Positions 1 through 64,000 of a stretch of 64,000 bases of DNA are shown here, in pieces. The stretch covers positions 2,163,059 through 2,227,058 of the forward strand of contig NZ_CP089975.1 of assembly GCF_029581575.1 (NCBI RefSeq), read 5' to 3'. The notes beneath the pieces were generated by a model. The model was not told where the DNA came from. It ran no database searches and worked only from the letters and a program-made list of their open reading frames with translations. Numbering within the stretch: the first letter of the stretch is position 1; every line of letters starts with the position of its first letter. The translations under genes were made by a program, and so were the position numbers. Source of the DNA: Moraxella nasibovis (lineage in GTDB: Bacteria > Pseudomonadota > Gammaproteobacteria > Pseudomonadales > Moraxellaceae).

Positions 1-17
1 TCATGATAAAATTTTTT

Positions 18-55
18 CCGTTCGTCCTAAGCTTGTCTAAGGAAGTAGGAAAAAC
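18..55. repeat. degenerate copy of dispersed CCGTTCG-type repeat
   Basis: The stretch begins CCGTTCGTCCTAAGCTTGTC and resembles one arm of the inverted repeat at 44368-44437, where the arms read CCGTTCG...GAGCCTGTCGAA and TTCGACAAGCTCAGGGCGAACGG. It lies just downstream of gshA. It is probably a decayed copy of the same dispersed element. No gene is seen in bases 1-105. Confidence 0.4.
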
Positions 56-105
56 AATTTCTCAATACATTTTAAGCCAAAATAAAATACAATAATATCA
101 ATCAG

Positions 106-1674
106 TTAGCGATATGCTTGCACATAATCATAAAAACTGATGGTGTCTGATGATTCAAGCTTGGCTTGCTCTTGTAGCGACTGCTTGGCGATGTCATCAA
201 AATGCTGCTCTTGCGATGGGCTAAGTGCGTGCGTCAAAAGCGCTTTTTGGTGCTTTTGAGCAAGGATTTTGCCCAATGCCCAAGTGCCACCAACACGGCG
301 ACTGTCTTCTTCAATTTGAGCGGACAAGGTAAAGGCAGGATTGCTCGCCTTGCCTTGCATCATCGCCAGTGCCGAGCGGTAATCGTTGCCACCGTGATGA
401 GCATCAAACGCATCGGCGATGGCTTGCATTTGTGTGAGATGATGAACAAGCCATGCACGAAAATCCACTTTTTCGCCATTGTCATCAAAAATCTGCACGC
501 CATCAGCACGACCGTGATTGACGATGGTGTCGATGTTATCGGCTAGGCGTTTTTCTTCATCTTTATGCAGCTCTTTTGAGTCGGTCAATAGGCAGTACAA
601 CGCCAAAATCTCCAAAAAGCACGCCGTCGCCATCGTGATGCCGATGTCCGAGTACGGATCTAGGTCAATGGCACGAAATTCCACATAAGCAATACCGCGC
701 GCTGCCAGAGCTGCGGTCGGTGTTTCGCCTGATTTGGTGACTTGTTTTGGGCGAATTGGGCTATAAAATTCGTTTTCAATTTGCAAAATGTGGCTGTTGA
801 TTTGGATCGGATTGCCATTATCATCATCGACGCCAATCTTGGCAAAATCGGCAAATGGCGTGCCGATCGCTCGGCGAAGTCCTGTGATGTATTCATTCAA
901 ATCATTATAGCGAATGTCCAAATCTTCTTGGACGCTGTTGGTGTAGCCAAGTTTGCCCATACGCAGGCTGGTGCCGTTCGGCTGATAAAAACTGCAACTT
1001 TCGCCCAGCGGAATCAGACCATGCTCACGACCACTTAAAAAAGTACCGCACACCGCAGGACTTGCCCCAAGCAGATACAGCACAAGTGGCGTTAGGCGTT
1101 TAAAATTGCGAATTAAGGCAAGATATTTGGCGTTTTTAAATTGGACAAAATCATCGTCCGTGCCGTTTGTTTCGCTCTGATTAAACCATTTGCCAAACAA
1201 ATCATCGCCCACTGATAGGTTATAATGCAGGCCTGCAATCGTCTGCATTTTGCGACCGTATCGCACGCCAAGCCCCGAGCGGTAGAGCGTTTTTAGTTTG
1301 CCGATATTGGATGAGCCATAATCCGCCAGTGGAATGTCGCTGTCGGTGTCCGAACTCATGCACGGCATAGACATCGGCCACATCAGCTCGTCATTTTCTA
1401 GCGAGCGATGCACCAGCAGGTGCAAATCCTTGAGCATGTCAAGGGCTACCTTGATGGTCGGTTTTGGCTCGGTAATCAGCTCAAGCAGATTTTCTGAATA
1501 ATCGGTCGTGATATAAGGGTGGGTCAGCTTTGAGCCGAGTTTGGCAGGGTGAAAAGTCTTGGCGGCATAGCCATCAGGCTGCATACGAAGCCCTTCTTTT
1601 TCGATGCCGCGCTGCATACCTGCGACCAAATTCGGTTCAAACCAATCTGGCAAAGTAAAGGTGTGAGTGGTCAT
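106..1674 (-). CDS. gshA: glutamate-cysteine ligase
   Basis: Catalyses the first step of glutathione synthesis, ATP-dependent joining of glutamate and cysteine, in the cytosol. The 522-residue product is close to the usual proteobacterial GshA length. The N-terminus carries the family segment IEKEGLR (about residues 23-29), followed by DYSENLLELITEP. The open frame continues upstream to 1806, but the ATG at 1674 is chosen because AGGATC lies about eight bases before it and the family homology begins there; the upstream part looks unlike the family. It is divergent from tyrS. Nothing in the catalytic region looks damaged. Confidence 0.95.
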   Translation of the reverse strand: MTTHTFTLPDWFEPNLVAGMQRGIEKEGLRMQPDGYAAKTFHPAKLGSKLTHPYITTDYSENLLELITEPKPTIKVALDMLKDLHLLVHRSLENDELMWPMSMPCMSSDTDSDIPLADYGSSNIGKLKTLYRSGLGVRYGRKMQTIAGLHYNLSVGDDLFGKWFNQSETNGTDDDFVQFKNAKYLALIRNFKRLTPLVLYLLGASPAVCGTFLSGREHGLIPLGESCSFYQPNGTSLRMGKLGYTNSVQEDLDIRYNDLNEYITGLRRAIGTPFADFAKIGVDDDNGNPIQINSHILQIENEFYSPIRPKQVTKSGETPTAALAARGIAYVEFRAIDLDPYSDIGITMATACFLEILALYCLLTDSKELHKDEEKRLADNIDTIVNHGRADGVQIFDDNGEKVDFRAWLVHHLTQMQAIADAFDAHHGGNDYRSALAMMQGKASNPAFTLSAQIEEDSRRVGGTWALGKILAQKHQKALLTHALSPSQEQHFDDIAKQSLQEQAKLESSDTISFYDYVQAYR

Positions 1675-1885
1675 AAATGATCCTAAAATTGTGCCTAATT
1701 TTGTCTTATTATAAGGCGTTTTTATGGGGTTTGGATGTGCTGTTTTTTCATAAAGCATGGGAAAATCTCGCCACCGACGCCAAAAGACAACAAAAAGTGG
1801 CGACAATCTGCCTATTATAGTCCCAAGCGGTCATAATGGCAAAGAAAATCCATCGTTTGCCGTTTTTTCATGACAAAAATTTTGC

Positions 1886-1891
1886 TATACT
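1886..1891 (+). promoter_or_regulatory. candidate -10 element of tyrS
   Basis: TATACT lies 41 bases upstream of the tyrS ATG in the gshA-tyrS divergent gap. No good -35 box is seen at 16-18 bases, so only the -10 is proposed. Confidence 0.35.
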
Positions 1892-1931
1892 AAGGCGATT
1901 TTAGACAATTTTCATTTTAAAAAGGTGTATT

Positions 1932-3143
1932 ATGGCAGATTTTTTACCGCCCCAAGAACAACTTGAACTTTTAAAGCGTGGCGTGGTTGAGATTTATTCT
2001 GAAGAAGATTTGTTAAAAAAACTCGCTTTGGGTCGTCCTTTGCGTATCAAGCTCGGTATGGACCCTACCGCCCCTGATTTGCATTTTGGGCATACGGTGG
2101 TGCTAAATAAACTGCGTGCCTTTCAAGAGCTTGGGCATGAAGTGCTGTTTTTGATTGGCGATTATACCGCGCGCATTGGCGACCCGTCTGGCAAAAACGC
2201 CACTCGTCCGCCACTGTCCGAAGAAGATGTCAAACGAAACGCCGAGACCTACGCCAAGCAAGTCTTTAAAATCCTAGACAAAGACAAAACCAAAATCGTC
2301 TTTAACTCTGAGTGGTTTTCTAAGATGTCGGCAGGTGGTATGATTGGGCTGGCAAGCCAGCTGACCGTCTCTCGTATGCTAGAGCGGGACGATTTTTCTA
2401 AGCGTTATAACAGCCAAACACCGATCGCCATTCACGAATTTTTGTACCCACTGGTGCAAGGCTATGACAGCATTGCCCTTGATGCGGATGTGGAGATTGG
2501 CGGTACGGATCAGACCTTTAATGTGCTGATGGGTCGCACCCTACAATCTCGCTACGGCAAAGAGCCACAAGTGTGCCTGACGATGCCCCTTTTGGAAGGC
2601 TTGGACGGTGTGAATAAGATGAGTAAATCTTTGGGTAATTACATCGGCATTGACGAACCTGCTGGCGTGATGTACCAAAAGATTTTGTCTATGCCAGACA
2701 CTTTGATTGCTCGCTACTTTGAGCTGTTAAGCTTTAAGCCGATGAGCGAAGTCAATGCCCTACTTGACGAGATGGCAAATGGTCGCAACCCACAAGAGCT
2801 AAAACGCATTCTTGCTCACGAGCTGATTGAGCGATTCCATGGCTTGGAAGCTGCCGAAAACGCCCATAAATCGGCAGGCAACCGCTTGGCTGATGGCGAG
2901 CTACCGATTGATTTGCCAGAAGTTACGCTAAATTTGGCAGACGGTCAGGACAAGCTGTTCATCGCTCAAATCCTAAACCAAGCAGGCTTGGTCAAAAACT
3001 CCGCACAGGCAAAAGACGCCCTAAAAAACGGCTCGGTCAAAGTGGATAATGAAGTGGTCGGGGCGGATTTTGCCCTATCAAGCGGTCAAACGGTCGTGAT
3101 TCAAGCAGGCAAAAAAGCTTATGCTCGGGTGAGTGTGGCATAA
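1932..3143 (+). CDS. tyrS: tyrosyl-tRNA synthetase
   Basis: Charges tRNA-Tyr with tyrosine. It is a class I synthetase of 403 residues: HIGH-type motif HFGH at residues 51-54, KMSKS at 229-233, and an S4 RNA-binding domain at the C-terminus (about 340-400, containing [17 protein letters not shown]). The start ATG at 1932 is preceded by AAAGGTG. A hairpin terminator follows the stop. It stands alone as a transcription unit between divergent gshA and a convergent thioesterase. Confidence 0.97.
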
Positions 3144-3159
3144 CATTTCACAGCACCAA

Positions 3160-3197
3160 AAAAATCCGAAAACATACCATTTTCGGATTTTTTATTG
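3160..3197. terminator. bidirectional terminator between tyrS and the thioesterase gene
   Basis: AAATCCGAAAA and TTTTCGGATTT form an 11-bp stem with a short loop, flanked by A- and T-runs, between two convergent genes. It can serve both strands. Confidence 0.85.
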
Positions 3198-3205
3198 GAT
3201 AGAAT

Positions 3206-3679
3206 TTACAAAGAACGATTTTCAAACCGCTCAAAAAACGCTCGTTCCTCTGCCGTCCAAGCCGTTTTTTGTCCCTTGTCGTCAGCTCGTACCATCACCG
3301 ATTCACCTGTTGCGACAATGGCGTTTTGGGCGACACTATAAAACGCCTTTTCAAAGACCACGCTGGTATTACCAAGACTTTTGACTCGCACGCCGATTAA
3401 CAGCGTATCAGGAAAAGTCACGGGGCGTTTGTATTGACAGCTGTTCGCCGCCAAAATTGTCATGATGTCGGTGCGTGTCTCGACCATATCAGACGCACGC
3501 AAATAGCTGATACGAGCCGACTCAGCATAGCGATAAAACACGACATTGTTCAGATGATGAAAGCCATCCATCTCGCCCCACGCCACAGGCTGTACATGCA
3601 CGCTGGGAAAGTCGTTTAGCACTTCTGGACGCTGATCGCCTGTCAAAATCGGCTCAAAAACACCCTGCACTGCAATCAT
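3206..3679 (-). CDS. acyl-CoA thioesterase, hotdog (4HBT) family
   Basis: Probable hydrolase of acyl-CoA thioesters with the hotdog fold, of the YbgC/FcbC type. The 157-residue product has the family segment around residues 33-52 (WGEMDGFHHLNNVVFYRY), where an Asp follows the aromatic strand and HLNN begins the long helix. Substrate is not predictable. The start codon overlaps the stop of yggX by one base (TAATG), so the two are translationally coupled. No residue loss is evident. Confidence 0.8.
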   Translation of the reverse strand: MIAVQGVFEPILTGDQRPEVLNDFPSVHVQPVAWGEMDGFHHLNNVVFYRYAESARISYLRASDMVETRTDIMTILAANSCQYKRPVTFPDTLLIGVRVKSLGNTSVVFEKAFYSVAQNAIVATGESVMVRADDKGQKTAWTAEERAFFERFENRSL

Positions 3680-3975
3680 TACACATCCGCCTTTGGTTTA
3701 AAGCCTGCTGGGCGTTCGTAGTCGCCATTGTCTAGGAATAATTCTCGCTGCTGAGCGATGAATTTTTTGGCGTCTTTGTCCGCCATACTCAGGTGTTTTT
3801 CGTTAATCAGCATGGTTTGTAGCTCAATCCACTCGTCCCACGCTTTTTTTGAGACGGTGTTTTGGATTTCTTCGCCTTTGGCATTGGGAAACGGTGGATT
3901 TGGTAATTTTGGCAATTCTTGTCCGTATTTACGACACATGACAAGATTGGCTTTTGGGTTAAAAATTTCGGTCAT
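3679..3975 (-). CDS. yggX: YggX-family Fe(II) trafficking/oxidative protection protein
   Basis: Small cytosolic protein that in enterobacteria protects iron-sulfur clusters and handles labile iron. The 98-residue product matches the family length and core: Cys14 in the N-terminal segment ([11 protein letters not shown]), then [24 protein letters not shown] in the central helices. The start ATG overlaps the stop of the preceding small gene (ATGA), and its own stop overlaps the thioesterase start, giving an argH-small gene-yggX-thioesterase string with no gaps. Confidence 0.9.
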
Positions 3976-4208
3976 TTGGGTTGCCTTTTTTGATTAAGAT
4001 TAAATATGTCTTCGTTGTCTAAATTTAAATACCACTCTTTCCAACTGTCTGATGTGTCAAACATGTCAAGTGTGAGATTTTGCGTGCTAAGTCCTTTTAA
4101 GTTTGTAGAAATCTGGCGTTTAGGCAAACCTTGATTGGGCTTAGTAGTTGTCCAATCAAGGTTGATGTTATTTTTAGGATTAGGCAATCCTTTCTCTGCC
4201 CCGCTCAA
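3972..4208 (-). CDS. small hypothetical protein between argH and yggX
   Basis: I do not recognise this 78-residue frame. It has no signal peptide or membrane segment and is polar with several Asn and Lys; its C-terminal part is Trp- and Asp-containing ([15 protein letters not shown]). The only long start is a TTG at 4208, inside the argH 3' end, preceded by AGGGGGC; there is no early ATG. Its stop overlaps the yggX ATG (ATGA), which favours real translation. An alternative is that argH is simply followed by a spacer that happens to be open. Confidence 0.4.
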
Positions 4209-5562
4209 TCGCCCCCTTTACCGCCTGTGGAGCAGTTCCACCAATATGGTTACGAGCATTAAGCGAGCCTTCTAAGGTTAAACACTCAAACACATCATCG
4301 CCAATCAAGTCGCTAAATTGTCTTAATTCATCAAGAGACAATTCTGCCAAATCCACACCCTTGGTTACGCCCAACGCCACTGCACTGCCCACCACTTCGT
4401 GAGCATCACGGAACGGCAAGCCTTTTTTGACCAAATAATCCGCCAAATCAGTCGCAGTGGCGTAGCCCTTCAAAGTCGCTGCACGCATATTTTCGCTATT
4501 TGGCACGATGTTCGGTAGCATATCAGCAAAGGCAAGTAGCGAACCTGTCAGCGTATCCACGCAGTCAAATAGTGGCTCTTTGTCTTCTTGGTTATCTTTG
4601 TTGTACGCCAATGGCTGATTTTTCATAAGTGTAAGCAGGGTCGTCAGCTGACCGAACACACGAGCCGCCTTGCCACGCACAAGCTCTGGCACATCAGGGT
4701 TTTTCTTTTGGGGCATGATGGAGCTGCCTGTACAAAAACGGTCTGGAATGTGAATAAAGCCAAACTGTGCGCTCATCCACAAAATCAGCTCTTCGCTCAT
4801 GCGAGACAGGTGCATCATTAGGATTGACGCATTGGCGGTAAATTCAATGGCAAAATCACGGTCGCTCACCGCATCTAGCGAGTTTTGGCAAATGCCTTCA
4901 AAGCCAAGCAAGCGAGCGGTAATCGTACGGTCAATCGGATAAGTCGTACCAGCCAGAGCCGCCGAACCCAGTGGCATTTGGTTAATGCGTTTACGAGTTT
5001 CGCTAAAGCGTTCACTATCACGGCAAAGCATCTCAAACCATGCCATCACATGATGGGCAAAGCTGACAGGCTGAGCGGTTTGTAGATGGGTAAAGCCTGG
5101 CATGATCGTTTCGGTGTGCTGTTCGGCAAGGTCAAGCAGTCCGCCTTGCAGACGCTTTAATAGCGCCAAAATATTGTCAGTCTCGTCTCGTAGCCACAGA
5201 CGAATGTCGGTCGCCACTTGGTCGTTGCGACTTCTGCCTGTGTGCAATTTTTTGCCGACATCGCCAATCAGGGCGGTAAGCCTACTCTCCACATTCATAT
5301 GCACATCTTCAAGCTCTACCTTCCAGACAAACTCACCCTTTTCAATCTCGGCTTTGACTTGGTTTAGCCCATCAATGATTTTTTGGCTTTCATCTTTGGT
5401 GATAATCCCACACTCGCCAAGCATGGTGGCGTGGGCGATAGAGCCTTGTATGTCTTGGTTTGCCATGCGTTTATCGAAGTTTACCGATGCGGTAAATTCT
5501 GCGACAAATTTGTCGGTGGCCTCGCTAAAACGACCGCCCCACATAGATGATGTTTGTGTCAT
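4180..5562 (-). CDS. argH: argininosuccinate lyase
   Basis: Last enzyme of arginine synthesis: splits argininosuccinate into arginine and fumarate; tetramer of the fumarase/aspartase superfamily. The 460-residue product has the signature loop [12 protein letters not shown] and the N-terminal WGGRF segment. It begins with ATG at 5562 and is divergent from the LytTR regulator. The small gene and yggX follow it on the same strand, so they may share its transcript. Confidence 0.97.
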
Positions 5563-5737
5563 CGCTGCACCTTTTATATATGAAAATTTAAAAAATTACT
5601 GGCAATTATAGCACAGCCCACCAATAATAAAACACGCCAAATCCCCATTCTAAGTAGATTGCGGTAATTTTTCGGCAAGTTGGTTGCTTTTTTGGCACAA
5701 AATGCTATGATAAGCCAACTTATTGGGAATAATTCTC

Positions 5738-6487
5738 ATGAAAATCCTATTATTTAGCACGACAGGCACACTCATTGAGCAAATCACCGCCACGCTTTGC
5801 CCCCTGCCATACTTGCTGACCATCGCCAGCACACCAAGCGATGCCATCAAGACGGTCAAATTTGGCTCGCCACAGATCATCATGCTAGATTTGGCGGCGG
5901 CAGAATTATCCCAACTTATATCACAGCTTGCCGACCATCATCACAGCCAGCACCGCCACGCTCGCCCTGCCATCGTACTGCTCGCCCCACGCCTGTCAGC
6001 AGATGCCAAGCCACCGCTCGTCTGTTTGCCCGCCCCATTATTATCACTGGGCGTGCATGGCTTTGGGGAGTATGACGAATGCAGTTTGCCACCGATTTTG
6101 GACATTTTGGCACAATTACAAAGACCCACGCTTGCCGAACAATCCCAAAAACCCACGCTCATCGCACGCACGCACAGGGGCGATGAATGTATTGTCATTG
6201 ACGACATTCTGTTTTGCCAAGCCGAACAAAAATACACCAAAATCCACCACAAATACGGCACCACGCTCGTTGATGACACGCTCAAATCCCTTGAACTTGC
6301 CCACCCTGACGCCCTGATTCGCATTCATCGGCACACACTGGCAGGCATACGGCACATTCAAGCCATCAGCCACGCCCATGTCAGCGTGTGCGGTGTGCCA
6401 ACGCCCCTTGTCATTTCTCGGCGGTGCCAAGCCAAAGTTCGCCGACAGCTTGCTCATTTTTATCAAAAATCGCCCAAGGCAGTCTAA
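5738..6487 (+). CDS. LytTR-type DNA-binding response regulator, AlgR-like
   Basis: Probable transcription regulator of 249 residues. The C-terminal third (about residues 140-245) is a LytTR DNA-binding domain, with the typical CQAEQKYTKIHH strand and IRIHRHTLAG turn. The N-terminal half is receiver-like: MKILLFST opening, and MLDLA in the place of the phosphoacceptor strand. The receiver is poorly conserved, with an His-rich stretch around residue 67-73. Such regulators lie next to hemC in Pseudomonas (algR), which matches the hemC that follows. No partner kinase is seen nearby. ATG at 5738 is preferred to the TTG at 5723. Confidence 0.75.
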   Translation: MKILLFSTTGTLIEQITATLCPLPYLLTIASTPSDAIKTVKFGSPQIIMLDLAAAELSQLISQLADHHHSQHRHARPAIVLLAPRLSADAKPPLVCLPAPLLSLGVHGFGEYDECSLPPILDILAQLQRPTLAEQSQKPTLIARTHRGDECIVIDDILFCQAEQKYTKIHHKYGTTLVDDTLKSLELAHPDALIRIHRHTLAGIRHIQAISHAHVSVCGVPTPLVISRRCQAKVRRQLAHFYQKSPKAV

Positions 6488-6561
6488 CGCAGATAAATTT
6501 GCCCAAAGTCAATTATTATGGTTAAATAGCGGTTATTTTATTGTCAATTTGCGAAATCATC

Positions 6562-7509
6562 ATGAAAACCACCCTAACCATCGCCACTCGCCAAAGCCCG
6601 CTGGCACTGTGGCAAGCCAATTTTATTAAAGATACTTTGCAATCTTTGTACCCAAACTTACACATATCACTGCTAGAAATGGTAACCAAAGGCGACAAAA
6701 TCCTAGACACGCCCCTTGCCAAAATCGGCGGCAAAGGCTTATTTGTCAAGGAGCTTGAAAATGCCTTATACGAAAAGCAAGCCGACATCGCTGTGCATTC
6801 TTTAAAAGATGTGCCGATGGTGCTGCCAGAAGGTTTGACTTTGGGGGCGTACTGCCAACGACACGCACCGACAGACGCTTTTGTTTCCAATCATTTTGAG
6901 CGTTTGGACGACTTGCCTGTTGGTGCGGTGCTTGGCACATCAAGCCTACGCCGTGAATGCCAAGTCGCCCACGCTTATCCGCATTTGACCATCAAATCCT
7001 TGCGTGGCAATGTCGGCACTCGCTTATCTAAGCTGGATAATGGTGAGTACGATGCGATTATTTTGGCGACCAGTGGCTTACAAAGACTGGGGCTTGATGA
7101 GCGTATCCGCCACGAGCTTGATGAGGCACTCAGTCTGCCTGCGGTCGGTCAAGGGGCGTTGGCGATTGAATGCCGAGCGGACGATGACGAGATTTTAAGC
7201 CTGCTTGCACCACTAAACCACCTGCCAACTCGCCTATGCGTGCTTGCCGAGCGAGCGATGAATCACGCCCTAGAAGGCGGCTGTCAAGTGCCGATTGCAG
7301 GCTTTGCCACCATTGACGGCGACACCTTGACCCTGCGTGGGCGAGTGGGTAGCGTTGATGGCAAAACTTTGCTAAAAGCCGAACATCATCTGACACTAAG
7401 CCATACCGCCGATGACGAGCAAGCAGTACACGCATTGGGCGTGGCAGTCGCTCAGGACTTGCTCAATCAAGGGGCGGACAAAATCCTACAAGAAGTCTAT
7501 GGCAACTGA
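6562..7509 (+). CDS. hemC: hydroxymethylbilane synthase (porphobilinogen deaminase)
   Basis: Polymerises four porphobilinogens to hydroxymethylbilane in haem synthesis. The 315-residue product has [14 protein letters not shown] at the N-terminus, the RGNVGTRL segment, and the cofactor-binding Cys241 in [10 protein letters not shown] that holds the dipyrromethane primer. ATG at 6562 fits the family start. hemD overlaps its 3' end by 11 bases. Confidence 0.97.
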
Positions 7510-8263
7510 CCCCATCTTGATCAACACTCGCCCCACGCACCGTAGCGATGCCATTCGTGCGATGCGTGGCGTGGCGGTCGTGGATTTGCCGTTGCTAGAA
7601 ATTAACGATTTGCCCATAGATACCTGTGATGCGGAAAAACTTCGTGCTTGGCAAGCGGGCAATTATCACGCACTCATCATCACAAGTGTCGAATCCGCCA
7701 AGCGAGCGTTGGCATATTTGGCACATTTAAATGGCAAAAAAACCCACACAAAGCCTGACACACCAATGATCGCTGTGGGCGATGCCACCGCCAAATGCCT
7801 AATCAATGCTGGCTTTACGCCCATTTTGCCTGATACCGCCAATAACGAAGGCATGCTAAAACTCCCACAAATCCGCTCACTTGGCACAGGCAGTCGAGTG
7901 CTGATTTGGCGTGGGGTGGGCGGTCGCAAACTGCTCCACGATACGCTGAACGCTCGTGGCGTGCAGATTGATGTCATTCGCTGGTATGAGCGAGTTTGCC
8001 CTGCCGATTTGCCTGCCGATTATGCCCAAATTTTGCCCATATTAAACAGCCAAGCAGACACGCCCATCTATGTGCTGGTCAGTAGCCAGATGGCGTTTGA
8101 GCATTGGCAAAGCCTGCCAAACTCTGCCGAACTTTTGGCTCGCTGTCGTTATTTGACGCTTGGCGAGCGACTATACAGCATTGTCAAGGACAGCAAACAG
8201 CACGCCACATTGATTGATGATTTGCACCCAAATACCATACATTCTGCCATCAGCCGACCATAA
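7499..8263 (+). CDS. hemD: uroporphyrinogen-III synthase
   Basis: Closes and inverts the D ring of hydroxymethylbilane to give uroporphyrinogen III. The sequence is weakly conserved in this family; the 254-residue length, the ILINTRP opening, the [10 protein letters not shown] segment and the GRKLLHDTL segment (about residues 140-150) fit. The ATG at 7499 overlaps the hemC stop, which with the hemC-hemD order makes the assignment secure. Confidence 0.9.
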
Positions 8264-8375
8264 ACACCGAGCAAACACCGCTCATTCCATCTTTTTTTGT
8301 GTTCATGCCTTGAAAATCTCCCCCTTAACCTTTATCAAGTTAGGGATTTTTGCAAAAAACCACTTGGGGATTTTT

Positions 8376-8897
8376 ATGACAAACGAAACCATCAACACCG
8401 AAGACACCATCAATCAAGAAACCACCGAAACCGTGGACGAAACCGCCGCTTTGACCGCACAAATCGAGTCGCTACAAACCGAGCTCGCCGCCGCCAAAGA
8501 GACAGCCGCCCGTGCCAATGCCGAGAGCTACAACGCCCAGCGCCGCATGGAGCAAGAAACTGATAAGGCGAAAAAATTTGCCCTGCAAAAGTTCGCCAAA
8601 GAGCTTCTGGATGTCGTAGACAACTTAGAGCGTGGACTTGAAGCGTCCGAGAAAGCAGGCGCGGACGACAGCGTGCTTGAAGGGCTGCGTTTGACACACA
8701 AATCCCTACTTGCCGTCCTAGAAAAAAACGGCGTGGTGGCGGTAGGCGAAGTGGGTGAGGCGTTCAACCCTGAGCTGCACGAGGCGGTGGGCATTTTCCC
8801 AGACGCCGACAAAGACACCGTCGGTCAGGTCCTGCAAAAAGGCTACACTCTACACGACCGCTCGATTCGCCCTGCGATGGTGTTGGTGGGGGCGTAA
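8376..8897 (+). CDS. grpE: GrpE, nucleotide exchange factor of DnaK
   Basis: Releases ADP from DnaK in the Hsp70 cycle. The 173-residue protein has an acidic, Thr/Glu-rich N-terminal tail (residues 1-25), a long coiled coil (about 26-85), and the C-terminal beta domain with NPELHEAVG and VLQKGYTLHDRSIRPAMV. The ATG at 8376 is used because the upstream extension lies in the hemD end and does not resemble GrpE. dnaK follows after 242 bases. Confidence 0.95.
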   Translation: MTNETINTEDTINQETTETVDETAALTAQIESLQTELAAAKETAARANAESYNAQRRMEQETDKAKKFALQKFAKELLDVVDNLERGLEASEKAGADDSVLEGLRLTHKSLLAVLEKNGVVAVGEVGEAFNPELHEAVGIFPDADKDTVGQVLQKGYTLHDRSIRPAMVLVGA

Positions 8898-9016
8898 GTT
8901 TGTGCGATGGGTAAATTGTCATCTGCCCACCAGCAAGCACTATGGATTTTGTTTTAAATTTCAAGGACTTAAATGAAATTTTTTACAAAAAAAATTTAAA
9001 AAATTTGTCAAATTTT

Positions 9017-9046
9017 CCCTTGAAAACCAAAATTTGACACAAATAT
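9017..9046 (+). promoter_or_regulatory. possible heat-shock (sigma-32-type) promoter of dnaK
   Basis: CCCTTGAA at 9017-9024 matches the -35 half of the sigma-32 consensus; the region 13-15 bases on reads ACACAAATAT, a poor match to CCCCAT. The location 95 bases before dnaK is suitable. Only the -35 half is convincing. Confidence 0.35.
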
Positions 9047-9139
9047 AAACGGCAAGATTGGCAAAAACCATGACAACAACATGAGCCTTTGCCACAAAGC
9101 AACTTTAAAAAATCAACTTAAAATCATCGGAGAAAAAAT

Positions 9140-11047
9140 ATGAGTAAAGTCATCGGTATTGACTTAGGTACTACCAACTCTTGTGTTGCCGTGCTAGAAG
9201 GCGACAAAGTCAAAGTCATCGAAAACAGTGAGGGCGCACGCACCACACCATCGATCGTGGCTTTTAAAGATGGTGAAACTTTGGTCGGTCAAGCCGCCAA
9301 GCGTCAAGCCGTCACCAACCCAACCAACACCCTATTTGGCGTCAAGCGTCTGATCGGTCGCCGCTTTGATGAAAAAGTGGTACAAAAAGACATCTCACTT
9401 GTGCCATTTAAAATCGTCAAAGCTGACAATGGCGATGCGTGGGTAGAAGTGAACGGCAAAAAACAAGCGCCACCCCAAATCTCGGCAGAAGTCCTACGCA
9501 AAATGAAAAAAACCGCCGAAGACTATCTGGGCGAGACCGTCACCGAAGCGGTCGTGACCGTCCCTGCCTACTTTAACGACGCTCAGCGTCAAGCCACCAA
9601 AGATGCAGGCAAAATCGCAGGTCTGGATGTCAAGCGCATCATCAACGAGCCTACCGCAGCTGCCCTAGCTTATGGTATGGACAAAAAAGGCGGCGACAAA
9701 ACTGTGGCTGTCTATGACCTAGGCGGTGGTACTTTTGATGTGTCAATCATCGAGATCGCTGATGTCGATGGCGAACAGCAATTTGAAGTATTGGCGACCA
9801 ACGGCGACACGCACCTAGGCGGCGAAGACTTTGACCTTGCGTTGATCGACTATCTAGTAGAAGAGTTCAAAAAAGAGCAAGATGTCAATCTAAAAGGCGA
9901 CCCTTTGGCAATGCAGCGCCTAAAAGAAGCCGCCGAAAAAGCCAAAATCGAGCTGTCAAGCTCAACTTCTACCGAAGTGAACTTGCCATACATCACCGCA
10001 GACGCCACAGGTCCTAAGCACTTGGTGATCAGCATCAGCCGTGCTAAGCTTGAAAGCCTGACCGAAGAGATGGTTGCACGCACCATCATTCCATGCAAAA
10101 CTGCCCTAGAAGATGCAGGTCTGTCAGCCTCTGACATTGACGATGTGATTTTGGTCGGTGGTCAAACTCGTATGCCACTGGTTCAACAAAAAGTGCAAGA
10201 GTTCTTTGGCAAAGAGCCAAGAAAAGATGTGAACCCTGACGAAGCGGTGGCAATGGGTGCTGCGATCCAAGGTGCGGTACTCTCTGGCGACAAAAAAGAT
10301 GTATTGCTGCTGGATGTGACGCCATTGACCCTAGGCATTGAGACCATGGGTGGCGTGATGACGGCAATCATCGAGAAGAACACCATGATTCCTACCAAAA
10401 AATCACAAGTGTTCTCAACCGCTGCCGACAACCAGCCTGCCGTGAGCATTCAGGTGTATCAAGGCGAGCGTAAGATTGCCAACCAAAACAAACTTTTGGG
10501 CAACTTTGACCTAACTGACATTCCACCAGCACCGCGTGGCGTGCCGCAGATTGAAGTGACCTTTGACATCAACGCAGACGGCATCATGAACATCTCTGCT
10601 AAGGACAAAGGCACAGGCAAATCTCAATCTATCCAAATCAAAGCAGACTCAGGTCTGTCCGATGCCGAGATTGAAGAGATGATCCGCACCGCCGAAGCCA
10701 ATGCTGCTGAAGATGAGAAATTTGCCGCACTTGCCAACATCCGTAACGAAGCGGACGGTCGTATCCACGGCGTACAAAAAGCGCTAAAAGACGCCGCCGA
10801 CAAAGTAACGGACGAAGAAAAAGCAAGCGTTGAAGCTGCCATCAGCGAGCTAGAAACTGCCGTGCGTGGCGATGACGCTGACGACATCAAGGCAAAACTA
10901 GAAGCCCTTGACAATGCGTTCTTGCCAATCGGTCAAAAAATCTACGCTGACGCAGGCGCGCAAGCGGACGCTCAGCCAGAGCAAGCCAAGCCCGCCGATG
11001 ACGGTGTGGTCGATGCTGAATACACCGAAGTTAAAGATGATAAGTAA
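9140..11047 (+). CDS. dnaK: Hsp70 chaperone DnaK
   Basis: ATP-driven chaperone working with GrpE and DnaJ. The 635-residue product has the ATPase start [14 protein letters not shown] (residues 5-18), [13 protein letters not shown] near 195, the linker [13 protein letters not shown] near 390, the beta-sandwich substrate domain, and an acidic end [12 protein letters not shown] at 9140 follows CGGAGAAAAAAT. A strong terminator follows; dnaJ is not in the window on this side. Confidence 0.98.
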
Positions 11048-11078
11048 TCTTTGATTGGCAACTGCCAAAAAACAAAAG

Positions 11079-11112
11079 AACACCGCTCAATTTGATTGGG
11101 CGGTGTTTTTGG
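11079..11112 (+). terminator. rho-independent terminator of dnaK
   Basis: AACACCGCTCAA and TTGGGCGGTGTT pair over 12 bases, followed by a T-run. The same stem sequence recurs after other genes here (37394, 44279). Confidence 0.9.
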
Positions 11113-11169
11113 TTTATAATGATGATAATTTATTTAAATTTATAAACCATTTTATACTAGGAAAAAGTT

Positions 11170-12228
11170 ATGATAGGCACTCGTCTGCACATGGCACGCA
11201 AAGCTCAAGACCTATCCATGCAAGCATTGGCAAGCAAAGTTGGGCTAAGTGCCAATATGATAAAGAAGTACGAACACAACCAAAGTATGCCGTCATCTGA
11301 TGTGCTGCTTCGCCTTGTTCATGCACTAGATGTGGATATGGCTTTTTTGTTTCGCCCTGTGCAAGCAGAATTAAAGCAGGTGGAGTATCGCAAAAAAGCC
11401 AACACCCCTGCACTATTACTCAAAAAAATTACCATTGATGTTACCAACCAAGCTGAACGCTGGTTGCACCTAAAAGAGCTTTGGCTTAATTTCCCCATAA
11501 CTACTTATCAGTTAGATTATGACTTTTCCAAGCCCATAACAACCATGGACGACATAGAGATAATCGCCAATGAACTTCGAGATTATTGGAAACTTGGTAT
11601 CAATCCCATTCCTAACATGATTGATTTTTTGGAATCATTGGGCATTATTGTCATTATTAGTGATGTTGATAACCATGATAATAAATTTGACGGTTTGCAA
11701 GCGATGATTAATGACATTCCTATTATTGTTATCTCATCTCATTGGACAGGCGACCGACAACGTTTTACTTTGGCTCATGAATTAGGTCATTTGGTGCTAG
11801 ATAAACGCTTACCCAAAGATATGGACATAGAAAAAGCTTGCAATCGCTTTGCAGGGGCATTTCTATTGCCCAAAGAAAGTTTAATTCAAGAATGGGGAGA
11901 AAAACGCACCAAAATTACCCCCAACGAATTGAGTTTTTTAAAACATGAATATGGTATTTCAATGTCAGCCATTTTGTATCGTGTGAAAGATTTGCATATT
12001 ATTACAGATAGTTACCACAAAAACCAAAGTATTCGTTTTCGTCAAAAAGGCTGGCACAAACAAGAGCCTGATAAGCCTTATCCTAATGAAAAAACACATC
12101 TTTTTGAACAGCTTGTTTATCGAGCAATTGCCGAAGATATTATTAGTGAGTCAAAAGGGGCGGAATTATTAGGAATATCCGTTCATAAACTGGTGCAACA
12201 TCAGTATTTTGATGCATGCGGAGACTAA
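11170..12228 (+). CDS. Xre-family HTH protein fused to an ImmA/IrrE metallopeptidase
   Basis: A 352-residue two-domain protein. Residues 3-60 are an Xre/Cro helix-turn-helix (MARKAQDLSMQALASKVGLS). Residues about 125-300 are an ImmA/IrrE (COG2856) zinc peptidase domain with the HELGH motif at 203-207 and a downstream ACNRFAGAFLLP helix supplying the third ligand region. Proteins of this build sit in toxin-antitoxin and mobile-element regulons, where the peptidase cleaves a repressor or partner. The stop is two bases before the next gene, a PIN-type gene that is now frameshifted. The pair is visibly AT-richer than dnaK and creB on either side, suggesting acquisition. Confidence 0.85.
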   Translation: MIGTRLHMARKAQDLSMQALASKVGLSANMIKKYEHNQSMPSSDVLLRLVHALDVDMAFLFRPVQAELKQVEYRKKANTPALLLKKITIDVTNQAERWLHLKELWLNFPITTYQLDYDFSKPITTMDDIEIIANELRDYWKLGINPIPNMIDFLESLGIIVIISDVDNHDNKFDGLQAMINDIPIIVISSHWTGDRQRFTLAHELGHLVLDKRLPKDMDIEKACNRFAGAFLLPKESLIQEWGEKRTKITPNELSFLKHEYGISMSAILYRVKDLHIITDSYHKNQSIRFRQKGWHKQEPDKPYPNEKTHLFEQLVYRAIAEDIISESKGAELLGISVHKLVQHQYFDACGD

Positions 12229-12230
12229 TA

Positions 12231-12751
12231 ATGCAACAAATGCTTATTAGTGATGCCAATATTTTGATTGATTTGGAATGCTGTCAATTGATAGAGTCAA
12301 TGTTTGAATTACCCTATCGATTTTGTACACCTGATATATTATTTGACAGAGAACTCAAAAACCAACATTCTCACTTACTTATAATGGGACTGCAAGTATT
12401 GAGTCTAAATTCTGATTCTATGACCTATGTGTTTGGATTGCAAGCCACTTACCAAAAACCAGTTTGCATGATTTAATGGCACTATCTTTGGCAAAACAAG
12501 AGAGCTGTCCCTTATTAACAGGTGATAAAGCATTGCGTGAAGCGTCTCAAAAAGAAGCAATCGTAATTCATGGCACTATTTGGGTGCTAGAACAACTTGT
12601 TATTCATCAAAAGGTAACATTACAGTCCGCCTTAAATGCTCTTACAACAATGCAAACCCATGGTAGGCGACTGCCTTTTGATATGGCAAAAGAAAGATTA
12701 TTGTCATTACCAGTTTGGGATAATCATGAATCACCAAACCACCCCAAGTAA
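12231..12751 (+). pseudogene. PIN-domain (DUF3368/DUF4411-like) toxin gene, frameshifted
   Basis: Two overlapping frames together read as one PIN-type nuclease. The first (12231-12476) gives MLISDANILIDLE with the first acidic residue of the fold; the second (from about 12455) gives SLHDLMALSLAK, LLTGDKALREAS and the rest of the fold. They join within a five-A run at 12454-12458: adding one A restores a single frame reading TYQKTSLHDLMAL. The ATG at 12231 has GGAG seven bases before it. With the Xre-ImmA protein it makes a known accessory pairing, now probably without an active nuclease. A sequencing indel cannot be excluded. Confidence 0.75.
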
Positions 12752-12891
12752 TTTAACTTAGAAAAGTTCACGCACTAGCGCATCCTGTCATCCACAACAC
12801 TTTTATGAAAAATCCATGAAAAACCTCCATACCCCACAAAAACCCACAATTTTGGCGTATAATGATGGCAACTCAACATCCATGCCACACC

Positions 12892-13614
12892 ATGCACATT
12901 CTCATTATCGAAGACGACCCTGCCATTGCCACAACCTTGCGTTTTGCCTTAGAGCGTGAAGGCTATACCGTGTCATGGGCGGACACGGTTGCCAAAGGTT
13001 TTGAGCTATTAAACCAAGCCAATGAACTCTCCGCCCTTGTGCTAGATGTGGGTTTGCCCGATGGTACGGGCTTTGAGTTTTGTCAAAAAGTGCGAGCAGG
13101 CGACAAACATGCCTTTGTGCCAATCCTATTTTTGACCGCCAAAAGTGATGAAATTGACCGCATTTTGGGTTTGGAGCTGGGGGCGGACGACTACATCGCC
13201 AAGCCATTTAGCCCCCGAGAGCTGATAGCACGGCTAAAAGCGATATGGCGTAGAGAAAACATCTTTACCCAAAAATCGGATAAAGCCGATAAATCAGACC
13301 CTGCCCACACCGACTTTACCAAAACCACAGGCAGACACACTTGGCATTATCAAGCCTGTGATTATTCACTTTTTCTAAATAATCACGCCTTGACCTTATC
13401 AAAAACCGAGCTTGGTATCATGCTCACCCTACTTGCCAACCCCACGCACATTTTGTCCCGTGAGCAGATTTTGGCAAGTATCTCCGACCACCCCGAACAC
13501 CGCCTATCACGCACTATTGACAGTCATATCAAGACCCTACGCCAAAAGCTGTCGACAGTGTGTGATGATGAGCTGATTGTAACCCATCGGGGCTTGGGAT
13601 ACAGCCTGTGCTAA
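12892..13614 (+). CDS. creB: response regulator of the CreB/OmpR family
   Basis: DNA-binding response regulator of 240 residues: receiver domain 1-120 with acidic pair EDD (7-9), phosphoacceptor Asp52 (VLDVGLPDG) and Lys in AKPFSP, then a winged-helix output domain (about 145-238) with TIDSHIKTLRQKL. The next gene overlaps it and encodes the kinase, and creD follows, so this is CreB-like rather than another OmpR protein. The ATG at 12892 gives the family N-terminus MHILIIEDD. TATAAT at 12858-12863 is a likely -10. Confidence 0.85.
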   Translation: MHILIIEDDPAIATTLRFALEREGYTVSWADTVAKGFELLNQANELSALVLDVGLPDGTGFEFCQKVRAGDKHAFVPILFLTAKSDEIDRILGLELGADDYIAKPFSPRELIARLKAIWRRENIFTQKSDKADKSDPAHTDFTKTTGRHTWHYQACDYSLFLNNHALTLSKTELGIMLTLLANPTHILSREQILASISDHPEHRLSRTIDSHIKTLRQKLSTVCDDELIVTHRGLGYSLC

Positions 13615-15062
13615 ATTTTCATCATCTACTTGACCGCATTTTTAAAAAACGCCTAAGTTTTAGTATTTTTGTGCGGATATGGCTGACCTTTGCCTTGATT
13701 ACCCTGTTGTCATCGTCCCTTGCCCTATATTATGTCCAAAAAACAGTGCGACCGTCCGCCAAACGGGTGGTAGAAGACAGCCTTGTGGATACATCAGTGC
13801 TACTGTCGCATTTTGTGGCAGATGACGTGGCAGATTTATCAAAAGATGAATTAAATCAAACGCTTAACGCCAAATTATCCCGCGCCTTTACCAACCCTGA
13901 TGAACCGCTTTGGTATCATCAAAAATCCAAAAGCACCTACCACATCTACATCACGGACAGCACAGGCGTGGTCATCTATGACAGTCGTGGGGCGAGCGTG
14001 GGGGCGGATTTTAGCCGTTGGAATGACGTGTATCTGACCTTGCATGGCAAATACGGGGCAAGAAGCACTGACATCGGCGGGCATTCGGTCATGTATGTGG
14101 CAAGCCCGATTGTCTCGGACGGGCGGATAATCGGTGTGGCATCCGTTGGCAAGCCCACCCAAACGCTCATTCCTTATATCAACAAAAGCACCGATGAAAT
14201 TATTAAGATTATCTTATCAATTATGGCAATCACGCTTGCCACCGCCACGCTCATGGCATGGTGGTTAAGACGTAGCATAGACAGCGTAAACCGCTACACC
14301 AAAGGGCTTGCCAGTACCGCTCCGCCCCATTTTTATCTAGGGCGAGAGCTGAACGAACTCATGGCAAGCATTCACGCCATGAAAGACACCATAGAAAACA
14401 AAGCGTACGTGAGCGAGTACGTCCACACGCTCACGCATGAGCTAAAATCGCCCCTAACCGCCATTCGTGCCAGTAGCGAGATTTTGACGGACGAGCTGAG
14501 TCTTGCCGAGCGTGAGCAGTTTACGGGCATTATCCTATCGCAAACGGACAAATTGACCGCCTTGGTGGACAAACTTTTGACCCTTGCCAAGATTGAACAG
14601 CCCACCTTTAAACTTACCATGAGCGATGTTGATTTGGATGCACTCATTCAAACCTGCCTAAATCAGCAGTCGGCAACCCTAAAACAGCTTGGCAGAACCG
14701 TGCAATTTGACAAAAGCGGTATTCATATCCGTGCCGATGAATTTTGGCTGACCCAAGCGGTGCAAAATGTCATTGACAACGCCATTTATTATGGCAAAAA
14801 CACAATAGCCATTCATATAACCCAAACCGAGACGGATACGTTTATCCATATCAAAAATGACAGCGACACGCTGGACGACTTTATCATCAAGCGAGCCTTT
14901 GAGCGGTATTTTAGCATAGGCAAATCCGCCCAGCAAAAAAGCACGGGGCTTGGGCTGACGCTGGTCAGACAAGTGGTGGAATTGCACGGTGGGACGGTAA
15001 GTCTTACCCAAGATAATGAAGGGGTGGTGAGTGTGGTGATGAGATTGCCGAAATTTTTATAA
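13608..15062 (+). CDS. creC: sensor histidine kinase of the CreC family
   Basis: Membrane sensor kinase of 484 residues. Transmembrane segments at about 20-43 and 200-220 enclose a periplasmic sensor region of roughly 155 residues. HAMP-like linker, then the phospho-accepting His277 in HELKSPLTAIRASSE, and an ATPase domain with NVIDNAIYYG and GLGLTLVRQVVELHGG. The GTG start at 13608 overlaps the creB stop by seven bases. With creB and creD it forms a CreBCD-type cell-envelope or beta-lactam-responsive set. Confidence 0.87.
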   Translation: MLNFHHLLDRIFKKRLSFSIFVRIWLTFALITLLSSSLALYYVQKTVRPSAKRVVEDSLVDTSVLLSHFVADDVADLSKDELNQTLNAKLSRAFTNPDEPLWYHQKSKSTYHIYITDSTGVVIYDSRGASVGADFSRWNDVYLTLHGKYGARSTDIGGHSVMYVASPIVSDGRIIGVASVGKPTQTLIPYINKSTDEIIKIILSIMAITLATATLMAWWLRRSIDSVNRYTKGLASTAPPHFYLGRELNELMASIHAMKDTIENKAYVSEYVHTLTHELKSPLTAIRASSEILTDELSLAEREQFTGIILSQTDKLTALVDKLLTLAKIEQPTFKLTMSDVDLDALIQTCLNQQSATLKQLGRTVQFDKSGIHIRADEFWLTQAVQNVIDNAIYYGKNTIAIHITQTETDTFIHIKNDSDTLDDFIIKRAFERYFSIGKSAQQKSTGLGLTLVRQVVELHGGTVSLTQDNEGVVSVVMRLPKFL

Positions 15063-15134
15063 GATGGCTTTGGGCTGTTTTTATTAACAAGATATTTTTG
15101 ATATATCAACCGAACTCAAAGTTTACCACAGGCG

Positions 15135-15197
15135 TGTAGGGGCAAATTACTATTTGCCCTATTGATTTCATTGGGCGAAAAATGTTTCATCCCTACA
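15135..15197. repeat. 63-bp structured repeat, copy 1
   Basis: Runs from TGTAGGGGCAAATTACTATT to CATCCCTACA. The ends GTAGGGG and CCCTAC are inverted, and an inner GGGCAAAT/ATTTGCCC hairpin lies near the left end. Copy 2 at 17039-17101 differs at only a few positions. The two copies bracket creD and the small gene after it. Confidence 0.85.
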
Positions 15198-15340
15198 TGA
15201 TATGGCAAATTTTGTATCATTTTTAAAGCTTTGCGTGTATAAACCCCATTTTTCACAAACTTTCCATAATTTTGCCCCATTTTTCCATCATTTTTGCACA
15301 GACGATTTTTATAATGACTTCATGTTTTTAGGAGTTCATT

Positions 15341-16843
15341 ATGCAAAAAATCGGTACAAAATTATCACTCATCGGGGCGGTGTGCCTTGTGTTTTTTGTC
15401 GGACTGATGTTCGTGAGCGGACTTGTGAGCGAGCGACAGTCTTATCACGATGAGGTAATCAGCGAGATTAAGTCGTCCCATGTGTCATCGCAAATCCTAG
15501 CCACGCCCTTTTTGGTCGCAGGACATGGCGATGAGACGCACTACATTTTCCCCACCAAAAGCGACATTAAGGCGACAAGCAATGTGCGAGATGACGAGTA
15601 CAAACGGGGCATTTATCGGGCGATAAGCTATGGCACAAAAGTTGTCGTTCAGCAGAGTTTTGATGCCCATGCCACCGCCCACAGCTTACACATTGATAAG
15701 CCTGCCCAAACGGTATCTCCCGACACCCAAACGCAAAACGAACAGGCTCAAAATCAGCAAACCCAAAACGAGCAAGCCCAATCCACCCCAAGCGAGCAAG
15801 TCGCCACCCAAAACCCCCAAACCACCCAAGCGACACCCACGCCTACCACACCTACCGAATCCGTCCACATTCCCCAACCGCTAAGACTTATCATTGCCCT
15901 AAGTGATTTACGGGGTGTCATGCCAACGAATGTAACCGTCAATGGCAAAAGCTATCCTGCCACCTTTGGCACAGACAACGCCCTACCGCATTTGGAAGTG
16001 GCTTTGCCCATGACCTTGGATGACTTTATGAAAGACGACTTTATGAAAGATGATTTTACGGGCAGTGGGGAGCTTAATGTGCAGTTTGAGCTTGATGTGT
16101 CGGGCATTGGCAGTTTTGGCGTGTTACCGCTTGGCGAGATGAACACCGTTACCCTAAACAGCAACTGGCAAAATCCCAAATTCCACGGGCAAGCTCTACC
16201 CACGCACAAATCGCTCACCGACAACGGCTTTGGGGCGACATGGCAAGCCCATGTGCTAGGCGTGCAAAATCAAAAACTTATCATGGAGCTATCACGGGGC
16301 ATCATGGGCGATTTTGACCAACACACGCACCACGCTCTGATGACCGATTTTATCCACACCAACGACACCTACACCAAGACCGACCGCAGCATCAAATACG
16401 CCCTGCTCATTATTATGGTGTCGTTTGGGACGTTCTTTTTATTTGAAGTCATCAAAGGGCGTGCGATACACCCCATACAATACCTGCTCGTTGGCAGTGC
16501 TTTACTGGTGTTTTATTTCCTTTTATTATCGCTTGCCGAGCAGATCGCCTTTGGCCATGCTTATGCCATTGCCAGCATCGCTTGCGTGGGCTTGATTGGT
16601 TATTATGCCTGTTATATGCTCGGCTCGGTGCTAGGCGGCGTTGGCTTTTCTTTGGTGCTTGGGCTGCTGTACGGGACATTTTATATCCTGTTGTCAGCCA
16701 GTGGGCTAAACCTGCTCTTAGGCTCGGCGTTTTGCTTTGTCTGTATCGCCATTGCGATGGTCGCCACTCGCCACATTGATTGGTATGCGCTTGCAGAAAG
16801 CCATAAAACAGCACGACCAGCACAAGGAGATAATGATGTTTAA
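15341..16843 (+). CDS. creD: inner-membrane protein CreD, with low-complexity insertion
   Basis: CreD-family membrane protein, induced by CreBC and linked to envelope stability and beta-lactam tolerance. 500 residues against about 450 in E. coli. One transmembrane segment at 10-31, a large periplasmic region, then a bundle of membrane helices from about 352 to 480. Two oddities: a Gln/Thr/Pro/Asn-rich stretch at residues 121-175 in which TQNEQAQ recurs, and a tandem DDFMK repeat at about 228-240 caused by a 15-bp DNA duplication at 16019-16060. AGGAG precedes the ATG by six bases. Confidence 0.87.
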   Translation: MQKIGTKLSLIGAVCLVFFVGLMFVSGLVSERQSYHDEVISEIKSSHVSSQILATPFLVAGHGDETHYIFPTKSDIKATSNVRDDEYKRGIYRAISYGTKVVVQQSFDAHATAHSLHIDKPAQTVSPDTQTQNEQAQNQQTQNEQAQSTPSEQVATQNPQTTQATPTPTTPTESVHIPQPLRLIIALSDLRGVMPTNVTVNGKSYPATFGTDNALPHLEVALPMTLDDFMKDDFMKDDFTGSGELNVQFELDVSGIGSFGVLPLGEMNTVTLNSNWQNPKFHGQALPTHKSLTDNGFGATWQAHVLGVQNQKLIMELSRGIMGDFDQHTHHALMTDFIHTNDTYTKTDRSIKYALLIIMVSFGTFFLFEVIKGRAIHPIQYLLVGSALLVFYFLLLSLAEQIAFGHAYAIASIACVGLIGYYACYMLGSVLGGVGFSLVLGLLYGTFYILLSASGLNLLLGSAFCFVCIAIAMVATRHIDWYALAESHKTARPAQGDNDV

Positions 16844-16991
16844 TCCAGCCATCTTATTAGGCAAGCCTAAATCTGCCATACTGGCGTTATTTGATGACTG
16901 TATTGAGTTTGGTTATTGGCTGTATGTGCCGACCTTGGGCGTGGTGCTAAGTTTTGATAAGCAAATATGTGCTAGCATCGGTCGGTTATAG
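16836..16991 (+). CDS. small hypothetical protein after creD
   Basis: A 51-residue frame with mixed hydrophobic sequence (FDDCIEFGYWLYVPTLGVVLSF), perhaps one membrane-associated helix; unrecognised. It overlaps the creD stop in another frame. AAGGAG at 16824-16829 is well placed for the second of two adjacent ATGs (16836), which is the main support. Confidence 0.45.
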   Translation: MFNPAILLGKPKSAILALFDDCIEFGYWLYVPTLGVVLSFDKQICASIGRL

Positions 16992-17038
16992 TCTGCAAAT
17001 CTTAATATACCTAACGAACCTAAAATTTGATACGGCAT

Positions 17039-17101
17039 TGTAGGGGCAAATTACCATTTGCCCTATTGATTTTATTGGGCGAAAAATGTTTCACCCCTAC
17101 A
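17039..17101. repeat. 63-bp structured repeat, copy 2
   Basis: Near-identical to 15135-15197 and in the same orientation. Its ends TGTAGGGGC and CACCCCTACA pair better than those of copy 1, with the inner GGGCAAAT/ATTTGCCC hairpin also kept. Confidence 0.85.
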
Positions 17102-17141
17102 ATTCGTAGCAACAATGAAGTTTATTGGTTATAAATCACGC

Positions 17142-17176
17142 ATCAGCCCCTTACAAAAAAGGGACTGATTTTTTTG
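17142..17176 (+). terminator. hairpin with T-run upstream of nqrM
   Basis: ATCAGCCCCTT and AAGGGACTGAT form an 11-bp stem, followed by seven Ts. It would end transcripts from creD and the small gene before nqrM. Confidence 0.75.
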
Positions 17177-17223
17177 TCAAAATTTTTTATAATAACTCAT
17201 GTCTTTTTATTTTGGAAAAAACA

Positions 17224-17490
17224 ATGAGCGATTTTGCAGCACAGTTTCTCCCCATCTTTTTTGTAACACTTGGCGTATTCATCCTATTTTTCTTATTCAT
17301 GGGCGTGGGCTACATGGTAAAAAAACAACCACTCAAAGGCTCATGTGGCGGCGTTGCCAATCTGATGGGCGATGAGTTTTGCCAATTTTGTGGCAATGAC
17401 CCCAATAAATGCGAAACCCTAACCGAAGACGACAAAAAAGCCATGCTCGCTAACAAAGCAACATTGGATAAAATTGCCAAAAAAGCTTGA
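17224..17490 (+). CDS. nqrM: NqrM-family (DUF539) maturation factor of Na+-NQR
   Basis: Small membrane protein of 88 residues needed for iron delivery to the Cys-bound iron site of Na+-translocating NADH:quinone reductase. One transmembrane helix at about 8-28, then the conserved KGSCGGVANL segment and three more Cys in CQFCGNDPNKC: the four-Cys pattern of the family. In most genomes nqrM follows nqrF and apbE; here no nqr gene is adjacent. ATG at 17224; the longer upstream frame carries no family sequence. Confidence 0.82.
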   Translation: MSDFAAQFLPIFFVTLGVFILFFLFMGVGYMVKKQPLKGSCGGVANLMGDEFCQFCGNDPNKCETLTEDDKKAMLANKATLDKIAKKA

Positions 17491-17505
17491 TGGTAATGCT
17501 TTTCA

Positions 17506-17521
17506 TGTTTCACATGGAACA
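17506..17521. other. parS-like site
   Basis: TGTTTCACATGGAACA differs at one base from the ParB-binding consensus TGTTYCACGTGRAACA. It lies in the nqrM-rlmB gap. Confidence 0.55.
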
Positions 17522-17554
17522 CTTAATCAAAATTTTAATCAAAAATTTTAATCA

Positions 17555-17582
17555 AAAGCCCCGCCAAAAAAAGCGGGGTTTG
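17555..17582. terminator. terminator between nqrM and rlmB
   Basis: AGCCCCGC and GCGGGGTT flank an A-rich loop. A-run on one side and T-run on the other; it lies between convergent genes and can serve both. Confidence 0.85.
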
Positions 17583-17642
17583 ATATTTGGTGGGGCTTAA
17601 ATGGGTTTTATCAGGCGGAAAGCGATGTTAATGGCGGCAAGT

Positions 17643-18491
17643 CTAGCCCTTAGCTCGCTGTCTTGCCACTTCGTACAATGCCATGCCTGTGGCGACGCTG
17701 ACATTGAGGCTTTGTGGGCGGTCTGGATTATTTGCCATCGGAATATACACCAAAGTATCGCAATGCTCTTGGGTAAGCCTACGCATGCCATCGCCTTCTG
17801 ACCCCATGATGATGGCGACTTTTCCACCAAAATCGCAGTCGTACAAGGGCTTTGCCGTCTCGTCCAATGCCGTCCCAAAGACGAACACGCCTGCTTTTTT
17901 GAGCTTTTCAAGACTGCGTGCCAAATTAGTAACCGCAATCACAGGAATCACTTCTGCCGCACCGACCGAGACTTTGGCGACCGTTGGCGTGATGGACACG
18001 CTTTGGTGCTTAGGAATGATGACCGCATCCACGCCCATCGCACTTGCCGAACGCAGACACGCCCCCAGATTGTGTGCGTCTGTGATTTGATCCAGCACCA
18101 AAAACAGTACATCCGCCTTGTCCGACAGACGCTCAAGCTCGCCATCATCGTACATCTGCGGTAAGCGTGCCGCCACGACCACGCCTTGATGTTGATGGCT
18201 GTCGCACAGCTCAGCCAGCCTGTCTTTATGAGTCATTTGCACGCTCACGCCATGATTTTTGGCAAGGGCGATGATCTCATCGTGCGTGTGGCTGACACCG
18301 CCATCATCTCTGATCTGCACAAACAAAGTCAGTGCATCTTGTGGACGGTGCTTTAATAAAGCCATCACCGCATGAACGCCATAAAAATGTGGCGTGCGTG
18401 GCTTGGTAGGCTTGGCAGAGTGAGCTTTGGCGGGTTTGCCTTTTTTGTCCGAAAATTTATCGCTTGGGCGGTGTTTTTGTGGTTTTGACAT
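17643..18491 (-). CDS. rlmB: 23S rRNA 2'-O-methyltransferase, RlmB/TrmH (SPOUT) family
   Basis: Methylates the ribose of a guanosine in 23S rRNA (G2251 in E. coli). 282 residues: a Lys-rich N-terminal tail (1-30), an RNA-binding substrate domain beginning HFYGVHAV, and the SPOUT domain with the three family motifs: DQITDAHNLGACLRSA, IIMGSEGDGM and MANNPDRPQSLNVSVA. Its length and N-terminal domain indicate RlmB rather than TrmH. Confidence 0.92.
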   Translation of the reverse strand: MSKPQKHRPSDKFSDKKGKPAKAHSAKPTKPRTPHFYGVHAVMALLKHRPQDALTLFVQIRDDGGVSHTHDEIIALAKNHGVSVQMTHKDRLAELCDSHQHQGVVVAARLPQMYDDGELERLSDKADVLFLVLDQITDAHNLGACLRSASAMGVDAVIIPKHQSVSITPTVAKVSVGAAEVIPVIAVTNLARSLEKLKKAGVFVFGTALDETAKPLYDCDFGGKVAIIMGSEGDGMRRLTQEHCDTLVYIPMANNPDRPQSLNVSVATGMALYEVARQRAKG

Positions 18492-18707
18492 GGCATGAAG
18501 TTCATAAAAAAATTTTCGCTATTGTGGCAAATTTACGCACAATTGTCAAAAACTTGCGATGCGACGGCTGTTTTTAAGTTGAGTTGGTGCAGAATTTCAT
18601 CCAGACACTTTTTATCAAAAATTTTGCCCCCATAAAGGCAGAGAAATTGCCAAATTGATATAAATTGATTATCATAGTCTGTTGCCTTTTTATGGAAAAA
18701 ACCCGTC

Positions 18708-20450
18708 ATGCTGGTCTCGTTAAGCCTAACTAACCTTGCCCTTGTTGAAGAAAAAGAAGTGAATTTTGATGCCAGATTTAATGTCATCACAGGGGAAACT
18801 GGTGCAGGTAAGTCATTGATTTTAGACGCATTATCCCTATGTGCTGGCGAGCGTGCCGACAGCGGTATCGTGCGTCATGGCTGTGATGAGGCCACGGTTT
18901 TTGGCGAGTTTGACATCACAGGCAATGACGAAATCACTGCATGGTTTGCCGAGCATGAGCGAGAATTGGAAGAAGACACTTTGCTCATTCGCCGAAAAAT
19001 CAGCTCACAAGGTCGCTCAAAGTCATGGATCAACGGCGTGCCAGCGAGCATCAGCGAGTTAAAATCACTCGGGCAAATTTTGGTCAATATCCACTCACAG
19101 CACGCAGGGCTTGAGCTGTTAAAGCCACAATTTGTGGTGGATTGGCTGGACAAAATTGGCAAACTTACCCCCCTAAAAGTTGCCACCAAAGACGCTTATC
19201 ACGCTTGGCAAACCATCAAAAAACAAGCCGATGAAGCCAAAAGTCAGTCGGTGCAGCGAGCCGACCGCATGGCACTGTTGTCCGCCAAGCTTGCCGACAT
19301 TGAGCCGTTGTTGTCGGTGAATTTTGAAGAAATTGAAAGTGAATATGACGAATTGTCCAACCTAGAAGAGCTGATGGGACAAGCGGTAACGGCGGTGAAT
19401 TTTTTGGACAGTGATGGCGATGAGCCAAGCGCAGCCAGCCTTTTGGGGCGTGCCATGCGTATTTGCGATCATAATGCCGACAAGAGCAAAGTGTTTGGCG
19501 AATGCAGTCAGCTACTGGCACTCGCCCAAGAACAAATCATGGACGCCACCGCCAAACTTGCCGACTATGCCGAGCAGTCTTTGCCAGATGAAGAGCGTCT
19601 GCACGAGCTTAATAGCCTGCTGAGTCTGGCTCATCGCTTGTCTAGCAAATATCACACGCCGACCAGCGAGCTGATTGGCGATGCTGACGACTGGCAAAAA
19701 GAGCTGGACAGACTGGGGGCGCTGCCCGATAATGACACGCTAGACGCCAAAGTCCAAGAAGCCTACGAGCAGTATCTGGCGGCAGCGGACGCACTGGATC
19801 AGGCTCGTATCAGCATCGCTCCAGACATCTGCGAGCAATTAGAAGCACGCCTACTACCCCTTGCATTGCCAAATGCTCGCTGTGAATTTGCCTTTAATGC
19901 CAAAGAAGTCAGTCAGTACAACGCTCACGGCAAGTACGACATCGCCCTGCTGTTTAGTGCCAATGTCGGCATGCCCCTACAACAGCTACACAAAGTAGCG
20001 TCAGGTGGTGAGCTGTCTAGGATTGCTCTGGTCATGCAAGTCATGGCGGCAGGCGATGGCAAAGGCAGTCGTCCGACATTGGTATTTGACGAAGTGGATG
20101 TCGGCATCAGTGGCGGCACAGCGCAAGTAGTGGGCGAGCTACTTCGCAGTCTGGGCAAGCACCAGCAGCTGCTCGCCATCACGCACCAAGCCCAAGTCGC
20201 CGCCGCTGCCCATCGCCACATTTTGGTGCATAAAGATCATGGCGAGCAGACCACCAGTGACATCAGCACCATCACAGGCGAGGCGCAGATCAATGAGCTT
20301 GCCAGAATGTCAGGCGGGGTCAATATCACAGAAGCAACCCGAGCCCATGTCAAAAGCCTGCTTGCCGACATCGCCCACGCCGACCAAATCGGCGCCAGCC
20401 CTGATGCTCTGGCGCACTTAGACAGCATGGATGCGCCCGCCATCGACTGA
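18708..20450 (+). CDS. recN: DNA repair protein RecN
   Basis: SMC-like ATPase acting on double-strand breaks. 580 residues: Walker A GETGAGKS near 28-35, long coiled-coil regions through the middle, and the C-terminal half-ATPase with the LSRIAL signature segment and Walker B LVFDEVDVGISG. ATG at 18708 starts MLVSLSLTNLALV, the usual N-terminus. Confidence 0.95.
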   Translation: MLVSLSLTNLALVEEKEVNFDARFNVITGETGAGKSLILDALSLCAGERADSGIVRHGCDEATVFGEFDITGNDEITAWFAEHERELEEDTLLIRRKISSQGRSKSWINGVPASISELKSLGQILVNIHSQHAGLELLKPQFVVDWLDKIGKLTPLKVATKDAYHAWQTIKKQADEAKSQSVQRADRMALLSAKLADIEPLLSVNFEEIESEYDELSNLEELMGQAVTAVNFLDSDGDEPSAASLLGRAMRICDHNADKSKVFGECSQLLALAQEQIMDATAKLADYAEQSLPDEERLHELNSLLSLAHRLSSKYHTPTSELIGDADDWQKELDRLGALPDNDTLDAKVQEAYEQYLAAADALDQARISIAPDICEQLEARLLPLALPNARCEFAFNAKEVSQYNAHGKYDIALLFSANVGMPLQQLHKVASGGELSRIALVMQVMAAGDGKGSRPTLVFDEVDVGISGGTAQVVGELLRSLGKHQQLLAITHQAQVAAAAHRHILVHKDHGEQTTSDISTITGEAQINELARMSGGVNITEATRAHVKSLLADIAHADQIGASPDALAHLDSMDAPAID

Positions 20451-20554
20451 TGATGGGCAAATAAGACCTTCGTCAGCTTGGCGGATGATTTGGCAAATCA
20501 AGCATCACAAAACAGCCAAAAACCAATTAACATCAAACTAAAATCAAACAAACA

Positions 20555-21118
20555 ATGACCAAAACCAAATTTAAAAACCTTGCCCATCATTTTTTATTAT
20601 CAAGCCCAAGTCTTGATGACGAGATTTTCTCTGGGGCGCTCATTTATGTCTGCCGCCATACTCGTGACGGTGCGTGGGGCTTTATTGTCAATCGCCCTTT
20701 GCCCGCCTCTGTCGGTGGGCTATTAAGCGAGCTTGATCTACCAAGCTCACAGCTCGCCATGAACACGCCCGCCCTAGACGGGGGACCGATGCGCCCCGAA
20801 GCAGGCTTTGTGCTACATACTGGTCTGCCTGATTATGCCTCATCCTTTGCGGTGGGTGAAAATGTCTGCCTAACGACCAGCAAGGACATCCTAGAAAACC
20901 TGTCAGCCGACAGCCTTGAACACTATCTGGTGTGCATGGGCTTTTGTAGCTGGGGCAAAGGGCAGCTTGAAGACGAAGTGACAGCTGGCGACTGGCTGGT
21001 CAGCCCTTGCGATTTGCAGATATTATTTGGCACACCTTATGACGAGCGCCTTGACAAAGCTTATGATAAAATAGGCGTCAACCCAAACGCCTTCGTCAGC
21101 ATCACAGGATATGCCTAA
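20555..21118 (+). CDS. YqgE/AlgH family protein (DUF179)
   Basis: Conserved 187-residue protein of unknown biochemical role; named AlgH in Pseudomonas. Family segments seen: HHFLLSSPSL, RDGAWGFIVNRPL, and GGPMRPEAGFVLH. Its stop overlaps the ATG of ruvX (TAATG), the usual pairing in Gammaproteobacteria. Confidence 0.9.
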   Translation: MTKTKFKNLAHHFLLSSPSLDDEIFSGALIYVCRHTRDGAWGFIVNRPLPASVGGLLSELDLPSSQLAMNTPALDGGPMRPEAGFVLHTGLPDYASSFAVGENVCLTTSKDILENLSADSLEHYLVCMGFCSWGKGQLEDEVTAGDWLVSPCDLQILFGTPYDERLDKAYDKIGVNPNAFVSITGYA

Positions 21119-21606
21119 TGACCGACAAACCCACACTCATTCTCGCCCTAGATTTTGGTGTCAAAAAAATGGGCATGGCACTGGGCAACAGCCTAACCCA
21201 AGACGCACGAGCTTTTGACATCTTGGCAATGAACAACGGACAGCCAGACTGGGATAATCTGCTTGGCATCATTGATACTTGGCAAATTGACGAAGTGCTG
21301 GTGGGCTTACCCCTCAACATGGACGGCAGTGATTCTATGCTTTCAAAGCGTGCCGCCAAATTCGCCCGTCGTCTGTCGCACCGCTTGGGCGAGCGGCACT
21401 CTGCCACCAAAGTCTTTATGTATGATGAACGACTGTCGTCTAAGGAAGCTCGGCAGCTGGCGTGGGAGCGTGGCTGGATTGACAATGAGCGAGATCCGAT
21501 TGACGACATTTCGGCGTGCATTTTGCTTGATGGCTATTTTTATGCCCCAGACCTTGCCTGCTATGTCGGCAGTTATCACGACAACGAACACAAAGGCAAG
21601 GCATGA
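21118..21606 (+). CDS. ruvX: RuvX/YqgF, RNase H-fold nuclease of pre-16S rRNA processing
   Basis: RNase H-like protein, formerly called Holliday-junction resolvase, now linked to 16S rRNA 5'-end processing. 162 residues with ALDFGVKKMGMALGN carrying the first acidic residue, VGLPLNMDGSDS, and DERLSSKEARQ with the second. It overlaps algH by one base and the next gene by four. Confidence 0.93.
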   Translation: MTDKPTLILALDFGVKKMGMALGNSLTQDARAFDILAMNNGQPDWDNLLGIIDTWQIDEVLVGLPLNMDGSDSMLSKRAAKFARRLSHRLGERHSATKVFMYDERLSSKEARQLAWERGWIDNERDPIDDISACILLDGYFYAPDLACYVGSYHDNEHKGKA

Positions 21607-22130
21607 ACGCCATCTGCCCACCCAATGACAACAACATAAAAAACACCATGAACCATCACGACACACTCATCGCACGCACCAAAGAGACCCTACGCCTAGC
21701 CAACATCAGCGTCTGTCTGGGCATGGCGGCGATCGTCTGCTTTGCACTGTTTGGCACTTTGGCAAGCATGAGCGCCTTTAAAGACAGCGCCGTTATTTAT
21801 TACGCTTTTCATTATCTGCCTTATGCACTGGTGGGGCTGAGCATTCCCGTCAGCCTGTTTCATGTGTTTTTTTTGGGTCGCTACCGCATCATGCAAGGTG
21901 GCATTTTGCTGCTGGTGCTCTTGACGGCACTGAGCTTGACGCTGTTTGCTTTGGGGAATTATGCCATCTACGGTCCGACTAAGACTTTTTTTATGGCGGT
22001 GTTTTTGGCGATGGTGGCGTGGTTTGCCATGCCGTATGTGTTTCGGGTAAATTTAAGAAAATTTTTAAACTTTTTGCAAGACCGCACCCCAAGCGATGAA
22101 CCATCATCAGACCATCAAATCAACCAATAA
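21603..22130 (+). CDS. hypothetical four-helix membrane protein
   Basis: Unrecognised 175-residue protein with four hydrophobic segments at about 34-55, 65-93, 100-119 and 126-146 and polar ends. The ATGA overlap with ruvX indicates co-translation. An internal ATG at codon 16 (21648) could be used instead. The downstream end overlaps nothing and leads into tusA. Confidence 0.7.
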   Translation: MNAICPPNDNNIKNTMNHHDTLIARTKETLRLANISVCLGMAAIVCFALFGTLASMSAFKDSAVIYYAFHYLPYALVGLSIPVSLFHVFFLGRYRIMQGGILLLVLLTALSLTLFALGNYAIYGPTKTFFMAVFLAMVAWFAMPYVFRVNLRKFLNFLQDRTPSDEPSSDHQINQ

Positions 22131-22140
22131 AGAGACCACC

Positions 22141-22371
22141 ATGAACCACACCCTAGATACCAAAGGACTCATCTGCCCTGAGCCTGTCATGCTCCTACAC
22201 AAAACCATGCGACAGGCGACAGGTGGCGAGCGGATTGAAATTCTTGCCACCGACCCTGCGACCACCCGAGACATTCCCAACTTTTGTCGCCATCTGGGAC
22301 ATACGCTTGAAAGTCAAGAGACGCTAGATGACGGCAGTTATCGCTATGTCGTGATGAAAAAATCGGCATAA
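22141..22371 (+). CDS. tusA: TusA-family sulfur carrier
   Basis: Small persulfide carrier supplying sulfur for tRNA thiolation and other pathways. 76 residues with the active Cys12 in GLICPEPVM, the defining motif, and TDPATTRDIPNFCRHLGH downstream. The ATG at 22141 starts the family sequence; the frame extending to 22096 does not. Confidence 0.92.
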   Translation: MNHTLDTKGLICPEPVMLLHKTMRQATGGERIEILATDPATTRDIPNFCRHLGHTLESQETLDDGSYRYVVMKKSA

Positions 22372-22373
22372 TC

Positions 22374-23327
22374 ATGAGCAAAACCCGAGCCCGCACGCCA
22401 CGCACGCCCAGCGTCAATCACGATGCCAAAGACCCCATTTATCTGAGCGAATTTCGCACAGCGATGCTGGCTCGTGGGCTGTCGGTGCATACCAGAAACG
22501 CCTACATTCAAGACCTGCGCCTGTGCATGAATACCAGCACCAAGCCTTTGACCACATGGGGTCAGGATGATGTCATCAACTGCCTACACATCGCCCAAGC
22601 CCAAGGCAAAAATCCCCGCACCATCGCACGCCTGCTTGCCAGCTTGCGTCAGTTTTTTTTGTGGCAAATTGGCAACGACGCCCGCAAAGACAATCCTTGC
22701 GAAGACATCAAAAACCCAAAAGTCGCCAAGCCTTTACCAAAAACACTCTCCGAAGATGCGGTTACTCGCCTGCTTGATGCACCAGACGGCAGTTTGCTTG
22801 GCATTCGTGATAAAGCCATGTTTGAGCTCATGTACGCCTGCGGTCTGCGTGTCAGCGAGCTTGTGAACTTGTCCTTTGAGCAGGTCAATATGAATGCAGG
22901 CTGGCTACAAATCACTGGTAAAGGCAACAAAACTCGGCTCATTCCGATGGGCGAATACGCCAAAGACGCCCTAGAACGCTATCTAAGCCTACGCCATCAG
23001 CTACTGGCGGGCAAATCCGACTGCCAAGCGGTGTTTTTGACCGAGCAAGGTGGCTACATGACACGGCATAATTTTTGGCACATGATTAAAAAATACGCCC
23101 TACTGGCAGACATCGCCATTGACATCAGCCCACACACCCTTCGCCACGCATTTGCCACGCATTTGGTTAATCATGGGGCGGATTTACGCAGTGTTCAGCT
23201 TTTGCTTGGGCATAGCGACCTATCCACCACACAGATTTATACCCATGTGGCAACCGCACGCCTACAAGCCCTGCACAGCGAGCATCATCCTAGGGGGTGG
23301 TCATCTTTATCCACAGAATCCTTTTAA
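22374..23327 (+). CDS. xerD: site-specific tyrosine recombinase XerD
   Basis: Resolves chromosome dimers at dif with XerC. 317 residues: N-terminal SAM-like core-binding domain (about 22-115) and a catalytic domain with Arg in CGLRVSELV, Lys in GKGNKTR, HTLRHAFATH, GHSDLSTTQIYTH, the full R-K-H-R-H-Y set. A 20-residue N-terminal extension precedes the usual start. Its last 21 bases overlap the convergent HEPN-like gene. Confidence 0.93.
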   Translation: MSKTRARTPRTPSVNHDAKDPIYLSEFRTAMLARGLSVHTRNAYIQDLRLCMNTSTKPLTTWGQDDVINCLHIAQAQGKNPRTIARLLASLRQFFLWQIGNDARKDNPCEDIKNPKVAKPLPKTLSEDAVTRLLDAPDGSLLGIRDKAMFELMYACGLRVSELVNLSFEQVNMNAGWLQITGKGNKTRLIPMGEYAKDALERYLSLRHQLLAGKSDCQAVFLTEQGGYMTRHNFWHMIKKYALLADIAIDISPHTLRHAFATHLVNHGADLRSVQLLLGHSDLSTTQIYTHVATARLQALHSEHHPRGWSSLSTESF

Positions 23328-23933
23328 GCATTCAAATAAAATCAAATAACAGTAACGAACAACTTCATGGTTTTTGTCATTTGGTTCTAAGCTACCATGA
23401 ACCAAATGACAGCGTACTTGATAAATAATTTCAAACAACCCTGCAAAAATTTTTTGCGAATCATCATGTAAAACCAAGGTTCCTAAATCGTGTGCAGAGG
23501 CAAAATCCTTTTTTAATTTTCCATTCTTGGTTTTGGCATTGTCAATAATTAAATTTTCAAAAATCTTAGGATTGGCATTAAAATCCATTAAGGCGTTATT
23601 TAGGCTCATCTTTGAATTATTGGGAATATTATTCCCTGAATAGTCAAGTTCAGCTTGGATTAAGGCATAATGCAACTGCTCAATACAATTATAAATATTG
23701 GCTCGCTCTTTTGGGTTGTCTGACTCCACAAGGCGTTTGAAAGCAAAATAAACTTTATTTTGATTACTTGCATCACTCTTAATTTTATTTATATGCTCTC
23801 TGTCGTTAGTCAGACCATAATGAAAGTTGTACCAACTATTGCAACTTAACCATAAGGTTACAAATGGTGCATGGTAGTCTATCTTGGACTTCATAAACCA
23901 TTCTTTCTTTAAATCTTGTTGGTAATTTGCCAT
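23307..23933 (-). CDS. HEPN-like protein of the restriction island
   Basis: Unrecognised by name; 208 residues, helical and Asn/Lys-rich. Near the C-terminus VRCHLVHGSLEP has the R-x4-H spacing of HEPN ribonucleases, preceded by a long helix. It starts two bases after hsdS ends, so it is the third gene of the restriction operon. HEPN genes often ride with restriction or defence loci as RNases or as their regulators. The 3' end overlaps xerD by 21 bases in antisense. Role unknown. Confidence 0.6.
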   Translation of the reverse strand: MANYQQDLKKEWFMKSKIDYHAPFVTLWLSCNSWYNFHYGLTNDREHINKIKSDASNQNKVYFAFKRLVESDNPKERANIYNCIEQLHYALIQAELDYSGNNIPNNSKMSLNNALMDFNANPKIFENLIIDNAKTKNGKLKKDFASAHDLGTLVLHDDSQKIFAGLFEIIYQVRCHLVHGSLEPNDKNHEVVRYCYLILFECLKGFCG

Positions 23934-23935
23934 AT

Positions 23936-26098
<2,163 letters not shown>

Positions 26099-26130
26099 TA
26101 ATGCCCGATATTTGGCATTATCAAAAGGGC

Positions 26131-28116
26131 TTAATCCTTTCCCACAAAAGACAATTTTTCCTTTTTGGCAAATTCAATAAAAGCCTCAGCGATACCGTCG
26201 CCCGTCAAACCATCGTGATTAAACAAATCGTGAGCGACAATCAAATGCCCGTGACTGTCTAATTTGGGCGTGCCGTCTGTGTGTTTAACATAGATTTTAT
26301 CGCCTGAATTGTCCTTACTTGGACTTTGCATTGTGGCAAAAAATATCGGATAATCCTCCACTTTTGGACAAAGTTCATCGTGCCATTTTTGCACAAATAA
26401 GACCGATGTTTTTGTGCCTGTATGTGGTTTAAACACATTGCCGTGCAGCCCCACCACCGCTAAAATACGGCAACGCTCGGCAATAAAATCACGAATGTAT
26501 TTATCGCTAGAATTATTAAAACGACCTTGTGGCAAAACAATCGCCATTCGCCCGCCGTCTTTTAAAAAGTCCAAATTGCGTTCAATAAATAAAATGTCTC
26601 GCCCAACTTTGGACTGTTGTTTGCCTTTGCTGTTTTTGCCAAGTTCATAGCGGGCAAGAATGCGAGTTTCTTTAATATCGCCTGCAAAGGGTGGGTTTGC
26701 CATTAACACATCAAACCCAAAATCACGGTTTTGGTCTTTGGTCTTGCGTAATTTTCTTAATTTTTTCCAGCCATTGCCATAAACATCACTCCATTCTTCA
26801 TCTTTGGTAAAATCGTCCCAGCGTTCATAGTCCAAGGTATTTAAATGCAATACATTGGTTTGTCCATCGCCTGCAATTAAATTGAGTGTGCGAGCAACTC
26901 GTACGGCTTTTTCATCAAAATCAATGGCAAAGACTTTTTCGGTGACATAATCAAGCTGTTCTGGTAGTTTTTGTTCAGCGGTAAATAAATGCGAACGCTC
27001 CAAGCCTTTTTCTTTAAGCTGTTTCTCCCAAACGTGAAAAATGGCATGCACAGGAAACCCACAACTGCCCGCTGCGGTATCAATCACGGTTTCATCTGCT
27101 TTGGGGTCTAGCATTTTGACACACATATCAATGACATAGCGTGGCGTGAAATATTGACCTTTTTCGCCTTTTGATGATTTATTGATAAGATATTCAAAGG
27201 CTTCGTCCACCACATCAAGATTGGAATTAAATAATTTGACTTCCTCCAATGATGACACACAGATTGCCAAATGCGATGGCGATAGATTGATTTTTGAACT
27301 TTCAGCAAATACACCTTCCCATTTATTTTTGGCTTTGTCAAATAGCGATTGAATTTTGTTTTTTAATTCACTTTCAGTATCGCCATAGTTACGAAATTCC
27401 AAATGACGGCTTTTATTTCTGGTGCTTTCCATTTCATCATAAAGTTTGGTAAAGATGAGCTGGAATAATTCCTCAAAAACATCCACGCCAGCATTTGCCA
27501 AAACCTCATCTTCCATTTCAATCACCAAATCTTTTAGTGATTTTCGTTGTGTGGCGATTTTGTCATTTTTAATCAAATCATCAATCGTCCAGCGTTCTTG
27601 CAAAATATCGGATAATTTTTCGTGAACGCTTGGAATATTGGGAATGTCTTTAAAATAATTGGGGTCTCGGCGATTATAATAAGAAATACTATCGCCATTT
27701 GTCCACACACCAATCGGCGCACCTGTGGCATTACAATAGGATTTTAATTGTTCTTTACCGTCTTTTAATTTTGGTTTTTTAAGCTCCACCATAATATAGA
27801 CAACATTGGGATTGTCTTTGTCAAAAATCACAATATCGGCACGCTTTTTTTCACGCCCAAAATGCACCGAATATTCCAATCCCATACGCTCATAAGGATA
27901 ACCATAATCATGGTGTAATTTCATCAGATACAGTTGGCGAACCGCTTCTTCTGGGGTCAGTTTAATGTCCTTTTTGCGTATCAAGCAACGCACATATGGC
28001 ACATCACCATTTTTACTGGATTTTTGAAAAATGGTATTTTCCAATAGCGTGATATGCTCGGCAGAAAACTGGGTAAGCTGGTAATTGGTGTCTTTGAGTA
28101 GTTGTGATAAATTCAT
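26131..28116 (-). CDS. fused restriction nuclease-N6-adenine methylase (BcgI/HsdM-like)
   Basis: 661 residues. The N-terminal part (about 50-140) is an HSDR_N-type PD-(D/E)XK nuclease domain: RADIVIF with Asp94 and VELKK with Glu111 and Lys113. The rest is a gamma-class N6-adenine methylase of the HsdM type: GQYFTPRYV, motif I DTAAGSCGF and motif IV ANPPF. No HsdR with helicase motifs exists nearby, so the enzyme resembles BcgI-type IIB/IIG systems, where one chain cuts and methylates and a separate subunit gives specificity. The ATG at 28116 is preferred, with GAG nine bases before it; an ATG at 28143 is also possible. AT-rich relative to xerD. Confidence 0.85.
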   Translation of the reverse strand: MNLSQLLKDTNYQLTQFSAEHITLLENTIFQKSSKNGDVPYVRCLIRKKDIKLTPEEAVRQLYLMKLHHDYGYPYERMGLEYSVHFGREKKRADIVIFDKDNPNVVYIMVELKKPKLKDGKEQLKSYCNATGAPIGVWTNGDSISYYNRRDPNYFKDIPNIPSVHEKLSDILQERWTIDDLIKNDKIATQRKSLKDLVIEMEDEVLANAGVDVFEELFQLIFTKLYDEMESTRNKSRHLEFRNYGDTESELKNKIQSLFDKAKNKWEGVFAESSKINLSPSHLAICVSSLEEVKLFNSNLDVVDEAFEYLINKSSKGEKGQYFTPRYVIDMCVKMLDPKADETVIDTAAGSCGFPVHAIFHVWEKQLKEKGLERSHLFTAEQKLPEQLDYVTEKVFAIDFDEKAVRVARTLNLIAGDGQTNVLHLNTLDYERWDDFTKDEEWSDVYGNGWKKLRKLRKTKDQNRDFGFDVLMANPPFAGDIKETRILARYELGKNSKGKQQSKVGRDILFIERNLDFLKDGGRMAIVLPQGRFNNSSDKYIRDFIAERCRILAVVGLHGNVFKPHTGTKTSVLFVQKWHDELCPKVEDYPIFFATMQSPSKDNSGDKIYVKHTDGTPKLDSHGHLIVAHDLFNHDGLTGDGIAEAFIEFAKKEKLSFVGKD

Positions 28117-28220
28117 GGCATTCTCATTGTATAAAGTTGGCATATTCTAGCATTTTTACACCAGATTATGTTAGCCGCTATGCTATAATAATGGTTGTTT
28201 TTTGTACCTTGGAGAGACTT

Positions 28221-28826
28221 GTGCATCAGATTAACCAAATATTATTAGAAAAATCAAAATCTTGGCGACAAGACATCACTTTTAGCCAAGAAGTGCTTGG
28301 CAAAGCCTTTGATTTTCGCACCACTTGGGGGATTTTTAGCCCAGAGAAGCTGGACGAAGGGAGCCTCATGCTCTTAGATTATATTGATTTTAAGGCTGAT
28401 GATAACTCCATTGATTTAGGCTGTGGCTATGGTGTGCTAGGCATGACAGCAGCTCGTGAATGCCCAAACGGCTCGCACCTTTTGATTGACAAAGACTTTG
28501 TGGCGGTGGAATACGCTAAGTTAAATTGCCAAAAAAATGGGCTGACGAATACCGAAGTCATGCTATCTAATGGCTTTGCCCATGTGCCACAGGGACGCAC
28601 TTTTAGCCTTGTGATGAGCAATTTACCTGCCAAAGCAAGCAAGGAACAGCATTACCTGTACCTACTAGACGCTTATGAACGCATGGAAGTGGGCGGACGA
28701 TTCTATGTCGTTACCATCAATGGACTAAGAGACTTCATGAAACGCTCCTTCACCGAAGTGTTTGGCAATGCTGACAAACTAAAACAAGGCAAAACCTACA
28801 CCATCACGATGGCGACCAAAGAATAA
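28221..28826 (+). CDS. RsmC-like class I methyltransferase
   Basis: S-adenosylmethionine-dependent methyltransferase of the MTS domain family (RsmC/RlmG type), which modify guanines in rRNA; the substrate here is not certain. 201 residues: DLGCGYGVLGMTAA is motif I, and SNLPAKAS fills the place of the NPP(F/Y) motif IV, with the second position changed, which is unusual for this family. The GTG start at 28221 has GGAG six bases before it; earlier in-frame ATGs overlap the restriction gene region and have no ribosome site. Confidence 0.75.
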   Translation: MHQINQILLEKSKSWRQDITFSQEVLGKAFDFRTTWGIFSPEKLDEGSLMLLDYIDFKADDNSIDLGCGYGVLGMTAARECPNGSHLLIDKDFVAVEYAKLNCQKNGLTNTEVMLSNGFAHVPQGRTFSLVMSNLPAKASKEQHYLYLLDAYERMEVGGRFYVVTINGLRDFMKRSFTEVFGNADKLKQGKTYTITMATKE

Positions 28827-28856
28827 CCCACCTCATCACAGTGGCGGTGCAACAAA

Positions 28857-28879
28857 GATGGGCGAAATCATCGCCCATC
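28857..28879. other. strong hairpin after the methyltransferase gene
   Basis: GATGGGCGA and TCGCCCATC pair perfectly around a five-base loop, 30 bases after the stop. There is no T-run, so it may protect the 3' end rather than terminate. Confidence 0.55.
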
Positions 28880-28925
28880 AAACCCACAAAAGTAGCAACC
28901 AAAAACCCGACAAGACCGACACCCA

Positions 28926-29378
28926 TCACGCCAAAAACGGCACGCATTCTCGCCACGCACTACAATCCTTTCCTAGCTCTCTTCTTACATAAAAATCCTC
29001 GACCATTTTGGCTTGTTGTTCAATGCCGTAGTTAAAGAACGATTTGCCTTTTTTAAATTCATAGCCATATTTACGATTAAAAATCGCCCGTCTGACTACC
29101 GCCATGCCCTGCTGAATCTGCCAAACATGGGTCAGCTCATGAACCAGCCACGCCCTGATGTGTAAAGACTTATCGCTAAAATCGGCACAAAAATCGTCCC
29201 TATGAAAATACACCCAGCCATTGGGCGAGACCGCATAGCCACGCAATACCCACCACGCAGTCGTAAGCCTAATGTCATCAAGATCAAGATGATTACCAAA
29301 CACCGAATGAGCAATGGCTCTCTCGCCTTGTGTTAAAGGGCGTGGTGCATTGGTATGTGTCGTGGATTTTTGTGTCAT
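28926..29378 (-). CDS. HExxH-motif protein, putative zinc peptidase-like
   Basis: 150-residue protein with LVHELTHVWQIQQG (HExxH) near residue 73 and a downstream GIEQQAKMVEDF helix that could give the third zinc ligand. Similar short proteins are annotated as Vgr-related or DUF4157-like peptidase domains; no secretion signal is seen. ATG at 29378 is chosen; 29393 is possible. Its start region faces rarA, so the two are divergent. Confidence 0.6.
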   Translation of the reverse strand: MTQKSTTHTNAPRPLTQGERAIAHSVFGNHLDLDDIRLTTAWWVLRGYAVSPNGWVYFHRDDFCADFSDKSLHIRAWLVHELTHVWQIQQGMAVVRRAIFNRKYGYEFKKGKSFFNYGIEQQAKMVEDFYVRRELGKDCSAWRECVPFLA

Positions 29379-29451
29379 ATCAGCCCAAAGCATAAAAATA
29401 CCGTGTATAATAGCGGATATTTTAGCAAGTTTTCGTAAGTTTTTGATAAAA

Positions 29452-30732
29452 ATGACCAACCAACACACCCCACTTGCCGAACGAATGCGTCCTAAAACCC
29501 TAAGCGATGTCATCGGGCAGACGCACCTGTTGGGCGATGATGCGCCGATTGCTCGTATGATTGCCAGCGGACATCTGCCCAGCCTGATTCTACACGGCGA
29601 AGCAGGTATCGGCAAGACCACGCTGGCACGCCTGCTGGCTCATGCAGTGGGGCGTGAATTTCACCTACTCTCTGCCCTTGATTTGACCGTCAAAGAACTT
29701 AGGGAATTGATCGAGCGTGGTGCAGGTACTGGCGGTTTGGATTTTGGCGCGCCTGTGATTTTTATTGATGAGATTCATCGTTTTAATAAAGCTCAGCAAG
29801 ATGCCCTACTAGGAGCGGTAGAATCTGGCAAAATCACACTCATCGGAGCGACCACCGAAAATCCCTCTTTTAGCGTGAATAACGCCCTATTGTCTCGCTG
29901 CCAAGTCTATCGGCTCAACCCCTTGACCACAGACGAGCTGACTGCGGTACTACAAAGAGCCTTAAACCAAGATCCTTTTATCCGTCACATTCAAGTACAA
30001 GGCGAACTTGGCAAAATCGCTACCCTTGCCAGTGGCGATGCTCGAAAAGCCCTAAACCTACTAGAAATCGCCTGCCAAAACGCCAACAACGGCACACTCA
30101 CAATTGACGATACTCTCATCAAAACCATTGCCCAGACCGTCCTGCCACGCTACGACCGAGCAGGCGACATGCACTATGATGTGATCAGTGCTTTTATCAA
30201 GTCTGTGCGTGGCTCTGACCCTGACGCTGCCATTTATTGGCTGGCAAGAATGCTCCACGCAGGCGAAGATCCTGCCTTTATCGGTCGCAGGCTTGTGATT
30301 TTGGCATCTGAGGACATCGGTCTTGCCAATCCCAACGCCCTGCTACTGGCGGACACCGCCTTGCGTTCGGTGCAGTCCATCGGCATGCCAGAGGCTCGCA
30401 TTATCCTCGCCCAAGCCACCGTCTATCTGGCGACATCGCCCAAATCCAACAGCACCTACACTGCCATCAACGAAGCACTTGCTTTTGTTCAGCAGGACAA
30501 TTCGCCCGTGCCACTACACCTAAGAAATGGCGTAACCGAACTGATGAAAGCCCAGGGCTATGGGGCAGGCTACATCTATCCGCACGACTATCCCAACCAC
30601 TACCATCCGCAGCAATATTTGCCCGATGCGCTGGTGGGTAAGCGGTTTTATGACTTTGCGGACAATCAAAAAGAGCAGGCAAGTTTTGCCTTTATCAACT
30701 GGTTAAAGGGCAATATGAATGAAAGCAGATAA
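29452..30732 (+). CDS. rarA: replication-associated recombination protein RarA
   Basis: AAA+ ATPase acting at stalled replication forks, of the clamp-loader superfamily. 426 residues with Walker A GEAGIGKT (49-56), Walker B VIFIDEIHRFNKAQQD, sensor segment GATTENPSF and the C-terminal tetramerisation region HAGEDPAFIGRRL. ATG at 29452 gives the family N-terminus LAERMRPKTLSDVIGQ; the longer frame upstream runs through the divergent promoter region. Confidence 0.95.
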   Translation: MTNQHTPLAERMRPKTLSDVIGQTHLLGDDAPIARMIASGHLPSLILHGEAGIGKTTLARLLAHAVGREFHLLSALDLTVKELRELIERGAGTGGLDFGAPVIFIDEIHRFNKAQQDALLGAVESGKITLIGATTENPSFSVNNALLSRCQVYRLNPLTTDELTAVLQRALNQDPFIRHIQVQGELGKIATLASGDARKALNLLEIACQNANNGTLTIDDTLIKTIAQTVLPRYDRAGDMHYDVISAFIKSVRGSDPDAAIYWLARMLHAGEDPAFIGRRLVILASEDIGLANPNALLLADTALRSVQSIGMPEARIILAQATVYLATSPKSNSTYTAINEALAFVQQDNSPVPLHLRNGVTELMKAQGYGAGYIYPHDYPNHYHPQQYLPDALVGKRFYDFADNQKEQASFAFINWLKGNMNESR

Positions 30733-31165
30733 ATCCGTTTATATTATTTGGGTGATATTACTGTTATTGGTGTGTTTACATTATAACACTTATCATGGCT
30801 GGCTTAGCCTTGCTTTCTTTGGCGTGTGCTTACTGGTCACCACAGCGCTTACCAGATCAAGAAAATTTTCAATAAAATCAAACGCCTATGCCCACATCGT
30901 CATCACGGTGCTTGCCTGCATGTTCATACCAAACATCATCGCTCATAAGGTCGTCAGTAAACATCGGCAAACGGACTGCGGTGTCATAAGCGAGGTCAAA
31001 CAGTCGTTTTGGCGCGCTGATACTTTTTTGTTAAAAGGCAATCCCACCAATTTTAGCCTAAAAAGACAGGCGGTGGAAATTGGCGATAAAGTGTGCGTTA
31101 CTTATAATCCCAATGAAAAATGGTATGGTTATGCTTATGTGTTTGAATTAAAAAAGCACTCCTAA
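30719..31165 (+). CDS. hypothetical membrane protein downstream of rarA
   Basis: Unrecognised 148-residue protein with two membrane segments at about 8-22 and 27-45, a third weaker one at 57-78, then a soluble beta-rich tail (DKVCVTYNPNEKWYGYAYVFE). It starts 14 bases inside rarA, so it is likely co-expressed. Confidence 0.6.
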   Translation: MKADKSVYIIWVILLLLVCLHYNTYHGWLSLAFFGVCLLVTTALTRSRKFSIKSNAYAHIVITVLACMFIPNIIAHKVVSKHRQTDCGVISEVKQSFWRADTFLLKGNPTNFSLKRQAVEIGDKVCVTYNPNEKWYGYAYVFELKKHS

Positions 31166-31329
31166 ATCCCAAAAATCAGCACAAGCAGCAACAATCAAGC
31201 CAAGATGTGCTAAAATAATACCGCAAACTGATGTTTGACGACCTCCTTGCAAGACACGCTAGATAAGACACGCCACGAAAGGTGCGCCAAACATTGTCAT
31301 ATTGCCAAACCATCAATCATCACAAGGAT

Positions 31330-31345
31330 TGTTCCACGTGAAACA
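31330..31345. other. parS site, exact match to consensus
   Basis: TGTTCCACGTGAAACA fits the ParB-binding consensus TGTTYCACGTGRAACA without mismatch. The GTG in its centre is the preferred start codon of the transporter gene at 31338, so ParB binding would cover that start. Confidence 0.85.
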
Positions 31346-32531
31346 GCCATCAAAATCGCCATCCACCAAAGCCGTCCCCATCGCCCTACTTGCCATCGCA
31401 TTGATTTTATTGGCAATCAATCTGCGATCGCCCATCGTCATGCTTGGCTCGCTTGCCCCCATTTTAAAAGACGCCTTGGGGCTGACAGACACCATGATCG
31501 GCTGGCTGGGGGCGTTGCCAATGCCCGCCTTTGCGCTTGGCTCACTGCTATCGCCTTATGTCGCCAGACGACTTGGGCTGGAGCGGACGCTGGTCATCAT
31601 GGTGGCTTTGATTGGGCTTAGTCTTGTGGTGCGTGTTTTGAGCGGCTCATGGCTGTTTTTTATCGGCACAGGCGTGATGGCGCTTGCCATTGGTTTTGTC
31701 AATACACTTGGCGCCCCCATCATCAAAAAACACGCACCAAACCACATCGCCTTAATGACAGGCTTATTAAGCCTATGTATGTCAATCTTTGCAGGGTCGG
31801 TGGCGTGGGCGGTGGTGCCTTTGACGCAGGCGGTGGGCTGGCGGCTTGGCATGGGACTGTGGGCGCTGGCAGCGGCGGCGACCGTGATCGTTTGGCTTGT
31901 CGTCAGCAGATACGCCCAGACAGGCGAAGCCACCGCCCAAGCACGCACGCAGTTTAACGCATGGAAGGACATCAACGCATGGCTACTGGCAGCGTTCATG
32001 GGCATTCAGTCGATGCTGTTTTATGGCGTGGCAGCATTTTTACCGATGATTGGGGTTGATAAGGGTCTGCCACTGGCGCGCGCCACCGAGCTTGCTTTGA
32101 CCTTTCAGATCGCCGCACCCATCACCATCATCAGTCTTACTTGGTTCATCAAGCGAGGCGTGTCCGTGCGTATCTTGGCGATGGTGGCAGCGTTGCTCAA
32201 TGTATTGGGCGTGGCAGGATTGATCTATTTTCCCACGCAGCTGCACCTGTGGTCGCTGTCGATGGGGCTTGGCGCAGCGTCGATTTTTACGCTGTCTTTG
32301 ATGATGTTTTCGCTGCGCACCTATGACAGCGACACCGCACGAGATGTCTCTGGCATGGTGCAGGCGGTGGGTTATTCCATTGCATTTTTTGGACCGCTGA
32401 TGCTTGGGCAGCTGTTTGAGCGCTATCAAGACTGGCACGAGCCGCTCACCGCCCTACTGGCGCTCATGCTCGTCAATGTGGTGATTGCATGGTTTGCCAC
32501 TCGCCCTTATATGTTTGCAAACAAAGCATGA
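31338..32531 (+). CDS. MFS transporter, CynX/NimT-like
   Basis: Major-facilitator permease of 397 residues with about 12 membrane helices. The opening ALILLAINLRSPIVMLGSLAP is typical of the CynX (cyanate) and NimT (nitroimidazole) branch; substrate is not predictable. The GTG at 31338 has AAGGA nine bases before it and lies inside the parS site. The TTG at 31302 is an alternative start. Confidence 0.75.
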   Translation: MKQPSKSPSTKAVPIALLAIALILLAINLRSPIVMLGSLAPILKDALGLTDTMIGWLGALPMPAFALGSLLSPYVARRLGLERTLVIMVALIGLSLVVRVLSGSWLFFIGTGVMALAIGFVNTLGAPIIKKHAPNHIALMTGLLSLCMSIFAGSVAWAVVPLTQAVGWRLGMGLWALAAAATVIVWLVVSRYAQTGEATAQARTQFNAWKDINAWLLAAFMGIQSMLFYGVAAFLPMIGVDKGLPLARATELALTFQIAAPITIISLTWFIKRGVSVRILAMVAALLNVLGVAGLIYFPTQLHLWSLSMGLGAASIFTLSLMMFSLRTYDSDTARDVSGMVQAVGYSIAFFGPLMLGQLFERYQDWHEPLTALLALMLVNVVIAWFATRPYMFANKA

Positions 32532-32694
32532 CTGGCTTTGCATCAAGCACCAAAGAAGGCAGACACATTGCACCCCATGCCAAAGCGTAGCCGATGCTTT
32601 GGCAAATTTAATCTGATTATCCGCCACCAACACATATTGTCAAAATGCGCATTTTTGCTTACAATAAAGACACTCCAAGCCCTGTGACGCCGCC

Positions 32695-33576
32695 ATGAAG
32701 TCTTATCTGTCATTTTTGCCTTTGTTGATTTTGCCGCCATTATTTTGGGCGGGCAATTTTGTGGTGGGCAAGGCGCTGCACAGCGACATTGCGCCATTTT
32801 CCTTAGTGTTTTTGCGCTGGGTGATTGCGTTTTTGGTGATTTTGCCATTTGCGTGGCGATTTTTGTGGCGTGATCATGCCTTGTACTGGGCGCATCGATG
32901 GCGGGTACTGGCGACGGCGATCGTCGGTGTGACGAGCTTTAACGCCTTGATTTACAAGGGTTTGCACGACACGACCACCACCAATGCCCTTTTGTTAAAC
33001 TCATGCATTCCTGTCTTGATCGTGCTTTTTGGCGGGCTATTCTATGGACAAAAAATCCAGCCAAAACAGCTCATCGGACTCATCATCTCGCTCATCGGCG
33101 TGCTGACGATCATCCTACAAGGCGAGCTGGTCAGGCTCTTGTCGCTGTCGTTTAATATCGGCGATGTATGGGTGTTTTTGGCGATGATTTGCTGGGCGTT
33201 TTATACCATTTGGACCAAGTCTTTTCCAAGCCAAATCAACAAAATCGGTCTCACCACCGTGCAAATTGGCATCGCCATCATCGCCCTTTTGCCGTTTTTT
33301 GTGTGGGAAATTACCTCAGGGCAAGTGCCGCATTTTCATCAAAAATCACTGGCAGGGCTTGCCTACATTGGCATTTTTCCCTCCGTGATCGCCTATCTGC
33401 TTTATACGCTGGCGGTCGAGAAGGTGGGTGCCGTACGAGCTGGGCTATCCATCCACTTAATTCCTGTGTTTGGCGTGCTGATCGCCACGACGATGCTGGG
33501 TGAGCGATTCTTAGGCTTTCATGCCACAGGCATCGCCCTGATTGCGCTTGGTCTCATTCTCTGCCAAAAAAGCTGA
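32695..33576 (+). CDS. EamA/DMT-family transporter
   Basis: Drug/metabolite-type exporter of 293 residues, ten predicted membrane helices made of two EamA repeats (about 5-140 and 150-290). The first repeat shows PPLFWAGNFVVGKAL and the second VFLAMICWAFYTIW. Substrate unknown. Its 3' end overlaps the convergent hxlR-type gene by 23 bases. Confidence 0.85.
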   Translation: MKSYLSFLPLLILPPLFWAGNFVVGKALHSDIAPFSLVFLRWVIAFLVILPFAWRFLWRDHALYWAHRWRVLATAIVGVTSFNALIYKGLHDTTTTNALLLNSCIPVLIVLFGGLFYGQKIQPKQLIGLIISLIGVLTIILQGELVRLLSLSFNIGDVWVFLAMICWAFYTIWTKSFPSQINKIGLTTVQIGIAIIALLPFFVWEITSGQVPHFHQKSLAGLAYIGIFPSVIAYLLYTLAVEKVGAVRAGLSIHLIPVFGVLIATTMLGERFLGFHATGIALIALGLILCQKS

Positions 33577-33937
33577 CGCCCCAACGCACCGCTTGCACTG
33601 ACCTGCAAAATCTCCGCCAAATTATTCTCAAGCCAATCCACCAAATGATAAATCCGCTCGCCTGCCGTCCGTATTCGGTGAGCGTATAATCGGTATGCGG
33701 TGGCACGGTGTCGTACGAGTGGCGGATGAGCATGCCGTCTGATTCAAGCTGCTTTAAGGTCTCCGACAGCATGCGCTCGCTCACGCCTTCAATTTCACGG
33801 CGAATTTCACTAAATCGCTTGGTGCCGTCAAGCAGCTCAATCATCACCAAAACACCCCAACGGCTTGTTAAGTGATGAAAAATCTCACGACTGGGGCAAT
33901 CTTTGGATAAAACACGCCCTTTTTCAAAATCTTTCAT
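33554..33937 (-). CDS. HxlR-family regulator with frameshifted C-terminus
   Basis: Winged-helix regulator of the HxlR/MarR-like group; residues 1-95 are typical (CPSREIFHHLTSRWGVLVMIELL, SERMLSETLKQLESDGML, YTLTEYGRQA). After about residue 94 the frame departs: one base beyond the AGGCGAGCGG stretch near 33660-33670 the alternative frame reads ERIYHLVDWLENNLAEI, the normal C-terminal dimerisation helix. A missing base is the simplest reading. The fold may still bind DNA but the dimer helix is lost. It is divergent from the reductase gene. Confidence 0.7.
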   Translation of the reverse strand: MKDFEKGRVLSKDCPSREIFHHLTSRWGVLVMIELLDGTKRFSEIRREIEGVSERMLSETLKQLESDGMLIRHSYDTVPPHTDYTLTEYGRQASGFIIWWIGLRIIWRRFCRSVQAVRWGVSFFGRE

Positions 33938-33979
33938 TAAAATTACTCTGATAAATCAATGAATTAACAATTATTTTTA

Positions 33980-33999
33980 TACTTACTTTTTTGTAAGTA
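33980..33999. promoter_or_regulatory. palindromic operator of the HxlR-type regulator
   Basis: TACTTAC and GTAAGTA flank a six-T spacer in the gap between the regulator and the divergent reductase. Placement and dyad fit an autoregulated HxlR site. Confidence 0.6.
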
Positions 34000-34071
34000 C
34001 TTCTATTTTTAAATTTAATAATTATAATAAATCATACCAACACAAAAATCAATTTATCGTTTGGAGTTTTT

Positions 34072-34626
34072 ATGAGTAAAATCCTTGTCATTTCCGCCCA
34101 TCAAGATTTAAATCATTCGGTCAGTAACTAGTTGATTTTAAAAGAATTGGAGAACCATTTTGGCGAAAAAGTGAGCGTTCGCCGCCTCTCCGAGCTGTAC
34201 CCTGATTACAATATTGATGTGAATGCCGAACAACAAGCCTTGCTTGACGCTGATGTGGTGCTATTTCAATACCCCACCTTTTGGTTCAATGTGCCGTCTA
34301 TTTTGCAAAAATGGCTAGAAAGTGTGTGGCTCTACGGCTTTGCCTATGGCGAAGGTGGCGATAAATTGCACGGCAAAAAACTCTTGGTTTCTACCACTAC
34401 TGGCTCGGTGGCGGACACTTATGATGGGCAAATCGTGGCGACAATGGACGATTTGGTCAAACCTGTCAAGCATTCGGCTCTTTATACAGGCTGTGAGTGG
34501 CAAGGCGTGTATCCATTGCACGGGGCGTTGTATTTGGCGGGCGTACACGATGAGAATTATTTGGCAAAGGTACAAGCTAATGCCAAAGCCCACGCCAAAA
34601 CTTTGATTGAAAAATTGAAAAATTGA
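34072..34626 (+). pseudogene. NAD(P)H quinone reductase-like flavoprotein with early stop
   Basis: Flavodoxin-like fold of the MdaB/KefF type. The natural ATG at 34072 (GGAG seven bases before) gives MSKILVISAHQDLNHSVSN, then TAG at 34129-34131 where other members continue with a helix; after it the frame stays open to 34626 with FQYPTFWFNVPSILQKWLE and STTTGS. The stop is one base from CAG. Restart at the TTG just after it would lack the FMN-phosphate loop. It is divergent from an HxlR regulator, the usual controller of such enzymes, and that gene is damaged too. Confidence 0.75.
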
Positions 34627-34653
34627 AAAATTGAAAAATTGAAAAATTGAAAA
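34606..34653. repeat. six tandem ATTGAAAA octamers
   Basis: Perfect 8-bp tandem repeat covering the reductase stop codon. The stop falls in the third unit, so changes in later units do not alter the protein. Probably a slippage product. Confidence 0.9.
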
Positions 34654-34745
34654 ATTTGTAACTAATAAATAGGATAATAACAAATTATCCCATTTTAAAT
34701 TTTAATTCATAAAATTTAAACTTTACCATAAATAGAATTATGCCT

Positions 34746-34806
34746 AAGGTGCCTATTATGCACCAATAAAAAAACATAATTCAAAATGGTGCGTTGTACG
34801 CACCTT
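34746..34806. repeat. intergenic repeat with two GGTGC hairpins
   Basis: GGTGC-N9-GCACC at the left and GGTGCG-N5-CGCACC at the right, 23 bases apart, ending in CACCTTACGA. It looks like a small dispersed repeat of the kind common in Moraxellaceae and Neisseria. It fills most of the 206-base gap between the reductase and the DsbA-family gene. Confidence 0.6.
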
Positions 34807-34832
34807 ACGACTAGTTTTAATTAGGAATAAAA

Positions 34833-35456
34833 ATGCAATTTATCTATCTCTTTGACCCCTTATGCGGCTGGTGCTATGCCTCATCAAAAGGCATTGGCGA
34901 GCTTGCCAGAACGCACGATATTGATGTGTATGCCACAGGACTTTTTGCCAATACAGGCAAAATGATTGACGCACAATTTGCCCATCACGCTTGGAGCAAT
35001 AACACTCGCATTAACCAATTAACAGGCTTGCCATTTAGCGAAAATTACCGTCAATTATTATTAAAAGGTGGCGAATTTAATTCTTTTTATTTAATCGTTG
35101 CTTGTGTGTTGTTAAAAAATTCTAAGCCTGATGAATTATTGCCAGTATTCTCACAGTTGCAAAAAATGCGGTATGTGCACGGATTGGATACAAGCAGATT
35201 AGCAGTCGTTAAAAATGGTTTAATCGCACTTGAACAAACTGACATTGCCGAAAAATTGGAAAATGCCGACAGTCAAAAATTGGCAAATGATTGGATAGCA
35301 CAAGGGCAAAAACTGGCGTATCAGTTTGCCATCAATGGTGTGCCCAGTTTGATTGCCAAAACTGATAAAGGTTATGTGAATATCCCAAGCCAATTTTTAT
35401 ATCAAGATACAGAAAATGTGGCGAAAAACATTGAGCAGTTTTTAAGCCAAATCTGA
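34833..35456 (+). CDS. DsbA-family thioredoxin-fold protein
   Basis: 207-residue thiol-disulfide oxidoreductase-like protein. CGWC active site at residues 11-14, helical insertion in the middle, and the cis-Pro loop NGVPSLIA near 170. There is no signal peptide, so it acts in the cytosol like FrnE-type proteins rather than as periplasmic DsbA. AGGAATAAA precedes the ATG. Confidence 0.8.
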   Translation: MQFIYLFDPLCGWCYASSKGIGELARTHDIDVYATGLFANTGKMIDAQFAHHAWSNNTRINQLTGLPFSENYRQLLLKGGEFNSFYLIVACVLLKNSKPDELLPVFSQLQKMRYVHGLDTSRLAVVKNGLIALEQTDIAEKLENADSQKLANDWIAQGQKLAYQFAINGVPSLIAKTDKGYVNIPSQFLYQDTENVAKNIEQFLSQI

Positions 35457-35481
35457 TCACAACACCCCTCATCAGCGTGAT

Positions 35482-36333
35482 TTATGTGATTTGATATTCC
35501 AAGCGAAACTCATTCGCCGTTTGACCTTCGTATTTTTTAAAAAACTTAGCAAATTGCGTGCCGTCAATGAACCCAAGCTCTGCTGCGATGGCATTGATGG
35601 AGGATTTGCTATGCACAAGTAGGCGTTTGCTTTCTAATAGCACCCGCTTTTCAATCACGGTTTTGACGCTCTCGCCCGTTTTATTTTGGCACGCCAGATT
35701 TAAAGTTTTGGGCGAGCAGTTTAGGGCATTGGCATAAAACTGCACTTGCTTTTGAGTCAAAAAGTGCGCCTCCAACAACGCCATGAATGCCAAAAAGCGT
35801 TTTTCGGCTGGGGTTTTGGGGTGGTCTTGGGTGAATTTTTGGGTGAGATAATACAAAAAAGCGGTCAGCTGACTTTGTAAAAAAGGGATTTTGGCGTCCA
35901 ATTCCTCAAAGGCATTGCCACTTTGTAATAATTGTCCAAAACTGGTCAAATCATCAATGTCTTTTTGATCAAAGGGTTGTACGCTGGGTAAATTGCTCAA
36001 ATCCACGCTTTTTAATAAAAAATCCTCACGCCACGCCACAAAAAAACCGTTGCCATTGTCAAAATCCAGCACTTGATGCACTTGATTGGGGCGGATCAGC
36101 ATGGCTTGCCCTGCCGCTAGGGTAATTTGTTCGCAATCAAGCATTTGCTTGGTCTGCCCTTCGATGCAAATGATCCACACAAAAAAACTGAGCCGATGCA
36201 CGCTAAAAAGTTGACTGATGATGTGCTGCTGCTGGTCGTCTGGGGACTTTAAATAAGCATTTAAAAAATTACAATTAAAGCCAATGTTGTTTGAAGGACT
36301 TGCCTTCAATAAAGGAATGTCAAAAGGTTTCAT
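35482..36333 (-). CDS. AraC-family transcription regulator
   Basis: 283 residues. N-terminal cupin-like ligand domain (about 20-140) with FFVWIICIEGQT and LIRPNQVHQV, then two helix-turn-helix motifs in residues 180-283: YANALNCSPKTLNLACQ and INAIAAELGFIDGTQFAKFFKKY, the family signature. It is divergent from the esterase gene. The gap between them holds the first of four matching double-sites, and no other regulator is near the other three, so this protein is the best candidate to bind them. Effector unknown. Confidence 0.88.
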   Translation of the reverse strand: MKPFDIPLLKASPSNNIGFNCNFLNAYLKSPDDQQQHIISQLFSVHRLSFFVWIICIEGQTKQMLDCEQITLAAGQAMLIRPNQVHQVLDFDNGNGFFVAWREDFLLKSVDLSNLPSVQPFDQKDIDDLTSFGQLLQSGNAFEELDAKIPFLQSQLTAFLYYLTQKFTQDHPKTPAEKRFLAFMALLEAHFLTQKQVQFYANALNCSPKTLNLACQNKTGESVKTVIEKRVLLESKRLLVHSKSSINAIAAELGFIDGTQFAKFFKKYEGQTANEFRLEYQIT

Positions 36334-36369
36334 TTTTACCCTAAAACTGTTTTATTTTGCCCTATTTTA
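36332..36369 (+). promoter_or_regulatory. AraC-type double operator, copy 1 (esterase/araC gap)
   Basis: Half-sites ATTTTTACCCTAAAAC (36332-36347) and ATTTTGCCCTATTTTA (36354-36369), 22 bases apart start to start. Oriented toward the esterase gene at 36487 and touching the araC-type start codon, so it could also autoregulate. Confidence 0.65.
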
Positions 36370-36486
36370 ATGTATTTTACGCTGTTAAAATAGAGTGTTT
36401 TTATGATAATTTAAAAAAATGATGTATGGGAGCATTTTAAAGTTATAATAATTTCAATTTTCGCAATTTTTTAAAGACACTACAAA

Positions 36487-37392
36487 ATGCTTAACAAACC
36501 CAATTTGTCCCACTTGCCAATGTCGGCAATCACTCGTTTGTTGTTTTTAATCAACCGTAGAGCAAAATTTGAAAATGCCTGTGCGGTGGAAAAACACATC
36601 GCCAAGCGAAAAGCACGAGCCGACATTCCCAAATCTTTGCGTAAAATTTGCGACATTTCGCATAATGATATAATGGAGCGAGAAGTCATCACCCTTAGCC
36701 CAAAGCACGGTAAAAGTACGGCAACGCTGATGTATTTGCACGGTGGGGCGTATGTGTTTGATTTGGTCAGTCAGCATTGGCAACTGGTTGAATATTTGAT
36801 TAAAAATGGCGGTATTAGCGTGGTTGTGCCGATTTATCGCCTTGCCCCACAAGGCACAGCAGACACAGAGTTGCCGTTTGTGTTGGCGGTGTATGATAGA
36901 GTGTGTGCAATGAGCGACAGGGTGTTTGTGGCAGGCGACAGTGCGGGTGGGAATTTGGCGATGAATTTGACGCTCTCCTTGCGTGATAAGGGCGTGGCGT
37001 TGCCAAAGCGTTTGTTTTTGTTTTCGCCGTGGCTGGATTTGAATACCGATAATCCTGATATTGACGAAAAATTACAAGCAAAAGACCCAATGCTGGCGGT
37101 GGACGGCATCAGGTGGTGTGCTGGACTTTGGGCAAATGGGGCGGATTTAAATTCGCCACTGCTTAGCCCAATCTTTGCCGATTTGACAGGCTTACCACCC
37201 TTGCATATCTATCAAGGGGAAAATGATATTTTCTGCCCTGATGCCAAAAAACTTGCCCAAAAAGCAAGCGAGCAAGGAGCGGATTGTACCTTAAATCTTT
37301 ATGAGAATGCCTTTCATGTCTTTATGGCATTGCCAAAACTATTGCCAGAAGCAAGGGCGGTGCTTGATGATGTGATTGAAAGAATGAAATAA
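36487..37392 (+). CDS. alpha/beta hydrolase, hormone-sensitive-lipase family esterase
   Basis: Carboxylesterase of 301 residues. Oxyanion motif HGG at 85-87, nucleophile Ser152 in GDSAGGN, Asp in the LYENAFHVF region with its His downstream. No signal peptide, so it acts inside the cell, likely on short acyl esters. It is divergent from the AraC regulator and carries the double operator in its promoter. Confidence 0.88.
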   Translation: MLNKPNLSHLPMSAITRLLFLINRRAKFENACAVEKHIAKRKARADIPKSLRKICDISHNDIMEREVITLSPKHGKSTATLMYLHGGAYVFDLVSQHWQLVEYLIKNGGISVVVPIYRLAPQGTADTELPFVLAVYDRVCAMSDRVFVAGDSAGGNLAMNLTLSLRDKGVALPKRLFLFSPWLDLNTDNPDIDEKLQAKDPMLAVDGIRWCAGLWANGADLNSPLLSPIFADLTGLPPLHIYQGENDIFCPDAKKLAQKASEQGADCTLNLYENAFHVFMALPKLLPEARAVLDDVIERMK

Positions 37393-37393
37393 G

Positions 37394-37432
37394 ACAAACG
37401 CCGTCCAAGTGGAAATTTGGGCGGTGTTTTAT
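37394..37432 (+). terminator. terminator of the esterase gene
   Basis: AACGCCGTCCAA and TTGGGCGGTGTT form a stem with two mismatched or wobble pairs, followed by TTTTATTT. Confidence 0.75.
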
Positions 37433-37493
37433 TTAAAAATAAATTTTGCAAAATATGATTTTATGATAAAATATTTTATTTTAATCCATTGCC

Positions 37494-37910
37494 ATGTACG
37501 AACAATTACGCTTATCCAATCAAATCTGCTTTCCACTTTACGCCATTTCCAAAGAAATCGTTCGCAGGTATTCGCCCTTTTTGGACGAGCTTGATTTGAC
37601 TTATCCGCAGTATCTGGTGATGCTGAGCCTTTGGGAATTTGGTGAGCAGAGCGTGGGCGAGATTGGCGAAAAGTTGCACCTTGACAGCGGGACGCTAACC
37701 CCCCTATTAAAACGCTTGCAAGCCAAAGACTTAATCACACGCACCCGTAGCCAAACAGACGAACGCACCGTGATGATAACCCCGACCAATCAAGGGCGAG
37801 CCTTAGAGCACAAGGCGGTCGACATTCCAACCAAGATGGCGGACTGCTTTAACCTAACGGCTGATGAGATGGCGGTACTACAAAAAATCGCCCATCAAAT
37901 AACCCTTTGA
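37494..37910 (+). CDS. ohrR: organic-peroxide-sensing MarR-family repressor
   Basis: 138-residue MarR-type repressor. Cys12 in QICFPLYAISK is at the peroxide-sensing position of OhrR; winged-helix with LHLDSGTLTPLLKRLQ and DERTVMITPT. It is next to ohr on the same strand and probably represses it; oxidation of Cys12 would release it. Confidence 0.9.
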   Translation: MYEQLRLSNQICFPLYAISKEIVRRYSPFLDELDLTYPQYLVMLSLWEFGEQSVGEIGEKLHLDSGTLTPLLKRLQAKDLITRTRSQTDERTVMITPTNQGRALEHKAVDIPTKMADCFNLTADEMAVLQKIAHQITL

Positions 37911-37965
37911 TTTTTATTTAAAATTTAAAAAGCACAAAATTCGTGGAAAAATTTTATAAAAAATA

Positions 37966-37994
37966 TTGCACACAATTTAATTTTAAACTATAAT
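37966..37994 (+). promoter_or_regulatory. promoter of ohr
   Basis: TTGCAC at 37966-37971, a 17-base spacer, then TATAAT at 37989-37994, ending 34 bases before the ohr ATG. An OhrR site is likely to overlap but no clear dyad was fixed. Confidence 0.7.
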
Positions 37995-38028
37995 AATTTC
38001 ATCAATAATTAACGCTTTGGAGCAATTT

Positions 38029-38460
38029 ATGAAAATCTTTTATCACACTTCGGCAACCGCCACAGGTGGACGAAACGGTCATACTCGTGTAGATGACGGC
38101 TCAATTGGCTTTGATTTGGTCGGCTTTCAAAACACAGACGGCAAAACTGGCACCAACCCAGAACAGCTGTTTGCGATGGGTTATGCGGCGTGCTTTGACA
38201 GTGCGATGAACCATGTCGCCCCAAGTTTGGGCATCAAACCGACCAAGTCCAGCACCACCGTTGCGGTCGGTATCGGTCAAAAGGCGGAAGGGGCGTTTGC
38301 ATTGGATTTGGACATCACCGTTAGCGTTGAAGGCGTGAGCCGTGATGATGCCAAAAAATTGATTCAAAAAGCCCACGAAGTTTGCCCGTATTCTAATGCA
38401 ACTCGTGGCAATGTGGAGGTGCGTTTGCATGTGAAAGTGATTGACGAGTTTGATTTGTGA
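38029..38460 (+). CDS. ohr: organic hydroperoxide resistance protein
   Basis: Thiol peroxidase of the Ohr/OsmC family that reduces organic hydroperoxides with lipoylated proteins as donors. 143 residues, active Cys55 (GYAACFDSAM) and resolving Cys119 (HEVCPYSNATRGN). GGAG lies eight bases before the ATG at 38029. Pairs with ohrR upstream. Confidence 0.95.
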   Translation: MKIFYHTSATATGGRNGHTRVDDGSIGFDLVGFQNTDGKTGTNPEQLFAMGYAACFDSAMNHVAPSLGIKPTKSSTTVAVGIGQKAEGAFALDLDITVSVEGVSRDDAKKLIQKAHEVCPYSNATRGNVEVRLHVKVIDEFDL

Positions 38461-38502
38461 TTTTATGCAATTTATAAAATCAGACAAATTATAAAGATGC
38501 AC

Positions 38503-38534
38503 AAAAATCCCCCAATTCATACTGGGGGGTTTTG
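38503..38534. terminator. terminator between ohr and the convergent lipoprotein gene
   Basis: AAATCCCCC and GGGGGGTTTT around an eight-base loop, suited to both convergent genes. Confidence 0.85.
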
Positions 38535-38556
38535 TCTTTGGCTAAGTTAATTTTGA

Positions 38557-39927
38557 TTATTTTTTATTCATCAAATAATCCGCCACCGCTTGATACGCAG
38601 GCAATGACCATGGGTCGTTATTGGCGTTGCTGGCGATTGGGTTTGATGAGAAACGCACCAAAACCATCTCGGCTTTTGGATCAATATAAATCGCCTGACC
38701 GTGAATGCCTCGTGCCATATACGCACCGTTGTCGTTGTGCGTTACCCACCACATGTTGCGATAGCTCCACCCTTTTAAGTTCGGATAGCCGCCTGTGGAG
38801 AATTTGGCACGGTCGCCACCTTTTTGGGTGTCAGCAACCACTTCGGGAGCGATGATTTGCTTGCCGTTGAATTTGCCGTTATTACGCATCATCTCGCCAA
38901 ACATCGCCATATCACGCAAGTTTAGACTCATGCCACCGCCTGCAAAGGGAATGCCCGAACCGTCAATTTGCATATAGCCGTCCACATTTGCCCCAAGTGG
39001 CTTTAAGAAACGCTCAGAAAACAGCTCGTCCACGCCTTTGCCTGTGGTGCGAGCGATGATCCATGCCAGCACATCAGTGTTCACCGTTTTGTATTCAAAG
39101 CCTGTGTCGTGCGGGTGGTCGGCTTTCTCGACAGTCGTTAGGTATTCATAAGTGTTCTTAGGACCAGAATAACCCGGCTCTTGCAGACCTGGCGTGCTTG
39201 CCTTGCCAAAAGCGTGAATCTCTGCCTCTGGGTCGGCATAATCCTCGCTGTAATCAAGCGATGCCGTCATGTCCATCACTTGACGCACGGTGGCATCTTT
39301 CCATGCAGAAGTTTTTAGTTCTGGCACATAATGGGTTACTAATTTGGTGTCATCAATCACACCCTCATGCACAAGCTGTGCTGCTAGTGTGCCTGTAAAA
39401 CTTTTGGTAACCGACATCAAAAGGTGTGTGCCTTCTGGCTTTAACGCCCCAAAATAATTCTCATAAACAATCTTACCCTTGTGCAGCACAATCATGCCAT
39501 CGCCATAGACTTTGCGAACAAAAGCATCCTCCACCGTCATTGGCTTGGTGTCAAACATGGGAACAAAGCTGACATTGCCGATGTTTTTGTCAAGTGCCAC
39601 AGGGAAAGTGTAGCGGTCTTGTTGGGCGGCAGAGACCACTTTGGTCGGCGTGATGCTTCGCACATTGCTAAATGCCCAACGAATGTATGGGTATTGCTGA
39701 GCGTTTAATAGATTCACCGTTTTGTCAGCAGGTGGCGGAAAGCCTTGCATGATGCCTAATTTGACAGGGTCAGACTCGATGCCATCTGGATAAGTGGGCG
39801 TGTCAGATTTGGCGGCTGGCTGCGAGGTGGCTTGTGGTTTGTGGCTTTGAGCGTGGCTTTGGCAAGCAGACAGCGTTAAAGCAGACAAGGCAAGCCCCAT
39901 CATCAGATACAATGGTTTGATTTTCAT
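38557..39927 (-). CDS. lipoprotein serine hydrolase of the beta-lactamase/6-aminohexanoate-dimer hydrolase family
   Basis: 456 residues. Lipobox LSAC at 19-22 gives an N-terminal lipidated Cys, so the enzyme is membrane-anchored on the periplasmic side or surface. The class C beta-lactamase-like fold is shown by SVTK (172-175) and a Tyr-containing second motif near TASLDYSEDY. Related enzymes cleave amides or esters (EstB, NylB); true beta-lactamase activity is not implied. ATG at 39927 has AGGA eight bases before it. The promoter carries an inverted copy of the double operator. Confidence 0.85.
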   Translation of the reverse strand: MKIKPLYLMMGLALSALTLSACQSHAQSHKPQATSQPAAKSDTPTYPDGIESDPVKLGIMQGFPPPADKTVNLLNAQQYPYIRWAFSNVRSITPTKVVSAAQQDRYTFPVALDKNIGNVSFVPMFDTKPMTVEDAFVRKVYGDGMIVLHKGKIVYENYFGALKPEGTHLLMSVTKSFTGTLAAQLVHEGVIDDTKLVTHYVPELKTSAWKDATVRQVMDMTASLDYSEDYADPEAEIHAFGKASTPGLQEPGYSGPKNTYEYLTTVEKADHPHDTGFEYKTVNTDVLAWIIARTTGKGVDELFSERFLKPLGANVDGYMQIDGSGIPFAGGGMSLNLRDMAMFGEMMRNNGKFNGKQIIAPEVVADTQKGGDRAKFSTGGYPNLKGWSYRNMWWVTHNDNGAYMARGIHGQAIYIDPKAEMVLVRFSSNPIASNANNDPWSLPAYQAVADYLMNKK

Positions 39928-40024
39928 CACAATTTCCTATATTAAGTTCAATTTGGTTAAAAGTTGGATTAAAAACTTTAAGAGATACATCCCTAAAATT
40001 TATTATAAAACATCTTGAAAACGC

Positions 40025-40062
40025 AAGATAGAGACAAAATGCGAAAATTTCAGGGTAAAAAT
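40025..40062 (-). promoter_or_regulatory. AraC-type double operator, copy 2 (lipoprotein hydrolase)
   Basis: On the minus strand ATTTTTACCCTGAAAT (40062-40047), six bases, then ATTTTGTCTCTATCTT (40040-40025). Same 22-base step; points toward the hydrolase gene 98 bases away. The second half is the weakest of the set. The surrounding gap 39928-40291 holds nothing else that I can recognise. Confidence 0.55.
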
Positions 40063-40197
40063 AGGAAATTGACCATTTTAAAAGAAGATTTTAAAAGAAA
40101 TAGAAGTAAAAAGCACGCACCGATTAAATTGCAAATCCAAATAAAAATTTCATTTCCCAAAAACCCAATTTAAATGTTAAGCGTGCCAATATTACCC

Positions 40198-40235
40198 ATT
40201 TTTACCCTAAAATGGTGTGATTTTGACATTTTTTT
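40198..40235 (+). promoter_or_regulatory. AraC-type double operator, copy 3 (dehydrogenase gene)
   Basis: ATTTTTACCCTAAAAT (40198-40213), six bases, then ATTTTGACATTTTTTT (40220-40235), pointing to the dehydrogenase start 57 bases on. Confidence 0.65.
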
Positions 40236-40291
40236 GTTTGCTTATTTTTTGTTAGAATAGGATGAAATTCATTTTTTTAACGGAGTTTATG

Positions 40292-41179
40292 ATGAGCTTA
40301 AATAATCTAACAGTTTTGGGTGCGGGCGTTTTGGGTTCGCAAATTGCCTTTCAAGCGGCGTTTCACGGCGTGAAAGTGGTGAGCTACGACATCAACGAGC
40401 AAGCCTTAGCAAACGCCAAAAAACGCTATGACGCATTGGTCGGCGATTACAAAAAAGATTTGAGCGCCAGCGATGAGCAAATCGCCCAAGCCTTTGACAA
40501 TTTGACCCTATCGTCTGATTTGAGCGAAGCGGTAAAAAATGCCGACATCATCATTGAAGCCGTGCCTGAGAATTTGGAACTGAAAAAGCAAGTTTGGGCG
40601 GATGTCGGACAGCTTGCCCCTGCTCACACCATTTTTACCACCAACACTTCTACGCTACTGCCAAGTGCGTTTAATGAAGCCTCTGGCGACAAATCTCGCT
40701 TTTTGGCACTACACTTTGCCAACCGCATTTGGGTGCAAAACATCGTGGAAGTGATGGGAACGGCGGATACCGATCCAGAAGTCGTCAAAGCCACCGAACA
40801 ATTCGCCCGCCAAATGGGCATGGAGCCAATCGTCCTGCACAAAGAGCAAGCAGGCTACATCATCAACAGCTTGCTTGTGCCGTTCTTGCACGCCGCCAGC
40901 CACCTGCTTGCCAATGATGTCGCCAGCGCCAAAGACATTGACAAAGTATGGCGTATGGCGTCAGGCTCGCCCAAGGGTCCGTTTGAGGCGATGGATACGG
41001 TGGGACTTCGCACCGTGCATACCATTCACTCTGCCAAAGCTGAGGCGACAGGCGATCCTTTGACCGCTCACTTTGTCGAAATTTTAAAAAGTGAGTACCT
41101 TGATAAAGGCAAAACAGGTCGTGAAAGTCGCTCAGGCTTTTATGAGTATGACGACAACGGCAAGGTGATTTTGGATTAA
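40292..41179 (+). CDS. 3-hydroxyacyl-CoA dehydrogenase, NAD-binding type
   Basis: 295 residues. Rossmann motif GAGVLGSQIAFQAAFHG at the N-terminus, then the C-terminal helical domain with GPFEAMDTVGLRTVH. Single-domain hydroxyacyl-CoA dehydrogenases oxidise beta-hydroxyacyl-CoA; some of this size act on carnitine or gulonate instead. The second of two adjacent ATGs (40292) has CGGAG six bases before it. Belongs to the proposed AraC regulon. Confidence 0.8.
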   Translation: MSLNNLTVLGAGVLGSQIAFQAAFHGVKVVSYDINEQALANAKKRYDALVGDYKKDLSASDEQIAQAFDNLTLSSDLSEAVKNADIIIEAVPENLELKKQVWADVGQLAPAHTIFTTNTSTLLPSAFNEASGDKSRFLALHFANRIWVQNIVEVMGTADTDPEVVKATEQFARQMGMEPIVLHKEQAGYIINSLLVPFLHAASHLLANDVASAKDIDKVWRMASGSPKGPFEAMDTVGLRTVHTIHSAKAEATGDPLTAHFVEILKSEYLDKGKTGRESRSGFYEYDDNGKVILD

Positions 41180-41248
41180 GATCTGATCATCATTGTGACT
41201 GAGCCGATCCGCCTTAGACACTCTTGGATGTCTTAGCACAATGACAAA

Positions 41249-41289
41249 CCGCTCCCCCCAATCAAATGAGGGGCTGAGCGCTTTTTTGT
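41249..41289 (+). terminator. terminator of the dehydrogenase gene
   Basis: GCTCCCCCCAAT and ATGAGGGGCTGAGC form a bulged stem followed by a T-run. Confidence 0.65.
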
Positions 41290-41361
41290 TTTTTGGATCA
41301 GTCCGCTGAATTTTTTGAGTTTGATGCTTTTTTTGGGGTGTTCGTCGGTTTAAAAACTCCC

Positions 41362-41403
41362 ATTTTTACCCCAAAATTTTCCAATTTTGACCTATTTTAT
41401 AAT
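41362..41403 (+). promoter_or_regulatory. AraC-type double operator, copy 4, with -10 box (MFS gene)
   Basis: ATTTTTACCCCAAAAT (41362-41377), six bases, then ATTTTGACCTATTTTA (41384-41399), directly overlapping TATAAT at 41398-41403, the likely -10. No good -35 is present, as expected for an activator-dependent promoter. Confidence 0.7.
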
Positions 41404-41447
41404 AACAAAATCCATTAAAATAGCAAAATTTATGATGATGCGTTCAC

Positions 41448-43052
41448 ATGGCACTCCACGATAACGGTTATGTTTTTAAACCTGACGAACAGCCCTTCAT
41501 GGCAGGCTCGCCTGCGTCGCCCATTCACAAGGGCAAGCGCAAATTGGCGTATGTGCTGATTGGGCTGTTGCTCATTTTTTGTGCAGGTTTGCAAAATGGA
41601 CTACTCTCTGCCAATGTGCCGCAAATGCGTGGGGCGTTGGCGCTTGATGTGATGCAAGGCGTGTGGGTGCAGTCGGCGTATCTGATGGGTAATGCGGTCA
41701 TGGGATTTATGTGGCTAAAAATCCGTCAGCATTATTCTTTGCAAAAGTTTGTGCGTTGGACATTACTGCTCATGTTTGTCAGCAACATGCTCCAAACTTT
41801 CAGCAATCGTTTCGAGCTTGAACTCATCGCTCGTTTTGTCATGGGCGTTGGCACGAGCGGGCTTCTGACTTTGGGCATGTTTTATTCCATGCAGACCTTT
41901 CGAGCGGGCAGTGCGTTGATTCCACTTGCTCTATCGGCGGGGCTGATGCAGGCGGTGTCTAGCCTGTGTTACATGATTTCGCCCACACTGATGGCAGATG
42001 GCAACATTGAGGCTATTTTTGTTTTTCAGCTCGCCATCACGCTCATTTGTCTGTCGGCGGTGCTATGGCTGCCCCTACCAAAGGGTTATCACGAGCCGTC
42101 TTTGACTTGGCAAGACTGGCTAACTTTTGGGCTGTTTGCCACAGGCATGGCACTTTTGTGTGGCTATTTGAGCTTGGGCAATGTACTGTGGTGGACGACC
42201 AACTGGCTTGGGTTTTTATTGGCTGGTGGCGTGGGCTTGATTGGCTTGGCGTTGTGGTTTGAGGCGGGACGAGAGAGACCACTCATTAACTGGCATTGGA
42301 TTTCGGCACGGCAGATTGCCTATTTTTTATTGATGGCGATGATGACACGGCTGTTTACCACCGAGCAGAGCGTTGGGGCAGGGGGCGTGCTAAACCTGAT
42401 GGGACTGTCAAGTGAACAGTTGTACGATTATTATAAAATCATCTTTTTGGCAAGTCTGGCAGGGCTTGTGATGAGTATCGTTACCCTAAACCCCAAAGAT
42501 GTGCGTAAAAACACCGTCATCGCCCTGTTTGGCATTGCGTTGGGGGCGTATTTGGACATTGGCGTTACGGTGGATACGCCTGTGTCGCATTTTTATGTGA
42601 GCCAAGCCTTGATCGCTTTTGCCACTTTTTACTTCTCAGGGCCTGTGATGTTAGAGGGTATGGTGCGAGCGATTGCCGAGGGCATTGACCAGATTGCAGG
42701 TTTTATCGCCGTGTTTTCGGCAACCCAAGTTTTGGGCGGACTTCTGGGCAATGCCGTGTTTGGGGCGTATGTGAACATCAAAACCACAGAACATTTATCA
42801 AATCTCGCCGCCCAAATCGTGCTTGACAACGGCACCATCACCGCCCAAAACGCCACGCAAGCGATGCAAATGGCGAATATGGAAGCTCGTATTTTGGCGT
42901 ATAACGATTTGTTTTTTGTCATTTGGGTGGTGGTCAGTGTGATGTTTGCCGTCAAATTTGTGGTGTGGGCGTATCGGCGGTATCATAAAATTGATGTGCT
43001 TGAAGTGGAAATGCAAAAACTGCAAGCCTATTTGGAAAGTACAAAAGCTTAA
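41448..43052 (+). CDS. DHA2-type MFS exporter, EmrB/FarB-like
   Basis: 534-residue permease with about 14 membrane helices and a short cytosolic N-tail (1-30) and coiled C-tail. Architecture and the HlyD partner that follows place it with EmrB/FarB-type drug or fatty-acid exporters; several conserved DHA2 loop motifs are weak, so substrate is open. No TolC-type gene is adjacent. Transcribed from the operator-bearing promoter just upstream. Confidence 0.8.
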   Translation: MALHDNGYVFKPDEQPFMAGSPASPIHKGKRKLAYVLIGLLLIFCAGLQNGLLSANVPQMRGALALDVMQGVWVQSAYLMGNAVMGFMWLKIRQHYSLQKFVRWTLLLMFVSNMLQTFSNRFELELIARFVMGVGTSGLLTLGMFYSMQTFRAGSALIPLALSAGLMQAVSSLCYMISPTLMADGNIEAIFVFQLAITLICLSAVLWLPLPKGYHEPSLTWQDWLTFGLFATGMALLCGYLSLGNVLWWTTNWLGFLLAGGVGLIGLALWFEAGRERPLINWHWISARQIAYFLLMAMMTRLFTTEQSVGAGGVLNLMGLSSEQLYDYYKIIFLASLAGLVMSIVTLNPKDVRKNTVIALFGIALGAYLDIGVTVDTPVSHFYVSQALIAFATFYFSGPVMLEGMVRAIAEGIDQIAGFIAVFSATQVLGGLLGNAVFGAYVNIKTTEHLSNLAAQIVLDNGTITAQNATQAMQMANMEARILAYNDLFFVIWVVVSVMFAVKFVVWAYRRYHKIDVLEVEMQKLQAYLESTKA

Positions 43053-43142
43053 CGATGAATTTAAAATAACTTATTGATTTAGTTTGTTAAATGAAATTTA
43101 AGTTTGATTTTAAAACTTAAAATTGGCAAAGCGAGAACCAAA

Positions 43143-44255
43143 ATGACCGACAACAATCCAACAAACAACAATGATTTGCCAAATGACGCACAATCAGCAC
43201 AAGATCAAACTTGGCAACCCAAGAAAAAATCCCCTGCCAAACGCTTGCTCGTTTTAGCACTGCTCATCGCAGGGGTGATTGGGATTTTGTACGCTTATCA
43301 ACTACCGCCTTTTTCGCCTAGTTACATCGAGACCAACAACGCCTATGTGCGTGGCAAGCCCACCCAAGTCAGCCCAAAAGTGGCAGGCTATGTGCGTCAG
43401 ATTATGGTGCAAGATTATCAGTTTGTGGAAAAAGGTCAGCCCCTTGTGCAGATTGAAACCGACCAATACGAGATGAGACTTGCCCAAGCCAAAGCAGGCG
43501 TGCTAAGCCAACAGGCGACTCTTGGCAAAATCAAGCAAGCCCAAAATTCCGCCGCCGCCAATGTCGCTGTGATGGATGCTAATATTGAGTCGGCAAAGGT
43601 CAATCTTGCCAACGCCAAAGCCCAGCACGCACGACTGGCAGAGCTTGTCAAAATGGACGCCGTGTCTCGTCAGGATTTTGAAAACTCGCTTGCCAATGTG
43701 CAAAAAGCCGAAATCGCCGTCTTACAAGCCCAAGCCCAAAAGAAAAATGCCGAACAAGAGATTGCCAATGTTGTTGTCAATGAAAAGAGCAATCTGGTGG
43801 CGATTGACAATGCCAAAGCAGGGCTTGAACTTGCCGAATTGGAGCTGTCGCAAACCTTGATTAAAGCCCCGATTAGCGGACGGCTGAACGAGATTTTGGT
43901 CAAAGAAGGTCAGCTTGTGGCGGTGGGGGCGAATTTGATGAGCATTGTGCCGTCTGATTTGTGGATTGTTGCCAATGTCAAAGAAACCGAAATTAGCCAA
44001 ATCGCCATCGGACAACCTGCAACCATCACGGTGGATGCACTTGGCAGTAAGCAAGTTTTGACAGGCAAAGTGGTGCAAATCGCCCCTGCCACAGGCTCAG
44101 AATTTAGCGTCAATAAAACCGACCCTAGCACGGGCAATTTTATCAAAGTCGCCCAACGAGTGCCTGTCAAAATCGCCTTTGACAACCCAACTGACGCCAG
44201 CCAAATCCAAATGGGAATGAGTGCGGTGGTGAGGATTGATAAGGTAAAAGAATGA
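43143..44255 (+). CDS. HlyD/EmrA-family membrane fusion protein
   Basis: Periplasmic adaptor of 370 residues: polar N-tail, one membrane segment at about 36-54, lipoyl-like halves around ETNNAYVRGKPTQVSPKVAGYV and LIKAPISGRLNEILVKEGQLV, and a long coiled coil between (about 115-215). Partner of the MFS exporter 90 bases upstream. ATG at 43143; the frame upstream lacks family sequence. Confidence 0.88.
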   Translation: MTDNNPTNNNDLPNDAQSAQDQTWQPKKKSPAKRLLVLALLIAGVIGILYAYQLPPFSPSYIETNNAYVRGKPTQVSPKVAGYVRQIMVQDYQFVEKGQPLVQIETDQYEMRLAQAKAGVLSQQATLGKIKQAQNSAAANVAVMDANIESAKVNLANAKAQHARLAELVKMDAVSRQDFENSLANVQKAEIAVLQAQAQKKNAEQEIANVVVNEKSNLVAIDNAKAGLELAELELSQTLIKAPISGRLNEILVKEGQLVAVGANLMSIVPSDLWIVANVKETEISQIAIGQPATITVDALGSKQVLTGKVVQIAPATGSEFSVNKTDPSTGNFIKVAQRVPVKIAFDNPTDASQIQMGMSAVVRIDKVKE

Positions 44256-44278
44256 ACACTTAAAAACAGCATCAAAAG

Positions 44279-44312
44279 CACCGCCCAAGTAAAACTTGGG
44301 CGGTGTTTTTAT
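44279..44312 (+). terminator. terminator of the MFS-HlyD pair
   Basis: CACCGCCCAAGT and ACTTGGGCGGTG pair perfectly, followed by TTTTTA. Confidence 0.92.
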
Positions 44313-44367
44313 ACCCTAAACCTCAAAACTATAATGATTTCAACCCAAAACACAACAAAATTTTTTT

Positions 44368-44437
44368 CCGTTCGTGGTGAGCCTGTCGAACCATGAATGA
44401 AAAAACCGCCACCCTTCGACAAGCTCAGGGCGAACGG
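44368..44437. repeat. 70-bp inverted repeat, CCGTTCG type
   Basis: Left arm CCGTTCGTGGTGAGCCTGTC, right arm GACAAGCTCAGGGCGAACGG, imperfectly complementary. This kind of element is dispersed in many proteobacterial genomes. A decayed arm is at 18-55. Confidence 0.8.
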
Positions 44438-44575
44438 TTTTTGTAGTATTTTAATATGAATTGAGCATACCACATTGGGCGTGTAACACCCCACCCCACC
44501 AAAAAAACAATTCTGTGGTAATTTTGTGTTCGGTGGGTATAGCATACCAATTGAACTTAAAAATTGACACGGATT

Positions 44576-44640
44576 TGTAGGGACGCATCGCATACGCCCT
44601 TTGGTTTTTTGGCATATCACATACGCCGTTTGTAAATTCA
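44576..44640. repeat. possible dispersed repeat, GTAGGGACGCATCGCATACG type
   Basis: TGTAGGGACGCATCGCATAC followed at 40 bases by a second CATATCACATACGCC. It resembles short dispersed repeats of this family and fills part of the 626-base gap before ribBA. The remaining gap shows no gene. Confidence 0.45.
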
Positions 44641-44852
44641 TCAGGACAAATGCCATTCACCCTTACGGTGGTAAAATTTGGCTGATGTGTTTTGAGGTTA
44701 ATTAACCATACATGCTATTCATTTAACCTCAAAAGCTGCCACAATTCATCTTTTTAAATCTGGGCAAGCTGACTGATGAGTAAATATCCACAAAAAAGCT
44801 CCCAAATTTCGCCCATCATCCTTTATAATGAGCAAAACACCCCCATATCTTT

Positions 44853-44858
44853 TATAAT
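44853..44858 (+). promoter_or_regulatory. candidate -10 element of ribBA-like gene
   Basis: TATAAT 24 bases before the start; a second TATAAT lies at about 44823. No clear -35 was assigned. Confidence 0.4.
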
Positions 44859-44881
44859 TTTAACAACTAGGCAGAAAGCTC

Positions 44882-45970
44882 ATGGCACTAAATACCGCCA
44901 CCGAAATCATCGAAGACATCAAAGCAGGCAAAATGGTCATCCTTATGGACGATGAAGACCGTGAAAACGAGGGCGACATCGTCATCGCAGCCAGTCACAT
45001 CACCCCCGAGGCGATCAATTTCATGATCACGCACGCCCGAGGCTTGGTGTGCCTGACCATCACTGAAGAGCGTGCCGAACAGCTTAATCTGGGACTGATG
45101 AGCGACAAAAATGGCTCACAGTTTAGCACCAATTTCACCGTCTCCATTGAGGCAGCGACAGGCGTCACCACAGGTATCTCCGCCACTGACCGCGCCCTGA
45201 CCGTGCAGCGTGCCATCGCCCCTTATGCCAAGCCCACCGACATCGTCAGCCCAGGGCATATTTTCCCCATCATCGCCAAAAAAGGCGGCGTGCTGCACCG
45301 AGCAGGACACACCGAGGCGGGCTGCGACTTGGCACGCCTAGCGGGGCTTGAGCCATCATCGGTGATTTGTGAAATCATCAAGCCAGACGGCGAAATGGCT
45401 CGCCGTGATGACCTGGAAATCTTTGCCAAAGAGCACGGGCTAAAAATCGGCACCATCGCCGACCTTATCCACTACCGCCTGACCAACGAGCAGACCGTCG
45501 AACTCATTGACAGCAGCACACTAGATACCGAGTTTGGCACTTTCAAACTACATCGCTTTAAAGAATATGGCGCCAGCGAGACGCACATCGCCTTGGTCAA
45601 GGGCGACCCAAAAAATGGCATCAGCACCGTGCGAGTACATAGCCTAAACCCGCTCAAAGACCTGTTTGGCGCCCATGTCAAAGACGGCTGGGACATGCGC
45701 CTAGCACTACAAACCATCGCAGACAGCGAACAAGGCGTGTTTTTGTGGATCGCTGATGGGCGAGTGCTCGATGTCAGCGCCGCCATAGACAAATGCCATC
45801 AACACAGCAGCGTGCATGAAGAAAGCGAGCCCTACCGCACCATCGGTGTCGGCGCACAGATTCTCAAACTCTTGGGCGTAGAAGACATGCGCCTATTATC
45901 AAGCCCTGCCAAATTCAATGTCTCAGGCTTTGACCTAAACATCGTAGAATCCATCAGCGCACCGAAATAA
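44882..45970 (+). CDS. ribB: 3,4-dihydroxy-2-butanone-4-phosphate synthase with degenerate GTP cyclohydrolase II domain
   Basis: RibB converts ribulose 5-phosphate to the four-carbon riboflavin precursor. Residues 1-200 are a complete DHBP synthase: DDEDRENEGDIV, HTEAGCDLARLAG. Residues 205-362 follow the RibA fold (VRVHSLNPLKDLFGAH) but lack the three zinc-binding Cys that normally follow VRVHSE in the DCG segment, so cyclohydrolase activity is unlikely and another RibA must supply it. ribE and ribD lie 10-13 kb away. Confidence 0.92.
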   Translation: MALNTATEIIEDIKAGKMVILMDDEDRENEGDIVIAASHITPEAINFMITHARGLVCLTITEERAEQLNLGLMSDKNGSQFSTNFTVSIEAATGVTTGISATDRALTVQRAIAPYAKPTDIVSPGHIFPIIAKKGGVLHRAGHTEAGCDLARLAGLEPSSVICEIIKPDGEMARRDDLEIFAKEHGLKIGTIADLIHYRLTNEQTVELIDSSTLDTEFGTFKLHRFKEYGASETHIALVKGDPKNGISTVRVHSLNPLKDLFGAHVKDGWDMRLALQTIADSEQGVFLWIADGRVLDVSAAIDKCHQHSSVHEESEPYRTIGVGAQILKLLGVEDMRLLSSPAKFNVSGFDLNIVESISAPK

Positions 45971-46197
45971 CATCACAAAATCTGCCCCAAGCATTCACAC
46001 AAATTTACAGTTTGGTCATGTTTGGGGCAGATTGGCGAATTTTAAGACAGACCTTATACAAATGTTTGCCTACCTTAACCAATAAACCCGCCCAAGTTAT
46101 GTATAATTGACCCAAGAGCAATTCTCTTACTAGGTAAATTTATTTAGTAAATTTATTTAATAAATTTTAAAGAAATCAACAACATAGGAAAATTATC

Positions 46198-46446
46198 ATG
46201 ATTTGGTCAATTATTGTAGGTTTGGTTGTAGGTCTGTTGGCACGAGCCATTAAACCCGGTGCAGACAGCATGGGCTGGATTCTCACCATCATTCTAGGCA
46301 TGGTCGGTGCGTCGGTGGGTGGATTCATCGCAAGCGCACTTGGCATCCACACAGATGGCGGCATCGGCGGTCTCATCATCTCGGTCATCGGCGCCATCAT
46401 CGTGCTATTCATTTATGAATTGATCGCTGGTCGTACCAGACGCTGA
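46198..46446 (+). CDS. GlsB/YeaQ/YmgE-family small membrane stress protein
   Basis: 82-residue inner-membrane protein with three Gly-rich helices (about 3-20, 28-47, 53-76); GLLARAIKPG and GWILTIILGMVGASVGGF are family landmarks. Also called transglycosylase-associated protein, though enzymatic activity is not established. Monocistronic with a terminator. Confidence 0.88.
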   Translation: MIWSIIVGLVVGLLARAIKPGADSMGWILTIILGMVGASVGGFIASALGIHTDGGIGGLIISVIGAIIVLFIYELIAGRTRR

Positions 46447-46462
46447 TTTTGGGCAATTTTAT

Positions 46463-46497
46463 AAAAAAAGCAGAAAAGTTTTTTCTGCTTTTTTTAT
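46463..46497. terminator. bidirectional terminator between glsB-type gene and znuD
   Basis: AAAAAAGCAGAAAA and TTTTCTGCTTTTTT pair around a short loop between convergent genes. Confidence 0.9.
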
Positions 46498-46522
46498 TTG
46501 GCGGGTATTTTGCTTAGACGGC

Positions 46523-49090
46523 TTAGAATTTGACATTCACACCTAGGCTAAAATTTCGCCCCATCTGCGGGATATAAGACAGATGCGACTCGTGCGCATA
46601 GACTTTCTCGTCAAGCAGGTTGTTGGCGTTAAAGAACACAGAATAATCCAGATCATCTTTGTAGTTTTGGTAAGTCAGACCCAAATTGAGCAGATGATGC
46701 CCTTTGGTCGGCGCCTCAAATTTGGAGATCTTATCTTGATCAAAAGTGCGTACATACTCCAGACTACCCGACCATTTGTCATCAAAATCTGCCTTCACAC
46801 GAGTCCCCAGACGCATCGGCGGCAGGCGTGGCGTGTGGCGGTCTTCTTGGGCGGAATAGACTTTGGTGTCAGGATTGCCCCACCCACCCAAAATAAGATC
46901 CGAAACAATCGGCGGCATGTCGTGCAGCTTGCCTTTGACATAGTCACCAAAGACAGACACATGATACACATCGTTTAGCTGATAGCCCACCTTCGCCTCC
47001 ACCCCATAAAACCTAGCAGGGCTTTGGTCATAGCGGTTGATGCGGAGTTTTTTAAGATGATTGACTCTGGCTGTGCCTAGATATTCGTTGATCGTGGACA
47101 GATAAATATAATTATCAAAATCGTACAAATAGCCTGCCACCGCATAGTCCAATTTATCGCCATTAAACTTCAAGCCCAACTCATAATTATTGGATTTTTC
47201 TTTGGTGAGATGACGGTTGCCAATCTCAAAAGAATTGGTGGCAAGGTGCATGCCATGCGTGTACAGCTCTTGGCTGTTTGGCAGGCGCTCTTGGTGCGAT
47301 GCGTTCAAAGACAGTGTATATTGTGGCAAGAATTTCCAATGCACGCCCAGCGCATAAGAGCGAGCCGTATTCTTATGCGGCTTTGTGGCAGCCAAAGCAT
47401 CATCGATCGCAGCTTGTAGCTTTTCTGGGTTTAGCCTTAGGCGGCTGCGCTCTTTCATGATGTCTTGGATATGGTCGGTATCATAATCCATCGCCACCTT
47501 TTGTTTTTCAAGGCGAGTACCAAATTCAACCGACACACTGCCCACATCATACTGACCCATTGCAAATAAGGCTTTGTTTTTTAGGACATTTTGGGTCAAA
47601 AGCTGGCGCTTACGCCATTCGGTTTGTGTGGATAGGGCGCTGTTGTCTTGCTCGGTGTACTGCACACCCCACAGGGCTTTGAGTCGGTCGGTTGGCGTGT
47701 GCGTCAGCTCCACTCGTGCCACCTTGCCTTTATTCATAAAAGAAGTGGTGACGACATCACCTTCTTTTTCATCGTGCTGATAATCCACATAGCCCACATT
47801 AGCACGCACCTTATCTACAAATGGCGCAGGGTTGTCCCACTCAGTGCGCAAATCATAGCGGCGAGTGGTCAGATCCACAAATGGCGCACCGTGACCATCA
47901 TGCTTTCGGTGCACGCCGTGCGAATGGTTGAAATTCTCAAGAGCGTGGTCGGCGCAGTCTGGGCGTGGGTTGATGTAATTGACATCATCTTCATTGATGA
48001 GCTGCGGGTAAGTCGCCAAATATGGTCGATCCCACAGGCTGTCAAAGATAGAAATCACCCCACAGCCTTCATAGATGGCATTGTGCGCAGGCAAGCCGTA
48101 CTTATCTTTGCGCTCGCTCACCGCCACACCCACATAGCCTGCATCCCCAATCCAAGACACACCCAAACTGCCAGATTTTGAATCTGCCCAGCTTTCAGGC
48201 AGATGATCAAAATGATAATTTTGAATGGTGGATAAATCCTGCTCCAAGATCGCTTTTTGTCTTAGATAGCCCGCCTCATCGCTGATAAAATAAGTCTTAT
48301 CTCGCCAAGAAAGCGGTGTGCCATCTTTAATGGCTTGCCATTCTTTTTCCAAAGCAGCCAGACGCTCTGGGGCTTTGACATAGCGGTCGATTTGGTTTTC
48401 ATTGTCAAAAGTGGTGTAGGCGTAGTTTGGTGTGCGGTAGTTGCCAGCAGATTTGCCAAGACCTTCTAAATGCACGGCGACATTTTGCCCCATCGCAAAA
48501 GTAATCGCCCCCGTGCCAAGCTTTTCGTTATTTCCTGTATTAAACCGCAGACCAGCCTCACCGACGATGGGCTTGGCAGGCATTTTTGTGGGAATTTTAT
48601 TATCAACAATATTTACCGCCCCTGCCGAATTACCCGACTTATAAAGCAAAGTACTCACCCCTCGTACCACCTCGGCTTGTTTGGCAAGTACAGTATCTAC
48701 CATGACCGCATGATCTGGTGACAGGTGCGCCATGTCGATGACATCAGCATTGTTTTGCAAAATGGTGATGCGCTTACCCTCTTGCCCACGAATGATCGGT
48801 GCAGATGCTCCACCGCCAAACTGATTGGAATGAATGCCCAGCTCACCATCCAAAGCATCGCCAAGCGTGGTGGCTCGCTGTTTCAACTCGTTGGCACGCA
48901 CGGTTACATCCGAGACATTCTCCCTGCGACCTAGCAAATTAGTCTGGGTCCCCGCACCACTCACCGTCACCACCAGCGTATCCATCGTCACGCTTGGCTC
49001 GTCAGACACCTCATCATCAGCATGTGCCGTATGCGCAAAAAAAGCCGTCATCACAGCCAAATACAGCGCATTTTTTGTCATTTTTGTCAT
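46523..49090 (-). CDS. znuD: TonB-dependent zinc receptor ZnuD
   Basis: Outer-membrane receptor for zinc, as in Neisseria and Moraxella. About 855 residues: signal peptide ending at HTAHA, TonB-box-like MDTLVVTV, plug domain with APIIRGQEGKRITILQN, and a 22-strand barrel ending in Phe (GVNVKF). An extracellular loop has the metal-binding cluster NHSHGVHRKHDGHG, with a Cys pair nearby, which is diagnostic. ATG at 49090 gives the signal peptide; ATG 49081 is equally possible. A Zur-like site lies just upstream. Confidence 0.9.
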   Translation of the reverse strand: MTKMTKNALYLAVMTAFFAHTAHADDEVSDEPSVTMDTLVVTVSGAGTQTNLLGRRENVSDVTVRANELKQRATTLGDALDGELGIHSNQFGGGASAPIIRGQEGKRITILQNNADVIDMAHLSPDHAVMVDTVLAKQAEVVRGVSTLLYKSGNSAGAVNIVDNKIPTKMPAKPIVGEAGLRFNTGNNEKLGTGAITFAMGQNVAVHLEGLGKSAGNYRTPNYAYTTFDNENQIDRYVKAPERLAALEKEWQAIKDGTPLSWRDKTYFISDEAGYLRQKAILEQDLSTIQNYHFDHLPESWADSKSGSLGVSWIGDAGYVGVAVSERKDKYGLPAHNAIYEGCGVISIFDSLWDRPYLATYPQLINEDDVNYINPRPDCADHALENFNHSHGVHRKHDGHGAPFVDLTTRRYDLRTEWDNPAPFVDKVRANVGYVDYQHDEKEGDVVTTSFMNKGKVARVELTHTPTDRLKALWGVQYTEQDNSALSTQTEWRKRQLLTQNVLKNKALFAMGQYDVGSVSVEFGTRLEKQKVAMDYDTDHIQDIMKERSRLRLNPEKLQAAIDDALAATKPHKNTARSYALGVHWKFLPQYTLSLNASHQERLPNSQELYTHGMHLATNSFEIGNRHLTKEKSNNYELGLKFNGDKLDYAVAGYLYDFDNYIYLSTINEYLGTARVNHLKKLRINRYDQSPARFYGVEAKVGYQLNDVYHVSVFGDYVKGKLHDMPPIVSDLILGGWGNPDTKVYSAQEDRHTPRLPPMRLGTRVKADFDDKWSGSLEYVRTFDQDKISKFEAPTKGHHLLNLGLTYQNYKDDLDYSVFFNANNLLDEKVYAHESHLSYIPQMGRNFSLGVNVKF

Positions 49091-49115
49091 AACATTAGCC
49101 CAATAAAAAGAATTT

Positions 49116-49136
49116 GGCAATATTATAACATCATTG
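49116..49136 (-). promoter_or_regulatory. putative Zur box upstream of znuD
   Basis: On the minus strand GATGTTATAATATTGCC matches the left half and centre of the E. coli Zur consensus (ATGTTATANTAT), with the right half poor. Position 26-46 bases before the start suits zinc repression. Confidence 0.45.
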
Positions 49137-49175
49137 TTAATAAATGCAATAACATAACTTTTTCAAGTATAAAAA

Positions 49176-49204
49176 AACCACCCAAAGAAACCTTTGAGCG
49201 GTTT
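49176..49204 (-). terminator. terminator of dprA-tsaC
   Basis: AACCACCCAAAG and CTTTGAGCGGTT pair with two mismatches; on the minus strand a T-run follows. Confidence 0.65.
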
Positions 49205-49223
49205 GATAAATCTGAATCAAAAA

Positions 49224-49850
49224 CTAGCGCAGTATTTGACCAGTCAAAATATCAATGATTTGGCTTGGCTGATCAAAGCCTAGACCCTGATCGTCCAAAT
49301 AAGCGACTTGTTCACCAAAATACGCCATCGCCTCGCTCAAAGTGGTCGCTGACGGCTGACCGCTTGGGTTGCAACTGGTGGATACCAAAAACCCATAAGG
49401 ATTGTCCGCAGTTGTCATCGCTTGGCAAAGATGGCGTAGGTTTGGCTGATGGGTAACGCGCACCGCCAGCGTATCAAAACCACCCGTCAAAACCTTCGGC
49501 AGTCGCACCGATTTTGCCACAGGCACAAGCCAAGTTTGGGCTTGTTTGGCATTTGCTAGGTCAAACGATGCATTCAGTGTGTGCATTTTTTGTTCAAGCT
49601 GTGCCTGAGTGTTATTGGATAAATCCGCAAGCAGCGGCATTAATTTCTCCACGCTGTCGGTCAGCACGATCAAGCCTTTATGCTCTGGGCGAGCTTTTAG
49701 GGCAAAAATTCGCTCAATCGCCGCCGCATTCATCGCATCACAGCCCAAGCCCCACACGCTTTCGCTCGGATACGCAAGCACACCGCCCGCCTTGACAAAA
49801 TCCGCCACCCAAGCCATGTGTGTCGGCATAAACACCTTAGGCTCTGCCAT
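49224..49850 (-). CDS. tsaC: threonylcarbamoyl-AMP synthase, TsaC/YrdC family
   Basis: Makes threonylcarbamoyl-AMP for the t6A37 modification of tRNAs. 208 residues; GGVLAYPSESVWGLGCDA and ALKARPEHKGLIVL are the family motifs, with VSTSCNPSGQPS near the C-terminus. Its start lies inside the dprA 3' end (14-base overlap), the common dprA-tsaC order. Confidence 0.93.
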   Translation of the reverse strand: MAEPKVFMPTHMAWVADFVKAGGVLAYPSESVWGLGCDAMNAAAIERIFALKARPEHKGLIVLTDSVEKLMPLLADLSNNTQAQLEQKMHTLNASFDLANAKQAQTWLVPVAKSVRLPKVLTGGFDTLAVRVTHQPNLRHLCQAMTTADNPYGFLVSTSCNPSGQPSATTLSEAMAYFGEQVAYLDDQGLGFDQPSQIIDILTGQILR

Positions 49851-51033
49851 AGCGACCCCCTACTTGACACACCAACCCCAAAATTTCAAGCTCCATCAGC
49901 TGCGCCAACAAACTGCCTGCATCCATCGCCGTGCGTGCCACCAATGCGTCCAAATCCAGCGACGCATCGCCAAGCACGCCCCACACCGCTTGCAAATGCT
50001 CTGGCACATCAGATGGCACGACAGGGCTTGGTGCAGGATTTGTGTTTGGCTCTATGGCAGACTTTGTCATTGGCGTTTTAACATCATCAGCTGCCGACTC
50101 GCCACGAGTAAAAGTCTTTGGCAAATGATCATAAGCAATTTCGCCATTTAAATCTTCCAAAATCTGATCAGGATGATAAATCAGCGTCGCCCCTTCACGA
50201 ATCAGATGATGGCAGCCTTCGGCATTTTTATTATCAATCAAACTTGGCACACAAAAGACCTGCTTACCCTGCTCAGCGGCTAGGCGTGCCGTGATGAGCG
50301 AGCCACTTTGCAAAGCAGCTTCTGTCACCACAGTCGCCAAAGACAGCCCTGCCACCAAGCGGTTTCGCCTTGGAAAAGTGTGCTTACTGGCAGGCGTGCT
50401 GGGCAAAAGTTCGGTAATCAGCACACCACCTTGTTGAATGATTTGGGCGAATAGGGCATTGTGATTTTTTGGATAACACACATCAATGCCTGTCCCCATC
50501 ACACCAATGGTGCGTCCAAAATCCGCCGTCTGACTCATCGCCCCCAAATGTGCCGCACGATCCACGCCCTGAGCCAGACCGCTGGTAATGCTAAATCCTG
50601 ATTGCACCAGATATTGAGCCATGTCAAAAGTGATTTTTTGGGCATGCTCGCTGGGATTTCGGCTACCAACCATGGCAATCTGTCGATCCGCCAACCGCTC
50701 GACATTGCCACGATAAAACAACACAGGCGGCGGGTCGTAGATGTTTTTGAGCTGGTTTGGATACTTTTCATCATCCAAAAACAACAGCCCATACGCCCCA
50801 CGAGCCACTTCATCAAACACCCTTGCCACAAACGCAAGCACATCTTGGGCATCATCAAAGCGTTTGACATGGGCGGCATGCACCGACAGCGAACGCCAGT
50901 CCCGCCCCCGTGCCAGTGCCGACTTCGCATCGCCAAAGGCATCGATGAGCTTATAATAAGACGACAGCGATGTATTGACAATGTACCACAATGCCAATAC
51001 CGCAGCCTGCTGATTAAGTGCTTGATATTGCAT
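49837..51033 (-). CDS. dprA: DNA-processing protein DprA (Smf)
   Basis: Loads RecA on incoming single-stranded DNA in natural transformation. 398 residues: N-terminal SAM-like region, Rossmann-like core (about 90-305) with IAMVGSRNPSEHAQ, SGLAQGVDRAAH and TELLPSTPASKHTFPRRNRLVAGLS, and a C-terminal winged helix after a Pro/Thr-rich linker (residues 310-345). Its presence fits a naturally competent Moraxella. Confidence 0.95.
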   Translation of the reverse strand: MQYQALNQQAAVLALWYIVNTSLSSYYKLIDAFGDAKSALARGRDWRSLSVHAAHVKRFDDAQDVLAFVARVFDEVARGAYGLLFLDDEKYPNQLKNIYDPPPVLFYRGNVERLADRQIAMVGSRNPSEHAQKITFDMAQYLVQSGFSITSGLAQGVDRAAHLGAMSQTADFGRTIGVMGTGIDVCYPKNHNALFAQIIQQGGVLITELLPSTPASKHTFPRRNRLVAGLSLATVVTEAALQSGSLITARLAAEQGKQVFCVPSLIDNKNAEGCHHLIREGATLIYHPDQILEDLNGEIAYDHLPKTFTRGESAADDVKTPMTKSAIEPNTNPAPSPVVPSDVPEHLQAVWGVLGDASLDLDALVARTAMDAGSLLAQLMELEILGLVCQVGGRYGRA

Positions 51034-51128
51034 GAAAAATTCTTAGTTAGGGTTGTTAAATTTTAAAAATCATAAAAATGGGTGATGCACCCATGAATGG
51101 TAAGGTTATCACAAAATTAGGTAATCGT

Positions 51129-51204
51129 GTAGGGTGGGCACAGCCTGCCATTTCAAATGCAAGTCTTTGAATTTGTTGGGTTTTCGTTGCACTCAACCCA
51201 ACCT
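51129..51204. repeat. dispersed repeat, left part, split by the IS
   Basis: TGTAGGGTGGGCACAGCCTG leads to a GTTGGGTT/AACCCAAC hairpin around TTCGTTGCACTC. Repeats of this type normally continue CAACCTACA; here CAACCT is followed by the insertion, and ACAATATC resumes at 52446. Confidence 0.7.
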
Positions 51205-51270
51205 TGTATCTCACCACCAAGACTAGCTATCTTGGTGATGGCATGGTAGATTATACCATCACCCTAAGTT

Positions 51271-51373
51271 ACTTGGTAGTTTCTACCCAACCTGAGTACT
51301 TTGATGCTGTCTCGTAGATTAAACCCAAGTAGCTTTCTTATCATCGTACAATCTGAATGGTATCCAAGCGCTT
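51271..51373 (+). ncRNA. candidate bridge RNA region of the IS110 element
   Basis: Stem ACTTGG (51271-51276)/CCAAGT (51325-51330) closes an internal loop. Its 5' side holds ACCCAACCT (51285-51293), identical to the nine bases left of the insertion with the CT core; an inner GAG(T)AC/GTCTC stem follows; its 3' side holds GTAG (51315-51318), complementary to CTAC on the right. A second loop holds ATGGTATC (51357-51364), matching the element's own right end (52437-52444), and TACAA (51347-51351), matching the complement of the left end. This is the two-loop plan of bridge RNAs. Hairpins at 51215-51237 and 51234-51263 precede it. Transcription is not shown. Confidence 0.6.
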
Positions 51374-51412
51374 GATTGATTTTCAATCATGACGCTGAAT
51401 GAACAAGGCTAG

Positions 51413-52420
51413 ATGACAATGACTTATTATGTTGGTATTGATGTTAGCAAGCACAAGCTGGATGTGGCTTGGCTTAAAGAGTTAAGTACAATGAAAGTCA
51501 AAACCAAAGTCTTTAATAATCACTTTGATGACTTTGAACACATCATTCATTGGCTTAAAACCAATCTTGGTGCAAGTGTCAGCTTTAACGACATTCATCT
51601 TATTATGGAAGCCACAGGGGTATATCACGAACCTTTGGCGTATTATTTACACGATTTAGGCTTTAAAGTCTCTATCATCAATCCTGCCTTTGTCAAACAC
51701 TATGCGGACAGTTTAGGCGTAAGACAAAAGACAGATAAAAAAGACAGTATTGTCCTTGCCAGATATGGCAGAGCCACCCACCCTGATGCTTGGATTGCCC
51801 CAAGTATTGAAGCTCGTCATTTAAAGTCTTTGCTTTCTCGTCTTGATGCTCTAAATGAAGACTTACAGCGAGAAGAAAACCGCAAAGAAAAAGCAGAAGT
51901 GGCAGACACAACCCCCATTGTTAAACAATCCATTGACGAGATGATTGTGGCATTAAAATTGGCAATCAGCAAATTAAACGATGACATTGACACTCATATC
52001 AACAACCACCCCAAACTTAAAGAAGAGCAAACACTCTTACAAAGCATCAAAGGAGTGGGACAGGTGGTGTCAAGACAAATGCTTAGTTTGTTTAATACCA
52101 AACAATTTAACAATGCCAAACAAGTCTCTGCTTTTTTAGGGTTGATTCCCAAACAACAAGAATCAGGATTGTTTAAAGGCAGATCAAGACTTGCCAAAAC
52201 AGGCAATGCTCAATTAAGAGCTAAGCTGTATATGGCAGCAGTCGTTGCCACCAAGTACAATCCAGACATTAAAGACCAATACGAACGCTTACAACAAAAT
52301 GGCAAATGCAAAATGCAAGCTTTATGTGCTTGTATGCGTAAATTGGTGCAAATCTGCTTTGGTGTGATCAAACACCAAACTCCCTACACCCCACAAGTTA
52401 GGATAGATAATATGGCTTGA
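51413..52420 (+). CDS. IS110-family DEDD recombinase (transposase)
   Basis: 335 residues: N-terminal RuvC-like DEDD domain with YYVGIDVSKHKLDVA, IMEATGVYHEPLA and TDKKDSIVLARYG giving the acidic residues, a coiled middle, and the C-terminal Transposase_20 domain with LLQSIKGVGQVVSRQML and AFLGLIPKQQESG, including the catalytic Ser region. It appears intact. The non-coding left end just before it should supply the guide RNA. Confidence 0.93.
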   Translation: MTMTYYVGIDVSKHKLDVAWLKELSTMKVKTKVFNNHFDDFEHIIHWLKTNLGASVSFNDIHLIMEATGVYHEPLAYYLHDLGFKVSIINPAFVKHYADSLGVRQKTDKKDSIVLARYGRATHPDAWIAPSIEARHLKSLLSRLDALNEDLQREENRKEKAEVADTTPIVKQSIDEMIVALKLAISKLNDDIDTHINNHPKLKEEQTLLQSIKGVGQVVSRQMLSLFNTKQFNNAKQVSAFLGLIPKQQESGLFKGRSRLAKTGNAQLRAKLYMAAVVATKYNPDIKDQYERLQQNGKCKMQALCACMRKLVQICFGVIKHQTPYTPQVRIDNMA

Positions 52421-52566
52421 CAAGGGGTGGGGAGAGATGGTATCTACAATATCTCAAAAAATTCAATGGCTTATGCCTAAACAGTGGGTAAAACCCACCC
52501 CAAACGACTATATTGCCTTCTCGGTTCGGTTGGTATATTTTATCAAATCCCAAACCACACTCATTG

Positions 52567-52600
52567 AAAAACAGCCAACACAAATGGCTGGCTGTTTTTA
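52567..52600. terminator. terminator downstream of thrC
   Basis: AAACAGCCA and TGGCTGTTT arms, with an extra TGGC copy in the loop; A- and T-runs on both sides. Lies just after the thrC stop on the minus strand. Confidence 0.75.
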
Positions 52601-52609
52601 CAAAATCGC

Positions 52610-54025
52610 TTATTTGGCGGTGACAAATTTTTGGATTTCTGCCGCCACCAGTGCCGCGTCATTATCCAGCACCGTCACAAACTGCGGCTTGTCTTCTAGC
52701 CCCACTGTGTGAGCAGGTCTTGGCAAATCCACCTTGCCCAAAGACTCGGTCATCGTCTCTTCAAATTTGATGGGCAATGCCGTTTCGGCGACGACGATTT
52801 TCTCGCCTGCCTTTTTCACATCCAGTGCCACTTTCACGCCATCTGCGGTGTGCGGGTCAATCAAGCGACCTGTCTCAGCATGGACTTTTTTGATGGTATT
52901 TAGGCGGTCAGCGTGCGTGGATTTGCCCGCCACAAAGCCAAATCTGCCCTGAATGTCGCCCAATTTGTCCTTAACATCAAAGCCCTTACCCGCCTTGACA
53001 TCACCAAATAAAGCACGCACCTTATCGGTGTCTTTGTCCAGCAATAAATACACAAAACGCTCAAAATTAGACGCTTTGGAGATGTCCATTGATGGGCTTG
53101 AAGTCACATAAGTCTCGCTGGCTTTGCGTGGGGCGTATTTGCCTGTGTTGAAAAATTCGTTCAACACATCGTTTTCGTTGGTCGCCACGATTAAGCGATC
53201 AATCGGCAAGCCCATCTGTTTGGCGATGTGTGCCGCACAGACATTGCCAAAGTTGCCAGACGGCACGCAGAAACTTACCGTCTCATCATTGCTGTCGGTC
53301 GCCCCAAAATAGCCTTTAAAATAATAAACCACTTGGGCAAGAATACGACCCCAGTTGATAGAATTGACCGTACCTAGGCTGTACTTCGCCTTAAAATCTG
53401 CATCTTCTTGCAGTGCCTTCACGATGTCTTGGCAATCATCAAACATCCCATCAATGGCGATGTTGTGGATATTTTTGTCATCTAGGCTGTACATTTGGGC
53501 GCGCTGGAACGCACTCATTTTGCCATGTGGCGACATCATGAACACTTCAATATTGTCTTTGCCACGCAAGGCGTACTCTGCCGCAGAACCTGTGTCGCCT
53601 GAAGTTGCACCGATGATGGTCAGACGCTCGTTTTTTTGTTTTAGCACATATTCAAAGGCATTACCCAAAAACTGCATCGCCATGTCTTTAAAGGCAAGCG
53701 TTGGACCATTGGACAATTCAAGCAAAGCAACATCGTCATACAGGCGAGTCACTGGCGTGATGTCATCGCTATTAAAGGTCGCCTTGGTGTAAGTCTTGTC
53801 AATCAACGCCTTTAAATCCACCTGCTCAATGTCAGTGGCAAACAGACTCATGATGGCAAAGGCAAGCTCGGCATAAGACAGATGGCGCCACTCATCCAAA
53901 GTCGCACGGTCAATCTGCGGATAGTTCTCAGGCAACATCAAGCCGCCATCAGGCGCAAGCCCCATAAGCAGAACATCGCTAAATGACATGGGGGCGGTCT
54001 GCCCACGAGTGCTGATGTATTTCAT
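52610..54025 (-). CDS. thrC: threonine synthase
   Basis: PLP enzyme making threonine from O-phosphohomoserine. 471 residues, gammaproteobacterial long form; PLP-binding Lys113 in GPTLAFKDMAMQFLG, GATSGDTGSAAEYA for phosphate binding, and PSGNFGNVCAA. ATG at 54025 gives MKYISTRGQ, the family start. Confidence 0.97.
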   Translation of the reverse strand: MKYISTRGQTAPMSFSDVLLMGLAPDGGLMLPENYPQIDRATLDEWRHLSYAELAFAIMSLFATDIEQVDLKALIDKTYTKATFNSDDITPVTRLYDDVALLELSNGPTLAFKDMAMQFLGNAFEYVLKQKNERLTIIGATSGDTGSAAEYALRGKDNIEVFMMSPHGKMSAFQRAQMYSLDDKNIHNIAIDGMFDDCQDIVKALQEDADFKAKYSLGTVNSINWGRILAQVVYYFKGYFGATDSNDETVSFCVPSGNFGNVCAAHIAKQMGLPIDRLIVATNENDVLNEFFNTGKYAPRKASETYVTSSPSMDISKASNFERFVYLLLDKDTDKVRALFGDVKAGKGFDVKDKLGDIQGRFGFVAGKSTHADRLNTIKKVHAETGRLIDPHTADGVKVALDVKKAGEKIVVAETALPIKFEETMTESLGKVDLPRPAHTVGLEDKPQFVTVLDNDAALVAAEIQKFVTAK

Positions 54026-54112
54026 ACTTTTATCCCATATTTTACAAAATCAATAACTCAAATTTTAGCATAATTTTTAAGCAAAAACTAAAATTTTATC
54101 AAACGCCACTTC

Positions 54113-55462
54113 TTACAGTTTTTGTAATAAGCCATAATAAAAACCATCGCCATCATCTGCGTGCAATGGTAGGCACTGATAGCCGACCGCTTGCTTGATT
54201 TGGTTGGGTAGATTTAGGGTGAAATCCACCACTTTGGCGTTGGTATTTTTTGCCAAAAAATCAAGCAACTGGCTCTCATTTTCCGCCTTTAATAGCGAGC
54301 AGGTAACATATAATAAATAACCGCCCACCGCCAGCTGTTGCCACAAATTCACCAAAATTTCGCTTTGCAGTCTGACCGTCTGCTCAACATCAGACTCATC
54401 ACGCAGTAGTGCAATGTCAGGGTGGCGACGCACCACACCTGTCGCCGTACAAGGGGCATCAAGCACAATCACATCAAAGGGTGTATCCGCCTGATATGCT
54501 CGTCCATCGGTGCAGATGATGTCAGCTTGGTCTGTGAGCTGTAAGCGAGCCAAATTCTCATGCACTCGCTGTAATCGGCGTTCGTCATTATCCAGTGCGA
54601 CGGTATGTTTCATGTGGAACACCCCAGCTTTTGACAATTCAAGCATCTGTGCCAGCTTACCACCAGGGGCAGTGCAAGCATCAAGCAATGAAAAAGACGG
54701 CAAATTCAGACCTGCCAAAATATGCCCACAAAGCTGAGCATGGCGGTCTTGGACGCTGACCCAGCCATCGGCAAAATGTGGCAGGTTTTGGATTTTGACG
54801 CTGCCTTTAAGCCTAATGGCGGACGCATCTGCCATGCCAAGTGGCACGATTTGATGAGCGATGTTCGCCTGAGTGAGTAATTTTGCGTACTCATGCACGC
54901 TGGTAAATTTGGCATTCACTCTTAAAAACACAGGGGCGGATTGACGCAGATTTTGCCCCAAAAGCTCATAATATTCTTGGTGTTCTACACCCCAGTCCTG
55001 CTTGATTTGCTTGGCAAGCCAGTTGGGTAAGCTGTGATTTTTATCAACCTTTTTGCGGTATTTTTCACGGCTACTTGCCACTTTTCGCAAGATGGCATTG
55101 ACCAGTCCTACGCCATAATTTTTATCAACCGCTTTTAGGGCGTTTAAGGTTTCGTTGATGGTGGCATACTCTGGCGTGGTCATATAAAGTAGCTCATACA
55201 GCCCCATATTCAACGCACAAATCATGCCCACATCGGTAGGCGGTGTCTTGATCAAACTCTCGCCAATACGATTGATGGCGTGCCACTGGCGGAGCGTGCC
55301 AAGCAACAGCTCATGAGCAAAGCCCCGCTCGTTGTCGCTCACATTGCCCAAAAAACCATCTAACAACAGCGACAAAGACTGTCCCTGATGGATTTTTTCA
55401 AGCGTTAAAATGACATTGGCGCGGACAGAGAGCTTTTGTTCAGACTTCACGATTTGCCCCAT
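54113..55462 (-). CDS. rsmB: 16S rRNA m5C967 methyltransferase RsmB
   Basis: Methylates C967 of 16S rRNA. About 449 residues: NusB-like N-terminal domain (about 10-145) and a Rossmann methylase with DACTAPGGKLAQM and LDAPCTATGVVRRHPD, the latter holding the catalytic Cys, plus VTCSLL with the second Cys. It starts inside the fmt 3' end; ATG at 55462 or GTG at 55450. A parS-like sequence lies inside the gene. Confidence 0.93.
   Translation of the reverse strand: MGQIVKSEQKLSVRANVILTLEKIHQGQSLSLLLDGFLGNVSDNERGFAHELLLGTLRQWHAINRIGESLIKTPPTDVGMICALNMGLYELLYMTTPEYATINETLNALKAVDKNYGVGLVNAILRKVASSREKYRKKVDKNHSLPNWLAKQIKQDWGVEHQEYYELLGQNLRQSAPVFLRVNAKFTSVHEYAKLLTQANIAHQIVPLGMADASAIRLKGSVKIQNLPHFADGWVSVQDRHAQLCGHILAGLNLPSFSLLDACTAPGGKLAQMLELSKAGVFHMKHTVALDNDERRLQRVHENLARLQLTDQADIICTDGRAYQADTPFDVIVLDAPCTATGVVRRHPDIALLRDESDVEQTVRLQSEILVNLWQQLAVGGYLLYVTCSLLKAENESQLLDFLAKNTNAKVVDFTLNLPNQIKQAVGYQCLPLHADDGDGFYYGLLQKL
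54606..54621. other. parS-like site inside rsmB
   Basis: TGTTTCATGTGGAACA, one mismatch to TGTTYCACGTGRAACA. Confidence 0.5.
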
Positions 55463-56450
55463 CTGCCACGCCAAGCATTTGCCCATCTTGCAATTTATCA
55501 CCCACCGCGATTTGCTCAGCACTTAAGGGCTTGCCACCTGCCCACTGCATTTTGGTGATGTTAATCAAATGCTGTTTACCGTCATCATCGCCACAAGCAA
55601 CCAAAATCGCTTTTTTGCCCACGCTGACGACCCTGCCAGCATTTTGCGTGCTAAGCTGATCGGCTTTGATTGGCAAGCATTCAAGGACTTTCACACGCTC
55701 GCCATCAATAAAGGTATAAGCGTTTAACGCACGGATTTGGCGAGCGATGGCGAAGGCGGATTTTGTCCAGTCAATTTGCCCTTCTTCGGTGGTGATTTTT
55801 TGAGCGTAATTTGCTTGAGTTTCGTCCTGTTTTTGGGCACCCGCTTGATATTTGGGCAAATCTTTTAACACTTCTGCAATCGCCTGTCCGCCAAGCTCGG
55901 CAAGTTTGTCATGCAAAGTTTGCGTAGTGTCTAGTTCATTGATTTTATAAGAAATTTTATAAAGCATATCGCCCGTATCTAGCCCCTGAGCCATCTGCAT
56001 GATGGTAATGCCCGTCTCGTCATCGCCTGCCAAAATCGCACGATGAATCGGTGCCGCACCACGCCAGCGTGGCAGCAGCGAGCCATGAATGTTCAAACAG
56101 CCAAAGGTTGGTGTATTTAGCACGCCCAGTGGCAAAATCAGCCCATACGCCGCCACAATCATCACATCGGGACGATAATCAGCGAGCGTTTGCCGTGCAT
56201 TTTGACCGTTTTCATGCTTTAAGCTAAAACTGACAGGTTGCTCCACAGGGATATGATGAGCAATTGCCAGCTCTTTGACAGGGCTGCAAGTCAGCTTTTG
56301 CCCACGCCCTGCCTTCCGATCAGGCTGTGTATAGACCGCCACGATGTCAATGTTTAAAGACGACTGCTCATCAATGAGCTTTTGTAAGGCGACTCTGGCA
56401 AACTCTGGCGTGCCTGCGAATACCACACGCATTTTTTGATTGGTTGTCAT
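55440..56450 (-). CDS. fmt: methionyl-tRNA formyltransferase
   Basis: Formylates initiator Met-tRNA. 336 residues: MRVVFAGTPEFARVAL, formyl-folate site HGSLLPRWRGAAPIHRA, DTGDML, and the C-terminal OB-fold. rsmB overlaps its 3' end, the usual fmt-rsmB order; def is not adjacent upstream. Confidence 0.96.
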   Translation of the reverse strand: MTTNQKMRVVFAGTPEFARVALQKLIDEQSSLNIDIVAVYTQPDRKAGRGQKLTCSPVKELAIAHHIPVEQPVSFSLKHENGQNARQTLADYRPDVMIVAAYGLILPLGVLNTPTFGCLNIHGSLLPRWRGAAPIHRAILAGDDETGITIMQMAQGLDTGDMLYKISYKINELDTTQTLHDKLAELGGQAIAEVLKDLPKYQAGAQKQDETQANYAQKITTEEGQIDWTKSAFAIARQIRALNAYTFIDGERVKVLECLPIKADQLSTQNAGRVVSVGKKAILVACGDDDGKQHLINITKMQWAGGKPLSAEQIAVGDKLQDGQMLGVADGANREV

Positions 56451-56487
56451 TATTTTCCCATTATTCTTTCAAAATCATTCAAACTTT

Positions 56488-57153
56488 TTATTTAAAAAAC
56501 CCACTTTTAATAAGTAGCTCTTCTGTTACCTTACTGGTGGGTGTATTGTCCGACTTTGCACCGATTAGGCGTTCTAAATATCGTGCCACCAAATCTACTT
56601 CAACATTCACACTTCGCCCCACCGACCAATGCCGAGCGATGTTCGTCATCTCGGCGGTGTGCGGAATGATGTTCAGACAGACGACATTTTCGGACGGCTT
56701 GATGCGGTTGGTGGTTAGGCTGATGCCATCTACCGTGATGGAGCCTTTATCCGCCGTGTATTTCATCAGCTCAGGCGGAATCAGCACTTCAATATATACC
56801 GAGCGTGCGTCTTTGGCAATCTTGGCAATCCTGCCCACGCCATCCACATGACCTGCCACAATATGACCGCCAAAACGCGTGGTTGGCAACATCGCCTTTT
56901 CAAGGTTTAAAGTATCGCCCACCTTCCAAGCGCTCAATGCCGTGATGGACAATGTTTCCCGTGAAACATCCACCGCATAGCTGTCGCCATCTACCGCCAC
57001 CACCGTCAAACAAATGCCATTTGACGCAATGGAATCGCCAAGTTTCACATCGCCAAAATCAAGATTTGGGGCGTGAATGGTCAATCTCACATCACCACCT
57101 GTTGGCGTGATGGCCGTCAGTGTGCCAGTCGCCTCTATGATTCCTGTAAACAT
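56488..57153 (-). CDS. ribE: riboflavin synthase, alpha subunit
   Basis: Dismutates lumazine to riboflavin. 221 residues of two similar halves: MFTGIIEATG and FGDVKLGDSIASNGICLTV in the first, GHIVAGHVDGVG and KGSITVDGISLT in the second. ribD lies upstream on the same strand beyond a 268-base gap rich in DnaA boxes. Contains a parS-like site. Confidence 0.95.
   Translation of the reverse strand: MFTGIIEATGTLTAITPTGGDVRLTIHAPNLDFGDVKLGDSIASNGICLTVVAVDGDSYAVDVSRETLSITALSAWKVGDTLNLEKAMLPTTRFGGHIVAGHVDGVGRIAKIAKDARSVYIEVLIPPELMKYTADKGSITVDGISLTTNRIKPSENVVCLNIIPHTAEMTNIARHWSVGRSVNVEVDLVARYLERLIGAKSDNTPTSKVTEELLIKSGFFK
56953..56968. other. parS-like site inside ribE
   Basis: TGTTTCCCGTGAAACA, one mismatch to TGTTYCACGTGRAACA. 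Confidence 0.5.
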
Positions 57154-57174
57154 ATCTATCTCTTTTTATTGGGC

Positions 57175-57409
57175 TGTGGATAAGTTTGTGGAGTTATATA
57201 TTTTATCTTTGCATGATGCGGCAAACAAGAACTTATCCACAGGTAAAAATTAGTAAAATTTATCAAAATTTTTGCTCGATTTTATTATTAAAAATCAAAC
57301 ACTTAAAAAATAAAAATCCAAAACATACCCGTAAACACAACCAACTTATCCACAGTCAATTATTCTGGCTGAACACACCCTAGGTTGCACCATTTTTAGC
57401 TGTGGATAA
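57175..57409. other. cluster of four exact DnaA boxes between ribE and ribD
   Basis: TGTGGATAA at 57175-57183 and 57401-57409, TTATCCACA at 57233-57241 and 57346-57354: four perfect boxes, two in each direction, in AT-rich DNA. No gene in the gap. It may titrate DnaA or belong to the origin region. Confidence 0.8.
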
Positions 57410-57421
57410 CTTTATAGCTCA

Positions 57422-58495
57422 TCAAGTTTTGGTAAATACCAATTTTAAATCAGTGCCGATGCGCTCATGACTCATCAGGGCAAATCGCTTTTGTTCAAAG
57501 AGCTTTTCTATCGTTAAGTCAAAGGCAGGGCGAGCTGTCGCCCCCAAGATGCACGGTGCTTGATAAATGATCAGCTCATCCACCAAATCCGCCTCAATAA
57601 AAGCCCCCGCCAGTCGTCCGCCAGACTCCACCAGTACATCATAGCACTGTTGCTGTTTAAGTTGGCTTAGCAAGCTAGGCAAATCCTCTCGCCAAAGCAG
57701 TACATCTGAGCGTTTAAATAGCTGATAATCACTGTCATAAGTTAAGCGAGCACTTCTATCCGCCACCACGACAGTCGGCTGAACGATACCAGCAACAGGC
57801 ACACCCAAGCGATCCGAACGCACGGATAGGGCGGGATCGTCAGCCATCACCGTGCCAGAACCTGTGATGATGGCAGCACTGATTGCACGCAGTGTTTGCA
57901 CATCTTCTCTGGCCTCATCGCCTGTGATCCACTTAGATTCGCCACTTTTCATGGCGGTGCGACCATCCAGACTCATCGCCATCTTAAGCCGAACATAAGG
58001 CTTGCCTGTCTGCATGGCGGTCAAAAACCCTACATTCAGTGCGTACGCCGCCTCTTGGCAAACACCGACACTTACCTGAATACCTGCATCGGTCAGCTTA
58101 CGAATGCCAGAGCCTGCCACCAAAGGATTGGCATCAAGACAAGCCACCACCACTCGTGCCACGCCTGATTTAATCAACGCATCGGCACAGGGTGGCGTTC
58201 TGCCTGTATGACTGCACGGCTCAAGCGTCACATAAGCGGTCGCCCCAGCCACATCAAAACCCTGATTTTTTGCGTCATTTAATGCATAAATTTCAGCGTG
58301 TGGCAGTCCTGCCTTTGGGTGAAATCCACGACCAATTATTAAGTTATCTTTAACAATGACACAGCCGACATTCGGATTTGGCTTGGTGGTAAAACGCCCT
58401 TTTTTCGCCTCAGCGATTGCCAAATTCATATAATACACATCGGCTGATGTGTGATTTTGACCGCTCATTTGCTCGCTCAATAACAGCTCATTCAT
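57422..58495 (-). CDS. ribD: bifunctional riboflavin deaminase/reductase RibD
   Basis: Two steps of riboflavin synthesis. 357 residues: zinc deaminase domain (about 20-145) with HAEIYALND and PCSHTGRTPPC, then reductase domain (about 165-357) with KMAMSLDGRTAM. It starts two bases after the nrdR stop, so the two form an operon. Confidence 0.96.
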   Translation of the reverse strand: MNELLLSEQMSGQNHTSADVYYMNLAIAEAKKGRFTTKPNPNVGCVIVKDNLIIGRGFHPKAGLPHAEIYALNDAKNQGFDVAGATAYVTLEPCSHTGRTPPCADALIKSGVARVVVACLDANPLVAGSGIRKLTDAGIQVSVGVCQEAAYALNVGFLTAMQTGKPYVRLKMAMSLDGRTAMKSGESKWITGDEAREDVQTLRAISAAIITGSGTVMADDPALSVRSDRLGVPVAGIVQPTVVVADRSARLTYDSDYQLFKRSDVLLWREDLPSLLSQLKQQQCYDVLVESGGRLAGAFIEADLVDELIIYQAPCILGATARPAFDLTIEKLFEQKRFALMSHERIGTDLKLVFTKT

Positions 58496-58496
58496 G

Positions 58497-58964
58497 TCAT
58501 TTCTCAGCCGTCAAATCCGCATGGATATTGGCAAGCTCTGCCTGAAATGCCGCAATGTCCTGAAAATCTCGATAAATACTGGCAAAACGCACATAAGCAA
58601 CATCGTCCAATGATTTAAGCTCAAGCATGACCACCTCACCCAAGATCTTGCTAGACACCTCACGCTCGCCCATGTTGCGAAGTTTATGCTCAATGCGACC
58701 GATGGTGGCATCGATTTCATCGGTGGTGACGGGGCGCTTTTGCAGCGGCAGCGAAATGGAGCGTCTAAGTTTGTTTTGATCATAAGGCTCAATACGACCG
58801 TTTGACTTGATGATGCGTGGCATCACCACTTCCACCACCTCAAAAGTCGTAAAACGCTCGCCACACTCCGTGCATTGACGGCGGCGGCGCACCTGCGCAC
58901 CTGCTGCTGCCAGTCGAGAATCCATCACTTTGGTATCTATCGCATTACAATAAGGACAGTACAT
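58497..58964 (-). CDS. nrdR: transcription repressor NrdR
   Basis: Represses ribonucleotide reductase genes according to ATP/dATP. 155 residues: zinc ribbon Cys3, Cys6, Cys31, Cys34, followed by an ATP-cone. The nrdR-ribD order is widespread in Proteobacteria. Confidence 0.97.
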
Positions 58965-58973
58965 TTTAACCCT

Positions 58974-60377
58974 TTACTTTCCAATACAAAAACTTGAAAA
59001 AATCTTACCCAAAAGCTCATCCGCCGACATTTGCCCTGTAATCTCACCCAGTGCCTGCTGAGACAATCTTAGGCTTTCTGCCACCAATTCGCCTGCAAAA
59101 AACACGGTCAGCTGTTCCTTAGCGTCCAGCGTGTGAGCCTTGGCACGCTTGAGTGCGTCAATGTGTCTGGTACGAGCAATCAAGCTGTTTTCTGGCGGAT
59201 GAAAGCCTACTTTATCTTTAAGTTTTGCGATCAGCTCATCAATACCAAAGCCTGTTTCACATGAAACATAAACTGGCGCAATATCCACCCCAGCCACATC
59301 AAAAGTTTCACATGAAACATTCAAATCCTGCAACAAATCAGATTTATTGGCGACCATCAGTAGTTTTTTTGACACATCGTCAAAGTTTTCGGTGGCAAAT
59401 AGCTCTTTTGCCAACGCCACTGGGTCTTTTTCAGCCGCCGCATCATAAACCATCAATAGTACATCCGCCCGACTGATCGCATCGATGGCACGATGAATGC
59501 CAATTTGTTCAACCTTATCATCAGTCTGCCTTAGACCTGCCGTATCCGTCAAATGCACCGTCAAACCGTCCAGATTCACACGCTCTTCTAGCGTATCACG
59601 AGTCGTCCCTGCCACATCGGTTACGATGGCACGCTCCACGCCCGCCAGACGATTGAGCAGGCTGGATTTGCCTGCATTAGGCTTACCTGCCAGCACCACC
59701 TGCACACCATCACGCAAGAGCTGTCCTTGCTCAGCGGTCGCCAAAATACCGTCCAATTTCGCCAAAATGTCGTTGATTTTATTTTCGATCACACCATCGG
59801 ACAAAAAATCCACATCTTCTTCATCAGGAAAATCAATGCTCGCCTCCACATACAGACGCAGCGTGGTCAATTTTTCAAGCAACTCATTGATTTTATTAGA
59901 AAATTCCCCAGACAACGAGCGAATCGCACTGGTCGCTTGGGCAATGGAAGTGGCACTGATGGCATCAGAAATCGCCTCAGCCTGCACCAAATCAATCTTG
60001 TCATTTTCAAAGGCGCGCATGGAAAATTCGCCTGCGGTCGCCTGTCTTGCCCCCAGCTCAAAACAGCGAGCAAGCAGCAGATTTTGTAGCACGACACCGC
60101 CATGCCCCTGAATCTCCACCACATCCTCGCCAGTGAATGAATGCGGTGCTTTAAAATAAATCACCACCCCTTCATCGATGGTCGCCCCTTGTGCGTCTTT
60201 GAATTTGGCAAAATGGGCGTGGCGTGGCGTAAGCGTGGCTTTATCGGACATGGCACAGCCGATGGCGTATGCGGTACGCCCTGACAGACGAATCACACCC
60301 ACGCCGCCCTGACCGATGGGCGTGGCGATGGCAGCGATGGTTGGCTGCATGGGTGTGGTGGCGTTGGTGTTGGACAT
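58974..60377 (-). CDS. mnmE: tRNA modification GTPase MnmE
   Basis: With MnmG adds carboxymethylaminomethyl to U34 of tRNAs. 467 residues: N-terminal folate-binding domain, GTPase insert with GKPNAGKSSLLNRL and DTAGLRQTDD, and the C-terminal CIGK motif. ATG at 60377; a TTG further upstream is less likely. Two parS-like sequences lie within the gene. Confidence 0.96.
   Translation of the reverse strand: MSNTNATTPMQPTIAAIATPIGQGGVGVIRLSGRTAYAIGCAMSDKATLTPRHAHFAKFKDAQGATIDEGVVIYFKAPHSFTGEDVVEIQGHGGVVLQNLLLARCFELGARQATAGEFSMRAFENDKIDLVQAEAISDAISATSIAQATSAIRSLSGEFSNKINELLEKLTTLRLYVEASIDFPDEEDVDFLSDGVIENKINDILAKLDGILATAEQGQLLRDGVQVVLAGKPNAGKSSLLNRLAGVERAIVTDVAGTTRDTLEERVNLDGLTVHLTDTAGLRQTDDKVEQIGIHRAIDAISRADVLLMVYDAAAEKDPVALAKELFATENFDDVSKKLLMVANKSDLLQDLNVSCETFDVAGVDIAPVYVSCETGFGIDELIAKLKDKVGFHPPENSLIARTRHIDALKRAKAHTLDAKEQLTVFFAGELVAESLRLSQQALGEITGQMSADELLGKIFSSFCIGK
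59253..59268. other. parS-like site 1 inside mnmE
   Basis: TGTTTCACATGAAACA, one mismatch to TGTTYCACGTGRAACA, and a perfect palindrome except for its centre. Confidence 0.55.
59304..59319. other. parS-like site 2 inside mnmE
   Basis: AGTTTCACATGAAACA, two mismatches to the consensus, 51 bases from the first. Confidence 0.4.
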
Positions 60378-60461
60378 GATATGGCTCAATTTGACACTCT
60401 AACTTTTAATCAACCTTATATTGTAGCATTTTTAGTGAAAATTTTGGGAAAATCAGCACAA

Positions 60462-60490
60462 AAAAAATCCCGCCATCATGACGGGATTTT
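60462..60490. terminator. terminator between yidC and mnmE
   Basis: AATCCCG and CGGGATT flank CCATCATGA, with A- and T-runs. Lies just after the yidC stop on the minus strand. Confidence 0.8.
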
Positions 60491-60509
60491 CCAAGTTAGG
60501 CAATCAAGA

Positions 60510-62150
60510 TCACACTCTTGCTTGCATTTGCTTTTCAACACGCTTATTTACCCAGTGCTGATGCACCATACTAAACAGGTTATTCACCGTCCAGTAAAGC
60601 ACCAGACCTGCTGGGAAAAACAGCATAAACGCAGCAAAAATCAGCGGCATGATTTTCATCACCTTTGCTTGCATTGGGTCGGTAGGCTGTGGGTTTAATA
60701 GCTGCTGAATGAACATGGTCGCACCCATGATGATGGGTAGAATGAACCAAGGATCCATCGCAGACAAGTCCTTAATCCACAAAATCCACGGCGCATGACG
60801 CAGCTCCACAGACTCAACCAAACACCAGTACAACCCTAGGAAAATCGGCATTTGAATCAGAATCGGCAGACAGCCCGCCATCGGATTGACCTTCTCATCA
60901 CGATACAGCTGCATCATCTCTTGGCTCATCGCCATGCGGTCGTCGCCATGCTTTTCTTTAAGGGCTTGTAGCTTTGGGGCGATGGCACGCATTTTTGCCA
61001 TCGAGACATAGCTCTTATTAGACAGCCAGAATAAGGCGATTTTTACCAAAATGGTCAAACCAATGATTGCCCAACCCCAGTTGCCAAGCACCTTATGAAG
61101 CGCTTCTAGCACGGCAAACAAGGTCTTAGAGATCGGCCACAGCAGACCATAATCGACCGTCTTTTCAAGACCTGCCGCCACAGGCGCAAGCTCTTTTTGC
61201 ACCTTAGGACCTGCGTACAGCGTGGCATCCATCGTGATCTGCTTGCCAGCACCGACATTGATCAAGGGGCTGTTAAAGCCGATGAAATGATCGCCACCGT
61301 TGTCACGGCTATAAAACTGCGCATCAAAATCACCTGGCGTCCATGCAGACACAAAATAATGCTGAATGATGCCCACCCAGCCATCACGGCTGACGACATT
61401 AAGCTTGCCATCATTAAAGTCGGCAAATTTCAGCTTATTGTACGGGTCTTCAGGTGTGCCCCAAGCGCCGCCAAGATAAGTCGCCATACCCATCATGCCC
61501 TTGTCTTCAACCCCAGGGTCTGAGCTGTTGTCACGCTTTAACTGCGCATACATTTGACCCTGCCAAGCAGCCTGTGACGCATTGTTGATGTTATAGCTTA
61601 GATTGATGGGGTATTCACCTGCCTTAAAGGTGTAAGTCTTGGTGATGGTGACGCCATCTTGTTGGTGCGTCAGCGGCACTTCAAGCACTCCAGCACTACC
61701 CATCTCATAGTGAGTCTGCGGCGAGGTGTAAGTGGCACGCCCCGCCGAGGTGTCGATACCATTTTGCCCAATCAAACCTGACTGCGCCACATAAGTGCGA
61801 GCCTGAGATTCAAGCAGTACAAAGCGCTCTGGGCTATTGAGTGTGGCATCATACTGCTTTAAGGCGGCATGCACGATGTCGCCACCAACAGGGTCGATGC
61901 GGATGTCATAGCGGTCGGTGGAGACGCTGATGAGCGCAGATGAGGTCGCTGCTGGCGCATCGGTTGAGATGGTGTTGGCGGTGGCTGGCACATCACCCAA
62001 GGTGGCATTTGGCACATCTGCACCTGTCGTCTGAGTCGCCACTGGTGCAACTTTGGGGGCGTTAGCCATATCATCACGCCAAGCCAGCACGAGCAGATAA
62101 GTCGTGATTAAAATGGCAATGATGATTAAAATCCGAAGAATTTTTTGCAT
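60510..62150 (-). CDS. yidC: membrane protein insertase YidC
   Basis: Inserts proteins into the inner membrane with or without SecYEG. 546 residues: membrane anchor at about 7-24, Ala/Thr-rich linker (30-80), large periplasmic beta-domain (about 85-340), then five core helices with NPMAGCLPILIQMPIFLGLYW. ATG at 62150. Part of the rpmH-rnpA-yidD-yidC cluster. Confidence 0.96.
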   Translation of the reverse strand: MQKILRILIIIAILITTYLLVLAWRDDMANAPKVAPVATQTTGADVPNATLGDVPATANTISTDAPAATSSALISVSTDRYDIRIDPVGGDIVHAALKQYDATLNSPERFVLLESQARTYVAQSGLIGQNGIDTSAGRATYTSPQTHYEMGSAGVLEVPLTHQQDGVTITKTYTFKAGEYPINLSYNINNASQAAWQGQMYAQLKRDNSSDPGVEDKGMMGMATYLGGAWGTPEDPYNKLKFADFNDGKLNVVSRDGWVGIIQHYFVSAWTPGDFDAQFYSRDNGGDHFIGFNSPLINVGAGKQITMDATLYAGPKVQKELAPVAAGLEKTVDYGLLWPISKTLFAVLEALHKVLGNWGWAIIGLTILVKIALFWLSNKSYVSMAKMRAIAPKLQALKEKHGDDRMAMSQEMMQLYRDEKVNPMAGCLPILIQMPIFLGLYWCLVESVELRHAPWILWIKDLSAMDPWFILPIIMGATMFIQQLLNPQPTDPMQAKVMKIMPLIFAAFMLFFPAGLVLYWTVNNLFSMVHQHWVNKRVEKQMQARV

Positions 62151-62281
62151 GGAATGATTCCTAACAATGCGTTTGGGCACACATCAAGCGTGCTGTGATC
62201 AAAATTCGTCAATAAATTTTCTAAAACAAACCCTTTATTTTACTAAACTTTTGTGCAAAATCCTAGAAAATATTTGCAAAC

Positions 62282-62632
62282 TTAGCAAGAAACGCCATCA
62301 CAAAGCCCTACTTTCATCAGCCAATTTAGCCGAGAAGCATAGTCGTGAGCGCCAACATACACACCAAAACCCAACATCAAGGCAGCATCCGCACTGTGAT
62401 AGCGGTAGGCATACATCGGCACTGGCACAAAATCCACGCCATGCCCACCCCAAGGATGGCAGCTAAGCACCCGCCTGATCGTCAGCATCAGCCCCATCTT
62501 GGTGCCGTGCCAGATGAACGCCTGCCGACCATACTCTGAGCAGGTTGGGTAATAGCGGCAGCGGGCAGGCAGCAAAGGACTGATGGCTTTTTGATAAAAA
62601 CGGATTACGCCCAAAAAGATGCGCTTTAACAT
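62282..62632 (-). CDS. yidD: YidD membrane insertion efficiency factor
   Basis: Small membrane-associated protein helping YidC. 116 residues with FYQKAISPLLPARCRYYPTC, Cys-rich, and HPWGGHGVDFVP. It overlaps the rnpA end by seven bases. Confidence 0.94.
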   Translation of the reverse strand: MLKRIFLGVIRFYQKAISPLLPARCRYYPTCSEYGRQAFIWHGTKMGLMLTIRRVLSCHPWGGHGVDFVPVPMYAYRYHSADAALMLGFGVYVGAHDYASRLNWLMKVGLCDGVSC

Positions 62633-62991
62633 GAACGGCCGTATTTAATCTTAACTGTTTCAAAAAGCTGGGTGATCTCAGTAAAAATATCGCAGTCTTT
62701 TGTGTAGCTTTTCTTAACAATAAGCACAAGATCAACACACGCCAGCTCATTTTGGTTGAGTCGAAACGCTTCTTTGGTGACACGCTTTAAATGATTACGC
62801 ATGACGGCGTGCTTAAGCTTTTTTTTGGTGATGGCAAGTCCAAGCCTTGGGGTGTTTTTGTCATTATTTTTGACAAAGATCAAACAGTGCTCGGAGTGAA
62901 TTTTTTTGATGGGTGCATCAAACACCGCCTTAAACTCGGCAGGTTTTAGCAGCCTTTTGGACTTATCAAAGCAAAATAAAGAGGGGATCAT
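62626..62991 (-). CDS. rnpA: ribonuclease P protein component
   Basis: Protein subunit of RNase P. 121 residues, basic; LGLAITKKKLKHAVMRNHLKR holds the RNR-type motif, here with His in place of the third Arg region as in some relatives. ATG at 62991; the upstream extension is unlike the family. Confidence 0.94.
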   Translation of the reverse strand: MIPSLFCFDKSKRLLKPAEFKAVFDAPIKKIHSEHCLIFVKNNDKNTPRLGLAITKKKLKHAVMRNHLKRVTKEAFRLNQNELACVDLVLIVKKSYTKDCDIFTEITQLFETVKIKYGRSC

Positions 62992-63129
62992 GGCAGCCCT
63001 TTTGGGTTTAAAAACGCTCAGTATATCAAGCAAGCCTGAAAATTACCACCCCAGCTCACCAAGGGAGTCGCACAAAAGCTTGCGTGAGCGGAAAAGGGGT
63101 AGGTATGGAAAGCAAACGACAGATACAAA

Positions 63130-63156
63130 AAAAAGCACCAATAATGGTGCTTTTTT
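63130..63156 (-). terminator. hairpin between rpmH and rnpA
   Basis: AGCACCA and TGGTGCT around a short loop, with A- and T-runs. In the rpmH-to-rnpA direction it may be a partial terminator that lowers rnpA expression. Confidence 0.7.
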
Positions 63157-63175
63157 ATTCATCGCTGTTTTGTGA

Positions 63176-63995
<820 letters not shown>

Positions 63996-64000
63996 ATGAG
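63996..64000 (+). CDS. dnaA: possible start of dnaA, cut by the window edge
   Basis: ATGAG at the very end, with AAGGA three to four bases before. Gene order suggests dnaA; there is too little sequence to confirm. Confidence 0.35.

Follow-up and report, generated by a model that had tools for sequence, protein, structure and literature searches.

Within the window, by which we mean the whole 64,000-nucleotide stretch analysed here, a gene for an AraC-type regulator lies beside genes for two hydrolases, a dehydrogenase and an export pair, and four copies of one double site are found within 5 kb (Table 1). The regulator shows the features of the AraC/XylS family, a C-terminal two-HTH domain and an N-terminal cupin-like ligand-binding domain, and its predicted fold joins a RhaR-like cupin domain to an AraC-type DNA-binding domain. 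It has two matches in its own genome, the second of them weak. An Rfam search of positions 35000-43500 returned no family.

Table 1. Genes, operator copies and -10-like elements of the locus, in window coordinates
Feature	Position	Strand	Evidence or remark
HxlR-type protein, nearby	33554-33937		
AraC-type regulator gene (araC), 283 aa	35482..36333	-	cupin-like sensor domain and two-HTH DNA-binding domain
Operator 1, predicted esterase promoter	36332..36369	+	exact pattern match
-10-like TAAAAT, predicted esterase promoter	36386..36391	+	site position 55
Alpha/beta hydrolase, hormone-sensitive-lipase-like esterase (est)	36487..37392	+	PF07859, 153 bits (cut-off 25)
OhrR-like MarR regulator (ohrR)	37494..37910	+	NF052638, 170.5 bits, under cut-off 200; no site, outside regulon
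Ohr peroxiredoxin (ohr)	38029..38460	+	TIGR03561, 159.9 bits (cut-off 88.85); no site, outside regulon
Beta-lactamase-fold serine hydrolase (bla), predicted lipoprotein	38557..39927	-	PF00144, 116.4 bits (cut-off 27)
-10-like TATAAT, predicted hydrolase promoter	40002..40007	-	site position 56
Operator 2, predicted beta-lactamase-fold hydrolase promoter	40025..40062	-	exact pattern match; starts at 40062 and runs down
Operator 3, predicted hydroxyacyl-CoA dehydrogenase promoter	40198..40235	+	exact pattern match
-10-like TAGAAT, predicted dehydrogenase promoter	40253..40258	+	site position 56
3-Hydroxyacyl-CoA dehydrogenase, PRK08293 type (hadh)	40292..41179	+	NF006143, 381.4 bits (cut-off 312)
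Operator 4, predicted efflux pair promoter	41362..41399	+	exact pattern match
-10-like TAAAAT, predicted efflux promoter	41416..41421	+	site position 55
Major-facilitator exporter (mfs)	41448..43052	+	PF07690 (MFS_1), 39.5 bits (cut-off 33.4)
HlyD/EmrA-like periplasmic adaptor (hlyD)	43143..44255	+	TIGR01730, 112.3 bits (cut-off 94.9)

The esterase carries the motifs HGG and GDSAG at residues 85 and 150 and belongs to the Abhydrolase_3, hormone-sensitive-lipase-like group, scoring below the named GESAG subfamily (147.6 bits versus 430). The bla product has an LSAC lipobox and an SVTK motif, and its nearest solved structure is a 6-aminohexanoate-dimer hydrolase (E 3.4e-61); it is assigned to the broad PF00144 domain alone, with 23.2 bits versus 415 for the class C beta-lactamase model. 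As in EmrAB/FarAB-type pairs, an MFS permease and an HlyD/EmrA-like adaptor stand in tandem, and we take the pair to resemble FarAB; unlike EmrAB, it is not a member by curated cut-off, since mfs reaches 23.4 bits versus 230.2 with the EmrB DHA2 model (TIGR00711) and hlyD 216.4 bits versus 390.8 with the EmrA/EmrK model (TIGR00998). The initial annotation had read these genes as uptake, cleavage and oxidation of an ester or hydroxyacyl compound with export of a toxic product. The enzyme classes and the export pair hold, and the esterase-pump and bla-hadh neighbourhoods recur elsewhere (mfs-hlyD-est contiguous in genome G063, a closely spaced bla-hadh pair in G089), whereas uptake, the substrate and the inducer do not follow from these observations.

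A 38-bp double operator had been described in four promoter gaps, at 36332, 40062 (minus strand), 40198 and 41362, with halves starting 22 bases apart and each copy directed at its gene. Exact matches lie at all four places; every copy is a direct repeat with a measured start-to-start step of 22 bp, oriented at its own gene. The four copies are real, but the common unit measures closer to 30 bp than to 38, because the second halves diverge more (ATTTTGCCC, ATTTTGTCT, ATTTTGACA, ATTTTGACC), that of operator 2 being the weakest. Operator 1 overlaps the start codon of araC by two bases, a position kept in M. boevrei, M. oblonga and G058, and is under a second constraint, since the Shine-Dalgarno-like GGGT of araC sits inside the adjoining half-site. 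The intervening ohrR-ohr pair lacks the site, as had been noted: from 37400 to 38500 a single score exceeds 10, at 10.1, against 36.9-37.9 for the four copies.

Downstream of each copy, a -10-like hexamer begins at site position 55-56, which was reproduced at any common offset in none of 5000 shuffles. The second half therefore falls at the predicted -35, and all four copies show what marks an AraC/XylS operator, a direct repeat spaced by roughly two turns of the helix and located at the predicted -35 region; activator sites of the AraC/XylS family are laid out in this way. No TTGACA-like hexamer is found 17 bp ahead of the -10 in the four predicted promoters, where TATTTT, TATCTT, TTTTTT and TATTTT stand instead. 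Counting sites in other genomes as well, seven of seven sites that are followed by a target gene or its remnant have the -10-like hexamer at the set place, and none of the three others does. This fixed-distance element had not been part of the initial annotation and is the strongest additional feature.

The motif search of the whole genome that had been proposed found the pattern to be rare, so that the refuting outcome named in the initial annotation, frequent occurrence elsewhere, did not materialise. In the closed genome of 2,227,058 bases, searched with up to three mismatches, there are four exact matches, none with one or two mismatches and two with three, and the reversed pattern as control gives three matches with up to three mismatches and none with up to two. 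With a profile of seven sites, the four copies score 42.7-57.1 bits and the next match 17.7 bits (150 of 1559 first-look candidates scored). A profile built from three sites of other species ranks the est (46.0 bits), hadh (33.6) and mfs (32.3) sites as the top three of this genome, the best unrelated match reaching 15.2 bits (150 of 792 first-look candidates scored); the est match is not independent, because the M. boevrei site is nearly identical to operator 1, and the bla site, at 11.2 bits and rank 15, does not rise above noise with this model. A wider regulon was not seen within the two profile scans. The predicted regulon looks complete: it has four promoters and a clear operator, and the scans of the genome gave no other strong site.

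Matches to araC over most of the protein are present in four genomes (G000, G071, G058 and G050; 42-100% identity, in G050 in two frames), and in all four a site starts at the araC start codon. The remaining 26 of the 30 araC-like loci scanned, out of 104 genomes with a match, score at most 11.5. In a class-wide search for relatives, 10 of 369 genomes had a match at E<=1e-20, our own included, and the 11 other loci were without a site. The divergent neighbour of araC varies while the site stays: it is est in the window and, as a remnant, in M. boevrei, and mfs-hlyD in M. oblonga and G058. The regulator of M. boevrei is in two frames and only C-terminal pieces of est were matched beside it; G050 gave no pump match at E<=1e-60.

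Most target homologs lack the site. Scanning whole loci with a matrix built from the positive sites themselves, we found none at 27 of 30 mfs loci (30 of 65 mfs matches were scanned), 4 of 5 hadh, 5 of 6 bla and 23 of 24 est loci. M. bovis has a pump of 81% identity. G058 has orthologs of hadh (84%) and bla (71%), unlinked and without a site, so that these two are not conserved members of the regulon. Two of the three sites of M. oblonga fit poorly, one having no -10 at the set distance and one preceding broken, IS1-like DNA. The metagenome-assembled genome G094, where araC is represented just by a C-terminal piece, shows a weak site-like match (25.7 bits) that no gene follows and whose -10 is off; G103, which has no regulator, has a partial match of 25.2 bits, barely lower. 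A further match in G094 (C22, 21.3 bits) precedes a tyrS-like gene, across a stretch that resembles a hairpin (labels assigned by eye), and was set aside as chance.

At the level of sequence, it is established that the four sites exist and have no counterpart elsewhere in the genome, where the -10 lies relative to them, that a TTGACA-like hexamer is missing, and that site and regulator are coupled from one species to the next. It is likely that the AraC-type regulator beside the first copy binds the four sites as a dimer and activates est, bla, hadh and the MFS/HlyD pair. That this regulator is the binder, as the initial annotation proposed, is supported by its co-occurrence with the site, the exchange of neighbours across species, the AraC-like promoter geometry and the two-domain predicted fold. 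An inducer would occupy the cupin-like domain; the dimer would span both halves of the site, the second of which lies at the predicted -35 region, and once bound would recruit RNA polymerase in the class II mode known from XylS and AraC. Binding at operator 1 would probably also lower expression of the regulator itself, because this copy covers its start codon. More loosely, the signal might be an ester-derived acid, fatty-acyl or aromatic, and the cell might cleave the ester, oxidise part of the product and export the toxic excess.

Instead of a lipid-derived acid, the inducer could be an aromatic acid or its ester, sensed in the manner of PobR or HpaA; the esterases would set it free and the pump would carry it out. 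We regard this as a genuine, if minority, possibility. HpaA (TIGR02297) is the closest curated NCBIfam family by score, and distant named matches read 'activator of pobA', but the score of 74 bits lies far under the cut-off of 274.65, which leaves the regulator outside HpaA, and no hpa or pob gene occurs among the ten neighbouring proteins scanned. A hydroxyacyl-CoA dehydrogenase also suits acyl chains better, and the top full-length Foldseek matches include fatty-acid-bound regulators, a weak pointer since few full-length AraC-type structures exist. The aromatic-acid reading is a rival only to what the preferred reading proposes for the substrate, itself weakly held.

It is unlikely that the same regulator binds the four sites and mainly represses, an inducer releasing the genes. 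A protein bound beside or over the -35 might block polymerase as well, and one copy covers the regulator's start codon, yet the hexamers 17 bp before the -10 are far from TTGACA in all four predicted promoters, as in activator-dependent ones. Direct-repeat sites at such a position are, in addition, classically activating in the AraC/XylS family, AraC included. PMC5481539 supports the same for XylS at Pm.

Still more improbable is that the sites belong to OhrR, the HxlR-type protein or a distant regulator, with araC a bystander. OhrR-like and HxlR-type genes are nearby and the weak G094 match adjoins an hxlR homolog instead of araC, but site and araC occur together in all four genomes with a near-full araC match, and a tblastn search of the 20 kb surrounding the copies of M. 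oblonga and G058 found neither hxlR nor ohrR homologs. MarR/HxlR proteins usually bind palindromes, whereas the site is a direct repeat. A chance likeness of AT-rich promoters, to which the shared T-runs might point, can be dismissed in view of the whole-genome counts against the reversed control, the gap between 42.7 and 17.7 bits, the seven-site and other-species profiles and the co-occurrence of site and regulator across species.

For the activated regulon, the pump, which directly adjoins the regulator in two relatives, is for that reason the most likely core target. We suggest, tentatively and with a little less than even confidence, that a previously undescribed AraC-type subfamily, seen to date in Moraxella and relatives, runs a portable esterase-export module, in which the operator stays with the regulator while genes are swapped; here it would have grown to four promoters through operators at the lipoprotein hydrolase and the hydroxyacyl-CoA dehydrogenase, coupling ester breakdown to the export of toxic acid. 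The mechanism is ordinary and of a known kind, and the regulon is apparently undescribed; an open-access literature search returned no paper on such a regulon or such a Moraxella regulator, an absence that carries little weight. Among related species, the regulator, its operator and the changing targets illustrate on a small scale how a regulon is rewired in nature; the operator offers a direct route to the inducer and hence to the pump substrate.

According to PMC5481539, XylS contacts two homologous 15-bp direct repeats at Pm. The present system shares with XylS/Pm two direct-repeat half-sites upstream of the core promoter and two-HTH subunits (here predicted), and differs in its half-site sequence, its 22-bp step and its four target promoters. 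At Pm the half-site step is 21 bp. Escherichia coli AraC (araI1-I2) likewise has a direct-repeat site at the -35 region and combines a cupin-like sensor with an AraC-type DNA-binding domain; in contrast to AraC, the targets here include no sugar genes, and the regulator is 11-24% identical to AraC structures over the aligned parts. The first half of the operator, ATTTTTACCC, also resembles the araI1 stretch ATTTTTATCC.

All four copies of the double operator that the initial annotation had placed before genes for an esterase (est), a lipoprotein hydrolase (bla), a hydroxyacyl-CoA dehydrogenase (hadh) and an efflux pair (mfs-hlyD, the pump) were found at their positions. The whole-genome motif search (2,227,058 bases, closed) recovered these four as exact matches, none at one or two mismatches and two at three; the reversed pattern, used as control, matched three times when up to three mismatches were allowed and never when the limit was two. 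The sites are therefore not a widespread element here. With a profile built from seven sites the four operators scored 42.7–57.1 bits and the next best match 17.7 (150 first-look candidates scored per genome in profile scans). An independent profile, built from the Moraxella boevrei, Moraxella oblonga and G058 (another compared genome) sites only, ranked est (46.0 bits), hadh (33.6 bits) and mfs (32.3 bits) at the top, followed by an unrelated match at 15.2 bits; the est match cannot count as independent, since the est site is orthologous to the one in M. boevrei. The bla operator, the weakest of the four, was lost in noise (11.2 bits, rank 15).

Coordinates of the predicted operators and of the loci compared
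Feature	Genome	Locus	Position	Strand
araC, AraC-type regulator gene	M. nasibovis	window	35482-36333	-
Operator 1 (est)	M. nasibovis	window	36332	+
Operator 2 (bla)	M. nasibovis	window	40062	-
Operator 3 (hadh)	M. nasibovis	window	40198	+
Operator 4 (mfs-hlyD)	M. nasibovis	window	41362	+
ohrR-ohr	M. nasibovis	window	37494-38460	
HxlR-type regulator and Flavodoxin_2-fold frame	M. nasibovis	window	33554-34626	
DsbA-like gene	M. nasibovis	window	34833	
Third site	M. oblonga	L079	14168	-
araC and esterase pieces	M. boevrei	L080	9529-11039	
mfs, hlyD, est homologs	G063	L184	3540-7256	
bla and hadh homologs	G089	L157	5036-9010	
araC piece, ohrR and ohr homologs	G094 (MAG)	L081	6658-10070	

Each site is a direct repeat whose halves lie 22 bp apart, start to start, with ATTTTTACC as first half-site in all four and ATTTTGCCC, ATTTTGTCT, ATTTTGACA or ATTTTGACC as the second. 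In all four copies, position 55 or 56 of the site is the start of a hexamer that agrees with TATAAT in five or more of its six bases; when the downstream parts were dinucleotide-shuffled 5000 times, no common −10 offset arose. At a distance of 17 bp before these −10s stand TATTTT, TATCTT, TTTTTT and TATTTT, hexamers that are far from TTGACA and sit just past the core of the second half-site. Judged from sequence, this arrangement is the layout of activator-dependent AraC/XylS-type promoters; an excerpt of PMC5481539 describes two 15-bp direct repeats for XylS/Pm. The first half of operator 1 also contains the regulator's Shine–Dalgarno-like GGGT.

The regulator is matched over most of its length in four genomes, namely that of the window, M. 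oblonga (67% identity, same genus), M. boevrei (78%, split over two frames, placed in a neighbouring genus) and G058 (42%), and in all four a site starts at the araC start codon and shares its letters AT. Together with the promoter layout, this upholds the assignment of the operators to an AraC-type regulator. The divergent gene is the esterase in the window, an esterase remnant in M. boevrei and the mfs-hlyD pair in both M. oblonga and G058. Five genes separate araC from the pump in the window, where the pump is served by a site of its own. Across species, then, the neighbouring gene changes but the operator remains with its regulator. The MAG G094 holds only a C-terminal araC piece (75%, with a TAG) and, on a different contig, a weak site-like match (25.7 bits). 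Next to that piece lie homologs of ohrR and ohr, an arrangement reminiscent of the window.

Some results speak against the regulon reading, among them the weakness of the bla operator and the Shine–Dalgarno-like GGGT inside operator 1. M. oblonga has three sites, including a second, better one 94 bp from that at the araC start codon. Two of the three do not coincide with a promoter of the expected form; one of these two, the third site, lies downstream of hlyD and faces a short broken frame and an IS1 transposase-like piece, its target gene perhaps lost. At E ≤ 1e-60 the pump search did not list M. boevrei, whose regulator is spread over two frames and whose esterase was matched there in C-terminal pieces only, beside an exact operator; the locus may therefore be a decaying copy and its site a relic.

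Whole-locus scans used a matrix built from seven sites, positives included, so that only the low scores are independent. Among araC-like loci from the family search, the four named genomes scored at least 30.0 and the other 26 of 30 at most 11.5; of 30 mfs loci, three (window, M. oblonga, G058) reached at least 30.0 and 27 at most 12.1. The window's locus alone carried a site for hadh (1/5; others ≤14.9), bla (1/6; ≤13.0) and est (1/24, excluding the M. boevrei remnant beside araC; ≤11.3).

Gene neighbourhoods recur even in the absence of the operator. G063 has contiguous homologs of mfs, hlyD and est (the last with one TAG) on one strand, divergent from a different AraC-type gene (PF12833, 75.6 bits). 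In G089, which likewise lacks the site, an NADH:flavin oxidoreductase gene (PF00724, 192.8 bits) separates same-strand bla and hadh homologs, a possible catabolic cluster, and in G058 the hadh and bla orthologs are unlinked and without sites. These arrangements suggest that the pump and the esterase form the older core and that hadh and bla joined it later in this lineage.

HGG and GDSAG motifs mark the esterase as an alpha/beta hydrolase; bla is a beta-lactamase-fold hydrolase that carries an LSAC lipobox and SVTK, its nearest solved relatives being 6-aminohexanoate-dimer hydrolases (E 3.4e-61); hadh is a 3-hydroxyacyl-CoA dehydrogenase of the PRK08293 type, with a diketoreductase (4dyd, E 5e-90) as nearest solved relative; and mfs-hlyD is an export pair that belongs to neither of the curated EmrA and EmrB families. 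That the regulator binds these sites, activates the genes, controls its own expression and answers to an inducer is a prediction. Systems of this type are familiar; no description of the regulator subfamily, operator or regulon was found in the open-access literature searched, where all three appear undescribed.

The ohrR-ohr pair is embedded within the regulon and has no site for the AraC-type regulator. Elsewhere in the window an HxlR-type regulator gene, divergent from a Flavodoxin_2-fold frame and adjoining a DsbA-like gene, perhaps marks a separate, redox-type unit.
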